Shown here: in pieces, positions 1 through 53,998 of the stretch
Layout: every line of letters starts with the position of its first letter
Position numbering within the stretch: position 1 is the stretch's first letter
Notes under the pieces: generated by a model
Told to the model about the DNA's origin: nothing
Databases searched by the model: none
Seen by the model: the letters and a program-made list of their open reading frames with translations, nothing else
NCBI GenBank assembly: GCA_021741465.1
Contig: JAIOXV010000004.1
Coordinates: 1-53,998 of the forward strand
Length of the DNA: 53,998 bases
From: Paracoccaceae bacterium
Lineage (GTDB): Bacteria > Pseudomonadota > Alphaproteobacteria > Rhodobacterales > Rhodobacteraceae
Reading direction: 5' to 3'
Position numbers and translations under genes: made by a program

Positions 1-2
1 AA

Positions 3-1427
3 GACGGCACCACCCGGTTTTCCAGCCTTGATCCGGCAACCGGCCAAGCTTGGGCCGAGATGCCCAATGCCACCGCCGCCGATGTGACCCGCGCGGTTGA
101 GGCGGCGCATCGTGCCTTCTTGGGCCAGCCTTGGGCCGGGCTGGCGGCCACGGCGCGCGGCAAATTGCTCTACAAACTTGCCGATCTGGTTCAGGCCGCC
201 GCCCCGCGTCTGGCGGCGTTGGAAACCCGTGATACCGGCAAGATCATCCGCGAAACCAGTGCCCAGATTGCCTATGTTGCCGATTATTACCGCTATTATG
301 CGGGGCTTGCCGACAAGATCGAAGGCGCCCATCTGCCGATCGACAAGCCGGATATGGAGGTTTGGCTGCGCCGCGAACCCGTGGGCGTGGTCGCCGCCAT
401 CGTGCCATGGAACTCGCAGCTTTTCCTGTCGGCTGTCAAACTTGGCCCGGCCTTGGCCGCTGGCTGCACGGTGGTTCTGAAAGCCTCAGAAGACGGCCCC
501 GCACCGCTTTTGGAGTTTGCGCGTCTGGTGCATGAGGCGGGCTTCCCCCCCGGCGTGGTCAATATCCTGACCGGCGGGCCAGAGGCGGGCCGGGCGCTGA
601 CCACACACCCCAAGGTCGCCCATATCGCCTTTACCGGCGGCCCGGAAACCGCCCGGCATATCGTGCGGGCCAGTGCCGAGAACCTGTCGAAAACCTCGCT
701 TGAACTGGGCGGAAAATCCCCTTTCATCGTCTTCGATGATGCCGATCTGGACTCTGCCGCCAATGCCCAAGTGGCGGGCATTTTCGCGGCCACCGGCCAA
801 AGCTGTGTCGCAGGCTCGCGCCACCTCGTGCAGCGGTCAGTCAAAGACGCCATGCTGAGCCGCCTGAAAGCCAAAGCCGAGGCGGTGGCCATCGGCGCAC
901 CTGACCGCATGACCACCGAGGTCGGCCCGCTGTGCACCCAGCGCCAGCGGGACCGCATTCAGGCGCTGGTCGATGCCTCGCGCGCCGCCGGGGCCAAACT
1001 TGTCACCGGCGGCATCACCCCGGCAGGCCCCGGCTTTTACTACCCGCCGACGATTCTCGATTGCACCGACGCCCCCGATGCGCCCTGCGTCCGGCAGGAA
1101 TGCTTTGGCCCCATCCTGTCAGTCATCGCCTTTGACACCGAGGATCAGGCGCTGAGCCTTGCCAATGACACCGCCTATGGGCTGGCCTCGGGCGTGTTCA
1201 CCCGCTCGCTGACCCGGGCGCATCGGATGATCCGGGGCATTCGCGCCGGGATTGTCTGGGTGAACACCTATCGCGCGGTGTCGCCCATCGCGCCTTTTGG
1301 CGGCCATGGGCTTTCGGGCCACGGGCGCGAAGGCGGCATGGCGGCGGCGCTGGATTACACCACGGTGAAAACCGTCTGGCTGCGCACCTCGGACGACCCG
1401 ATCCCCGATCCGTTCGTGATGCGCTAG
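3..1427 (+). CDS. aldehyde dehydrogenase family protein (5' end outside window)
   Basis: Frame is open from the window start (DGTTRFSSLDPATGQAWAEMPNATAADV...). Contains PWNSQLFLSAVKLGPALAAGCTVVLKASE, FTGGPETARHI, LELGGKSPFIVFDDADLD, ATGQSCVAGSR and the C-terminal PFGGHGLSGHGREGG motifs. Confidence 0.93.
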   Translation, partial: DGTTRFSSLDPATGQAWAEMPNATAADVTRAVEAAHRAFLGQPWAGLAATARGKLLYKLADLVQAAAPRLAALETRDTGKIIRETSAQIAYVADYYRYYAGLADKIEGAHLPIDKPDMEVWLRREPVGVVAAIVPWNSQLFLSAVKLGPALAAGCTVVLKASEDGPAPLLEFARLVHEAGFPPGVVNILTGGPEAGRALTTHPKVAHIAFTGGPETARHIVRASAENLSKTSLELGGKSPFIVFDDADLDSAANAQVAGIFAATGQSCVAGSRHLVQRSVKDAMLSRLKAKAEAVAIGAPDRMTTEVGPLCTQRQRDRIQALVDASRAAGAKLVTGGITPAGPGFYYPPTILDCTDAPDAPCVRQECFGPILSVIAFDTEDQALSLANDTAYGLASGVFTRSLTRAHRMIRGIRAGIVWVNTYRAVSPIAPFGGHGLSGHGREGGMAAALDYTTVKTVWLRTSDDPIPDPFVMR

Positions 1428-2077
1428 GCGTAACTCCGCGCGCCGAAAATCGCGCTGCCCACCCGCACATGGGTGGCCCCATGGGCGATGGCGGCCTCAA
1501 AATCGCTGCTCATGCCCATCGACAGGCCGTGAAGTCCATTGCGCGTGGCCATCTCTGACAGCGCCTTGAAATGCGGCGTGGCGTCTTGCCCTTCGGGTGG
1601 AATGCACATCAGCCCCCCGACCGGCAAGTCCATAGCGCGAGCGGCGGCAATGAAAGCGTCCAGATCACCGGGCAGCACACCGGCCTTTTGCGGCTCTGCC
1701 CCGGTATTCACCTGCACGAAAAGTTCCGGGCAACTGCCGCGCTCTTGCACAAGGCGCGCAAGCTTTTCAGCCAGTGATGGGCGGTCAACCGAATGAATCG
1801 CATCAAACAGTTCCAGCGCAAGCTTGGCCTTGTTGGTTTGTAAGGGGCCAATCATGTGCACGGCCACACCAGAAAACCGCGCCCGCAGGTCCGGCCATTT
1901 GCCCGCGGCCTCTTGCACATAGTTTTCACCAAACAGCCGATGGCCAGCCTCAAGCACCGCGACGACACGGTCCAAGGGCTGCACCTTTGAAACTGCAATC
2001 AACTGCGCAGCACCCGGCGCGCGGCCATGGGCGGCTTCGGCAGCGCGGATACGTTGGGTGATTTCGGCAAGGGACAT
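1424..2077 (-). CDS. YggS family pyridoxal phosphate-dependent (PLP homeostasis) protein
   Basis: AVSKVQPLDRVVAVLEAGHRLFGENYVQEAAGKW, HMIGPLQTNKAKLALELFDAIHSVDRPSLAEKL, LSMGMSSDFEAAIAHGATHVRVGSAIFGAR. Confidence 0.95.
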   Translation of the reverse strand: MSLAEITQRIRAAEAAHGRAPGAAQLIAVSKVQPLDRVVAVLEAGHRLFGENYVQEAAGKWPDLRARFSGVAVHMIGPLQTNKAKLALELFDAIHSVDRPSLAEKLARLVQERGSCPELFVQVNTGAEPQKAGVLPGDLDAFIAAARAMDLPVGGLMCIPPEGQDATPHFKALSEMATRNGLHGLSMGMSSDFEAAIAHGATHVRVGSAIFGARSYA

Positions 2078-2280
2078 GTGCAGGGTTCTCCTGCCGGGCA
2101 GATGGCCACAAACCGCCCAGAAAGGAAAGCCAGCGAAGAGAAAAATGCGCAGTCAGGGGGCCGAACCTGAAGAGTTTCTCGGCGCCAATCCGCGGAAAAA
2201 CGACGCTCGATCGGTGCCCGATTCGCCTATTTCTAAGGTGGCAAGAAGTTTATAATTTCCGTGTGTCCTAGAAATAAAGT

Positions 2281-2307
2281 CTTCTCGCGACTACTGCCCT
2301 GGCTCTG
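2281..2307 (+). repeat. left arm of perfect 27-bp inverted repeat (CTTCTCGCGACTACTGCCCTGGCTCTG)
   Basis: Exact reverse complement of 5448-5474. Identity stops abruptly at the start-codon side (AAATAAAGT versus AAAAAGGTT). Confidence 0.95.
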
Positions 2308-3162
2308 TCGGCTGGCGTCGCTTCCGCTGAAATCTCGCTCTCGGGCAACGCTCGTATGGGTCTGCAGTACACTTCGGCAACGGGCGACACCCGTATTGAA
2401 AAGCGTATGACTGTTGACATCACCGGCACCAGCGAAACGTCTTCGGGCATCACCTTTGGTGCCAAGATGCGTCTGCGTTCGAACGAAGCTGCAGGCACTG
2501 TTATCGCCGGCGCTCGCGTTTACATGCAGACCAACGGCTTTGAAGTCGCCATGGGCAACATCAACGGCGCCATCGAATGGATGCCGGGCATCTACTCGCC
2601 GTCCGTTGGCCTGACCGGCCTGGGCTGGGGTGGTCTTTCGACCAACACCGCTGCTAAGGGCTACTTCAACTGGGACGCTTACTCGTCTTCGGGCAACGGC
2701 GCTGAAGGCGTTGAAGTGATGTACTCGGCTGGCGCATTCTCGGGCCACGTTTCGTACTCGGAACCGACCCTGTCGTCGGGTGCTTCGGCTCAGAAGCGCG
2801 CTGCCGCTTATGGCGCTTACACCTTCAACGACTGGACTGTTGCTCTTGGTATGCAGAAGTCGTCGATCGCCGCTGAGGACAAAGTTGTTCTGACCGTGGG
2901 CGGCAACATCGGTGACTACGGCGTTGGTCTGGGCATCGCCGACAACGATGGCGTTCGCAAAATCGCGCTTAACGGTTCGGCCACCTTCGGCGCAACCACG
3001 ATCTCGGCTTACGTTGCTGACGAAGACAGCGTTCTCGCAACCGACACCTCCTATGGCCTCGGCGTTTCCTATGACCTGGGCGGTGCCTCGGTTGTTGGTG
3101 GCGTGTCGCAAAGCGAAGTCGGCACCAAGCGTGCTGATCTGGGTGTTTCCTTCTCGTTCTAA
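2281..3162 (+). pseudogene. porin, start-less copy (candidate silent cassette)
   Basis: The porin frame reads S-LLATTALALSAGVASAEISLSGNARMGLQYTSATGDTRIEKRMTVDITG...GVSFSF*. The codons just upstream are TAG AAA TAA AGT, so there is no start codon and MKK is missing. The rest of the frame is open to a normal C-terminus. Confidence 0.85.
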
Positions 3163-3183
3163 TCTGAACGGAACGGTTACGGA

Positions 3184-3209
3184 AAAGGCGGCCTTCGGGC
3201 CGCCTTTTT
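3184..3209 (+). terminator. rho-independent terminator after the porin cassette
   Basis: AAAGGCGGCC TTCG GGCCGCCTTT TT: 10-bp stem, tetraloop and T-run, starting 21 nt after the stop codon. Confidence 0.9.
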
Positions 3210-3438
3210 CTATTGCGCTATTGCGATAGATTTAATCACCAACGCAGGTCTGGTGTATCTGGAATATATTTTTGAAACCACGAATTCGCAAAAAACGGCA
3301 ATGCGCTTTAAAATTCGGCCAGACCTGATCAACTGGCTGTCCCGTATTTTAATCATGGGGCACGACCACGCATAAAAGCGTGCGATTGGTAAAATGAAAT
3401 CAGCGCAAGATTTGTTATGCCGGCAGAGCCGAGCAGTA

Positions 3439-4398
3439 TTAATCCACAAGCCCTGCGACGATTTCAACACGCTCTGCCAATGTATTCGGCAGAAGATGCG
3501 CGTATCTTTCGGTCATCGAGATATGAAAGTGGCCAAGAAGCTTTTGCACTTCATAAAGGCTGGCGCCCTTGTTTATAAGCATGCTGGCATAGGTGTGGCG
3601 AAGGTCGTGGATGCGGACTTTCGGCAAACCTGCATCTTGGCGAATACGCTCCCAAGACGAAAAGAAGCAATTATAGGGTTTACGAAAGCGCGGGTTTTGA
3701 AAGACGTAGTCGTCTTGTTTTGTGCTGATGTTGAACAATTCATTCCGTGGACGCATTGACTGCAGCAATTCAACAGCGGCGCCGCTTAAAACAATACGGC
3801 GCGCGCGCCCGTTCTTGCTGACGGGAACGGTCCAGATTCGCGTTTGCAGATCTATGTCGCGCCAGCGTGCCAGGCGTGCTTCCCCGCTTCGTGCCCCTGT
3901 CAGGATCAGCAACTTAAGGATGAAGTACATGAAGGGATGCTGGTCCCTTTCGGCACTTTTCAACACTGCTGCGATCTCGTCTACGCCGAGAAAGCGCTGT
4001 TTGAAGTCCCCGAGCGGAAGGCGCTTTATCTGAAGATTTTCAAACGTGTTCTGATCGATATAATTCCAACGTCTCGCAAGATTTAAAAGCCTATTCACGA
4101 GAAAAATGTGTTTATTGATTGTACTCGTTTGATACTTCTTTTTTACTTGGTCGCGCACCCAACTATCCAGCAATGCATTATCAATTTCTGGAAAGCGAAA
4201 CTTCCCCAAAAATTCTCGCATATGTTTGTCAAAGGTCTGCAAAACGACCTTCGGCTTTTTGCGAGTTGATTCGGCGTGTGGATAGTAATGCGTATCAAAG
4301 AACTCACTCAGCGTGACGCTTTGTTTCTTGATTATAGCGTTGGAAATAAGGCCTTCCGCGCTTTGATTGAGCAGTTTTGAAAGCAAACCCATGTGCAT
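3439..4398 (-). CDS. tyrosine recombinase / site-specific integrase
   Basis: Catalytic residues visible: TGARSGEA (R), HDLRHTYAS (HxxR), LLGH (H), MTERYAHL (Y). SAM-like N-terminal domain. Lower GC than its surroundings. Confidence 0.93.
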   Translation of the reverse strand: MHMGLLSKLLNQSAEGLISNAIIKKQSVTLSEFFDTHYYPHAESTRKKPKVVLQTFDKHMREFLGKFRFPEIDNALLDSWVRDQVKKKYQTSTINKHIFLVNRLLNLARRWNYIDQNTFENLQIKRLPLGDFKQRFLGVDEIAAVLKSAERDQHPFMYFILKLLILTGARSGEARLARWRDIDLQTRIWTVPVSKNGRARRIVLSGAAVELLQSMRPRNELFNISTKQDDYVFQNPRFRKPYNCFFSSWERIRQDAGLPKVRIHDLRHTYASMLINKGASLYEVQKLLGHFHISMTERYAHLLPNTLAERVEIVAGLVD

Positions 4399-4422
4399 TC
4401 CCTCAAATCGTACCGGGCGTTA

Positions 4423-4455
4423 TTTTAAGGGGACAATGGCGTCCGACCCTTAAAA
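4423..4455. promoter_or_regulatory. 9-bp inverted repeat upstream of the recombinase (possible operator or recombinase site)
   Basis: TTTTAAGGG-GACAATGGCGTCCGA-CCCTTAAAA; perfect 9-bp arms, with an inner GGAC/GTCC pair, 25-57 bp upstream of the recombinase start. Confidence 0.5.
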
Positions 4456-4526
4456 ACGCAATTAATTCATTAACTTGCAAATGTTCCTGCCGCCCCTTAT
4501 AATATTGGGCTTTTTTATACAGGAAA

Positions 4527-4556
4527 GGAGAGAGCGAAGTTGCCTTCGCTCTCTCC
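4527..4556 (-). terminator. terminator of the minus-strand porin
   Basis: GGAGAGAGCGAAG-TTGC-CTTCGCTCTCTCC: 13-bp perfect stem starting 27 nt past the porin stop. On the minus strand it is followed by TTTCCTGTATAAAAAAG. Confidence 0.7.
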
Positions 4557-4583
4557 CCCTAGACTTAAACGATCACGTTCAGA

Positions 4584-5486
4584 TTAGAACTTGAACGACA
4601 CGCCCATGTCGGCACGGTTGGTGCCCGAAGAGGTGCGTGCAACGCCGCCAACGATCTTGGCACCGCCGAGGTCATAGGCAACGCCCATGCCCATCGGATT
4701 GTTCGAAGCGCTTTCTTCGTTGGTGATGTAAGCCGAAACGGTGGTCGCACCGAAGGTGGTCGAGCCGTTCAGGGCGATCTTACGCTCGCCGTCGTTGTCA
4801 GCAGCTGCGAAGCCGAGGCCGATGTCGCCGACTTTGCCGGTAACGGTCACGACCATCTTGTCTTCGGTGCTGGTGGTCGACGATTGCGTACCAGCAGCGA
4901 CGGTCCAGTCACCCATTGCATAGGAAACTGCAGCGGCGGTGCGCGAAGAAGCCGAACCCAGATCGGCGTCCGAGTAGCTCAAGTGAGCGGACATGGCGCC
5001 AGCCGAGTACATCACTTCGACGCCTTCAGCGCCGTTGCCCGAGGACGAGTAAGCGTCCCAGCCCCAGTAGCCTTTGGCGTCGGTGTTGATCGCCAGACCA
5101 CCCCAGCCGAGGCCGGTCAGGCCAGCGGAAGCGTCGTACACGCCGTTCATCCACTCGAGAGCGCCGTAGATGTTGCCAACGCCGATTTCAACGCCATTGG
5201 TCTGCATGTAAACGCGAGCGCCAGACAGATAAGCCCCGCCCATCGCGTCGCCAGCGCCATCCGAAGCGCCGCCTTCATTTGAACGGATATTCATCGCAGC
5301 ACCAACGGTCATGCCCGAGGTGGTTTCGGTCGAACCGTTGATCGTAACGGTCATACGCTTTTCGATGGAGTTGTCGCCATCGTTGTACTGGATACCCATG
5401 CGGGCGTTGCCCGAGAGCGATACATCAGCAGAAGCGACGCCAGCGGTCAGAGCCAGGGCAGTAGTCGCGAGAAGAACCTTTTTCAT
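4584..5486 (-). CDS. porin (intact, with signal peptide)
   Basis: MKKVLLATTALALTAGVASADVSLSGNARMGIQYNDGDNSIEKRMTV...ADMGVSFKF*. Collinear paralogue of 2281-3162. Confidence 0.93.
   Translation of the reverse strand: MKKVLLATTALALTAGVASADVSLSGNARMGIQYNDGDNSIEKRMTVTINGSTETTSGMTVGAAMNIRSNEGGASDGAGDAMGGAYLSGARVYMQTNGVEIGVGNIYGALEWMNGVYDASAGLTGLGWGGLAINTDAKGYWGWDAYSSSGNGAEGVEVMYSAGAMSAHLSYSDADLGSASSRTAAAVSYAMGDWTVAAGTQSSTTSTEDKMVVTVTGKVGDIGLGFAAADNDGERKIALNGSTTFGATTVSAYITNEESASNNPMGMGVAYDLGGAKIVGGVARTSSGTNRADMGVSFKF
5448..5474 (-). repeat. right arm of perfect 27-bp inverted repeat
   Basis: CAGAGCCAGGGCAGTAGTCGCGAGAAG on + strand, the reverse complement of 2281-2307. Confidence 0.95.
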
Positions 5487-5800
5487 CGTTTTCCCTCATT
5501 TGTCAAAGGTGGTGCCCAACTCAGGGGAATCCGAATTGGGTATGGAGCATGTGTCGCCGCTTGGGGCAGCGATTGCAATGCAGACGAAACCGCAGCGGGG
5601 AAGAAGGAAAATCGTGATGCAGCAATGTCACAGTCATGCTTTGGGCCAGGCTTGCCCCACTCAGGCCACAAAACGCGGGTTCATCGCCACAATAGATGGG
5701 GTCGCGAGCGCCCGCTTGCCCCATAAGCGTGGTGAAAAGCCTTGTTCCACCCCGCACCCTCGGCTAGATAACTAAGCAAGATCGACCCCGGGGGCCCCGA

Positions 5801-6331
5801 ATGACTGTTGCACGCCTTGCCCGTAACGCCTTCCTCGTTCTTGCCCTGGCAAGCCTTTCGGCCTGCGGTGGCGGGATCGGCAGCAGCAAATGGTTCGGCG
5901 GAAACGGTGGTGGGTTGAAGGCCTCGGCCCAGCAAGAAGCGGTTCCAGCCGTGCGCGGGCGTCAAGGCTATTACCGCAGCGGCACCAAAACCACGTTGCG
6001 CGATTTGTTTGCAGGCGGCGCAGACGCGAACACCACCCTTGAGGTCAACCGCTATATCTGGGCGGCCAGCCTTGAGGTTCTGAATTTCCTGCCCATCGAA
6101 TCGGTTGACCCCTTCTCTGGGGTGATTGTCACCGGTTATGGCACGCCACCCGGTGGCGGGCGTGCTTATCGTGCCACTGTGTTGGTGCAAGACCCCGCCC
6201 TTGATGCCCGCAGCCTGAAGCTGGCACTTCAATCCAAGGGCGGTGCGGTTGACCCGGCTACAGTGCGTGCCGTGGAAGACGCCATTCTGACCCGCGCCCG
6301 TCAGTTGCGCGCACAGGACGGCAAGCTTTAA
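5801..6331 (+). CDS. DUF3576 domain-containing lipoprotein
   Basis: Lipoprotein signal LASLSACGGG. Body GVNRYIW-like (LEVNRYIWAASLEVLNFLPIESVDPFSGVIVTGYGTPPGG). Located directly before leuS, as I recall for this family in alphaproteobacteria. Confidence 0.8.
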   Translation: MTVARLARNAFLVLALASLSACGGGIGSSKWFGGNGGGLKASAQQEAVPAVRGRQGYYRSGTKTTLRDLFAGGADANTTLEVNRYIWAASLEVLNFLPIESVDPFSGVIVTGYGTPPGGGRAYRATVLVQDPALDARSLKLALQSKGGAVDPATVRAVEDAILTRARQLRAQDGKL

Positions 6332-6402
6332 ACCGCTTCAAGGCGTCTGGACCTTTGGCCCCCCGACGGTGTAATCCCGCCGGGTAAACCATGGGGCAAG
6401 AC

Positions 6403-8955
6403 ATGTCGCGCTACGAACCCTCCACCATCGAACCGAAATGGCAAAAAGCCTGGGACGAGGCTGCGGCATTTACCGCGCGGCGCGATCCGGCAAAGCCGAA
6501 ATACTATGTGCTTGAGATGTTCCCCTATCCTTCGGGGCGCATCCACATGGGGCATGTGCGCAACTATACCATGGGCGATGTGGTGGCCCGCTATAAGATG
6601 GCGCAGGGCTTTTCCGTTCTGCACCCGATGGGTTGGGATGCTTTCGGCATGCCTGCCGAAAACGCCGCGATGGAACGCGGTGGTCACCCGAAAGAATGGA
6701 CCTACGGCAACATCGCCGACATGCGGGCGCAGATGAAGCCCCTTGGCCTGTCAATCGACTGGTCGCGCGAATTCGCCACCTGCGATCCTGAATACTATGG
6801 CCAGCAACAGGCCATGTTCATCGACATGATGGAAGCCGGTCTGGTCTACCGCAAAGCCGCCGTGGTCAATTGGGACCCGGTAGATATGACGGTTCTGGCC
6901 AACGAACAGGTGATTGACGGCAAGGGCTGGCGGTCGGGTGCCGCGGTTGAGCGGCGCGAGCTGACGCAATGGTTTTTCAAGATCTCAGACTATTCAGAAG
7001 AATTGCTCTCGGCCTTGGACGGGCTGAAAGATTGGCCGGAAAAGGTTCGGCTGATGCAGGCCAACTGGATCGGCCAGTCGCGCGGCTTGCAGTTTGCCTT
7101 TGACACTGTCGGTGCGCCCGCGGGGTTTGAGCGTCTGGAAGTCTATACCACTCGCCCCGACACTCTGATGGGGGCAAGTTTTGCCGCAATTTCGCCTGAC
7201 CATCCGCTTGCGAAATCACTTGAGGCAGACCCAAAGGTTGCCGCCTTCCTTGCCCAATGCCGTCTGGGCGGCACCACCGCCGAGGCGCTGGAGACCGCCG
7301 AAAAGATCGGCATGGATACTGGCATTCGCGTGAAGCACCCGCTTGACCCGAATTGGGAGCTTCCGGTCTGGATCGCCAATTTCATTCTGATGGATTACGG
7401 CACAGGCGCCATTTTTGGCTGCCCCGCCCATGACCAGCGCGACTTTGACTTTGCAACGAAATACGGCCTGCCGATCAAGGCTGTTTTCACCGCTGACGGC
7501 ACCGATGCCGCCTTGGCCGAAGCATTCGTGCCGATGAAATCGGAAAAGGTCCACTACATCCGCGGTTTTTCGGGCGCAGAAACCCAAACCGGCGAAGAGG
7601 CCGTGGCATCTGCCATCGCCCATGCCGAAGCGAACGGCTATGGCCAAGGCGTCACCAAATACCGCCTTCGCGATTGGGGAATTTCCCGCCAGCGCTATTG
7701 GGGTTGCCCGATTCCGGTCATTCACTGTGCCTCCTGTGGCGTGGTGGCCGAGAAGAAGGAAAACCTGCCGGTCGAACTGCCAGATGACGTGACCTTTGAC
7801 ATTCCCGGCAATCCCCTGGACCGCCACCCGACCTGGCGCGACTGCAGCTGCCCGAAATGCGGTGCAGCGGCCCGGCGTGAAACCGATACGATGGATACGT
7901 TCGTGGATTCGTCCTGGTATTACGCCCGCTTCACCAGCCCCCGCGCCACCACGCCGACCGTAGCGGAAGATGCCGATTACTGGATGAACGTCGATCAATA
8001 TATCGGCGGCATCGAACACGCGATCCTGCACCTGCTGTACAGCCGCTTCTTCGCCCGCGCGATGCACAAGACCGGCCACCTGCCCGCAAAAGCCATTGAA
8101 CCGTTCAACGCGCTTTTTACCCAAGGCATGGTGACGCATGAAATCTATCTGACGCGCGATGCCAACGGGCGGCCAGTCTATCATCTGCCCGAAGACATCC
8201 TCCACACGGAAGCAGGGGCAACCTTGCAAGACGGCACGAAGGTTGAGGTCATTCCTTCAGCCAAAATGTCGAAATCCAAGAAGAATGTTGTTGATCCGAT
8301 GAATATCATCGCGGCTTTTGGGGCCGACACCGCGCGCTGGTTTGTCATGTCCGACAGCCCACCCGAACGCGATGTGGAATGGACGGCATCGGGGGCAGAG
8401 GCCACGTTCAAACACCTCTCCCGCGTCTGGGCCGCCTGCGACCGCATCGGCCAGATGCCCGCAGATCATAAGGGCGAAGGCGATGATGACTTGGCACGCA
8501 GTGTCGCGAAAGCCATCGAAGAGGTCACACGTGCCATCGAGACCTTTGCCTTCAACAAGGCGATTGCCGCTCTTTACGGCCTGACCAACACCATTGCCAA
8601 GGCGAATGCCTCGACCCCGGCGATGAAAGAGGCGATCCGCACGCTGGCAAAGCTGATGTCCCCGATGACGCCGCATATCGCGGAATCCATCTGGACCTAT
8701 CAGGGCGGTGCCGGACTTTGCGCGCAAGCGCCTTGGCCCAAGGCTGACCCGGCTCTTTTGGTGGACGATACCGTCACCTTGCCGATCCAGATCAACGGCA
8801 AGCGACGGGCGGAAATCAGCGTGCCAAAGGATATGCCCGCCTCTGAGGTTGAAAAGATTGCCCTCGCGGATGATGCTGTGGTCAAATTCCTTGCCGGGCA
8901 GCCGGTGAAGAAGATCATTGTTGTCCCGGGGCGCATCATCAATGTTGTCGTATAA
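6403..8955 (+). CDS. leuS: leucine--tRNA ligase
   Basis: [21 protein letters not shown] (HIGH-type), [28 protein letters not shown] (KMSKS), anticodon-binding C-terminus. Confidence 0.98.
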
Positions 8956-9430
8956 CCGCAGATCCCTTTTGCTTATGCCGCTGGCGCTGGCCGCCTGCGG
9001 CTTTGCACCTGCCTATGGGCCAAAAGGGTCGGCGCAGGCGCTTCAGGGCCATATTTGGGCTGACGAGCCGTCCGACAAGCTGAGCTTTGACTTTGTCGCC
9101 GCGATCGAGACGCGCTTTGGCCGCACCAAAGACGCCCGATATGGCCTGACCTATACGATCACCACCGAATCTGTCGGTGCGGGCTATACCACCAGCAACG
9201 CCATCACCCGGTATAACCTGAAAGGGCGGGTTGACTGGACGCTGAGCAATCTGGAAAGCGGCGCGCGGTTGACCGGCGGCACGGCGGAGAACTTCACCTC
9301 GTGGTCGGCGACCAGTGCGACCGTTGCCGGTCTTTCGGCCGAGGCGGACGCGGCAGAAAGGCTGATGATCCTGCTGGCTGACCAGATCGCGATGCAGATC
9401 TTGGCCGCTTCGCCCCGCTTTGCCCCATGA
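8942..9430 (+). CDS. lptE: LPS assembly lipoprotein LptE
   Basis: Lipobox [13 protein letters not shown], LptE-like size and position between leuS and holA. Confidence 0.85.
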
Positions 9431-10428
9431 TTCTGAAAGGGCTTGAGGCCAGCCGTTATTGCGCAAAGCCAAATCCTGCCCACACCGGATTGTTGGTGTT
9501 CGGGGCCGATCCGATGCGCGTTGCGCTGAAACGGCAAGAGGCGATCAGCGCTCTGATCGGGCCCGAAGGCGAGGCCGAAATGCGGCTGACGCGAATTTCT
9601 GCGGCCGAACTGCGAAAAGACGGCTCGCTTTTGATTGATGCCATCAAATCCGTGGGATTTTTTCCGGGGCCGCGCGTGGCCTTTGTCGAGGATGCGACCG
9701 ACGGGTTGACCGAGACCATTGCAACCGCGCTCAAGGAATGGCGGGCGGGGGATGCGCAGATTACCGTCACGGCCGGGGGGCTGACGGCAAAGTCCACCTT
9801 GAAGACCCTGTTTGACAAACACCCCAACGCGGTTTGCATTGGCCTTTACGATGACCCGCCCAGCCGCGAAGAAATCGAAGATGCGTTGAAGAAGGCCGGG
9901 CTTTCCCAGATTTCCGCGGCGGCAATGGCGGATCTTTCCGCCCTTGCCCGCGCGCTTGATCCCGGCGACTTTCGCCAGACCCTTGAAAAGATTTCCCTTT
10001 ACAAATGGGGCGATGAAACCCCGTTGACCCCGGCCGAAGTGGCCGCCATGGCCCCCGGCACCATCGAGGCCGAGGTGGATGATCTTATCATCGCAACCGC
10101 TGAAGGCCGCGCCCCGGCCATTGGGCCCCTTCTAAGACGTTTGGAAGGTCAAGGCACCGCGCCGGTCACGATCTGCATTGCTGCATTGCGCCATTTTCGC
10201 ACCCTTCATCTGGTTGCCGCCGATCCGGCCGGCATCAACAAGGCCCGGGTGATTTTCAAACTGCGCGATGCGGTGCAGCGTCAGGCCAACCAATGGGGCA
10301 TGCGAACGCTGGAACAGGCGCTCGCCCTTTTGGTGGAAACCGACCTGACCCTGCGGTCAAGCTCCAAGGCCCCCGCCATGGCCGTGATGGAACGCGCCTT
10401 GATCCGGCTGGCCATGATGAAGCGATAG
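9427..10428 (+). CDS. holA: DNA polymerase III subunit delta
   Basis: Overlaps lptE by 4 nt. LVFGADPMRVALKRQEAISALIG, LALLVETDLTLRSSSKAPAMAVMERALIRLAM C-terminus. Confidence 0.92.
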   Translation: MILKGLEASRYCAKPNPAHTGLLVFGADPMRVALKRQEAISALIGPEGEAEMRLTRISAAELRKDGSLLIDAIKSVGFFPGPRVAFVEDATDGLTETIATALKEWRAGDAQITVTAGGLTAKSTLKTLFDKHPNAVCIGLYDDPPSREEIEDALKKAGLSQISAAAMADLSALARALDPGDFRQTLEKISLYKWGDETPLTPAEVAAMAPGTIEAEVDDLIIATAEGRAPAIGPLLRRLEGQGTAPVTICIAALRHFRTLHLVAADPAGINKARVIFKLRDAVQRQANQWGMRTLEQALALLVETDLTLRSSSKAPAMAVMERALIRLAMMKR

Positions 10429-10548
10429 GTCCTTATCAGCGGGCCCCTGAACCGGGCCCAAGACATGGCCACCCGTTTCTTACCCCGTGTCGGCAGACTT
10501 GATCCTTGACCTTCGCTCTGCCATGCCAAGGGCTGAGAGGAACACCGC

Positions 10549-10893
10549 ATGGCCCGCATCCAAACACCACACCAGATCTTCCTTGCGCCCTTGGCAAAAC
10601 TTGCCCTGCGCCATCCCGACATTGAAGGCCAGGCTGTCTGGTGGGAAGAGGAAGACTGGCAGGCGCAAGACGAAACCGATGACATGATCGACGGCGAAGA
10701 GATTGCCTTTTACGCCGAAGGCCTGCTGGCCGAGGGGTTTGGCCTGCATTGGCAAGTGCTGGCAGAGGCCGATGCGCCGAAGGAACCTGCTGTGGTCTTG
10801 TTGTTTTTGTGGCAATCAGGCCCGACACCGACAGTGCCGAAACCGGGCGATGGCTGGGTGGTTATCGGCGAAGCCCTTTCGCCTGCCCCATGA
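10549..10893 (+). CDS. hypothetical protein
   Basis: 114-aa ORF whose stop overlaps the next start (ATGA at 10890). Confidence 0.65.
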   Translation: MARIQTPHQIFLAPLAKLALRHPDIEGQAVWWEEEDWQAQDETDDMIDGEEIAFYAEGLLAEGFGLHWQVLAEADAPKEPAVVLLFLWQSGPTPTVPKPGDGWVVIGEALSPAP

Positions 10894-11954
10894 AACTGCT
10901 GCGCGCCATCAGCCCTGCCCTGCCTGCTGGCAATTGGGCCGACGCTTTGCGGGGCGGGGTCGGGGCGGCGGCGGGTCTGGGCCTGACGGCATGTGTCTTG
11001 TCCTGGACCAGTGCCGCAAGGGGCGATGCATTGCATTTTCCGTTGCTGATCGCCCCCTTTGGGGCAAGTGCGCTTTTGATCTTTGTTGTGCCGAACAGTC
11101 CGCTTGCACAGCCATGGTCAGTCATGGTGGGCAATCTGCTATCGGCTGTGGTGGCGCTTTTGGTCATATCTTTGGCCTTACCGCCGATCATAACCGACAT
11201 GCTGTCGGTCGGGCTGGCCATTCTTGCGATGGCCTTTGCACGGGCGCTGCATCCGCCAAGCGGTGCTGTCGCCCTGTTTACCGCCCTAAGCGCACCAAAC
11301 GACCCTTTGCTTTATCTGTGGTCCCCGATCTTCTTGGGAAGTCTTTGCCTTATTGCCTTTGGCGTTCTTTGGGCGCGCATGACAGGTCGGGTCTATCCGT
11401 TTCGCCAACCGCCAGAGGTTTCTGCCCATGGCACAGCCGATCCGTCACCAGACCGCCGGCATCTGCCCTCGCCCGATGCCATGGCCGAGCTTTTGACGCG
11501 GCTGCGGCTTGACGCCAATATTGGTGTTGAAGATGTGACGCGCCTTTTCACCGCCGCCGAGGTAGATGCCGCAAGCCGCCCGCTGGGCACGCTGGCCGCG
11601 CAGGATCTGATGTCACGCGATCTGGTCACCGTTGCGAAAGACACCCCGCTGCCGGTGCTGGCAGAGACATTCCAACGCCATGGCTTTCAGTCCCTTCCGG
11701 TGGTTGGGGATGCGGGCTTTATCGGGCTGGTGTCCAACGAGGTTTGGATCGGCACTCCAAACCCATCGCAAACCACCGGTGATCTGGCACAGCCCTGCAT
11801 TACTGTCCCACCCGAAGCCAGCGCCGGTGAATTGGCGCATATCCTTGCCAGCAACCGACAGCAGGCCATCCCGGTTCTGGACGATGGCCGTCTTGTTGGC
11901 ATTGTCACCCGATCAGATCTTATCGCCCTGCTGGCGCGCGGCTTTGCCCGCTAA
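10890..11954 (+). CDS. HPP family membrane protein with C-terminal CBS pair
   Basis: N-terminal TM region with HPPSGAVAL motif. C-terminal CBS repeats (LMSRDLVTVAKDTPLPVLAETFQRHGFQSLPVV; ILASNRQQAIPVLDDGRLVGIVTRSDLI). Confidence 0.88.
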   Translation: MKLLRAISPALPAGNWADALRGGVGAAAGLGLTACVLSWTSAARGDALHFPLLIAPFGASALLIFVVPNSPLAQPWSVMVGNLLSAVVALLVISLALPPIITDMLSVGLAILAMAFARALHPPSGAVALFTALSAPNDPLLYLWSPIFLGSLCLIAFGVLWARMTGRVYPFRQPPEVSAHGTADPSPDRRHLPSPDAMAELLTRLRLDANIGVEDVTRLFTAAEVDAASRPLGTLAAQDLMSRDLVTVAKDTPLPVLAETFQRHGFQSLPVVGDAGFIGLVSNEVWIGTPNPSQTTGDLAQPCITVPPEASAGELAHILASNRQQAIPVLDDGRLVGIVTRSDLIALLARGFAR

Positions 11955-12010
11955 GCCTTGCACCGATTTGCAGCGCGTGTTCCCATGCTGTACCCTTGCG
12001 GAGGCCAGAA

Positions 12011-12442
12011 ATGCCCAAACCTTACGAAAGCCTGCATCACGCCTGTGCCGCCCTAGGCACGCGGCTTTTCACCATCACCACCCAGGATGAGGCCGCGGGC
12101 CTTGCCCGTCGCAGCTTTACGTCACACCCTGTTGAATACCCTGTATCCGGCACGAAACCCCTGACGCGCGATGGCTGGTACGACCATTGCATCACCGGTC
12201 AGCGGACCTTTGTCGCCAACACCACGCCCGAGTTTGCAAAGTATTTCTTCGACCACGCGCTTATCACTTCGCTGGGGCTGGGCTCTTGCATCAACATTCC
12301 CGTGGTGAAAGGGGGTCAGGTGCAGGGCACGGTCAACCTTTTGGCCGAAGAACAGCACTTCACCCCCGAAAAGCTGCGCGCCTATGAGGCATTGGTACAG
12401 GCCCATCATGACGGCTTGGTCGCCGAAATGGCCAAGGGCTGA
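12011..12442 (+). CDS. GAF domain-containing protein
   Basis: Single ~143-aa GAF-like domain (GSCINIPVVKGGQVQGTVNLLAEEQHFTPEKLRAYEALV). Confidence 0.7.
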   Translation: MPKPYESLHHACAALGTRLFTITTQDEAAGLARRSFTSHPVEYPVSGTKPLTRDGWYDHCITGQRTFVANTTPEFAKYFFDHALITSLGLGSCINIPVVKGGQVQGTVNLLAEEQHFTPEKLRAYEALVQAHHDGLVAEMAKG

Positions 12443-12510
12443 GCTTTGGCCAGCGCGCTGTGCATGGCGTCCCGCTGTGCCTGGGCTTCGGTAGGGCAGG
12501 GTCCGGAAAG

Positions 12511-12945
12511 CTAGGGCACCAGCGCTGACAGTCCAGCCCTGAACGCCGCTGGCAAAGGGCGGGGGCGACGATCTGACCGACCGACGAAGACATGCACAAA
12601 ATAGCCTTCAGCCGCCGCGTGTAGCGCATCTTCGGCAAACAGGCCAATCTCATAGCGAACCGAACTGTTGCCCAAGCGGCCCACCCGCACCCCTGCGATC
12701 ACAGGATGGGGGAACTGCAGTTCGGAAAAGTAGCGACAGCCACTTTCTGCAACGACGCCGATCAGCTCTGAATGCACCGGATCAAAGCCGCAGTCGCGGA
12801 TCAAAAGGCCATTCACCGCGGTATCGAACAACCGGTAATGCACCGCATTGTTCAGATGGCCGTAAAGGTCGTTGTCATCCCAACGCGTTGTCAGCAAGAC
12901 TTCTCGGGCATAGTCGCCCCTTTGTCCCGGCAGGTCTTTCGGCAT
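12511..12945 (-). CDS. acyl-CoA thioesterase, hotdog fold
   Basis: TTRWDDNDLYGHLNNAVHYRLFDTAVNGLL: 4-hydroxybenzoyl-CoA thioesterase-type active-site region. Confidence 0.85.
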   Translation of the reverse strand: MPKDLPGQRGDYAREVLLTTRWDDNDLYGHLNNAVHYRLFDTAVNGLLIRDCGFDPVHSELIGVVAESGCRYFSELQFPHPVIAGVRVGRLGNSSVRYEIGLFAEDALHAAAEGYFVHVFVGRSDRRPRPLPAAFRAGLSALVP

Positions 12946-12984
12946 TGGCGGCCCCTGTTTTGCAAACCTTCCAGCACCGACCGC

Positions 12985-14145
12985 TTAGTAAGCGGCGGAA
13001 TAGATTGCCAGAGCATCCGCTTCTGTCACCGGGCGGGGGTTGTTCACCAACAAGCGGGTCTGGTTCATCGCATCTTTGGCCAATCGCGGCAGCCAGTCGC
13101 GCGGGATATTCATGGCTTTCAGACCCAGCGGCAGGCCGCAGTCACGCGACAAATCTGCCAAGGCGTCGCAGAAAGCTGCGGCGCGTTCCTGGCCTTGGAA
13201 GCGTGCCAGATCCGGGAAGGCATAGGGCGCCATTTCGGCATAGGCTTCAGGCGCTGTGGCGCAGTTGAAGCGCAAGACATGGGGCAAGACCAGCGCGTTC
13301 GACAGCCCGTGGGGAATGTGGAAGTGCCCGCCCAAGGGATAAGCCAAGGCATGCACCGCAGCCACCGGCGAATTGGCAAAAGCCTGCCCTGCAAGCATGG
13401 AACCCAGCAGCATGTCGCCGCGCGCGGCGGCATTGCGGCCATCATTCACGGCCGTCAGAACTGACCGCCCCATCAATGTCAGCGCTTCTAATGCCAGAAT
13501 GCGGCTGACCGGGTTGTTGTTTGCCGAAGCGCTGGCATAAGCCTCGATTGCATGCACCATTGCGTCAATGCCCGTTGCCGCTGTCACATGTGGCGGCAGG
13601 CCATAGGTAAGTTCGGGGTCAAGCAGGGCCAGATCGGGGATCAAGATCGGCGATACAACACCCATCTTTTCTGCGGCACCCGTGGTGACAATGGAAATCG
13701 GGGTGACTTCAGACCCAGTCCCCGAAGTGGTCGGGATCAAGATCAACGGCAGACGCGGCCCCTTGGCATTGCCAACGCCGTAAACGTCCTTCAACTCTTC
13801 TTTCCCAACCGCGAGAAGCGCGACCAGTTTGGCAACATCCAAAGATGATCCGCCGCCCACGCCGATGACACCCATCGCCCCCGCGCTTTGCGCTGCGGCC
13901 ACGGCCTTAAGGATCACCGCTTCGGGGGGATCGGCCTCTACCTCGGTGAAGATCACGAAATCCACCGATGCCTCGCCCAGGATTTGTTCAACCCGCGCGA
14001 CAATACCCGTGGCAACCAGACCCGGATCGGTAACGACCATGACACGGCCGCCCATGCGCATCCGGGCCAGATCGCCCAGACGTGACAGAATTCCGGGGCC
14101 GAACTGAATGCTGGCAGTGGTGTTGAAGGTAAATGTCGGGATCAT
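12985..14145 (-). CDS. iron-containing alcohol dehydrogenase
   Basis: GVGGGSSLDVAKLVALL, PTTSGTGSEVTPISIVT, GIDAMVHAIEAYAS, HGLSNALVLPHVLRF metal-ligand motifs. Start chosen at MIPTFTFNTTASIQFG. Confidence 0.93.
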   Translation of the reverse strand: MIPTFTFNTTASIQFGPGILSRLGDLARMRMGGRVMVVTDPGLVATGIVARVEQILGEASVDFVIFTEVEADPPEAVILKAVAAAQSAGAMGVIGVGGGSSLDVAKLVALLAVGKEELKDVYGVGNAKGPRLPLILIPTTSGTGSEVTPISIVTTGAAEKMGVVSPILIPDLALLDPELTYGLPPHVTAATGIDAMVHAIEAYASASANNNPVSRILALEALTLMGRSVLTAVNDGRNAAARGDMLLGSMLAGQAFANSPVAAVHALAYPLGGHFHIPHGLSNALVLPHVLRFNCATAPEAYAEMAPYAFPDLARFQGQERAAAFCDALADLSRDCGLPLGLKAMNIPRDWLPRLAKDAMNQTRLLVNNPRPVTEADALAIYSAAY

Positions 14146-14153
14146 GGCTTCTC

Positions 14154-16067
14154 TCATTGCCCAAAGGTCAGGGCTGTAATGACGGCCAGCGCGAAAACCA
14201 CGCCAACGGTGATAAGCAAGGCACGCAAGCGCATTTGTTCTGCGGCGGACTGGTCGCGGCGCAGACGCCGCGGCGGTTCGAATGTCGGGATGTCGATGTG
14301 CAGCGGGCTGGCCATCTCCATCTTGTAGGACAGAAACCATACCATGCCCAACCCCAGAGCCCAAAACAACAAGCCCCAAGCCCACAGCGATGGAAGACCA
14401 ACAAGCCAAGCGCCTTCGGCACCCTCAAACGCAGCATTTCCAAAGATCAGACCGGGGCCGACAGCAAGGAACAGCCAAGCCAGAACAACAGACCAAGCCG
14501 TGGTCTTAAGCGCCGCTGCCCGGGCGCTTGTGCGCAAGGTGACATGCATAAGCTGTTGCACATCAAGCGCTTCTTCTGTCGGGCGCAGACGTTGGGTGAA
14601 AAGCGAAATAAGCAGTACAACCGCCAAATTGGGAACCATTCCCCAGATCGAGGAATTCAGCGTCCAGGGCCAACGGCCCCAAGGCAGATCAAGACCGAAA
14701 AAGCTTAGAACCGCTTGGCCAAAGGGTTCGGTAAGCAAAACACCCGCAATCCCAAAACCAACACCGGTTATCGCCGCTGGCCGCGTGATCCAGCGCGCCC
14801 AGGTGATGCCCAAAAGCGGCGTCCAAAGTTGAAACGCCAAAGGCAGCGCCAGCCCGCCCAGAACCGAAAGGGTGACCGGTGTCAGCACTTGCATCAGGAC
14901 CGATGTCAAAACCAGCAGGCCCACGACAACGCGGGTGACGGTGACGGTGGCCTTGCGGCTCAGGCCAGAGTGAAACCAGGGCTTGTAGATGTGGCGCACC
15001 AAAGCCTCGCCCGCCGTCAGCAGCCCAAGTCCGGCAACCAGTTGAACACCGGCCAAAAGCCCAATGAACAGCCAGGCCGAAAACCAGGGCGACAACGACG
15101 CCAGAAGCGAAGAAATCGCAAGCCCCGGATCAATCAGCGCCGATGCCCCCAAAGCCGTCACAAACAGCGCCAACAATCCCCCGAATGCCCCTGCCATCAC
15201 CCAAGTCTGGCCCGCGGCAATGCCGCGAGGAGAGCGGGTCGACAAGATGATCTTGGCGGCAAGCGGGCTGGCCTGAAACCCCATCAGGGCCATGGCCAAC
15301 CCCAGGCTGGCCAAAGCGGTGCCTTCATGTCCGACAGCCGCTTCACGCCCGATCCCTGCGGTAAACTGAATGACCCCCGCCACATTGAACAGGCCAGCGT
15401 TGGCAGGATCCGCAGCCAGTTTCTGCAAGCTTTGATTCAAAGTGCCAAAGCCGCCCAATGACATGATCGCAAAGCCGGCAAAGCCAACAATCACTGCGCC
15501 AAGCAAAACCGTCTGCACCGCCCCCAAATAGCCAATAGCACGCATCCCGCCGAGCGCAACGTACCCGAAAAGAACAAGCGACAAGACCGTCGCCGCAACC
15601 GAAACCGAAATCATTCCATCGCTTAGGTTCGCCAGCAGTCGCGACAACGCGCCAAGCTGCATACCCGCAAATCCGACGGCAAAAAGCACCGCGACAAGGG
15701 TCGAAAAGACCACCAGAAATTCGCTTTGATAATAGGCGCGCAAAACCTCGCCCTGCGACGACAGCCGCAAACGTTGGGCAATCAGCCAGAAGCGTTTGAA
15801 AAAGAAGACGCCCGGAAGTGCCAAAGCAATGCCGGCCTGCAACTGCCCCGGCCAGCCAAAGCCTTGGCTCGCCATGCGCCCGGCATCCCCCAAGACCAGC
15901 CAGCCAGATACACTAGCCCCCGCAACAACCAAAGCCGAAACCCATGGTGCAATTTGGTGGCCGGCTGAGAAATAGGTTTCAAAATCACCGTTCGCTTTGG
16001 CCGCGAGCCGCGCCCAGTAAAGAACGACGGCGGTATAGAACAGCAGATAAAGAAGCAGCCATGTCAT
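14154..16067 (-). CDS. sodium:solute symporter (SSS) family protein
   Basis: Many TM helices; N-terminus YWARLAAKANGDFETYFSAGHQIAPWVSALVVAGASVSGWLVLGDAG typical of SSS. Confidence 0.82.
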   Translation of the reverse strand: MTWLLLYLLFYTAVVLYWARLAAKANGDFETYFSAGHQIAPWVSALVVAGASVSGWLVLGDAGRMASQGFGWPGQLQAGIALALPGVFFFKRFWLIAQRLRLSSQGEVLRAYYQSEFLVVFSTLVAVLFAVGFAGMQLGALSRLLANLSDGMISVSVAATVLSLVLFGYVALGGMRAIGYLGAVQTVLLGAVIVGFAGFAIMSLGGFGTLNQSLQKLAADPANAGLFNVAGVIQFTAGIGREAAVGHEGTALASLGLAMALMGFQASPLAAKIILSTRSPRGIAAGQTWVMAGAFGGLLALFVTALGASALIDPGLAISSLLASLSPWFSAWLFIGLLAGVQLVAGLGLLTAGEALVRHIYKPWFHSGLSRKATVTVTRVVVGLLVLTSVLMQVLTPVTLSVLGGLALPLAFQLWTPLLGITWARWITRPAAITGVGFGIAGVLLTEPFGQAVLSFFGLDLPWGRWPWTLNSSIWGMVPNLAVVLLISLFTQRLRPTEEALDVQQLMHVTLRTSARAAALKTTAWSVVLAWLFLAVGPGLIFGNAAFEGAEGAWLVGLPSLWAWGLLFWALGLGMVWFLSYKMEMASPLHIDIPTFEPPRRLRRDQSAAEQMRLRALLITVGVVFALAVITALTFGQ

Positions 16068-16513
16068 CGCGCTACCGCCTGACCATCGCCAGCCTTCTGA
16101 TCGCCAGCCTTGTGGTGGAAGCGCGAGAAAGCCCCGCGCAATCCGTGTCGGGTGGACAGATAGGCAAGAAACCCAACCGCCAAGGTGCCGAAGAAGGTAA
16201 GACCGGAATAGTAATCCGCCTTCGACATGCCGCCATCTGCAGCCGCGACGATGAAGACCAACCCCAAAAGCCCGTAAGCACCGATCCCCAAAGCCGTCTC
16301 GCCCTTGGTAAAGCCCGTGTCAAAGATGCCGTTGACGATGATATGCGCGACGAAGGCCAGAACGATCCCACCGATGCCAATGGCGGACACCGCCCAGAGA
16401 TCGCGCTTGAACCCTTCCAGAACAACGCCAAGCCCCAAGAATCCGAACACCGCCCAGATTGAAAAGATCAATATGCCACGATCAAGATTGGGGGCATTCT
16501 GTTGATCCGACAT
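16064..16513 (-). CDS. small integral membrane protein (possible partner of the SSS symporter)
   Basis: 149 aa, about 4 TM segments. Stop overlaps the symporter start (ATGA). Confidence 0.7.
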   Translation of the reverse strand: MSDQQNAPNLDRGILIFSIWAVFGFLGLGVVLEGFKRDLWAVSAIGIGGIVLAFVAHIIVNGIFDTGFTKGETALGIGAYGLLGLVFIVAAADGGMSKADYYSGLTFFGTLAVGFLAYLSTRHGLRGAFSRFHHKAGDQKAGDGQAVAR

Positions 16514-16588
16514 ATGGCGTGTCTCCGCTGTCTTGGGGAACGGGTAAGTTCAGGCTGAGGCGCTCAGAACGAGCGCCTCAGTGCTTTG

Positions 16589-18265
16589 TTAATTGGCCGG
16601 CTTGGCGCCCTTGCCTTTGACATCCGGTGCCGAGGGCTCAGAATAGACAACCTTCGACAGGTCTTGCAGGGTGTGCGGCCGGTGTACGGAATCGGCCGTC
16701 AGCCCGATTTCCCCCAACAGCGTGTCCACAAAGGGGGCCTGCGTCCGGTACCGCAAGGCAGAGGTCACGACCTGATTGGCAAGATTGCCCTCATTGCCGC
16801 CGCCATCTGCATGGGCTGCATCACCCGAACCGCCGGACCCACCGTTGCCCGACATCCCCGGAAGACCTTCAACATGAAGGATCTTGATCTCGCCGATTTT
16901 CTCCATCGGCTTGACGCTTTCGCGGATGATTTCAGGCAGGTTTTCGACCAGCGCTTTGTGAAGCGCGGATTTCCGGCTGGCATCAGAGCGCAGGTTCTCG
17001 GCCGCGTTGAGCTTCTCCTTGCCTTGCGATTCGACCCGCAGACGCTCTTCCAGCGCCGAAACCGCAATCCGGTCAGCATCAGCCAGATCCTGAGCGGCGC
17101 CTTTTTCGGCCCCGGCCAGAATGCGGCTGCGGGTGGCTTCGGCTTCAGCGATACGTTCGGCGTCGATCAATTCAATCGCTTTTTGGCGATTGGCGATTTC
17201 AAGATCACGGATCGTCTGCACGCGCTCTTGTGCTTCGATCATCAACGCGCGGGCATCTTCTGCCATTTTTTGCGCTTCGGAGCGTTCTTTCGACTTCATC
17301 GAAATCGCAATCTCGCGGGCTTGTTCCTGAATGCTGATCGCCTCGCGACGCTTCAGTTCCAGCATCTCGATCGTTTGTTCCATGCCGATCCGCGTCCGCT
17401 CTACAGCCTCGCGTTCTTGGATCTTCACATCTTCGATCTGACGTTCGCGCTGCGCGTTTTCATTGGCGATTTCCGCCTTCTTCTGGGCGCGTTCGACGGC
17501 AACTTCGGCTTCATGGGTCAGCCGGGCGTATTCACTGTCGCGCGCGATATCGAGGCTGCGCTTTTCGGCCTCGAGGTTCTTGGCGCGGATCGCAACCGCA
17601 GTGTCTTTTTCGATGTCGTTGCGCTTTTTCTTGCGGCTTTCGATCTGTTCGGTCAGGCGCGTCAAACCTTCGGCGTCAAAGGTGTTGGACGGGTCGAACA
17701 GCTTGATGTCGGTCTGGTCAAGCGAGGTCAGCGAAACTGATTCCAGCTCCAAGCCATCCAGCGCAAGGCTTTCGGCCACTTCCTGTTTCACTTCCTTGAC
17801 AAAGCTCGAACGGTTTTCGTGGATGCTTTCCAGCGACATCTTGGCCGCAGCACCACCCATGGCGTCGACAAAACGACCCTGAACGAGGTCTTTAAGCTGC
17901 TCGGCATTCATTGTCCGGTTGCCCAAAGACCGCGCCGCCGTGGCAACAGCATCAATGGTGGGCGAAACGCGGACATAGAATTCCACCGTCAGTTCAACCC
18001 GCATCCGGTCTTTGGTGATCAGCGACTTTTCGCGGGCGCGGGTCACTTCCAGACGCAGGGTGTTCATGTTGACTTCGGTAATATCGTGAAGGATCGGAAG
18101 CACCAGTGCCCCGCCGCCCATGATAACCTTCTCGCCCCCAAAGCCCGTGCGCACAAAGCTCACGTCTTTGGTTGATCTGCGATACAGCCAGTGAAGCAAA
18201 TAGGCGGCCACGGCGATGACGATCGCGGCCAGAATGATGATGGCAATGACGTCTGCACCGTTCAT
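16589..18265 (-). CDS. flotillin / SPFH-domain protein
   Basis: N-terminal TM, FVRTGFGGEKVIMGGGALVLPILHDITEVNMNTLRLEV, long EA-rich coiled coil, Gly-rich C-terminus. Confidence 0.93.
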   Translation of the reverse strand: MNGADVIAIIILAAIVIAVAAYLLHWLYRRSTKDVSFVRTGFGGEKVIMGGGALVLPILHDITEVNMNTLRLEVTRAREKSLITKDRMRVELTVEFYVRVSPTIDAVATAARSLGNRTMNAEQLKDLVQGRFVDAMGGAAAKMSLESIHENRSSFVKEVKQEVAESLALDGLELESVSLTSLDQTDIKLFDPSNTFDAEGLTRLTEQIESRKKKRNDIEKDTAVAIRAKNLEAEKRSLDIARDSEYARLTHEAEVAVERAQKKAEIANENAQRERQIEDVKIQEREAVERTRIGMEQTIEMLELKRREAISIQEQAREIAISMKSKERSEAQKMAEDARALMIEAQERVQTIRDLEIANRQKAIELIDAERIAEAEATRSRILAGAEKGAAQDLADADRIAVSALEERLRVESQGKEKLNAAENLRSDASRKSALHKALVENLPEIIRESVKPMEKIGEIKILHVEGLPGMSGNGGSGGSGDAAHADGGGNEGNLANQVVTSALRYRTQAPFVDTLLGEIGLTADSVHRPHTLQDLSKVVYSEPSAPDVKGKGAKPAN

Positions 18266-18310
18266 GTGCGTTCTCCCTCTTCGATAAGCAGGAATGTCAG
18301 GATGGGTTGG

Positions 18311-19012
18311 TTACGCATGGCTGCGCTCCTCGGAAACGAGAACGCCTGTGGCAAGGATTGCAACGCCAAAGGCCATGCGGTTCAGGATGTCGGCAACATT
18401 ATAGGCAACGGTCAGGCTGCCATCGTCCATCATCCCCGCAAAGGCCGTGAGAAAGTTCCCCAAAGGATAGATGGCCCAGCCGATGGTCACGATCAAACGA
18501 AGCCAAAAATAGCCGCGGCGCAAATGATCGCCGGTGGCGGATCTGATGACGTCATCCATAAGGCCAAAGTACAGCTCACCCAGAACATAGAGCCAGAAGA
18601 CCAGGCCGATGAGAAAGGCCAAGGTTGGGTGCATATAAGCGCCTTCGCCCAAATAGCGCACGAAAACCATCAGCACGGAAACGACAACCAGCCGCCAGAA
18701 CAAACCGGCCCCAAGTTTTCCGGCCGTCTTGGCCATGAAATAAAGCGCCATCACCTGCAGCGGCATCGAAACGATCCAACCGACATAGTGATAAACCACC
18801 GGCACCCCGCCCCCAACGGCCCATGCCGCGCGGCCTTCATAGGCCGCACCCACACCGACCAGCGCGGCAAGCGCGCAAAGAACGACGGGCAGTCGCCAAG
18901 AGCGGTTGACCCAGGATGTGCCCATCAAAAGCAGGATCGCCGTTGCAGCAAGACCGAACAAAGCAGCCGAGTAGCTTGCCGCGGTCAGGTCGGTTGTCTG
19001 AAACACCGCCAT
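18311..19012 (-). CDS. microbial (type-1) opsin homologue lacking the retinal-binding lysine
   Basis: 7 TM. Aligns by eye with proteorhodopsin: YHYVGWIVSMPLQV (FRYIDWLLTVPLLI), LVVVSVLMVFVRYLGEGAYMHPTLAFLIGLVFWLYVLGEL, IGWAIYPLGNF (FGWAIYPVGYF), YNVADILNRMAFGVAI (YNLADFVNKILFGLII). Confidence 0.9.
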   Translation of the reverse strand: MAVFQTTDLTAASYSAALFGLAATAILLLMGTSWVNRSWRLPVVLCALAALVGVGAAYEGRAAWAVGGGVPVVYHYVGWIVSMPLQVMALYFMAKTAGKLGAGLFWRLVVVSVLMVFVRYLGEGAYMHPTLAFLIGLVFWLYVLGELYFGLMDDVIRSATGDHLRRGYFWLRLIVTIGWAIYPLGNFLTAFAGMMDDGSLTVAYNVADILNRMAFGVAILATGVLVSEERSHA

Positions 19013-19059
19013 ATTACTGTCTCCCTTTGCGGATTATTTTGGATTGCATATCTGCCCCC

Positions 19060-20421
19060 TCAGATCTGTGTTCGAATGTGAGGCGAGCGAGCGTAAAGCG
19101 CGACCATCGGCAAGATCAGCAGCCCGAATATGAACTGTTGCCATTGGAAGTTCAGGCCAATGCCGACAAGAAACGAAGACAAGACCTGCAGGACCAGCAC
19201 CCCGATCACGGTAAAGCCATATCCGCCCGCCCCGCCCAAAAGCGACGTCCCGCCCACGACAACTGCGGCCAAGGTCAGGAACAGGTATTGGTCACCAACG
19301 CCGATGAAACCGCCTCCAGACCAGCCCAGCAGCAGGCTGCCCGTCAGCGCCGCGAAAAAGCCCGACAGGGTGTACATCATGACCCAGTAGCGCATTTCCG
19401 AAATCATCACCCGGCTTGCCGAGGTGCGGTTGACGCCAAGCGCATAGAGAAAGCGGCCATAGACCGTAAGCCTCAGCCCAAGGATCAGGATCAAGGCAAT
19501 CAGGCCCCAGATCAGAATAACCGGCGGGAATGGCAGGCCAAAGGTGGTGCCGTTCATCGCCGAGATGTTGGAAAGCCAAGCCGGGACTGTGCCGAACACG
19601 TTCCCGCCATAAGCAGAGCCGATTGAGGTGACGATTTGCACGCCGCCCGAAATGGCAAAGCCGGTGCCAAGGGTAACGATCAGCGCTTGCCCTTGCAGTT
19701 TATAGCTCAACAGCCCGTTGATGGTCCCAAGAAGGGCCCCGATGGCCAGCACCAGAATGGTCGCAAGCCAGGGCGGAACGCCAAGACCCATGAGGTACAA
19801 AAGCCCAACGTTCGCCGCGCCGATGATGAAGGGAATGGACAGATCCAACCCCCCCAAAAGGGCAACCAACGTCTGACCGATCGAGGCAATCCCAAGGAAA
19901 GAGGCAAACAGAAGCATCGACTTGATATTATTGCCAGAGGCAAAACCTTCGATGTTCATGGAGCCAACCGAGAACAACCCCGCCAAGACCATGATCCCGA
20001 TAAAGGCGGATCGGTTTTGCTGAAACTGCCGGCCAAGTGTCCGGGTCAGGATCAAGATCGCCAACAGGATAATCAGCGAAATCACATTCCAGATGTTGAA
20101 GAAGCCTTCCACCGTCAACGAAAGCACGATGAAGGCAAGCAGGATCAGGGCCAGCCCAAGAAGCGGCCAACGATAGGCCAGCCAAGCCCGGCCCAAAGGG
20201 GTTGGACCATCTGTAGCTTCCTGACCGTCCTCCAGGAACTGCCCCAGAACATAGCGCCAGCCCCAGGTAAACAGCGCCATCGTGGCAATTGCAGACAGAA
20301 TTATAATCTGGACAGACGCGCCCTGCGCAAAACCAAACCCTGCGCCGATCAGCGTCAGCACAATCGCGATACACAGGCCCAATATGCGGGCGGGCAGGCT
20401 GAGTTTTGGCAAAGTATCCAT
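19060..20421 (-). CDS. ABC transporter permease, RbsC type, with extended N-terminus
   Basis: BPD_transp_2-like: SIGQTLVALLGGLDLSIPFIIGAANV, GTINGLLSYKLQGQALIVTLGTGF. 453 aa versus ~320 for typical RbsC. Confidence 0.9.
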   Translation of the reverse strand: MDTLPKLSLPARILGLCIAIVLTLIGAGFGFAQGASVQIIILSAIATMALFTWGWRYVLGQFLEDGQEATDGPTPLGRAWLAYRWPLLGLALILLAFIVLSLTVEGFFNIWNVISLIILLAILILTRTLGRQFQQNRSAFIGIMVLAGLFSVGSMNIEGFASGNNIKSMLLFASFLGIASIGQTLVALLGGLDLSIPFIIGAANVGLLYLMGLGVPPWLATILVLAIGALLGTINGLLSYKLQGQALIVTLGTGFAISGGVQIVTSIGSAYGGNVFGTVPAWLSNISAMNGTTFGLPFPPVILIWGLIALILILGLRLTVYGRFLYALGVNRTSASRVMISEMRYWVMMYTLSGFFAALTGSLLLGWSGGGFIGVGDQYLFLTLAAVVVGGTSLLGGAGGYGFTVIGVLVLQVLSSFLVGIGLNFQWQQFIFGLLILPMVALYARSPHIRTQI

Positions 20422-21821
20422 CAGTTACCTGCCTCTGTTGCCGGGACGTCCTTGGTCTGCCGCTTGGCCTCTTGCGAGATGAACAAGGCCGACGCCAACA
20501 CCAACCCTGCCAAAATCACCGTGACAGCGGGCCCGATTGATTTGCGGCTTGATTGGCCGACGGCAAGGCGAAGGAATATCGCCACCACAATCAGGATCAG
20601 CACTCCGAAAACCATAGGGGCGACTTGCAGGCGCAAAGCCTCGGTCCCGGCGTCAACCACGCCAATCTCCAGTGGGCCGACAAGGACAGCTTGCATTTGA
20701 ACGGGATCGGTAAGCACAAGGCCAGCTGTTCCAAGCGCGGCATAGTCATAGGTTGCGTGCAAGATGATCCCAAGCACCACCACCGACAGCACCACGAAAT
20801 ACAAAAGCGGTGAAAAGTTGCGGATCCGTCGTTGGATCACCGGAATCAGCAAGGTCAGCAACAGCGACACAACCAAAATCGTGCCGTAGGCAAGGTTGGT
20901 CACAAAGCTTTGCACCGCGCCAAAGTTGAAAGAAGACAGGCAGAAGGTGATCAGATAAAGGTTCACCGCCCCCAGGGCCGAGCCAAAGACACCACCACGG
21001 CCCCCTGCCAGCGATGCGCCGCCCAGAACCAGCGCGGTTACGGCAATCAGCGTATATGTGGTGCCCTGCGACGGATCCCCCGAAGATATCAGCGCTGTAA
21101 AGCAGATTGACGCCAGCCCGGCGAAACATCCCGAAATCAGGTGGGCCCCAATCCGCACGGTCGTGATCGGCACGCCCGACGTGTAGGCCGCGCGCTCATC
21201 AGACCCCATCAGGCGAAGATGGGTGTAAAACGCCGTTGCCGTGAACAGCAGCCACGCCGCTGAAGCCAGCACCAAAATGGCCAGAATGGGCGAGAAGATC
21301 GAGGTGCCATACCCCCATTCCGCCATGAATTCCGGCGCCATGCCACCCGGGCGCGGCAGAATGACAAGATTGATCCCCGAAAGCGCCAGATAGCCCGACA
21401 GCGACACGATGATAGGCTGCACCCGAACATAGATGACAATCAGCGAGAACAGGAATTGATAAAGCGCGCCCGCCAGCATGGCATAAAGGAACACGGCGAT
21501 CGGGTTGCCCAGATAACCCGCGCCATGCAACTGGATCAGGGTTACGTTGATAAAGCCGATCAGCGGGCCAATCGACAAATCCACCGTGCCACGCCCTGAA
21601 ATCACCGAAGCCATCAGCGCATAGGTCGCAAGGATCAACGGCGTTGCCACGATGATGGCCGACCCGATCCCAGCACTAGTAATCAAATTGGGCGAGCGCA
21701 GAACCGCAAAGGCCAGCAGCGCAAAGAACAAGGAAATCGGCATCAAAAGGAAGGGGTTAGAGCGCCCACCTTGCGGTTCGATCGATGCTTTTGCGTCAGT
21801 TGCGGCCTGTGGGGCTGTCAT
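20421..21821 (-). CDS. ABC transporter permease, RbsC type, with extended C-terminus
   Basis: ISGRGTVDLSIGPLIGFINV, GGASLAGGRGGVFGSALGAV. TGATG overlap with the next permease start at 20421. Confidence 0.9.
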   Translation of the reverse strand: MTAPQAATDAKASIEPQGGRSNPFLLMPISLFFALLAFAVLRSPNLITSAGIGSAIIVATPLILATYALMASVISGRGTVDLSIGPLIGFINVTLIQLHGAGYLGNPIAVFLYAMLAGALYQFLFSLIVIYVRVQPIIVSLSGYLALSGINLVILPRPGGMAPEFMAEWGYGTSIFSPILAILVLASAAWLLFTATAFYTHLRLMGSDERAAYTSGVPITTVRIGAHLISGCFAGLASICFTALISSGDPSQGTTYTLIAVTALVLGGASLAGGRGGVFGSALGAVNLYLITFCLSSFNFGAVQSFVTNLAYGTILVVSLLLTLLIPVIQRRIRNFSPLLYFVVLSVVVLGIILHATYDYAALGTAGLVLTDPVQMQAVLVGPLEIGVVDAGTEALRLQVAPMVFGVLILIVVAIFLRLAVGQSSRKSIGPAVTVILAGLVLASALFISQEAKRQTKDVPATEAGN

Positions 21822-23641
21822 GTCCGCCTCCCGCCTTTGACACGGCCTTCGGCATCAAATTCCACAATGCGGATGGTTTTGGGCGCCAAGGGGACCACAG
21901 TTTCAATGGGGGTGACCAAGGTTTCGCGCCGCACCTGCCGGGTGGCATAATCGGACGCGCTGGCCATGGCCTGCTTGATCTCGGGCGGAACTTCCACCTT
22001 GACGCGGACGCCATCGATCAGCCGCGCCCCGGCTTCGGACGCAACACTGGCCGCGCGCTTGGGCACAAGACCATAAGATGTCGCAAGGCCGGACCCATCC
22101 GTTTGCCCAAACATCGCCTCAAGCACCCGCTTGGGTTCCAACTTGCGACCATCAAAGCTGTCAAATGGCATGCCATCGCGGAACACGATGACGCGGGTGG
22201 CAAAGCCCAGAAATTCCTCGATCTCGGACGACAGGTAAACCACGGCCTTGCCCTCTTCGGCGAAGGTGCGCAGGTGCTTGTAAAGTTCCGACTTTGCCCC
22301 GACATCGATCCCGCGCGCCGGATCGTTAAGAATGATGGCGTCAGGCCGCATGGCAAAACCGCGGCCGATAAGCACCTTTTGCTGGTTGCCCCCGGACAGC
22401 GATGTAATGCGGTCTTCCTTGACACCGAATTTTATCAAAAGGTTCTCAACCTCGCGGGTGAAGGTAGCCACCAGCGTCGAAAAGTCGATGATCGACAGAA
22501 TGCCCGCCCGTTTCTTTTCACGGTATAGGGGCATCACCATATTCTCGAAAATGGACAACGAGGCGAAGATGCCTTCGCGCTTTCGGTCGCCCGACACGTA
22601 GGAAATCTTGCCATCCACGGCTTCGCGCAGGTTGCGAACCGGCGACCAGGTGCCATTGCGGTCGGCCACCTGAACCAAGCCCGCCAAGGCAGGCCGCACC
22701 CCGGCCAAGACCCGCACAAAGGCATCTTGGCCCTGCCCGTCAAGCCCGGCAACGCCGACGATCTCTCCGCGGCGCAAATCAAAATCAAAGGTCCGCCCGT
22801 TTGGCCAGATCGACAGGCCGCGCGCCTTTATGGCGCGTTCCTGGGTTGGAGGGTGCGGGGCAACATGGGCGCTGTGGCCGACGCCACGGTCTTGACCGGT
22901 CATCAAAGCCAAAAGATTGCGCTCGGTGATATCGGCTTTCTCTAGAACGCCGACGTCACGCCCATCGCGCAAGACGGTGGCCCGGTCCGAAATGCGGATC
23001 AATTCGGCGATCCGGTGCGTCACGATCAAAACCGTGGCGCCACCATCGCGCAGCGCGCGCATCTTGTTGAAAAGCCGTTCGGTCGAGTCAAAATCCAGCG
23101 CAGCAGAGCTTTCGTCCAGGATCAGGATCTTGGGGTCCGAAAGCAAGGCACGGGCAATTGTGATCCATTGCTTGATGCTCAGCGGCAATGTGCCAACCAA
23201 GGCGTGCGGGTCGACGCGTTCACCCGACAACTCTTCCATCAACTGACGGGCGCGGGCCACCTTGCGCTCTTGTGACAGGGTCTTGGAAAACAGCCGATCA
23301 GAGCCCATGAAAATATTGTCAACGACCGAACTTTCATCGGCCACGAGAACTTCTTGATAGACGGTCGAAATACCCAGAGCGCGGCTTTCTGCCGGCGTCG
23401 ATGGGGTTTCACCAAGGATCGAGACAGATCCGCCATCGATGGGCAGAATGCCAGAGACAACCTTGGCCATCGTGCTTTTGCCGCAGCCGTTTCCGCCGAC
23501 AATGGCGTGAATCTCACCTGCACGTGCAGAGAAAGAGGCCCCGTCAAGCGCCCGCGTCGGGCCGAAGTATTTCTTCACGTCCCGGACCGCGATGGTCTCT
23601 CGCCCAAAGGTAGGCGTATCTATGGGCAGCGAAGACGACAT
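21818..23641 (-). CDS. sugar-type ABC transporter ATP-binding protein (tandem NBD, RbsA/MglA type) with long C-terminal extension
   Basis: GGNGCGKSTMAKVVSG, LSIKQWITIARALLSDPKILILDESSAALD, second NBD GEIVGVAGLDGQGQDAFVRVLAG, LSGGNQQKVLIGRGF. 607 aa. Confidence 0.93.
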   Translation of the reverse strand: MSSSLPIDTPTFGRETIAVRDVKKYFGPTRALDGASFSARAGEIHAIVGGNGCGKSTMAKVVSGILPIDGGSVSILGETPSTPAESRALGISTVYQEVLVADESSVVDNIFMGSDRLFSKTLSQERKVARARQLMEELSGERVDPHALVGTLPLSIKQWITIARALLSDPKILILDESSAALDFDSTERLFNKMRALRDGGATVLIVTHRIAELIRISDRATVLRDGRDVGVLEKADITERNLLALMTGQDRGVGHSAHVAPHPPTQERAIKARGLSIWPNGRTFDFDLRRGEIVGVAGLDGQGQDAFVRVLAGVRPALAGLVQVADRNGTWSPVRNLREAVDGKISYVSGDRKREGIFASLSIFENMVMPLYREKKRAGILSIIDFSTLVATFTREVENLLIKFGVKEDRITSLSGGNQQKVLIGRGFAMRPDAIILNDPARGIDVGAKSELYKHLRTFAEEGKAVVYLSSEIEEFLGFATRVIVFRDGMPFDSFDGRKLEPKRVLEAMFGQTDGSGLATSYGLVPKRAASVASEAGARLIDGVRVKVEVPPEIKQAMASASDYATRQVRRETLVTPIETVVPLAPKTIRIVEFDAEGRVKGGRRT

Positions 23642-23749
23642 TGGAACCTATCGGGTGAACTTGGGGCTGGTGGCGAATTTCAACGGGAAGCGGTTCAACG
23701 TGAAAAGAAGAGGGGCACAGAGTTGCACCCCTCTTCAAAGAGGGTACGC

Positions 23750-24916
23750 TTACTGTTTGAAGGCGCGCGGATCAGCGGGCTTCAGGAAGAACTGGTCGAG
23801 GTAGGCAGAGCTTGCACCCCAACGATCAGCACCAACCTTCAACCAGGCCGTCGAGTTTTCGTCGCAATCGGCGGGGACTGCGGCTTCGACTTCGGCTTGG
23901 CTCATCTTCACCGGGTCGACGAGGACGGATTGCACTTTCGGGCCTTGGCCTTGCAGAGTGCGCATCATCACGTTCCAGATCAGCTGGATTTCATCAGCGG
24001 GCGGCCATACCTGGTAAGAGGTATTCAGGTAGCCGGGGTTGTTGCGCATGTAGCAAAGCGCACCCAGTTCGCCGCCGATCGCGACCGGAATATTGCCACG
24101 GCCCGATTGCTTGACAGCGTTCAGAACGCCCATTTCAGCCGCAGACTGCACAACGATGCCGTCCAACTGGCCCGGATTGGTGGCAAGCCACTTTTGCACT
24201 TCGCCTTGGGCGACCTGATCGGTCCACATGCCGGCTACGCTGCCCACGACTTTGATGTCGGGCGCAGAGGCGAGGCCTGCCAAGACGCCACGGTTCTGGC
24301 TGTCAGAACCCGAGGTGCCGGGAATGCCTTCCACGACAAGAACGTTGCCCTTGCCACCAAGCTGGTCAGCCATGTCTTTGCCGATCTCAAAACCGGCAAC
24401 CTGATAGTTCACCGAAGAGTTGATCGCGTATTCCGAGGTGAGATAGCCGGTCAACGAGAACACTGGCACGCCTTTGTCAGCGGCGTATTTCACCGTTGCA
24501 TTCAAGGCGGTCGGGTTCGAGCAGCAAACGATGACAGCATCAACGCCCTGGTCGACCAGTTGGCGCATTTGCTGGATCTGCGTCGAGTCGTTCAGGTTCG
24601 ATTGCGTGATGACAACTTCCGACAGCAGGCCAAGGCTTTGCCATTCCGGGATGATGCTGTTTTGCAGTTCATCCATCACGGCTGCGCGCCAGGTGTTGCC
24701 GGCATAGGACGAGGCATAGCCGATCTTCCATGGCGGCGGGTTCTTTGCGACGAAATCGCGCCAAGCGCTCGGCCCAACCGGCTGGGCCCGGGCCAGCATT
24801 TCGGGGTTATAGAGGCGCGCTGCCACGTCGGCATCAAGCTCGTCCACCCCTTCGGCGAAAGCGGCCGTCGTTGCAACGGCAAGCATTGCAGTCGTCATAG
24901 CCAATTTCTTCATCAT
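23750..24916 (-). CDS. periplasmic sugar-type (Peripla_BP_4) substrate-binding protein
   Basis: Signal peptide MMKKLAMTTAMLAVATTAAFAEG; IQQMRQLVDQGVDAVIVCCSNPTALN, KGVPVFSLTG, GKGNVLVVEGIPGTSGS. Confidence 0.9.
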   Translation of the reverse strand: MMKKLAMTTAMLAVATTAAFAEGVDELDADVAARLYNPEMLARAQPVGPSAWRDFVAKNPPPWKIGYASSYAGNTWRAAVMDELQNSIIPEWQSLGLLSEVVITQSNLNDSTQIQQMRQLVDQGVDAVIVCCSNPTALNATVKYAADKGVPVFSLTGYLTSEYAINSSVNYQVAGFEIGKDMADQLGGKGNVLVVEGIPGTSGSDSQNRGVLAGLASAPDIKVVGSVAGMWTDQVAQGEVQKWLATNPGQLDGIVVQSAAEMGVLNAVKQSGRGNIPVAIGGELGALCYMRNNPGYLNTSYQVWPPADEIQLIWNVMMRTLQGQGPKVQSVLVDPVKMSQAEVEAAVPADCDENSTAWLKVGADRWGASSAYLDQFFLKPADPRAFKQ

Positions 24917-24977
24917 CTTAATCTCCTCCCAGATGATACTTCTTTTCGTGCGTGCAGGCTCAGTCGTAAAAGCAGGC

Positions 24978-25913
24978 TCAGTCATAAAAGTCGTGGGGCG
25001 CCTTGCGGAAACCAGCCCACGTCACCGGGTCATGGCCGGTAACCACCATTGCACCCGTGTCGGCAGCCACCTTACGAAGCTTGGCAACCGAATCTGCGGC
25101 CTTGCCCGAGGACACGACAAGTCCAGGCAACGCCTTGTTTTCCCAGTGATCCATCGTATAGGCAGCATCGATGGTCAGCAGAACCGGACCGGTTTTTGGC
25201 AAGGTAATCAGAAAGGATTGATGCCCCGGCGAATGGCCAGGGGTAAATATCATCCGCACCGTGCCATCGCCAAACAGGTCGTAGTTATCGGTGTTTTCGC
25301 CGCCAAGGAACTTCCAGTTCAGGCCAGGGCGATCAAAGTCGGCCCTGATATAGGCACCGGCCGAAAACCAATGCGGCTTGAACGCGTATTCATATTCCGA
25401 GCGCTGAACAATGTGGGTTGCCTTGGGAAAGCGGCCGATGGCGCCGGTATGGTCCAGGTGCAAATGGCTTTGCACCACGAACCGGACAGATTGCGGCGCG
25501 ACATCGACCAGTTTCAATTGGTCAACGCAGTTTTCGGACACCTGCATGATCGGGTCATAGGCGTCGACCACGGCGCCCCAATGGCCACGCTTGTCGATCG
25601 CAGTTTCGATGGCATTGCCGCCATCAATCACCACATTGCCCTGCGGGTGCTTGATCAAGAACCACGGCACAGGAATTTCGTAAGGCTCTTCGCCCTGGTT
25701 CATCTTGATGTATTTGGTCTTTGTGCGCAGCGTTCCCGTCTGGAACATGTGCAGTTCGATGCCAGAGGATTTACGGCTGCTGCGCCGCTGTTCTTGCGGC
25801 GTAGCATTCAGCACCGGCCGCGGGGCCAGCGTCGAGCTTCCAGTCTTGGACGAGGCAGCGGAGGCATCGGTTTCGATGCGGCGTCCCTTATCGTCGAACT
25901 CGATGATTTTCAT
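24978..25913 (-). CDS. metallo-beta-lactamase fold hydrolase, N-acyl homoserine lactonase family
   Basis: HLHLDHTGAIGRFPKATHIVQRSEYEYAF, IFTPGHSPGHQSFLITL, GHDPVTW. Confidence 0.85.
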   Translation of the reverse strand: MKIIEFDDKGRRIETDASAASSKTGSSTLAPRPVLNATPQEQRRSSRKSSGIELHMFQTGTLRTKTKYIKMNQGEEPYEIPVPWFLIKHPQGNVVIDGGNAIETAIDKRGHWGAVVDAYDPIMQVSENCVDQLKLVDVAPQSVRFVVQSHLHLDHTGAIGRFPKATHIVQRSEYEYAFKPHWFSAGAYIRADFDRPGLNWKFLGGENTDNYDLFGDGTVRMIFTPGHSPGHQSFLITLPKTGPVLLTIDAAYTMDHWENKALPGLVVSSGKAADSVAKLRKVAADTGAMVVTGHDPVTWAGFRKAPHDFYD

Positions 25914-25943
25914 GCCGAAACCTTTGTCTGTGGTGCCAGTGTA

Positions 25944-26792
25944 TCAGGTGCGCTCATCAATGATCCGCAGCGCCTCTTTCAGGTACACAGCGAAAAGCGG
26001 GTAGTTTTCGGACATCGGGAAGTGGCCAATATCTTCCATTTCAATGTAGATACCGCCCGGAATCTGACGCGCGGTTTCTTCGGTGGCCTCGGGTGGCGTC
26101 AGATAGTCATAGGTGCCGGTCATCATGATAACCGGGCAGCGTTTTGCATCGATATTGCCAAGCTTGCCGCGAAGGTCATGGTCGATCGAGTAGAAGAAGA
26201 GGTCGCCTTTGAACACTTCGGCGCCTTGGGTGTAATAGTGCCAGGTCAGCCAGCGATCCATGTCAGGTGACTGCGGCGCCATCAAATCCCAAACGCCGCT
26301 TGCGCAAACCTGCGCCGCGTTGGCATGGGGGTGACGCCACCAATCCAGGAAAAAGCCCGGCGCATGTTCAGCCGCCTCGACAGGAATAACGGCACGAAAG
26401 CGGTCAGGATAGTGCAGTGCCAATTGAAGGGCGACGTTGCCACCAAAGGACGACCCCATGAAAATCGGGTTTTCCAATTCCAGCGCGTCGCAGAAGGCTA
26501 CGATGAAGTTCATGTAATGCTCTGCGGTCAGAGCATATTCTTCCTTCCACCACTCCTTGTTCAAGGGCGGATCAGATTTGCCGTGGCGCGCCAGATCATA
26601 GGCGATAATATCATAATTTTGGGTGATGGAGTCATCTTCCAACAGCCCGCGCCATTGGTGGTTATGGCATCCGGCGGTATGCTGGCAAACCACCGGCTGG
26701 CCCTGCCCATTGCGCAGATAAAAGACCTTATATTCGTAACCGTCCACGTCGATCGTAACATAGCGGCCGATGACCGGCGAGTGTTTGGCCAT
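25944..26792 (-). CDS. alpha/beta hydrolase
   Basis: VVCQHTAGCHNHQWRGLLED, IAYDLARHGKSDPP, GSSFGGNVALQLALHYPDRFRAVI (GxSxGG nucleophile elbow), GHFPMSENYP. Confidence 0.92.
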   Translation of the reverse strand: MAKHSPVIGRYVTIDVDGYEYKVFYLRNGQGQPVVCQHTAGCHNHQWRGLLEDDSITQNYDIIAYDLARHGKSDPPLNKEWWKEEYALTAEHYMNFIVAFCDALELENPIFMGSSFGGNVALQLALHYPDRFRAVIPVEAAEHAPGFFLDWWRHPHANAAQVCASGVWDLMAPQSPDMDRWLTWHYYTQGAEVFKGDLFFYSIDHDLRGKLGNIDAKRCPVIMMTGTYDYLTPPEATEETARQIPGGIYIEMEDIGHFPMSENYPLFAVYLKEALRIIDERT

Positions 26793-26832
26793 TGTGTAAA
26801 ACCCTTCAGAGTTTTGAAGTTCCTTGAACGCG

Positions 26833-27222
26833 CTAGACCGGCACACCGACCTTGCGAAGCAATTCGAACTGGAGAGTGAAGTTGCGCAGGTTCTGCATCA
26901 ACACCAAAATATTCCCCTCCATCTTCAAGTCGCGCCGAAAACTCGCGGACCAGATGCCGTGATACATTGGCGCAGGAATAGGACGGGCAAATTCGCGCCA
27001 GGTTGCAGCGCTTGCGCGCAACACGAAGTCATAGGCATCCAGCGGCTGCGGATCCGTATTTATACGGTAAACCTTCCCATCGACCATCTCGATGATGACC
27101 TTTTGGGTGCCCATATCCCACATGTATGTGCATGTGTAATAACGTGCCATCGCTCCGATGGCCTGATCGCGATCAGATGCCTCGCTAAAGCGTACGGCCC
27201 AATCCCGGACACTCATGACCAT
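26833..27222 (-). CDS. hypothetical protein, possibly SCP2-like lipid-binding
   Basis: ~130-aa ORF in series with 25944-26792. C-terminal half resembles SCP2 sterol-carrier pattern (FVLRASAATWREFARPIP...DLKMEGNILVLMQNLRNFTLQFELLR); weak by eye. Confidence 0.6.
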   Translation of the reverse strand: MVMSVRDWAVRFSEASDRDQAIGAMARYYTCTYMWDMGTQKVIIEMVDGKVYRINTDPQPLDAYDFVLRASAATWREFARPIPAPMYHGIWSASFRRDLKMEGNILVLMQNLRNFTLQFELLRKVGVPV

Positions 27223-27349
27223 GCGATTTCTCCCTTCGCCCGGCAATTCTTCACGGGTATTTTCCCTTTTTTGGATGACCAACAACCCCAGCACAAGACG
27301 GAATAGAGTTCACTATGCTGAACGCATTATTGTTGGTAAAACACTAACC

Positions 27350-27371
27350 CTTGACATGAAAAGCTGTCAAG
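27350..27371. promoter_or_regulatory. inverted repeat CTTGACA-N8-TGTCAAG, candidate IclR operator
   Basis: Perfect 7-bp arms in the divergent intergenic region between 26833-27222(-) and the IclR gene (+). Confidence 0.5.
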
Positions 27372-27405
27372 AAATAAATAAGCGTGTAACCTCACCAAAT
27401 TCGCT

Positions 27406-28215
27406 TTGGAAAAGTCTATGGCCGAAGACCAGCTTGACGCATCGGACATTCGTAAACCTACGCTTGCTCCCGCCCTGGATCGGGGGGTGCGGATATTGGA
27501 TCTTGTTGCAAAATCAAAGACTTTCCCATCCCTATCAGACATTGCGCGGGAATTGGGCATTGCAAGATCTTCTGCCCATGTCTTGTGCTCGACTTTGGTT
27601 CAACTGGAACTGCTTATTCGCCGTATAGACCAGACGTTTCAGCTTGGCCCGCATGTGATGCGCTGGTCCAACGCCTTTGCTCAACAGTCCGACGTCGCCA
27701 CCGAATTTGCCAGTCTTTGGGATAGAGAAACCGAACTGCCGGGTGCCACGATCACCCTATCTGTCTTTGAGGGCAAAGAAGTTGTCTATCTTGCCGCCCG
27801 CAATTCAACGGTCAGTCATTCGCTTATTGAATTCCGCGCGGGAATGCGTTTGCCTGCAGCCTTCACGGCCACTGGCAAGGCGTTTTTAAGCCATCTGAAC
27901 GACTTTGAGGTGAAGCGGCTCTATCCCGATGGATTGCCCAAGGCTCTGACGTCGACCAGCGTGCAAAGCATCGACCAGCTGATCGACGAACTGGCCGAGG
28001 TTCGCAAGAATGGATACAGCGTCGACAACCAGCAGGTTGCCGAGGGCATCATCTGCTTTGGCGCAACGGTGTTGAACTCGATCAACCGCCCCATCGCGGC
28101 AATCGCCGTCAGCGTTCTGGCCGAAACCCTTTCCCTAAGCGATCGGTCACAGATCATTTCCGACGTTCAGCGGATTGCCTGCCAATTGTCACGGCGCATG
28201 GGCGCTGAGCTCTGA
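27406..28215 (+). CDS. IclR family transcriptional regulator
   Basis: LDRGVRILDLVAKSKTFPSLSDIARELGIARSSAHVLCSTLVQLELL wHTH; AFTATGKAFLSHL and C-terminal effector-domain pattern. Confidence 0.93.
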   Translation: MEKSMAEDQLDASDIRKPTLAPALDRGVRILDLVAKSKTFPSLSDIARELGIARSSAHVLCSTLVQLELLIRRIDQTFQLGPHVMRWSNAFAQQSDVATEFASLWDRETELPGATITLSVFEGKEVVYLAARNSTVSHSLIEFRAGMRLPAAFTATGKAFLSHLNDFEVKRLYPDGLPKALTSTSVQSIDQLIDELAEVRKNGYSVDNQQVAEGIICFGATVLNSINRPIAAIAVSVLAETLSLSDRSQIISDVQRIACQLSRRMGAEL

Positions 28216-28313
28216 GCCTGGCTGAAGCACGGGCTTGGCCAGCGATGGCCTTCACCGCAAAATCGCTGATCCGGCCGAAGCATCCTTCGGCGCAGAGCAA
28301 ACCCACCGTATGA

Positions 28314-29576
28314 TTAGGGTTGCGACACCAGCAACCTGCCCTGCAAATGGCCCGTGATGGTGGCCGTCAGGATCTGACCTTCGGGTTGGTCACTTGAAAA
28401 TGTAACTTCGGTGAACTGCTCCGTCCGCCCCAAACGCGGAGATTCGGTCAGGATGCGGTGGGTTGTGCCCTGTTGCACGACAAGGTGACGCGCAAGCGCT
28501 GCCTCCCCAGTGGCACGCAAGCGCGCGGCGCGGGCCTTGATCTCATCGCCCGGCACGCGGGGCATCCGGGCCGCAGGGGTGCCTTTGCGCGCTGAAAAGG
28601 GAAAGACGTGCAGGAAGGTCAATCCACAGTCGGCGACAAGGCGCAGGCTGTTTTCGAACATGTCTTCGGTTTCGGTTGGGAAGCCCGCGATGATATCGGC
28701 CCCGAAGATCATGTCGGGCCGCAAACGGCGCGCGTCTTCACAAAAGCGGATCGCATCGTCGCGCAGGTGGCGCCGCTTCATCCGCTTCAGGATCATGTCA
28801 TCGCCTGCTTGCAAGGAAAGGTGCAGATGCGGCATCAGCCGTGGTTCGGTGGCGATGGCTTGCATCAGGTTTTCGTCCGCCTCGATGCTGTCGATCGAAG
28901 ATATCCGCAAGCGCGGCAGGTCTGGTACCAGACGCAGAATGCGCATCACCAGATCCCCAAGTCGCGGCGCGCCCGGCAGATCAGCCCCCCAAGAGGTAAG
29001 GTCAACCCCGGTAAGCACGACTTCAAGAAAGCCACGGTCGACAAGACGCCGGATCTGCTCGATCACCACGCCTGCAGCAACTGATCGGGAATTTCCCCGG
29101 CCAAAGGGAATGATGCAAAAGGTACAGCGATGGTCGCAGCCATTTTGCACCTGCACATAGGCGCGGTGGCGGCCAAACCCGTCGATCAGATGGCCTGCGG
29201 TTTCGCGCACGGCCATGATGTCATTGACCTGCACCTTTTCACTGTCACCTATGAAATCGGCGGGTTTCAGGCTTTTCCAGGTTTCAGCCTGCATCTTTTC
29301 GTGGTTGCCGATCACCCGCGTCACTTCTGGCATAGCGGCAAAAGTTTCAGGTTCGGTTTGGGCGGCGCAGCCTGTCACAATCACCGGAGCGCCGGGGTTT
29401 TCGCGGGCAAGGCGGCGAATCTCCTGCTTGGCCTTGCGCACGGCCTCGGCGGTTACGGCACAGGTATTGACAACAACCGCCCCTTCAACCCCGGCAGCGG
29501 CGGCAAGGTCTTTCATCGCCTCGGTTTCATAGGCGTTGAGGCGGCAGCCAAGGGTCGAAAAGACGGGCGGCTTCAT
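28314..29576 (-). CDS. mtaB: tRNA (N6-threonylcarbamoyladenosine(37)-C2)-methylthiotransferase MtaB
   Basis: [14 protein letters not shown], radical [50 protein letters not shown]. Confidence 0.95.
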
Positions 29577-30463
29577 GGATGGGCCGCCAGAAATTCCGGC
29601 GACAGCCAGCCATCGAAAACATGTGCAACCGGGCCCGTCATCCAGACTCCATCATCGCGCCAATCGATCTCGAGCACCCCACCATCCAGATCCAGCGTCA
29701 CCTGCCGCCCGGTTAGCCCCCGCAGATGGGCCGCAACCGCGGTGGCACAGGCCCCTGACCCACAGGCAAGGGTGATGCCTGCACCGCGCTCCCAGACGCG
29801 CATACGCAGACGGTTGGCACCGATCACGCTGGCAAATTCGACATTGGTACGCTGGGGATAAAGCGGATCATGTTCATAAAGCGGCCCAGTCCGGGGCAGA
29901 TCGACCGCCTCGGCATCCGCCACGAACATCACGCAGTGGGGATTTCCCATGCCGACGGCCACAGGATCACCGGGCAAGGGAAGGTGCAGCATGTTCACGG
30001 CCTGTGCCAAAGGCACTTCGGCCCAATCAAGCTGCGGCTGACCCATGTTCACAGACACCCGCCCATCCGCGCGCCGCCGCGCCGACAACCCACCGCGGGC
30101 GGTCACCAGCGTCAAAGCATCTTTGCCAAGCTGGGCCATCATGTAATTCGAAACGCAGCGGGTCGCGTTGCCACAGGCCCCTGCGCGGCTGCCGTCATTG
30201 TTCCAGAAATCCAAAGCAAAATCGGCCGTCTGCGAATCGCGGATCTCGGCAAGCTGGTCAAAGCCCACGCCACGGTTACGATCGCCCAGCGCCTGGGCAA
30301 GCGCAGGCGTTACCACAGGGGCGTTTCGCCCCCGCGAGTCGATCACCACAAAGTCGTTGCCAGCCCCATGCATCTTCATGAAGCCAAGCCCGGAAGGGTC
30401 GCGCATCTGGTCCATCGTCTGCATATACGCCGCGCCGCAGCTTTTTGCCAGTAACCTACGCAT
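29573..30463 (-). CDS. dapF: diaminopimelate epimerase (start may be internal)
   Basis: [56 protein letters not shown]. Confidence 0.95.
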
Positions 30464-30512
30464 TTTACCCTTGACCCCACCGGCACATGCACCTAATCAG
30501 CGGCCCTGTTGT

Positions 30513-30588
30513 GGGCCGGTAGCTCAGTTGGTAGAGCAGCTGACTTTTAATCAGCGGGTCACAGGTTCGAATCCTGTCCGGCTCACCA
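30513..30588 (+). tRNA. tRNA-Lys (anticodon TTT), CCA encoded
   Basis: GGGCCGGTAGCTCAGTTGGTAGAGCAGCTGACTTTTAATCAGCGGGTCACAGGTTCGAATCCTGTCCGGCTCACCA. Acceptor GGGCCGG/CCGGCTC, anticodon loop CTTTTAA, GTTCGAATC T-loop. Confidence 0.97.
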
Positions 30589-30924
30589 CAACATCCTTTT
30601 TTCGGCGGTTGCAGCGTTGATATTGCTGCTCCAGTGGCCGCTGCCCACCCTCGTGGTGATTCCCCATATTCCGGACAAGTTTTTTTGCGATGAAACAACG
30701 GCTTGGTCGGAGCGGTTTTTCACCATTTGAACGCAAAGCGCTGCGGCCGGAAGGTCCGTTTAATGGGTGGAATCTGCCATTGCCTTTGGCCTGCACGTTT
30801 GGGACGCGGTCAGCGACAGCGTGTTGCGGCGCAGCACGGGTATGGCGCAAGCAAGCCCCATACGAACCACCAAAAGCGCAATCGCTGCGCGGGCAAAAGT
30901 CAGGCCCGCAGCACCATCAAACAT

Positions 30925-31905
30925 TCACCCTTTCGGTTTCGACACGCCCGCGAAACGGTGCAGCGATTTTTGCAGATCCTCGCCCTTATAGCCGCGCCCG
31001 ATAAAGACGATGGTGCCATCTTCTGTCCTCCCCTCTTGTTCGGGCAGGATTTCCGGCGATTGCACGACTTTTCGCACAGTTTGCAGCAAGAGACGTCCAG
31101 CAGGGGTGCGCAGGACGCCTTTCACGCGAACCAGGTCATCACCACGGGCATGCAAAAGGGCCGAAAGCCACAACGCAAAGGCCGACCAGTCTATTGAGGC
31201 GTCAATCGTCAGACGGGTGGGAAAGATCGCGCCACGGGTTTCTTCATCCGACAGGGGCGGCAAGGGCGGGGCAGAGACGTCGGCAGGCAGGTCTGGCAAG
31301 GACTGCGACTCGCCGCGAACGGCGGCTGATTGGGGGGCCGTGGGGTTCAGGCCGCGCAGGGTTGCACGCAGGTCGGCAAAGGCCGCAGGATCGGCCATGT
31401 CGCCCTTGGTCAAGACCAAGCGATCCGCAGACCCGATCTGTCGGCGCCCCAAAGGCTCCGTCCGCAGTTGCGCCAGCCCATGCAACGCATCTACAATGAC
31501 AATGGTTTGCTCAATCACGATGTGATTGACCAGCACCGGATCCGCCTGAATCGCAGCGACAATCGCGCCAGGGTCAGCCAGGCCGCTTGTTTCGAGAACG
31601 ATGCGTTGCAGCCGTTCATTGTCAGAAGATATTTGGCTTCGCAGGTCACACAATCCGCGCAAGACAAGGATAAGATCTTGCCGACCGGCGCAGCAGCAGC
31701 AGCCACCTGCCAGCAAGGTCAGCCCGGATGCAGCCCCCAAAAGCGCATCATCAACACCAGTTTCGGCAGCCTCGTTCACCAAAACATGAACCGGGCCAAA
31801 ACTGCCCACGTGCAATTGGTGGCGTAGCCACGTCGTCTTGCCAGAACCGAGGTAACCGCCAAGGACGGTAAGCCGCAGGCGTCCGTCGGCAAAATCAGTC
31901 GTCAT
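30925..31905 (-). CDS. CobW/COG0523 family GTP-binding metallochaperone-like protein
   Basis: LGGYLGSGKTTWLRHQL (Walker A), LLAGGCCCCAGRQDLILVLRGL (CxCC-type motif), TSGLADPGAIV, DRLVLTKGDMAD. Confidence 0.88.
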   Translation of the reverse strand: MTTDFADGRLRLTVLGGYLGSGKTTWLRHQLHVGSFGPVHVLVNEAAETGVDDALLGAASGLTLLAGGCCCCAGRQDLILVLRGLCDLRSQISSDNERLQRIVLETSGLADPGAIVAAIQADPVLVNHIVIEQTIVIVDALHGLAQLRTEPLGRRQIGSADRLVLTKGDMADPAAFADLRATLRGLNPTAPQSAAVRGESQSLPDLPADVSAPPLPPLSDEETRGAIFPTRLTIDASIDWSAFALWLSALLHARGDDLVRVKGVLRTPAGRLLLQTVRKVVQSPEILPEQEGRTEDGTIVFIGRGYKGEDLQKSLHRFAGVSKPKG

Positions 31906-32188
31906 TCAAGAACACGGGGTCCAAAGGATCAATCGCGCGTCCCAAAAGCCGTTCAGCTTCAGCCCAAACAAGCCCGAGGTCCTGAACAATGGTTTGGTTA
32001 CCAGAAAGCGTGCCTAACTGAATACCCGGAACGACACCGCCATCATGGGCTGTCAGGCCATAAGGCCGCAGAACCTTGTCCAACAAACCCGCCCGATGGA
32101 AGCGCGCGCGCAAGCGATCACCGGGCGTATCCGCGCCGGCTTCTGTCCAATGGCCAGGAACGGCCGGATTACCGCAAGCGTTGCACAT
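31895..32188 (-). CDS. small CxxC-containing protein of unknown function, coupled to the CobW homologue
   Basis: MCNACGNPAVPGHWTEAG... 97 aa; its 3' end overlaps the CobW-like start. Confidence 0.65.
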   Translation of the reverse strand: MCNACGNPAVPGHWTEAGADTPGDRLRARFHRAGLLDKVLRPYGLTAHDGGVVPGIQLGTLSGNQTIVQDLGLVWAEAERLLGRAIDPLDPVFLNDD

Positions 32189-32238
32189 CTTGCTCTCTCG
32201 GATTGGCGGGTGCCGGTCGCCCGACACCCGCTGCTAAG

Positions 32239-33141
32239 TTAGATCACTTCCGGACGCGCAGCGCCTTGGAAAGGATATCGCTTGCGGAAGTCATCGGCGA
32301 TATCTTCGAAGGGGGCCCATTCGACGCCCGAATGCTTCGAGATATACTCGATCAAGCGTTCCAGCATCAAAAGAACCTGCGGACGACCAGCCACGTCGGG
32401 GTGAATGGTAAATGCGAACACGGCATAATCCATTTCGCGGTAAACCCAGTCGAACTGATCGCGCCACATTTCTTCAATGTCCCGCGGGTTGACGAACCCG
32501 TGCGAGTTCGGGGCCTTCTTCATGAACATCATCGGCGGCAGGTCATCAACATACCAGTTGGCCGCGATGTCGACCAGGTCGATTTCCTTACCATGCTTAA
32601 GCGGATGCATCCATTCCTTGGCCGTCTTGGAGTAGTCGATCGTGTTCCAGCTATCGCCCACTTTGGCATAGAAGGGCTGGAAGTCGCGATAGCCCTGCGA
32701 GTGGTCATAGGTGAAGCCATGCTTCAAGAGCAGGGCCGCGGTGGAGTTAGACATTTCCCACCAAGGCGCCACATAGCCGCGTGGAGCTTTGCCCGTCAGG
32801 CCTTTGATCAATTCGATCGACTTGACCAGAACGTCTTCTTCCTGGCTGGGGGTCATGGCGATGGGGTTTTCGTGCAAATACCCGTGCGCGCCCACTTCGT
32901 GACCGTCTTTGACGATCATTTCCATCTGCTTGGGGAACGTTTCAAGCGAGTGGCCGGGGATGAAGAACGACGTCTTCAAATCGTATTTCTTGAAAAGGCG
33001 CAGCAGGCGCGGCACGCCCACTTCCGAGGCGAAAATGCCGCGCTGAATGTCAGATGGTGAATCACCGCCACCATAAGAACCGATCCAGCCAGCGACTGAA
33101 TCGATGTCGGTGCCAAAGGCGCAGTAGATCTTTTTAGCCAT
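32239..33141 (-). CDS. polysaccharide deacetylase family protein (PuuE-like)
   Basis: [84 protein letters not shown]. Confidence 0.9.
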
Positions 33142-33162
33142 GGTCGTTTCCTCCTAAAGTGA

Positions 33163-34341
33163 TCAGTTTGTAGGCCATTTCGGGTCGGTCAGACCCATCG
33201 GATAGGCAATCGCGTAGTCAAGCGGTGGGCGGACGACGTATTTGCGGTCAAACGGCGCCCAGTCATATGACGCACCCGAACGCACGATGTAGGGCCAGTC
33301 TGGCTGTGCAAATATCTGGCGGCCAACGGCCACAAGATCGCCAGCACCCGCGGTCAGCGCGGCTTCTGCCTGAGCGCCATCTGCGATGCCGCCGTTTGTT
33401 ATCATGGGCAAACCAGATGCCTTGCGCAGGACCGTTGGCATCGGCGTTGCATCGTCGGTCTGACGGTTGTCGAGATAGTTGAAGCTGGCCCAATGCAGCG
33501 CATCATACGCTGACCCTTTAAGGGCCGCACCAATTTCCGCCGCGTAAGAGGTTCCCGGCCAGGCACCCACAAAATCATCAACGCCGTCTTGCGACAGGCG
33601 CAAGACAATCAACTTCTCGGGGCCAATGGCCGCACGGACCTTGTCGCCGACAAGTTTTGCAAAGCGGATGTTGTTTTCCGCCGATCCGCCAAACTCATCC
33701 GTGCGCAGGTTCGTTTTGGGATTGATGAACTGCCACAACAGATAGCCGTTGGCGCCATGCACCTCGACACCGTCCGCGCCGGCATCCACAGCACGCTTCG
33801 CGCCAGCCGCAAACCCTTCGGCAATCTGGTGGATTTCTTCGACTGACAGGGCGCGGGCGGGCCCGAAGGTCACCTTTTCCCACGGCCCTTCGATGCCCCG
33901 AATATGCTTTTCATCATCGCTGTCGGTGTAAAGCGACCAGCCCTGACTTTGCGTTGCCGAGGCGCTGACGGGCGGCTGGCCATTCAACACGCGGGGGTCT
34001 GAAACCCGCCCGCCATGCATCAACTGCACGATGATCTTGCAGTCGTGCTGGTGGACGCTGTCGAACACCTTGGCCCAGCCCGCCTGATGACGGTCTGTTG
34101 TGATGCCTGGCTGCGAAAGGTAGGCGCGGGATTGAAACGCATCTTGTTCATAAGTGCCTTCGGTGATGATCAAGCCCAACCCACCACGGGCGCGCCGGGC
34201 GTAATAGGCAGCCATCTCATCGGTGGGCGTGCCATCCGCTTCGGCCATCTGCCGGGTCAATGGCGCCATGGCGATACGGTTGCGCAAGGTCAGCGGACCA
34301 AGCTTGATCGACGAAAACAGGGTCGGGAAAGTTTCGGCCAT
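33163..34341 (-). CDS. NADH:flavin oxidoreductase / Old Yellow Enzyme family
   Basis: LRNRIAMAPLTRQMAEADGTPTDEM, QLMHGGRVSDP, GVEVHGANGYLLWQFINPKTNLRTDEFGGSAENNIRF. Confidence 0.95.
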   Translation of the reverse strand: MAETFPTLFSSIKLGPLTLRNRIAMAPLTRQMAEADGTPTDEMAAYYARRARGGLGLIITEGTYEQDAFQSRAYLSQPGITTDRHQAGWAKVFDSVHQHDCKIIVQLMHGGRVSDPRVLNGQPPVSASATQSQGWSLYTDSDDEKHIRGIEGPWEKVTFGPARALSVEEIHQIAEGFAAGAKRAVDAGADGVEVHGANGYLLWQFINPKTNLRTDEFGGSAENNIRFAKLVGDKVRAAIGPEKLIVLRLSQDGVDDFVGAWPGTSYAAEIGAALKGSAYDALHWASFNYLDNRQTDDATPMPTVLRKASGLPMITNGGIADGAQAEAALTAGAGDLVAVGRQIFAQPDWPYIVRSGASYDWAPFDRKYVVRPPLDYAIAYPMGLTDPKWPTN

Positions 34342-35693
34342 CATGCACCTCTGACAATCTGTTCAACGGCAAGTCCAGCCGCCAGAACCGCGCTATCGCG
34401 GCCGTGCGGGGCAGATATCATGAATGCTGTAGGCATTTTTTCGGTATCCATTCCATTAGGGATCGACAGGCCGCACCAATCCAGAAAGTTGCCCAGCGAC
34501 GTGTTGCGAAGGGTCAATCCATTGTGGCGGAAAAAGACTTCTTGATCTGCTTCAAGCGCGGCAATCGGCATGGCGACTGACGGGGTTGTCGGACAGATCA
34601 GCAAGGCATCGCCGATTTTGCCTGCAACCTGTGCGACCAACCGGGTCCGCTCACGCATCAAGATCGACAGATCAACCGCTGTTGTTTTGGCGGCGGCCAT
34701 GATGCGGCGAACAACGCGGGCGTCGATGCGTGCAACCTCTGGCCCGTGCAGCCGATCCCAGTGCAAATCCAGCGCCTCGATCGCAGCCAGTGTGGCACGA
34801 TGGGTTATAAGCTCCAACGTTTCCGTGAGTTCCGGCAAGGCGATGTGGCGGATTCGCGCGCCTGCATTGGACAGCCGGTCCACAGCACTGGCAAAATTGG
34901 CGGCAACCGCCGGGGCGAGTGCGTCAAACATCACTGCATCGGGAATGACAAAATCCAGCGCAGCAACCGGGGCCGCCCGGACCACAGGGCTTTGCAATCC
35001 GCGCAGCACCGTGTCTGCCAAAACGCAATCTTCAACGCTATGAGCCAAGGGCCCCAACGTATCAAGCGTGTGGGAGAGCGGGAAAACACCCGCCATCGGA
35101 TAGTGCCCGGTCGAAGATTTGTACCCCACCACCCCATTGAATGCAGCCGGGATCCTGATTGAGCCACCAGTATCGGTGCCAAATGCAATCGGTACGATGT
35201 CATTGGCCACCACAACCCCGCTGGCCGAAGATGACCCCCCCGGTGCCCGGGCCGGGCCTGTCCCGTGGGGATTGCGTGGTGTGCCATAGTGCGGGTTCAG
35301 GCCAATGCCCGAATAGGCGAACTCCGTCATATTCAGCGCGCCGATGGTAACCAGACCTGCCCGCGCACCTGCTGACACCAAAGCTGCATCCTGCGCGGCA
35401 GGTGGATTGTCGGCCAGAACGACTGACCCGGCTGTCGTCACCCTTCCCTTCAAATCATAAAGGTCTTTCCAGGCAACTGGCACGCCATCCAAAAGGCTTA
35501 CAGGATTTCCCGCGCGCAGGCGTTCCCGGGCGGCACGCGCCTCTGCCTCGGCGCGGCTCCGCAAAGTTTGGGTGAAAATCGCGGCGTCCCCAACGGCGTC
35601 AATCCTGGCGAATACCTGTTCTACCAGATCAAGCGGATCAATGCGCCCATCTCGCAGGTCACGTGAAAGGGCGCTGGCCGTTGTCTTGCGCAT
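34341..35693 (-). CDS. amidase (amidase signature family)
   Basis: DGVPVAWKDLYDLKG (Lys), PGGSSSASGVVVAND, FGTDTGGSIRIPAAFNGVVGYK (Ser-cisSer). Start chosen at MRKTTASALSRD. Confidence 0.93.
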   Translation of the reverse strand: MRKTTASALSRDLRDGRIDPLDLVEQVFARIDAVGDAAIFTQTLRSRAEAEARAARERLRAGNPVSLLDGVPVAWKDLYDLKGRVTTAGSVVLADNPPAAQDAALVSAGARAGLVTIGALNMTEFAYSGIGLNPHYGTPRNPHGTGPARAPGGSSSASGVVVANDIVPIAFGTDTGGSIRIPAAFNGVVGYKSSTGHYPMAGVFPLSHTLDTLGPLAHSVEDCVLADTVLRGLQSPVVRAAPVAALDFVIPDAVMFDALAPAVAANFASAVDRLSNAGARIRHIALPELTETLELITHRATLAAIEALDLHWDRLHGPEVARIDARVVRRIMAAAKTTAVDLSILMRERTRLVAQVAGKIGDALLICPTTPSVAMPIAALEADQEVFFRHNGLTLRNTSLGNFLDWCGLSIPNGMDTEKMPTAFMISAPHGRDSAVLAAGLAVEQIVRGA

Positions 35694-35703
35694 GGAGTGC
35701 CCC

Positions 35704-36804
35704 TCAATGTTTGATGACGGTCGATCGCGCGGCCTGCCACGCGACATAGGCCTCGGCGCCAGCATCGAACTGACCACGATATTTGTCGGCGTGCCCTTCG
35801 ACGGCGATACTGTCACCATTCGGCAGCTGGACAGCCATCTGCAGAATATGACCAATCAGCTGCGCCCGCGTGATCTTGCAGCGGATCAGATTGGTACCAT
35901 AGGTCTGCCGGGCCTCCTCGGGCGAAAGGTTCGCGGGCAAGACATCGACAGCCTCGGCCGGCAAAACCAGCGATGCCTTATCGCCCAGACCCAGTTGGTT
36001 GTTCTTTTCTCCGGTCAAAACGCCAAAGGCGGTTTCAAGCTTCACAACGTCATTGCCCAAATCCTTGATCGTACCCGGGATCAAGGTGTTCGCCCCGATG
36101 AAACGGGCGACAAAAAGGCTTTGCGGCCGGGTGTAGAGTTCGCGCGGCGGGCTGATCTGTTCGACACGGCCTGCGTTCATCACAACGATGCGGTCTGACA
36201 GGGCCAGGGCTTCGGATTGCGCGTGGGTCACGAACACAAAGGTAATGCCCAGTTCACGCTGCAAAAGTTTCAGCTCGTTTTGAATGCTCTTGCGCAGGTT
36301 TGCGTCCAGTGCGCCAAGTGGTTCATCCAACAGAAGAATATCGGGTTCCACAACCAAAGAGCGTGCCAAGGCGATACGCTGGCGCTGGCCACCCGAAAGT
36401 CGGTTGGGGCGCATATTGGCCACATCCGAGAGGCCCAATTTATCAATAATCCGATCGACCTTCCTATCGGCCTCCTGCGCGGCCATCCCTTTGACATCAA
36501 GCCCGAAGCGAATATTCTGGCGGACATCCATGTGTGGAAAAAGCGCATAGTTCTGAAAAATCATCGAGGTCGGGCGCTTTTCGGGGAGCAGATCGTTCAC
36601 CCGGCTGCCTCGGATCATGAGGTCCCCGGAGGTAATCGTCTCGAACCCTGCAATCATGCGCAAGGTGGTGGTCTTTCCACAGCCAGACGGCCCCAGAAAA
36701 GCGATGAATTCGCCTTTGTCCACATCCAGATTGAAGTCGATGACGGCGGGCGTGCCGTTGTCATAAACTTTGCCGATATGGGAAAGCTGAAGGTCGTAGG
36801 CCAC
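35704..36804 (-). CDS. ABC transporter ATP-binding protein, PotA/FbpC type (canonical)
   Basis: GPSGCGKTTTLRMIAG, FQNYALFPHMDV, LSGGQRQRIALARSL, ILLLDEPLGALDANL, VFVTHAQSEALALSD (switch His present), TOBE-like C-terminus. Confidence 0.94.
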   Translation of the reverse strand: MAYDLQLSHIGKVYDNGTPAVIDFNLDVDKGEFIAFLGPSGCGKTTTLRMIAGFETITSGDLMIRGSRVNDLLPEKRPTSMIFQNYALFPHMDVRQNIRFGLDVKGMAAQEADRKVDRIIDKLGLSDVANMRPNRLSGGQRQRIALARSLVVEPDILLLDEPLGALDANLRKSIQNELKLLQRELGITFVFVTHAQSEALALSDRIVVMNAGRVEQISPPRELYTRPQSLFVARFIGANTLIPGTIKDLGNDVVKLETAFGVLTGEKNNQLGLGDKASLVLPAEAVDVLPANLSPEEARQTYGTNLIRCKITRAQLIGHILQMAVQLPNGDSIAVEGHADKYRGQFDAGAEAYVAWQAARSTVIKH

Positions 36805-36869
36805 GGGTCTTTTCCTTGCAACAGAGCACCCGGCCGGGGCTTGCGCCCCGACCGGTCATTTTATTTGGA

Positions 36870-38090
36870 TCAAGCAGACAGGAATTCGTCCCACTTGGTC
36901 ATCAGCAGGTCGTACTCATCGGGCCACTGGTGCCAGTAAGCGACGTTCGCTGCGCGCGTTGCCAAGGAACCGCCATCGCGCAGATCGCCTTCCTTGATGC
37001 CACGCTCTTCGGCGCCAACCCACGGTGCGCCTTCGTACCAGAAGGCATACTTTTCGGCCGACATGACGCTCTTGACCTTGTCGTTGGGCGAATAGTAGCC
37101 CTGCTCCGACACAGCCACAGCCGGGCCACCCGACAACCAGTAATCGGCATAAGCCGTCACTGCGTCGAGGTTGGGCGAGGATTTCAGTGCCGAAACACCG
37201 ATCGCCCAGCCGCGATAGCCGTTCTTCATGGTGGCATAAGAGCACTGAACGCCCTGAGCTTTCACCGCCATAACAGCCGGCTGCCAAGCATCTGCCAGAA
37301 CCATTTCGCCCGAAGCCATCAGGTTCACCAGTTCACCAAAGTCACCCCAAAGGGCGCGGAACTGGCCTTCTTTCTTCTTCGAGATCAGGAACTTGGCTGC
37401 TTCTTCAATCGCTGCCGCGTCCGGGTTGCCTGGGTTCTTGACGTCCAGAAGGCCCAGTTCGTTCATGGCCAAAACGGCCTGACCGAAGGCGATCAGCGGG
37501 TCAACGTTCAAGCCGGTCTTGCCCTTGAACTTGGGGTCGAACAGCGAAGACCACATCGACGCTTCTTCCGCCGAAACCAGGTCAGGGCGGTAGCCGATGG
37601 AGTCGAAGTTATAAACGGTCGGGACCATGTTAAGGGCGGTCATCGACTCGTCGGTGTAGATTTGGCCAACGATCTGCGCTCTGGCCTCCCACTTCGGGTC
37701 AGGCTTGAGGAAGCTTTCGCCGACGCCGGTCCAGTTCGACAGCGCCGAAGTGGCGATGGGCGAAACAAGGCCGGTCTGGGTGATCGACGGCAGACGCTCG
37801 CCGATAGTTTCCCAGCAATCGTAAGCGGTCGATCCTGACAGCAATTCGGTCTGGGTGTTCGGGAAAATGTCGGCTTTGCCCGACACTGACTTGACGCCCG
37901 AAGCGGCTTGGAAATCCGCCAGGATACGGTCTTGCACGGTCACCGACAGACCAACGGTGCGCAGCTCTTGGCTGGCAAGGTCCGCGGCGAAGGCTTGTTG
38001 TGCGCCCAGGAACGGCATGCCGCCTGCGGCCAGTGCTACGCCAGCGGTCCCTTTCAGGAACCCACGGCGGGATAGTGAACTGTGTTTCAT
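36870..38090 (-). CDS. PotD-type extracellular substrate-binding protein, Tat signal
   Basis: MKHSSLSRRGFLKGTAGVALAAGGMPFLGAQQAFA. Body with MVPTVYNFDSIGYRPDL and QGYYSPNDKVKSVMSAEKYAFWYEGAPW. Confidence 0.9.
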   Translation of the reverse strand: MKHSSLSRRGFLKGTAGVALAAGGMPFLGAQQAFAADLASQELRTVGLSVTVQDRILADFQAASGVKSVSGKADIFPNTQTELLSGSTAYDCWETIGERLPSITQTGLVSPIATSALSNWTGVGESFLKPDPKWEARAQIVGQIYTDESMTALNMVPTVYNFDSIGYRPDLVSAEEASMWSSLFDPKFKGKTGLNVDPLIAFGQAVLAMNELGLLDVKNPGNPDAAAIEEAAKFLISKKKEGQFRALWGDFGELVNLMASGEMVLADAWQPAVMAVKAQGVQCSYATMKNGYRGWAIGVSALKSSPNLDAVTAYADYWLSGGPAVAVSEQGYYSPNDKVKSVMSAEKYAFWYEGAPWVGAEERGIKEGDLRDGGSLATRAANVAYWHQWPDEYDLLMTKWDEFLSA

Positions 38091-38135
38091 TTCAGTACCT
38101 CCGAGTTGATTTTTCGTTACTTAATGCCGTTTGGG

Positions 38136-38891
38136 TTAGTAGCGCCCCACCAGCAAACCTCCGTCGACCACTACAACTTGACCCGTCATGTAGCGGGCCG
38201 CGTTGGAAGCGAGGAACAGGGCGACATCGGCAATTTCTTCTGGTTGACCGATACGCCCCATGGGGATAAACCCCCCCGCCAATTCCGCAGCTTCCGGGCC
38301 GAGGGAATGTTCCTTCGACAAAAGCTGCGCCGTCCGGATGTAGCCCGGCGCAATGCCGTTCACCCGGATACCCTCTTTGGCCAATTCCACCGCAAGGCCG
38401 CGAACAAGGCCCACAACGCCGGATTTTGCCGCTGAATAATGCACATGTTCGTCCCAGCCATAGGCAACGCCCATTATGGAGGACAGGGCCACAACCGCCC
38501 CTTTCTTGCGCGCCTTCATCCCTGCCAAAGCTGGGCGGACGACGCGGAAAATTCCCTTCAGATCGATGTCGAACGTGTGGTCCCACTTGGCATCGGTCAT
38601 CTGATCCAAGGGAACCCGGTGTGCGATGCCCGCATTGGCGACAATAACATCAATGGCGCCGTGCTTTGCCTCGGCCGCTGCGACAACCGCATCGGCCGCT
38701 TCGGTTGAACGCACGTCAAGCATGTGGAATTCGGCGGTGCCGCCATCAGCCACAATCTCGGCCACAACCGAGGCACCTTCATCCGCCAAAACATCGGTCG
38801 CCACCACATGATAGCCTGCCTTTGCAAAGGCTTTGGCGGTGGCGCGGCCGATGCCGATGCCAGCACCAGTTATCAGAACGACGTCTTTCAT
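38136..38891 (-). CDS. SDR family oxidoreductase
   Basis: TGAGIGIGRATAKAF, NAGIAHR, YSAAKSGVVGLVRGLAVELAKEGIRVNGIAPGYIRT, C-terminal YMTGQVVVVDGG. Confidence 0.93.
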   Translation of the reverse strand: MKDVVLITGAGIGIGRATAKAFAKAGYHVVATDVLADEGASVVAEIVADGGTAEFHMLDVRSTEAADAVVAAAEAKHGAIDVIVANAGIAHRVPLDQMTDAKWDHTFDIDLKGIFRVVRPALAGMKARKKGAVVALSSIMGVAYGWDEHVHYSAAKSGVVGLVRGLAVELAKEGIRVNGIAPGYIRTAQLLSKEHSLGPEAAELAGGFIPMGRIGQPEEIADVALFLASNAARYMTGQVVVVDGGLLVGRY

Positions 38892-39613
38892 AGCATGACA
38901 TCTCCGGAATTGGGGCCAAGGGTTTGGCCGACAAAAAGCGAGGCTTGCGGCGAACACAGGAAAGCGACGGTGTCAGCCACCTCTTGGGGTTCCCCAAATC
39001 GGCCCAACGGCAATTCTGCTGCTTTTGCGCGCTGCCAATCTTCAGACAGGCTGCGGACAAGGGGCGTGTTGATGGGCCCCGGCGCCACGGCATTCACGCG
39101 GACACCTTGGGCGGAAACTTCGCGCGCCAAAGCCTTGGTCATGCCGATGATGCCTGCTTTGGCCGCAGAATAATGCACCAGTTCAACCCCGCCGATCTGG
39201 CCCAGTTGCGAGGCGATGTTGACGATCACACCGGCCTTGCGCGACAACATCCCCTTGAGCACCGCTTGGGTGCACAGGAAGGTGCCACGCAAATGCACCG
39301 CGATCATGCGGTCGAAATCATCCACCGTAAGGTCGGTGAAGCGGCCTTGATGCACATGGCCCGCACAGTTGACCAGATGCGTCACAGGGCCAAAAGCGGC
39401 CTCTGCGGCTGCGACCATTGCCTTGACGTCCGCCTCGGCGGCCACATCCCCACCGATGGCAACGGTATTGCTGCCAATCATGTCCGCGGTTGCTTTGGCG
39501 GCCTCGATCCTGAAGTCATTGACCAGGACGTTATAGCCATCTGCCGCCAAGCGCAGTGCAATGGCCTGCCCTATGCCGGATCCGGCCCCTGTGACAATCG
39601 CGGTCATGGTCAT
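38888..39613 (-). CDS. SDR family oxidoreductase
   Basis: TGAGSGIGQAIALRL, NCAGHVHQ, YSAAKAGIIGMTKALAREVSAQGVRVNAVAPGPINT. 4-nt overlap with the next gene. Confidence 0.92.
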   Translation of the reverse strand: MTMTAIVTGAGSGIGQAIALRLAADGYNVLVNDFRIEAAKATADMIGSNTVAIGGDVAAEADVKAMVAAAEAAFGPVTHLVNCAGHVHQGRFTDLTVDDFDRMIAVHLRGTFLCTQAVLKGMLSRKAGVIVNIASQLGQIGGVELVHYSAAKAGIIGMTKALAREVSAQGVRVNAVAPGPINTPLVRSLSEDWQRAKAAELPLGRFGEPQEVADTVAFLCSPQASLFVGQTLGPNSGDVML

Positions 39614-40467
39614 GCAATGTCCTCCTGCATGGCCAGCTTTCGGGCGCGGCGAACAGACATCGCCATCAAGATCCCATAAACCGACAAAAGCGCGAACGAG
39701 AACAAAGTGGTCAGCACCCCAAAGGCGAAGATATTTGGGTGAATCTCAACCGAGAAGGTCCCGTAAATCGCCAGGGGAAGTGTCTGATCCTCGGATCCGC
39801 CCGCAGCAAACAACGAACGGGGGAACTCATCCAAGCTCAGAGTAAAGGCGAACAACATTGCCGAAAGCACGCCCGGGAAGATCAGTGGGAAAGTGACTTT
39901 GCGGAAGGTTGTCCACGGTTTGACACCCAAGGACCAAGCGGCCTCTTCGACAGAAGCATCAAAGCGGTTCAAGATCGCAAGCATGACAAGAAAGGCGAAG
40001 GGGTAGGTATAGGCGACATGGGTTGCAAACGCTGTCGTGTACCAATGCCGGGTGATCCCGATCACATTGTTGGCCAACAGAGAGGTGCCAAGGCCCGTCA
40101 AGACACCCGGCACCATCATGCCCAGCACAATCATGTAAAAGACAAAGGTCGATCCGCGAAACTTGCGTCGAAACGCTTGGGCGGACATCACGCCCAGAAC
40201 AGTGGCCGTCACCATCGTCATGAATGCCAAGATCAAGGAGCGGACAAGCGCCTCTCCGACAGGCAATGGGGCGATGCGCGAAGGCGGTGTCAGCCCGAAG
40301 ATCTGCTTGTACCAGTACAGCGACCACTCCGTGATCGGGAACTGTGGCCCGCCATCAGGCCCTTGCTGGAACGAGATTATGGTCAGCACGAAAAACGGAC
40401 CATAAAGAAACAGGATGAACGCCACGACATAGACGGCGAGGATCGGTTTTAGAACGCGCGATTCCAT
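39610..40467 (-). CDS. ABC transporter permease, PotC type
   Basis: EEAAWSLGVKPWTTFRKVTFPLIFPGVLSAML (EAA loop), multiple TM. Confidence 0.92.
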   Translation of the reverse strand: MESRVLKPILAVYVVAFILFLYGPFFVLTIISFQQGPDGGPQFPITEWSLYWYKQIFGLTPPSRIAPLPVGEALVRSLILAFMTMVTATVLGVMSAQAFRRKFRGSTFVFYMIVLGMMVPGVLTGLGTSLLANNVIGITRHWYTTAFATHVAYTYPFAFLVMLAILNRFDASVEEAAWSLGVKPWTTFRKVTFPLIFPGVLSAMLFAFTLSLDEFPRSLFAAGGSEDQTLPLAIYGTFSVEIHPNIFAFGVLTTLFSFALLSVYGILMAMSVRRARKLAMQEDIA

Positions 40468-40470
40468 CGC

Positions 40471-41337
40471 TTACAACTCCTGCTTCAGGTCGACGATCCG
40501 CAGGAAGGCGGCAATCACCATCCCCATGACCACCGTCAAGATCACCCCGGTCACCGAGGCCATCGCCCATTTCAGCGAGCCAACCTGGGTCACGATGATG
40601 TTGCCCAGCAGGTTCACCTTGCGGCCCGACAGCGCGCCAGATGTGGCGAATTCGCCCAAGACCATCACGCTTACGAAGATGGCGCCCACAACAACACCCG
40701 GCAGGCTGAGCGGGAAGATGATCTTCCAGAAAATCCGGCCAAATCCCGCACCCAAATCGCGTGCCGCTTCAATGATGTTCCGGTCGATACGGCCCAGCAT
40801 AAAGGCGATCGGCCCCACCATGAAAACACAGTAAATCTGGGTCATGCCGATGACCACCGACAACTCGGTGAACAGCAGAACCTCGATCGGCTGACTGATG
40901 ATGTGCAGCTTTTGGAGGATGATGTTGATCGCACCCTCTTTTCCCAGCATCGGCCGCCAGGCCAGAACCCGGATCAAGAAAGAGGTCCAGAACGGGATCA
41001 CGCAGATCACCAAAAGCACCGTTGAAAGGGTCTTGGATTTGACAAAAAGACCCACAAACAACGCTGTTGGATAGCCGATGATGAAGGTCATCGCCAAAAC
41101 GATCAGCCAGATGCGTACGGTTGTCCAAAGCGCACCTGTGTAGGTGTCCGAGGAGAAGAACTGCTTCCAGCTGGCCAATGTCGGCGTGGGGGAAATGTTG
41201 AAGGTCGTCTGGGTCCAGAACGACACGTAACAAATCATCAAAATCGGGACGACCATGAACAGGGCCATCCACACGACCCCCGGCAAGATCAGCCAGGTTG
41301 ATCCCCGGCGCTTTGAAGCCACGGTTACGTCGGTCAT
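40471..41337 (-). CDS. ABC transporter permease, PotB type
   Basis: IEAARDLGAGFGRIFWKIIFPLSLPGVVVGAIF (EAA loop), multiple TM. Start at MTDVTVASKRRG. Confidence 0.92.
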   Translation of the reverse strand: MTDVTVASKRRGSTWLILPGVVWMALFMVVPILMICYVSFWTQTTFNISPTPTLASWKQFFSSDTYTGALWTTVRIWLIVLAMTFIIGYPTALFVGLFVKSKTLSTVLLVICVIPFWTSFLIRVLAWRPMLGKEGAINIILQKLHIISQPIEVLLFTELSVVIGMTQIYCVFMVGPIAFMLGRIDRNIIEAARDLGAGFGRIFWKIIFPLSLPGVVVGAIFVSVMVLGEFATSGALSGRKVNLLGNIIVTQVGSLKWAMASVTGVILTVVMGMVIAAFLRIVDLKQEL

Positions 41338-42416
41338 CACTTGCCCTCCCGGCCGAAAACAATCGCCTGATCCGGCTCCCATGTCAGAAGGTAGTTCTGG
41401 CGTGCTTCATAAGTTTCGGGCGCGCCAAGGCTCAGGTGATGCTCGACTTCAACAACCTTCCCATCGGCGGTCTCGAAGAAGTTCATCACCGATGAACCCA
41501 GATATTCGCTTGCCACATATCGTGCTGTCAGCGCAGGGCCAGTGACCTTGGAAGCGGCAGGCACCACGCGCACACGGTCGTAGCGGATAGCGTAAACATC
41601 TTCGGATGCGCGCCTGGCTGTAGGTGCGGCCACCGCGCCAAAGGGCCCGGTGAAGTTCCCGCCAGAAAGCGACCCCTCAAACAGGTTGAAGCGGTTCAAG
41701 AAGTGCGCGACTGCCGGACTTGCTGGCGTGGAATATACGTCATCTGGCGTGCCGGATTGAATGATCTGGCCCCGGTCCAACACGACAACCCTGTCGCCCA
41801 TGGCCAAAGCTTCGGTTTCGCTGCCTGTTACGTGCAGGAAGGTCACGCCCATGCGTTCGCGGATCGCGCGCAATTCGTTGCGCATCCGGCCACGCAGGTT
41901 CGCGTCCAGCGCGCCCAAAGGTTCATCAAGCAAGACAAGCTTGGGATGCATCACCAAAGTCCGCGCCAAAGCGACCCTCTGGCGCTGCCCGCCAGAGATC
42001 TGTTCGACCCCGCGATCTTCCATTCCGGTCAGGCCAACCATGTCGATGACAGACTGCGTACGCTCAGCAATCTCAGCCTCTGCAACCTTCTCGACACCGT
42101 TCGCCATGCCGAAGGCCACGTTTTGGCGCACTGTGAGATGCGGAAACAGGGCGAAATTCTGAAACACAAATCCAATGCCGCGCTCATGTGCAGGCAGGTG
42201 TGTCACGTCACGGCCCTGAAAGAACACGCGCCCGCTGTCAGGGGCTTCAAACCCCGCAATGACCCGCAAAAGCGTTGTCTTGCCAGAGCCTGACGGCCCG
42301 AGCAAAGACAGATATTCATTGACCCCCGCCTCAAGCGTGACGCCGTCGAGGGCTTTTACCCCCCCATAGCTTTTCGACACACCGTCGATCCGAAAGATTT
42401 CCGCCTGCGTTGCCAT
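41337..42416 (-). CDS. ABC transporter ATP-binding protein, PotA type, with H-loop His replaced by Gly
   Basis: GPSGSGKTTLLRVIAG, FQNFALFPHLTV, ISGGQRQRVALARTL, LVLLDEPLGALDANL, but FLHVTGSETEALAMGD where VTHxxxEAL is expected. Confidence 0.93.
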   Translation of the reverse strand: MATQAEIFRIDGVSKSYGGVKALDGVTLEAGVNEYLSLLGPSGSGKTTLLRVIAGFEAPDSGRVFFQGRDVTHLPAHERGIGFVFQNFALFPHLTVRQNVAFGMANGVEKVAEAEIAERTQSVIDMVGLTGMEDRGVEQISGGQRQRVALARTLVMHPKLVLLDEPLGALDANLRGRMRNELRAIRERMGVTFLHVTGSETEALAMGDRVVVLDRGQIIQSGTPDDVYSTPASPAVAHFLNRFNLFEGSLSGGNFTGPFGAVAAPTARRASEDVYAIRYDRVRVVPAASKVTGPALTARYVASEYLGSSVMNFFETADGKVVEVEHHLSLGAPETYEARQNYLLTWEPDQAIVFGREGK

Positions 42417-42680
42417 ACGACCTGCCGCGGCCCTGCGCGCTGCGCACAACCGGCCCCTTGCTTCTTTCCAAATCACGAATCGGTTCTGCGCAAACCGCAC
42501 GTCGCCGATCTCGCCAAAACTGTACTTCGTATAACATAGCGGTTTTATTAGTATGTCAACCGGGCATTTGTTGCGAAGTTGCAGTCGTTTTGGGCAGTAA
42601 GTTGCCAAATTGTTGGAAATTAGTGCCTTAAGAAAACTCTTATGTCGCTATCAAATTCAATATTAAATCCATAGTTCATT

Positions 42681-43667
42681 TTATCGCGGGCTGAGGTATG
42701 GCGCAAAACCGACGGTTTCACTGATCATTGCGACGATCTTCATGCGTGCCAGATTCTTGGCGCCCATGATGTGCAAATGATCGCGCAAGTATTCTGCCGC
42801 TGAATCAATGGGATGCCGGGCAATCAAATCAAAAAGGGTGCGATACTGGTCAAGCGCGATGGCATCCTCAGGCAAGCCAAGGCCCGTCAGCGCCCGGTTG
42901 ACCGACGTCAGCAGCATCTGGTTGTTCTGGATCATCTCCACCAATGCTGTGTTCGGTGCCTGCGCAATGCAATAGTCCATCAGCGCATCCTCAAGGCTTT
43001 CGGGCTTCAGGCTTGGGTCAGTACCGATTCGGTCCCTAAACTCTTCAATTTGGCTATAGCGGATATGGGGCGCGGCAAGGCGCAGCGCGGCAGGTTCCAC
43101 AATTGCGCGCAGCTCAAACTTTTCGCGCACAGTGCGGGCCGTCAACGGTCCTGCGATCCAGTGAGAGCTGGCATCCTTGCGGATTAGTCCGCGCTCTTGC
43201 AGCCGTGAAAGCACATCGCGCACAACCGTCCGGGATACGCCCAGGTAATCAGCAAGCTCCGTTTCAACGATGCGGAATTCCCCAAAGACCTGGCACAGGG
43301 CAACCTGCTCTTCGATGTCATCGTAAAAGTGCCGCCACGTGCCGCGCGTTTGCAACGCATCATCAACCTGTTGAGGGATGTGCAGGGCAAAGCTGCTTAT
43401 GTCACGCCTCAGCGGCGACAAGGCCGGATCCTCAGAGCCCACCAAATAGCCTCGGCCATCAAACCGGTGAACAAGGCCTTCGTCTGCCAGCATGCGCAAC
43501 GCTGCCTGAACAGGCATCCGGCTGGTCTGCATCAAGGCCGCAATCGGGCCTTCAAGAAGCACAAGTCCCTTTGGCAGAACAGCGCTTAGGATATTGCGCC
43601 GCAAGACCTGTGCGATGAGTTCATAGCGCGGTTCCTGTGCAAGGGGTTTGTTGGGACGTCCAATCAT
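42681..43667 (-). CDS. GntR-type transcriptional regulator with two apparent winged-helix domains and FCD-like C-terminus
   Basis: Helix-turn-helix-like segments PIAALMQTSRMPVQAALRMLADEGLVHRFDGRGYLV and ETELADYLGVSRTVVRDVLSRLQERGLIRKDASSHWI. Helical C-terminus FELRAIVEPAALRLAAPHI. Confidence 0.85.
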   Translation of the reverse strand: MIGRPNKPLAQEPRYELIAQVLRRNILSAVLPKGLVLLEGPIAALMQTSRMPVQAALRMLADEGLVHRFDGRGYLVGSEDPALSPLRRDISSFALHIPQQVDDALQTRGTWRHFYDDIEEQVALCQVFGEFRIVETELADYLGVSRTVVRDVLSRLQERGLIRKDASSHWIAGPLTARTVREKFELRAIVEPAALRLAAPHIRYSQIEEFRDRIGTDPSLKPESLEDALMDYCIAQAPNTALVEMIQNNQMLLTSVNRALTGLGLPEDAIALDQYRTLFDLIARHPIDSAAEYLRDHLHIMGAKNLARMKIVAMISETVGFAPYLSPR

Positions 43668-44905
43668 TTTTGCCCCTCGTTTACGCGGCGAATGAAACGG
43701 TCCCAGGAACGCGCGGCATAGTTATATTCCTCCATCACGGTGTTCCACAGCGCGATCCTGTTGGCCCGGTCTTCATAGGTGCCCCCAGCTCTGCGCGCGC
43801 CGGCCTTGACCACAACCTTGCCCGAAGGCCCCAAAAGATCGCGCGCAGCGGGTGCGCCTTCATACCAATAGGCCCATTCTTCCGGCGCAAGTGCCGCCTT
43901 TGTGCGTTCGGGAGCAGACATGTAATAGCCTTGGCGCGCCATCACCGCGCCCGCATATCCCCCCAGCCACCAATTCAGGTATTCATAACCCATATCCAAT
44001 TGGGGGCCATTCAGATGGCGCGACAGGCTGGCCCCGCCGTGCCACGCGCGGTAACCTTCAACGGGTGCGGATTCCACGAAAACATCGGCCATTTTACCCA
44101 AGTGGCCATAAACCGGCGACCACATGCTTTGCGCGGAGACGCGGTCTTCCTGTAAAAGGCGCGCCGCTTCTTCGCCGGTCCGCCAACTTCCACAAAAATA
44201 GCCTTGCCTGCGCCGGTCTTCCAACAGCGCCATCAGGCCATCGATCTCAGCGATCGACATGTTGCCAATATCCGTAAACTGCAACTCTCCAGCCGATTCT
44301 GCGGCAAGCGCTGCATCAAAAAAGCCAATCGCGGGTTCGTCGACCAATGCGATACGCCCCTTGGCGCGGCGGTCCAGCAGCCATGACCAAGACGGGCGCT
44401 TCACGTCGCCTTGGCCGAACACGCGCGTGTCGAACCCGAAGCTGTCCATGTTATGGACCGTTGGCAGCATTGAAATGTAGCGCCCTTGTTTCGGCCCCAA
44501 GAAGCCGCCTGGCTGCACATAAAGTTTGCGCACTGGCGCATCCCCATGCCCGCGCCATGCGTATTTGCTGATGCCGCCTTCCTTGGAAAGGTCGGTGATC
44601 TTGTTCCAATCGGCGATACGCTGTGTGTCGATGGGCTGCAGCGACCCCCAAAACCAGACAATGTCCAGATTGTGGAAGCATTGCTCGTAAATGTCATAGC
44701 CTTCGGGCTGCATCGCAGCCTGCCGCTGGCAGGTGATGAAGTCCAAAAGTTCGTATTCTACATCAAAGCCCAAGTCCGCCTGGGCCCGTTCACGCACCTC
44801 TTTCAAGAGCGTGATCGAGGTGCCGCGCACGCGCAAACGCCGCCGTTGGATGCGTGCAGGCGCTGCCACCTGCGTTGTCTGGTCAGATTGGGTCGTTAGC
44901 ACCAA
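43664..44905 (-). CDS. PotD-like substrate-binding protein without a signal peptide
   Basis: Shares QGYYMSAPERTKAALAPEEWAYWYEGAP and EYNYAARSWDRFI with 36870-38090 (QGYYSPNDKVKSVMSAEKYAFWYEGAP, EYDLLMTKWDEFL). N-terminus MVLTTQSDQTTQVAAPARIQRRRLRVRG has no hydrophobic core. Confidence 0.85.
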   Translation of the reverse strand: MVLTTQSDQTTQVAAPARIQRRRLRVRGTSITLLKEVRERAQADLGFDVEYELLDFITCQRQAAMQPEGYDIYEQCFHNLDIVWFWGSLQPIDTQRIADWNKITDLSKEGGISKYAWRGHGDAPVRKLYVQPGGFLGPKQGRYISMLPTVHNMDSFGFDTRVFGQGDVKRPSWSWLLDRRAKGRIALVDEPAIGFFDAALAAESAGELQFTDIGNMSIAEIDGLMALLEDRRRQGYFCGSWRTGEEAARLLQEDRVSAQSMWSPVYGHLGKMADVFVESAPVEGYRAWHGGASLSRHLNGPQLDMGYEYLNWWLGGYAGAVMARQGYYMSAPERTKAALAPEEWAYWYEGAPAARDLLGPSGKVVVKAGARRAGGTYEDRANRIALWNTVMEEYNYAARSWDRFIRRVNEGQK

Positions 44906-45176
44906 GATGGTTCCTTCTGCCCGGCAGGGTCAGCTTTAATGTCGCGAGGTATGCCCCACCTTATTCCTATCATGCCGGGCAAGCTGCGATAGTCTGCAAA
45001 GATCGGCAGATTGGCTCGGGATTTATCACATCGTCATCTTCACAAACTTATGGGGAATGGCGCGGCAACTGGGGCACGGGATTAACGCTCACATATACCA
45101 ACTTGCCGATCCTTACAAAGACACAGCCCGATATCGTGTGGCTTTGCATGGGACGGTGCGCGAGCCGAACCGCAGC

Positions 45177-46100
45177 TCAGACCCGGCCAAGCCAAGCGCC
45201 TGATTCCAAAAGTCTTTCGATATGATCGCGGATCAATTGCACCACCGCCCGCGTTGCCGGAGCATTGGCGCGCTGTGGCGCATGAACCAAGATCAGTTCA
45301 CGGCTGATCACCGGTTCAACAATCTTTTGCGCGGTCAATTCGCCTGTCTGCAATTCGGCTTGAACGGCGGTGACGGGCAAAATGGTGCGGACAGTGCCCG
45401 CGCTGACAAGGCCCCGGATGGTGGGCAGGGTCTCCAGCTCCATCGCGACAGACAGGCTTACTTGTGCCCGCGAACAGGCTTCGTCCACCAAGATCCTCAG
45501 GCCATGGGGCGCACCGGGAAGGGCCATGTCTTCGCCTTGCAATTGGCGCAGCGTCACGGTTGAACCCTGCCCCAACGATTGCGCTTCGCGCCCAGAGATC
45601 AAGTGCATATCTTCGAAAAGCAGGTGTTCTGCATCGGGAAATGTCCCTGCGCGCACCTTGTAAAGCACCGCAAGATCGACACGGCCACTGGCCAGCCATT
45701 CGGCCACATAGCCGCTGAAACCCTCTAACACGCGCATCTGAATTCCGGGATAGTCAGAGCGGATTTGCGACAGCAAAGGGGCCAACAGCACCAGCCCAAC
45801 CGATGGCGGAACGCCCAATGTCACCACACCTTGCAATGTGGTCTGCGTGGCATTCAGATCTTGGCGAATTTGCGCGACATCGGACAGAATACTGCGCGCG
45901 CGCGCCAAAAACGTCTCGCCCGCTTCTGTTACAACAACCCCACGCCCGTTGCGGTAAAACAGCGCCACGCCAAGGTCTTGTTCCAGATCACGAATACGCC
46001 GGCTTAGGGCCGACTGGGCAATGGTATGTGCCATGGCCGCCTTGGAAAAGCTGCCAGTCTCTGCGATCGAGATGAAATATTGAAAATCGCGCAGATCCAT
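45177..46100 (-). CDS. LysR family transcriptional regulator
   Basis: MDLRDFQYFISIAETGSFSKAAMAHTIAQSALSRRIRDLEQDLGVALFYRNGRGVVVTEAG. Confidence 0.95.
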   Translation of the reverse strand: MDLRDFQYFISIAETGSFSKAAMAHTIAQSALSRRIRDLEQDLGVALFYRNGRGVVVTEAGETFLARARSILSDVAQIRQDLNATQTTLQGVVTLGVPPSVGLVLLAPLLSQIRSDYPGIQMRVLEGFSGYVAEWLASGRVDLAVLYKVRAGTFPDAEHLLFEDMHLISGREAQSLGQGSTVTLRQLQGEDMALPGAPHGLRILVDEACSRAQVSLSVAMELETLPTIRGLVSAGTVRTILPVTAVQAELQTGELTAQKIVEPVISRELILVHAPQRANAPATRAVVQLIRDHIERLLESGAWLGRV

Positions 46101-46127
46101 CGCCCCGGCCCCAATGATTGAGGGCGG

Positions 46128-46148
46128 GCGGCAGGAAAGACCTGCCGC
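46128..46148. other. strong hairpin between the hyuB-like stop and the LysR start
   Basis: GCGGCAGG-AAAGA-CCTGCCGC. Stem extends through a bulge (GGGCGG/CCGCCC). No T-run. Confidence 0.5.
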
Positions 46149-46185
46149 ACCGCCCCCGTTAGAGAGCGGCCTGCGCGCCCGCGTG

Positions 46186-47961
46186 TCAACCCAAAGCCAT
46201 GCTCGCCCGCAGCTTGGCCGTGGCGGGCAGATCAAGACCCCACTGATAGCCATTGGTCACAGGTTTGACGACAACCCCGTAAACGTCACGGGCATGCTCG
46301 GGGGTAATGTAGCCATCCAACAGGTCATCCAGAACCTTGGCAGGATCGCGCTTCAGACTGATCCCATAGCCGCCACCGCCGGGCGACAAATAGGTGATGA
46401 CATCCCCCGCCTCGGCCCGAAGGCCAGAGATCTTTGCCGGCACATCAATCGGCGGTGTGTCCTTGGTATGATTGTGCATACGCACGGCCGCCGTGACACC
46501 CTCTCCACCGCCGAAGATGCCCCATGGAACATCCTCGTTCCGGTCGCTTTCATGGGTCATGAAGCCCGGCACAAGAAAGCGCTGCGATTTTACGACACCC
46601 ATGCCACCACGATATTCACCGGCGCCCGGGAAGACATCATCGCGGATTTCATAGCGGTCGCAGATCACCGGCAGGTGCATGCCCAGATCTTCCAGTGGGT
46701 TGTTGCGGGTGTTGCGCATCAATTCTTCAATGGTGTCGGGACCATCAGACGTCGGTCGCCCACCCATTGAGGCTTCATTCACCTCGATCAAAACCCAATA
46801 ATCACCGCTGTCCCGCACACCCGAATAGCTGGCAAAGGAAAGGCAGGCCGCATTGCCGGCCGTGCATTTGTCAGGCAGCACTGGTGCCAGGGCCTTGATG
46901 ATCAGATCGACAATGCGCTGGATCTGGTTGAACCGCGCTTCGCAGGCCGCCGGGGCAATGGGGTTAAAGATGCAGCCCAAGGGGGCGGTCACCTTGACCG
47001 GGCGGAAAGAGCCTTCGTTTTGCGGGATGTATTCAGTGTTGGTATAGGTGTCCAACAACAGCGCGCGGAACGCAAAATAGCAGGCAACTTTTGTCGAGCC
47101 TTCGAATGGCACGTTATAGGCGGTGGGAACCTGTGGCGAAGATCCTGTCAGATCCACCTCGACATCATCGCCGCGCACCCGGACGGTGACCTTGATCGGA
47201 AGGTGAACCCCCCTCGTGCGGCCATCGTCATCCAGGAAGCCTTCGGCGAAATAATCCCCATCCGGGATTTTGGCGATTTCGCGCCGCAGCATGCTTTCAG
47301 AATAGTCCATCAACTGTTTTGACGCTTGCTCTACCGTGGCGCGGCCATAGGTATCCATCAATTCGCAGAACCGCTTGACCCCAAGTTCTGCCGAAGCAAT
47401 CTGCGCCTCTAGATCGCGCATCACCAAGCCAGGCACACGCGTATTGCCGCTGATATAGCGCCACAAGGTTTCGTTGCGCTTGCCCGCTTCCACAAGTTTC
47501 AAGCCGTTGAGCAACATACCTTCGGCAAAGACGTCAGGCACGTCGATGATAAGGCCAGGTGTCGCCGCGCCAATATCCAGATGGTGCGCGGTATTGGCGG
47601 AAAAGCCGACCAGTTCGCCACAGTAGAAAATTGGCATCACGATGCCGATATCGGGCGAGTGGCTGGCACCAAAGTAGGGGTGGTTATGGATCACCACATC
47701 GCCTTCTTGCCAATCCGTCAGGGGGATGCTTTTTTCGATACCCCGCAGATACCCTGGAATGGACCCAATGTGCATCGGCGTGGAATCGCTTTCGCACAGG
47801 GTGTTGTAGTCCAAATCAAAAAGCCCTGCCCCAAGGTCCTGACTTTCCCGGATGATCGAAGAATAGGACATGCGGTACAACACGTTGCCCATCTGTTCAG
47901 CTATGGCGTGCAGCGCGCCGCCGATAACCTGCAGCGTGATCGGATCAATGGTCTTGCTCAT
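46186..47961 (-). CDS. hydantoinase B / oxoprolinase family protein
   Basis: MSKTIDPITLQVIGGALHAIAEQMGNVLYRMSYSSIIRESQDLGAGLFD, NHPYFGASHSPDIGIVMPIF, GDVITYLSPGGGGYG. Confidence 0.95.
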   Translation of the reverse strand: MSKTIDPITLQVIGGALHAIAEQMGNVLYRMSYSSIIRESQDLGAGLFDLDYNTLCESDSTPMHIGSIPGYLRGIEKSIPLTDWQEGDVVIHNHPYFGASHSPDIGIVMPIFYCGELVGFSANTAHHLDIGAATPGLIIDVPDVFAEGMLLNGLKLVEAGKRNETLWRYISGNTRVPGLVMRDLEAQIASAELGVKRFCELMDTYGRATVEQASKQLMDYSESMLRREIAKIPDGDYFAEGFLDDDGRTRGVHLPIKVTVRVRGDDVEVDLTGSSPQVPTAYNVPFEGSTKVACYFAFRALLLDTYTNTEYIPQNEGSFRPVKVTAPLGCIFNPIAPAACEARFNQIQRIVDLIIKALAPVLPDKCTAGNAACLSFASYSGVRDSGDYWVLIEVNEASMGGRPTSDGPDTIEELMRNTRNNPLEDLGMHLPVICDRYEIRDDVFPGAGEYRGGMGVVKSQRFLVPGFMTHESDRNEDVPWGIFGGGEGVTAAVRMHNHTKDTPPIDVPAKISGLRAEAGDVITYLSPGGGGYGISLKRDPAKVLDDLLDGYITPEHARDVYGVVVKPVTNGYQWGLDLPATAKLRASMALG

Positions 47962-47964
47962 GGC

Positions 47965-50064
47965 TCAGTTCCCTTTCCCGTTGCGGCTGATGACAATATC
48001 CCCAAGGCGCATCACGGTGGCGGTGTAGCCTTTGGGGATCACGGTGGTTGAGTTCTTTTGTGTAACGATCGCCGGGCCCGTCACCTCATCGGCGGCTTTG
48101 AGCTTGGACCGATCAAAGCGCGGCGTTTCCAAGGTTTGGCCATCGTCAAAGGTGGTCATCCGCGAATAAAGGGCGGCGTCCGACGGGTTTCTGCGCCCGC
48201 CCTTTTCCAAGGCAGGCAGGCGCAACGTATCGGCCGAAGCCGTACCGATCAGCCGCAAGGTGACAACCTCTACCGCCTGATCCTCGAATGCGTGGCCATA
48301 TTCGGTGCGATGGGCGGCGTAGAAGGCCTTGGCGACATCTTCGGCTGTTTTGGCCGTGAAGGCACCCGGCGGTACATCGACCCGCAGTTCAAACCCCTGC
48401 CCCACATAGCGACATTCCGCAATGCGTTCAAAGCGTTGGGCGGCAGCAGGGATGAGATCGCTGTCCAATTGGGCCTTTGCCTCGGACTCAAGCTTGTCAA
48501 AAATGGCACCGATATTGGCAAAGCTGCTGGTATCGCCCGCTTGCAAGATCGACAGTGCAGAGCGGGTGAATTCATAGCGGGGTTCAGTGACCAACAGCCC
48601 CATCGCCGCCGTAATGCCGGGATGCAACGGAGAAATCACGTTCTTGGCCCAGATCGCTTCGCCCAGCGCGACGCCATGCAGCGGGCCCGCGCCGCCAAAG
48701 GCCATAAGGCTGAACCCGCGCGGGTCGATGCCGCGCGCGACCGAGTTGGATTCAATGGCAAGAGCCATATGATTGTTTATGATGCGCAAGACGCCCAAGG
48801 CAGCGTCCTTGACAGACAGACCCAACGGTTCCGCAAGTTTGGAGCGTATTGCAGCCTCTGCCAAAGCCGGGTCAATCTTCAGACCGCCTCCAAGAAACTG
48901 CTCGGGGTCAAGACGGCCCAGCACCACTTGGGCATCGGTCACGGTCGGCTCCACCCCGCCCTTGCCATAGCAAGCAGGCCCCGGCTCAGCACCCGCCGAA
49001 CGCGGCCCCACGCGGAAAGCCCCGCCGCTATCGACATAGGCAATGGAACCGCCGCCCGCGCCGATCGCATCAATGTCGATCATCGGCACCAGAACCGGCA
49101 TTTCCGCGACTTCGGTGTCGCGCGGGTTCTTGATGGTCAGGTTTCCGTCCCGGATCACCGAGATATCGGCAGAGGTACCGCCAATATCGATTGTAATCAC
49201 TTGGTGCTGGTCGCAGGCCTCACCCGTCCAGCGCCCACCGATTACGCCACCAGCAGGGCCAGACAGCAACAGCCCGACAGGGGCTTTTGCGGCCTGTTCG
49301 ACTGTGGAAACACCACCGTTGGACTGCATCATGCGGACATATGCGTTCACACCTGCCTCTCGCAAGCGGCGTTGCAAATTGTCCAGATAGCCCGCCGTGC
49401 GTGGCCCGATATAGGCGTTCATCGCGGCGGTCGAAAAGCGTTCATATTCGCGCATTGTGTTGACCACCTCGCATGAGGCGCAGATGAACGCATCCGGCAT
49501 CACACGCTTGACGATCTCTTTGGCCATCAATTCATGGTCATTGTTAAGGAAAGAAAACAGGAAGCCGATGACGACCGCTTCCAACCCGCGCTCGGCGAAA
49601 AGTTCTGCGGCACGTTCGACCTCGTCAAGGTTCAACGGAACTTCGACATGGCCCGTCGGCGGCATGATCCGTTCGGTCACCGCGATCCGGTTGCGGCGCT
49701 TGACCAGCGGCGCGCTTTGCCACGGAACATCAAATTGCAACGAAAAGTTATGCGGCCGCTTGTGCCGAGCCATGTGCAGAATGTCACGAAAGCCCTTTGT
49801 GGTGATCATCCCCACTTCGGCGCCGTCGCGTTCAATGACGATATTGGTCGCGACGGTGGTGCCGTGAAACAGCGCATCGATTTGTCCCGGCTGAATGCCC
49901 GCAATCGCGCAGAGTTCGACCACACCTTGCACGACGCCGATCGACTGGTCCTGCGGCGTGCTGGACACTTTATGCACAAAAACTTCTTGCCGGCCGTCTG
50001 CCCCCACCGCCTCTAACACGAGGTCGGTAAAGGTTCCGCCGACGTCAACGCCTACTCTGAACAT
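47965..50064 (-). CDS. hydantoinase A / oxoprolinase family protein
   Basis: MFRVGVDVGGTFTDLVLE, FHGTTVATNIVIERDGAEVGMITTKGFRDIL, GLLLSGPAGGVIGG, TIDIGGTSADISVI, GGAGPLHGVALGE. Confidence 0.96.
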   Translation of the reverse strand: MFRVGVDVGGTFTDLVLEAVGADGRQEVFVHKVSSTPQDQSIGVVQGVVELCAIAGIQPGQIDALFHGTTVATNIVIERDGAEVGMITTKGFRDILHMARHKRPHNFSLQFDVPWQSAPLVKRRNRIAVTERIMPPTGHVEVPLNLDEVERAAELFAERGLEAVVIGFLFSFLNNDHELMAKEIVKRVMPDAFICASCEVVNTMREYERFSTAAMNAYIGPRTAGYLDNLQRRLREAGVNAYVRMMQSNGGVSTVEQAAKAPVGLLLSGPAGGVIGGRWTGEACDQHQVITIDIGGTSADISVIRDGNLTIKNPRDTEVAEMPVLVPMIDIDAIGAGGGSIAYVDSGGAFRVGPRSAGAEPGPACYGKGGVEPTVTDAQVVLGRLDPEQFLGGGLKIDPALAEAAIRSKLAEPLGLSVKDAALGVLRIINNHMALAIESNSVARGIDPRGFSLMAFGGAGPLHGVALGEAIWAKNVISPLHPGITAAMGLLVTEPRYEFTRSALSILQAGDTSSFANIGAIFDKLESEAKAQLDSDLIPAAAQRFERIAECRYVGQGFELRVDVPPGAFTAKTAEDVAKAFYAAHRTEYGHAFEDQAVEVVTLRLIGTASADTLRLPALEKGGRRNPSDAALYSRMTTFDDGQTLETPRFDRSKLKAADEVTGPAIVTQKNSTTVIPKGYTATVMRLGDIVISRNGKGN

Positions 50065-50123
50065 CTATAATCCCCCTGTGGTTGCGGGCGCGGCATAATG
50101 CCCAACCCCATTTTCAAACAGCA

Positions 50124-50978
50124 TCAGTCCCAATTCGCCTGTGCCTGCATACAAAGCCGGCCATCGGCCGCAGCCGTCCACAGGTCCAGACCGCCGTCGG
50201 TTGCGGTGGCAGCGTTCACCGTGAACGCGGCGCCATCCATCATCGGGCTGACACCGCGAAAGGTGAATGTCTTGGGCGGGTTGCCCCGCAACTGTGCGGC
50301 ATATTCAAGCATCATCGTGGCCTGCAGCGGCCCATGCACAACCAGACCCGTGTAACCTTCGGAAGTGATCGCATGATTGCGGTCGTAATGAATGCGATGG
50401 CCGTTGAAGGTGATGGCCGAATAGCGAAACAACAAAACGGGATCCGCCATGACGGAATAAGACCAGTGCGCCTTGGGCGCGTTCGGCACCGCTGGTGCCG
50501 GCGCATTTGGATCGCGTGGCGCGCGGTACACAATGTCGTGGCGCTCGGTCAGGATCGGCCCCTTTGGGCCAACAAATGCGTGATCGACAGCTACGAAACA
50601 CAGCGTTCCGCTGCGCCCCGTTTTGACGGTGACATCCTGCACCGTTGATGTGCGGGTGATAACATCGCCCACTCTGAAGCGGCCAAAAGAATCAATCCGC
50701 CCGCCCGCCCACATGCGATGGGGCAAAGGTACCGGCGGCAACAACCCGCCACGTTTTGGGTGGCCATCCAGCCCCAATTGCGACATGGGCCGGGTTTCCG
50801 GAGCCAGGCACCAGTGAATGGCAAGCGGGGCAAGGTCACCAAGATCACGTTCGGGGTTTGGATCGTTCAGCACAGCCAGATAGCCGGCAACCAGCCGAGG
50901 CGAAACGGTGTCCTGGGCTGTCGCGGTACGGCCGATCCATTGGCGCAGATGGTCCACATCAAGAGCGGCATCGCTCAT
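50124..50978 (-). CDS. MaoC/FAS1-like hydratase-dehydratase (mesaconyl/itaconyl-CoA hydratase-like)
   Basis: WIGRTATAQDTVSPRLVAGYLAVLNDP; MWAGGRIDSFGRFRVGDVITRTSTVQDV; GYTGLVVHGPLQATMMLEYA. Confidence 0.82.
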   Translation of the reverse strand: MSDAALDVDHLRQWIGRTATAQDTVSPRLVAGYLAVLNDPNPERDLGDLAPLAIHWCLAPETRPMSQLGLDGHPKRGGLLPPVPLPHRMWAGGRIDSFGRFRVGDVITRTSTVQDVTVKTGRSGTLCFVAVDHAFVGPKGPILTERHDIVYRAPRDPNAPAPAVPNAPKAHWSYSVMADPVLLFRYSAITFNGHRIHYDRNHAITSEGYTGLVVHGPLQATMMLEYAAQLRGNPPKTFTFRGVSPMMDGAAFTVNAATATDGGLDLWTAAADGRLCMQAQANWD

Positions 50979-52087
50979 TTGGTAAACTCCGCTCGAATAA
51001 GATCGGTGTGCTGACCCAATTCCGGCACCGGACCTGCAACAAGATCGCGCCTTAGTGGAGAAACCGCCCCTCGAAATGCGCCTCCGGCCACGTGACATTC
51101 CATGCGGCGCAAGGCGGGGTGGTTGGACAGATCGGCAACGGTGCTGACGCGCGACCAAGGAAGATCAGCCGCCTCTAGTACTGCGATCATTTCAGCTTGG
51201 GTTTTCCCTGCAAAGATTGGCTGGATAATGGCATCCAGTGCCTGCCGGTTGGCCACCCGGGCCGGATTATCCAAGAAACGCGGATCATTTGTCAGATCCG
51301 GACGCCCCAAGACCGAAGCGCAAAAGCGCACCCATTCTTGCGGCGACTGCACCACGGCCACCACATCGCCATCAGCACAGGCGTAAGACCCGTAGGGAAA
51401 TATAGCCGCATGGCTCAGACCAACCCGCGCCGTGTCGCGCTGCGCGTAATCGTAATGCAACAAGGGAACAGACATCAGATCGGCCATGGTATCGAACATG
51501 GCGATTTCAATCGCCTTGCCTTTTCCAGTCAGCCCCCGTTCCAACAGCGCCTCGAGCACTGCGGCATGTGCCGTCATGCCGGTCGCCACATCGGCCAGAG
51601 AGACGCCCACTTTGACCGGCGTGTCGGCGGTGCCGGTCACAGCACAAAGCCCGCTTTCTGCCTGGATCAGCATGTCATAGGCGCGCATGTCGCGCGATGC
51701 GGTGTCTTGCCCATAGCCCACGATGTCGACGGCAATGATGGTGGGAAACCGCGCCACCAGATCAGCCGCACCAAGGCCCAAACGCGCCGCAGCACCAGGG
51801 GCAAGATTTTGGACAAAGATATCCGCTTGCGCCACCATTGCCTCAACCACGGCGCGGTCAGCGTCGTCCTTTATGTCAAGTTTAGCGCTTTCTTTGCCGC
51901 GGTTCAGCCAGGCAAAATAGGCGCTGGTGCCATGAATAGCGCGGTCATAATGGCGCGCAGTATCGCCGGTTTCGCGTTCAATCTTGACCACGCGCGCACC
52001 CGCATCTGCCAGCCGCACCGTGCACGCGGGGGCTGCCACCGCCTGTTCGATCGAGACCACAAAAAGACCTGACAGCGGCCCGCCCAT
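50975..52087 (-). CDS. CaiB/BaiF family CoA-transferase
   Basis: GLFVVSIEQAVAAPACTVRLADAGARVVKIERETGDTARHYDR, LNRGKESAKLDIK, YDMLIQAESGL, GKAIEIAMFDTMADLM. Confidence 0.95.
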   Translation of the reverse strand: MGGPLSGLFVVSIEQAVAAPACTVRLADAGARVVKIERETGDTARHYDRAIHGTSAYFAWLNRGKESAKLDIKDDADRAVVEAMVAQADIFVQNLAPGAAARLGLGAADLVARFPTIIAVDIVGYGQDTASRDMRAYDMLIQAESGLCAVTGTADTPVKVGVSLADVATGMTAHAAVLEALLERGLTGKGKAIEIAMFDTMADLMSVPLLHYDYAQRDTARVGLSHAAIFPYGSYACADGDVVAVVQSPQEWVRFCASVLGRPDLTNDPRFLDNPARVANRQALDAIIQPIFAGKTQAEMIAVLEAADLPWSRVSTVADLSNHPALRRMECHVAGGAFRGAVSPLRRDLVAGPVPELGQHTDLIRAEFTK

Positions 52088-52088
52088 G

Positions 52089-53264
52089 TCAGTACGACCT
52101 TGGCAGGCCAAGCACATGCTCGGCCAAGTGGGACAGGATAAGATTGGTCGAGACGGGGGCGACCTGATACAATCGTGCCTCGCGGAATTTACGTTCGATG
52201 TCGTATTCCTCGGCAAACCCAAAACCGCCATGGGTTTGCACGCAGGCCTCTGCCGCGGCCCACGAGGCTTCTGCGGCAAGCATTTTTGCCATGTTCGCCT
52301 CAGCACCGCAGTCTTTGCCGGCCTCAAACAAGGCTGCGGCATGTTTAACCATCAGCTCTGCCGCACGCATCTGCGCATAAGCGCGCGCTATCGGGAATTG
52401 GATGCCTTGGTTTTGGCCTATCGCCCGTCCAAAAACCTTGCGTTCATTGGCATAGTCCGTGGCCTTTGAGATGAACCACTTGGCATCGCCGATACATTCG
52501 GACCCGATCAGAATGCGCTCGGCGTTCATCCCTGACAGAATGTAGCGAAACCCCTTGCCCTCTTCGCCAATCAGATTTTCGGCGGGAACGGGAACATTGT
52601 CAAAGAACACCTCGGTGGTCGAATGGTTCATCATGGTGCGGATCGGGCGGATGGTCATGCCATTTTCAAGCGCATGTTTCATGTCAACGATGAAAACCGA
52701 CAATCCGTCCGTGCGCTTGGCGACTTGGTCTTTTGGCGTTGTGCGCGCCAAAAGCAGCATCAAATCGGAATGTTCTGCGCGGCTTGTCCAAATCTTTTGG
52801 CCCGACACCACGTAATGGTCACCCTGCCGTTGGGCAAAGGTCGTGATCGAACTGGTATCCGTGCCACTGCCAGGTTCGGTCACGCCAAAGGCCTGCAGCC
52901 GCAGGGCACCAGAGGCAATCTGCGGCAAGTAGCGGTTCTTTTGCGCCTCTGAGCCATGGCGCAGCAGGCTGCCCATGATGTACATCTGCGCGTGGCAAGC
53001 CGCGCCATTCGCGCCAGCCCGCTGGATTTCTTCAAGGACCGCCGCCGCGGCAGAGAGACCCAAGCCGGCACCGCCGTAAGCTTCGGGGATCAGCGCAGCC
53101 AGATAGCCTGCTTTTGTCAAGGCTTGAACAAAATCAGTTGGATAGGCCGATTCCCGATCCATCTGGCGCCAATAGGCGCCGGGAAATTGCGCGCAAAGCC
53201 GCGCCACCGCATCACGGATATCGGCGTATGGATCAGTGTCTTCCGGCTGAGCATGGCGCATCAT
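52089..53264 (-). CDS. acyl-CoA dehydrogenase family protein
   Basis: LRLQAFGVTEPGSGTDTSSITTFA, YVVSGQKIWTSRAEHSDLMLLLART, QTHGGFGFAEEYDIERKFREARLYQVAPVSTNLILSHLAEHVLGLPRSY. Confidence 0.95.
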   Translation of the reverse strand: MMRHAQPEDTDPYADIRDAVARLCAQFPGAYWRQMDRESAYPTDFVQALTKAGYLAALIPEAYGGAGLGLSAAAAVLEEIQRAGANGAACHAQMYIMGSLLRHGSEAQKNRYLPQIASGALRLQAFGVTEPGSGTDTSSITTFAQRQGDHYVVSGQKIWTSRAEHSDLMLLLARTTPKDQVAKRTDGLSVFIVDMKHALENGMTIRPIRTMMNHSTTEVFFDNVPVPAENLIGEEGKGFRYILSGMNAERILIGSECIGDAKWFISKATDYANERKVFGRAIGQNQGIQFPIARAYAQMRAAELMVKHAAALFEAGKDCGAEANMAKMLAAEASWAAAEACVQTHGGFGFAEEYDIERKFREARLYQVAPVSTNLILSHLAEHVLGLPRSY

Positions 53265-53651
53265 GGTGGCCTTTCGGGCTTTCCACCTGACCAAAGCCGC
53301 TGCGTGGCGACAACAGAAGTCCCCAACGCGGGATTTCAGTTATGCTTTTCCGGCATATCAGGCACTGCGTGGCCGAAAATATCGTGCAGCACCGCCATCA
53401 GATCGTGCAACCGCGCCGTTCGTGCCCGGCCAGGACCGCGTAGGTGCAAGGTAAATTGGCCGCTTTTTGCTCTGCCTTCGTCTTGGCAAGCGTGGCGAAG
53501 GGCCTGTCAAGGTCAAGAATGTTGCCCGTAGGTCAGGTTTTCGAAGATTTTTTTCGCTGAATGCTGTGGTAGCAGTTTCTCAGAACACAAACTGTCGCTA
53601 TGGAGAAAAGGAACCCCCGATTCAGGGTGGTTGGGGAACCAAGGCGCTGCC

Positions 53652-53998
53652 ATGCCGATGACCAGATCGAAAATGCTTCCCGGGCTCGGACTGGGGTTGA
53701 TCGTGCTGCTGGCAGCCTGCGCAGGCGCGCCGCGCAGTGCCGGATTGCAATCTGAAGTCTTGGCCACCAGCACCGCTGTCGGGAAATCGGCGGTTGCAGA
53801 TACGCTTCCACAAGAATTCGCGGTTGAACCGATCACCCGAGACAGCCTTGGCCGCTATGCTGGCTGGCCGGCGCAAAGCCAAAGCCGCGGCTATAGCTGG
53901 CCCAAAGGGCGCGGCGGTCAGGCGCGCCAGATCAACCCAGGTGACAAGATAAGCATTTCGGTCTGGGTCAGTGAAGACAACAGCCTGCTGACCGCACC
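53652..53998 (+). CDS. polysaccharide biosynthesis/export lipoprotein, Wza-like (3' end outside window)
   Basis: MPMTRSKMLPGLGLGLIVLLAACAGAP (lipobox); ARQINPGDKISISVWVSEDNSLLTA matches the start of a polysaccharide export domain. Confidence 0.75.
   Translation, partial: MPMTRSKMLPGLGLGLIVLLAACAGAPRSAGLQSEVLATSTAVGKSAVADTLPQEFAVEPITRDSLGRYAGWPAQSQSRGYSWPKGRGGQARQINPGDKISISVWVSEDNSLLTA

Follow-up and report, generated by a model that had tools for sequence, protein, structure and literature searches.

In the S-layer slpA/slpB inversion of Lactobacillus and the SusC/RagA shuffling of Bacteroidales, an alternative surface-protein body is inverted behind one promoter. Multiple site-specific inversion at omp1 of Dichelobacter nodosus was reportedly described by Moses et al. 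in 1995 (cited in PMC5903667). The vsa locus of Mycoplasma pulmonis holds many silent copies. Its promoter, ribosome-binding site and 5′ coding end are moved before silent 3′ bodies (PMC2268961). In one survey of DNA inversions, the four samples from Alphaproteobacteria yielded no case (PMC5903667).

Here, a porin locus of a Paracoccaceae bacterium was analysed, located in a stretch of 53,998 nucleotides that is referred to as the window. With good confidence, and on the basis of comparative sequence analysis, the locus can be read as a site-specific DNA-inversion switch of a Porin_4-type porin that would act by start-codon capture. Of the features of 5′-end capture of the vsa/HvsR type, the following were found: one promoter and start site, silent copies without a start, identical inverted sites at the junction, restoration of the reading frame and a dedicated linked recombinase. 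An original prediction made from the window alone had likened the locus to Piv-type inversion. Piv, which acts in Moraxella pilin inversion, is a transposase-like DEDD invertase and no tyrosine recombinase; the window recombinase belongs to PF00589, and this comparison had to be replaced by Mycoplasma vsa/HvsR, which is mechanistically nearer.

Anatomy of the porin locus

The order of genes in the window is yggS, silent porin, recombinase, expressed porin, DUF3576 and leuS (Table 1). The start-less porin, the tyrosine recombinase and the complete porin of the original prediction were all recovered, with Porin_4 and Phage_integrase matches, and the stops TAG AAA TAA do stand 5′ of the silent copy. 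The perfect inverted repeat is also present, but its exact length is 28 bp and not 27 bp. The expressed porin is a homologue of the solved porin 1PRN; its AlphaFold model had a pLDDT of 31 and was discarded. The silent porin contains no stop codon, and its pairwise dN/dS is 0.33-0.40. Since the two porins are paralogous to each other (62-64% amino acid identity) and have two further stretches in common besides the repeat, of 26 and 23 identical nt, the 28-bp match alone is weak evidence. Neither further full porin copies nor a contig with the alternative junction were found in the genome to which the window belongs. Rfam gave no match for positions 1-9000, and the sole match in a scan of the genome contigs was archaeal and unrelated.

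Table 1. Features of the porin locus (window coordinates; sites and segments as proposed in the text)
Feature	Position	Strand	Evidence or remark
yggS, YggS-family PLP protein	1424..2077	-	TIGR00044 E=4e-44
Left half-site candidate of silent recombination site, GAAATAAAG	2271..2279	+	alignment of 16 silent junctions
28-bp core of silent recombination site	2280..2307	+	identical to expressed core, inverted orientation
Silent start-less porin body	2280..3162	+	Porin_4; 294 codons open to C-terminal Phe
Silent-porin terminator	3180..3211	+	31 nt identical to G001 porin-yggS terminator
Tyrosine recombinase, inside proposed invertible segment	3439..4398	-	Phage_integrase (PF00589) E=3e-29
Stem-loop terminator candidate between expressed porin and recombinase	4527..4556	-	inferred from reading of the sequence
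Expressed porin, complete, 300 aa	4584..5486	-	Porin_4; 5prn/1prn E ~1e-14
Expressed recombination-site core, signal-peptide codons L-L-A-T-T-A-L-A-L	5448..5475	-	
Proposed fixed module for expression (upstream region, GAGGGAAAACG as ribosome-binding site, ATGAAAAAGGT as start)	5476..5560	-	
Proposed invertible segment, 3.2 kb: two porin bodies and recombinase	2280..5475	.	in-silico inversion
DUF3576 gene, marker of expression-site side	5801..6331	+	
leuS, second expression-site marker and tracer of the locus in relatives	6391..8955	+	

In the proposed mechanism, one chromosomal expression module would provide the promoter, the ribosome-binding site and the MKKV codons with which translation begins, and the next ~25 bp, encoding the signal-peptide core L(L/F)ATTAL, would form the recombination site together with a left arm of short length. 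This site would be joined by a dedicated tyrosine recombinase to the inverted copy that heads the second porin body. The second body would thereby come to lie in frame behind the start codons, while the former body would lose its start and fall silent. Inversion through the arms, performed in silico, gave a 297-aa porin ORF (MKKVLLATTALALSAGVASAEISLSGNARMGLQY...GVSFSF) behind the resident promoter and MKKV and placed the currently expressed body, now without a start, after the stop codons that precede the silent copy today, in agreement with the original prediction that one inversion would swap the porin at the resident promoter. We infer that this recombinase catalyses the exchange and that the exchange can be reversed and happens often enough for phase variation within a strain. 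The benefit would presumably be a changed surface or pore, e.g. against phages, grazers or toxic solutes.

Traces of a past rearrangement were found by comparison with congeners (genomes are denoted by G numbers). The recombinase-free congener G001, whose leuS is 93% identical to that of the window, has a single porin in the order leuS-DUF3576-porin-yggS, with yggS as a conserved neighbour immediately 3′ of the porin. The module that precedes the expressed porin is near-identical in G001 and G002. Amino acid identity with the G001 porin is 68% for the silent body and 57% for the expressed porin; judged from these values, the silent body is orthologous to the porin that is resident in the genus. 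Moreover, it bears the GGAAAAGGCGGCCTTCGGGCCGCCTTTTTCT terminator, which separates porin and yggS in G001 and which in the window is reversed relative to yggS. The silent body carries the yggS-side terminator and is now inverted, so that a rearrangement has already occurred in the lineage of the window; most simply, the resident body would have been inverted out of the expression site since the split from G001.

Recombinase clade and start-less porins in Rhodobacteraceae

The distribution of the recombinase was analysed in a sample of 298 Rhodobacteraceae genomes, nearly all from different genera. The clade was present in 17 of them, the window's own genome included, in one case in degenerate form (what G108 retains is a decayed fragment). 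Two more genomes, G332 and G334, were added at the level of the genus. An intact recombinase is present in 18 genomes, and the recombinase-porin arrangement extends over at least 16 genera of the family. Members other than that of the window show 42-61% identity. The clade scores lie sharply apart from those of other Rhodobacteraceae tyrosine recombinases, and the clade is monophyletic with respect to the outgroups used (SH-aLRT 100). The window enzyme has the catalytic R-K-H-R-H-Y set of tyrosine recombinases, and R170, K195, H264, R267, H290 and Y299 are invariant in an alignment of 19 full-length clade sequences. Among 385 genomes drawn across Alphaproteobacteria, few of them Rhodobacteraceae, no homologue with E<1e-50 was found besides the window's own. 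The recombinase tree agrees weakly with the leuS tree (Spearman 0.20); given this and the patchy distribution, the recombinase module has probably spread horizontally between lineages. That the recombinase stems from a phage or plasmid was considered and rejected because the matches are distant only, the closest phage relative being 30% and the closest plasmid relative 35% identical, with a match of just 27% in viral contigs. The clade recombinase is matched by PHROG integrase profiles.

Nearly all loci have a porin at a distance of no more than ~1 kb from the clade recombinase; no porin adjoins the other Rhodobacteraceae tyrosine recombinases (L033-L045). Of the 18 genomes whose recombinase is intact, 16 have a start-less porin beside a complete one; the other two are G148, in which both copies have starts, and G133, in which the core is the beginning of the contig. 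The start-less copies all begin at L(L/F)ATTAL or at a local variant of it, are preceded by unrelated sequence and have a complete companion. Among 15 recombinase-free genomes with a readable porin start, no start-less porin was found and a start codon was present in 15 of 15, so that start-less porins were rejected as a general trait of Rhodobacteraceae. Genomes with the recombinase mostly have two porins and those without it mostly one, and the Porin_4-type porin of this locus is often the sole one of its type in a genome. Where contigs show it, the upstream region of the complete porin usually lies next to DUF3576-leuS; in G048, G121 and G133 it lies next to yggS instead. These loci, 18 further to that of the window, and the controls support the originally proposed layout of one expression site and alternative bodies, with exchange at the signal peptide by a neighbouring tyrosine recombinase.

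The members of a porin pair are 62-84% identical in several genomes. In G121 and G334 the bodies are less than 40% identical, yet the junction codons are the same. Decay of the start-less copies by frameshift in relatives had been named in the original prediction as a sign against switching. In nearly all relatives the silent ORFs are open, reaching to the C-terminal Phe, and a frameshift, possibly an assembly error, is present in the silent copy of G332. Pairwise dN/dS within genomes ranges from 0.09 to 0.47. The low ratios and the open silent ORFs fit part-time expression of the silent bodies.

Recombination site and orientation of the locus among relatives

In most genomes, the expressed and the silent copy are ~24% identical between positions -30 and -10 and ~100% identical over the first 27 core bases, and identity declines deeper into the body. 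The end of homology at the edge of the repeat, as originally described for the window, is therefore a recurrent property, and its appearance in unrelated genomes is, by these alignments, beyond chance expectation. In tests without correction for shared ancestry among genomes, core pairs from the same genome had 39 mismatches compared to a mean of 101 after shuffling, with a value as low in 0 of 20,000 shuffles, and the first Thr codon of the core was ACT in 8 of 12 recombinase-bearing versus 7 of 96 recombinase-free genomes (p=7e-6). Even the oddity LFLTT of G152 is common to both of its copies. Because synonymous core codons differ between genomes with and without recombinase and the cores are matched within a genome, the site is constrained at the DNA level.

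The alignment of 16 silent junctions revealed G at -8 (10 of 16), A at -7 (11 of 16), G at -1 (11 of 16) and T at 0 (16 of 16), i.e. left flanks that are otherwise unrelated have the common consensus GAANNNRG-T. This motif on the left and ACTACTGCC on the right look like two half-sites with a spacer of ~9 bases, and by association the pair is a putative recognition site of the recombinase. A third core site was not found at any locus scanned. As no third core lies near the recombinase, the reading of the locus as a cassette with an att site at either end was rejected.

Site pairs located on the same contig are inverted in 9 of 11 cases and 3-109 kb apart. The distances of the inverted pairs are 3.2 kb in the window, 5.7 kb in G227, 6.3 kb in G178, 7.9 kb in G152, 8.2 kb in G048 and 22.7 kb in G334, and long pairs were found in G158 (75 kb) and G294 (42 and 109 kb). 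The original view of a recombinase in or near the invertible segment holds for the window, where just the recombinase and the porin bodies lie between the sites; it needs correction for relatives, in which the distance between the sites can reach ~109 kb and the recombinase is not always inside the invertible segment. Among the ORFs sampled between the sites of G178 and G334 were ordinary genes of the chromosome, such as that for GTP cyclohydrolase II in G178, and leuS lies between the sites in other relatives. The between-site sample also contained a serine invertase in G148 and a partial second integrase in G121; phage structural or conjugation genes were not seen among the sampled ORFs. The sites of G121 and G148 are in direct orientation, and recombination there would delete, not invert, the DNA between them. 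As leuS often lies within the segments, direct sites are risky because an essential gene could be deleted.

Comparison of the porin loci of relatives for orientation, as recommended in the original prediction, showed that the yggS-linked porin body is silent in eight genomes (G014, G238, G263, G146, G178, G294, G332 and G334) and expressed in three (G152, G158 and G227). Thus, both switch states occur between species.

Alternative explanations and relation to known systems

The main rival with respect to the origin of the module is an integrative mobile element that uses the porin as attB. Here, the attB of the integrase would be the porin signal-peptide sequence and the start-less copy an att scar; insertion would part the resident body from its start and bring a replacement body. 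Many integrases use 5′ or 3′ gene ends as targets, which counts for this explanation, and the patchy clade with its weak congruence with leuS, the PHROG profile matches and the direct repeats flanking the recombinase in G121 and G148 point the same way. However, 9 of the 11 site pairs, that of the window included, are inverted and not the direct repeats of att sites, and a third core is missing on the far side of the recombinase. The sampled ORFs between the sites comprise chromosomal genes and no phage structural or conjugation genes, and the phage, plasmid and viral-contig relatives are distant, as stated above. An integrative element is therefore disfavoured for the present function and, as an account of the locus, quite improbable.

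Slow replacement of porins over evolutionary time, in which the recombinase would have exchanged bodies in the past, with the silent copy as a reservoir and without phase variation inside a clone, is rather unlikely. In nearly all lineages purifying selection has kept the silent ORFs intact, the cores have remained matched within each genome, and both linkage states are repeatedly present among relatives. These observations have to be set against the facts that all the evidence is from between species and that segments of 42-109 kb, as in G158 and G294, may invert seldom. An ordinary inverted porin duplication whose 5′ end is broken and which homologous recombination has rearranged, the recombinase being a bystander, is hardly credible. 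Inverted duplicates can recombine, and the genes are 62-84% identical in several genomes, but the same break codons occur in all start-less copies, even where the bodies are less than 40% identical (G121, G334), no start-less copies exist in the recombinase-free genomes checked, and the recombinase clade is tied to the porin locus. The constant junction and the controls thus contradict a bystander role of the recombinase.

For the inversion switch by start-codon capture, a wider claim can be formulated, for which the chances appear even: it would be a family-wide, horizontally spread system of surface variation with a site in the signal-peptide codons and a range of 3 to ~109 kb, in which the leuS-bearing module flips as often as the bodies. 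In the sea, Rhodobacteraceae belong to the most abundant bacteria. If the switch operates as proposed, clonal populations would be mixed in their permeability and in the surface met by phages and grazers.

The system is real, recurrent and switch-like, and it is apparently undescribed. A literature search, with subscription papers outside its scope, found no inversion switch of a porin or in Rhodobacteraceae, in line with the original statement that no such switch of an alphaproteobacterial porin was known to its author. The slpA/slpB and SusC/RagA systems concern other proteins in other phyla, and to our knowledge Rhodobacteraceae are absent from the described hosts of systems of these types. 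In omp1, phase and antigenic variation of an outer-membrane protein by site-specific inversion is reportedly likewise found in a proteobacterium; Dichelobacter nodosus, however, is gammaproteobacterial and the protein is different. The vpma/Xer1 system of Mycoplasma agalactiae resembles the porin switch in its in-locus tyrosine recombinase, its unique promoter and the inversion of a silent gene behind it, but its site lies in the 5′ untranslated region and whole ORFs of many genes are moved (PMC2268961). One expression site, silent genes without a 5′ end, inversion inside the coding sequence and a tyrosine recombinase nearby are shared with vsa/HvsR, which differs in that it varies lipoproteins of wall-less bacteria and has 714 nt of common 5′ coding sequence (PMC2268961), whereas the porin system has two bodies and a site within the first codons. 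By this analogy, vsa/HvsR is the closest described system in logic. The type of mechanism is already known; new are the host group, the porin cargo, the site in the first codons and the long range from site to site.

Decayed or possibly decayed copies and the congener G002

In genome G108, in which the recombinase has decayed, both porins possess starts and lie in direct order, and the locus looks like a dead switch. The frameshift in the silent porin of G332, where the recombinase is intact, represents either decay or an assembly error. In G002 the expression module drives an unrelated porin body, which is followed by a fragment of a different tyrosine recombinase. All that is seen of a porin beside the conserved neighbour gene yggS is a truncated 3′ remnant, at a contig end.

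Coordinates of features at the compared porin loci
Genome	Locus	Position	Feature
G108	L066	8007-8396	Decayed recombinase fragment with stop
G332	L222	8439-9330	Silent porin split by frameshift
G148	L060	7003-7596	Serine resolvase/DNA invertase gene between both porins
G121	L054	10852-11454	Second tyrosine recombinase, adjoining expressed porin
G002	L068; L069	3353-4892; 11963-12601	Unrelated porin body behind expression module, recombinase fragment and truncated porin remnant

Loci with direct sites

The two porins of G148 are each complete and arranged in direct repeat; among the recombinase-bearing genomes, this is the sole case in which the start-less copy is absent (the G133 locus is cut by a contig end). 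The sites of G121 are also in direct orientation, and its second tyrosine recombinase, with 200 aa, apparently comprises the catalytic half only.

Assembly breaks and multiple bodies

Draft assemblies break at or inside a porin in G133 (start of C72), G146 (C26/C273), G002 (C49), G003 (C63) and G119 (C12), and coexisting orientations could be the source of such breaks. Two different recombinases of the clade were identified in G294 (C2; L058, L064, L232), each adjoining a start-less porin of its own, and with one additional expressed porin this genome possibly harbours a three-body system.
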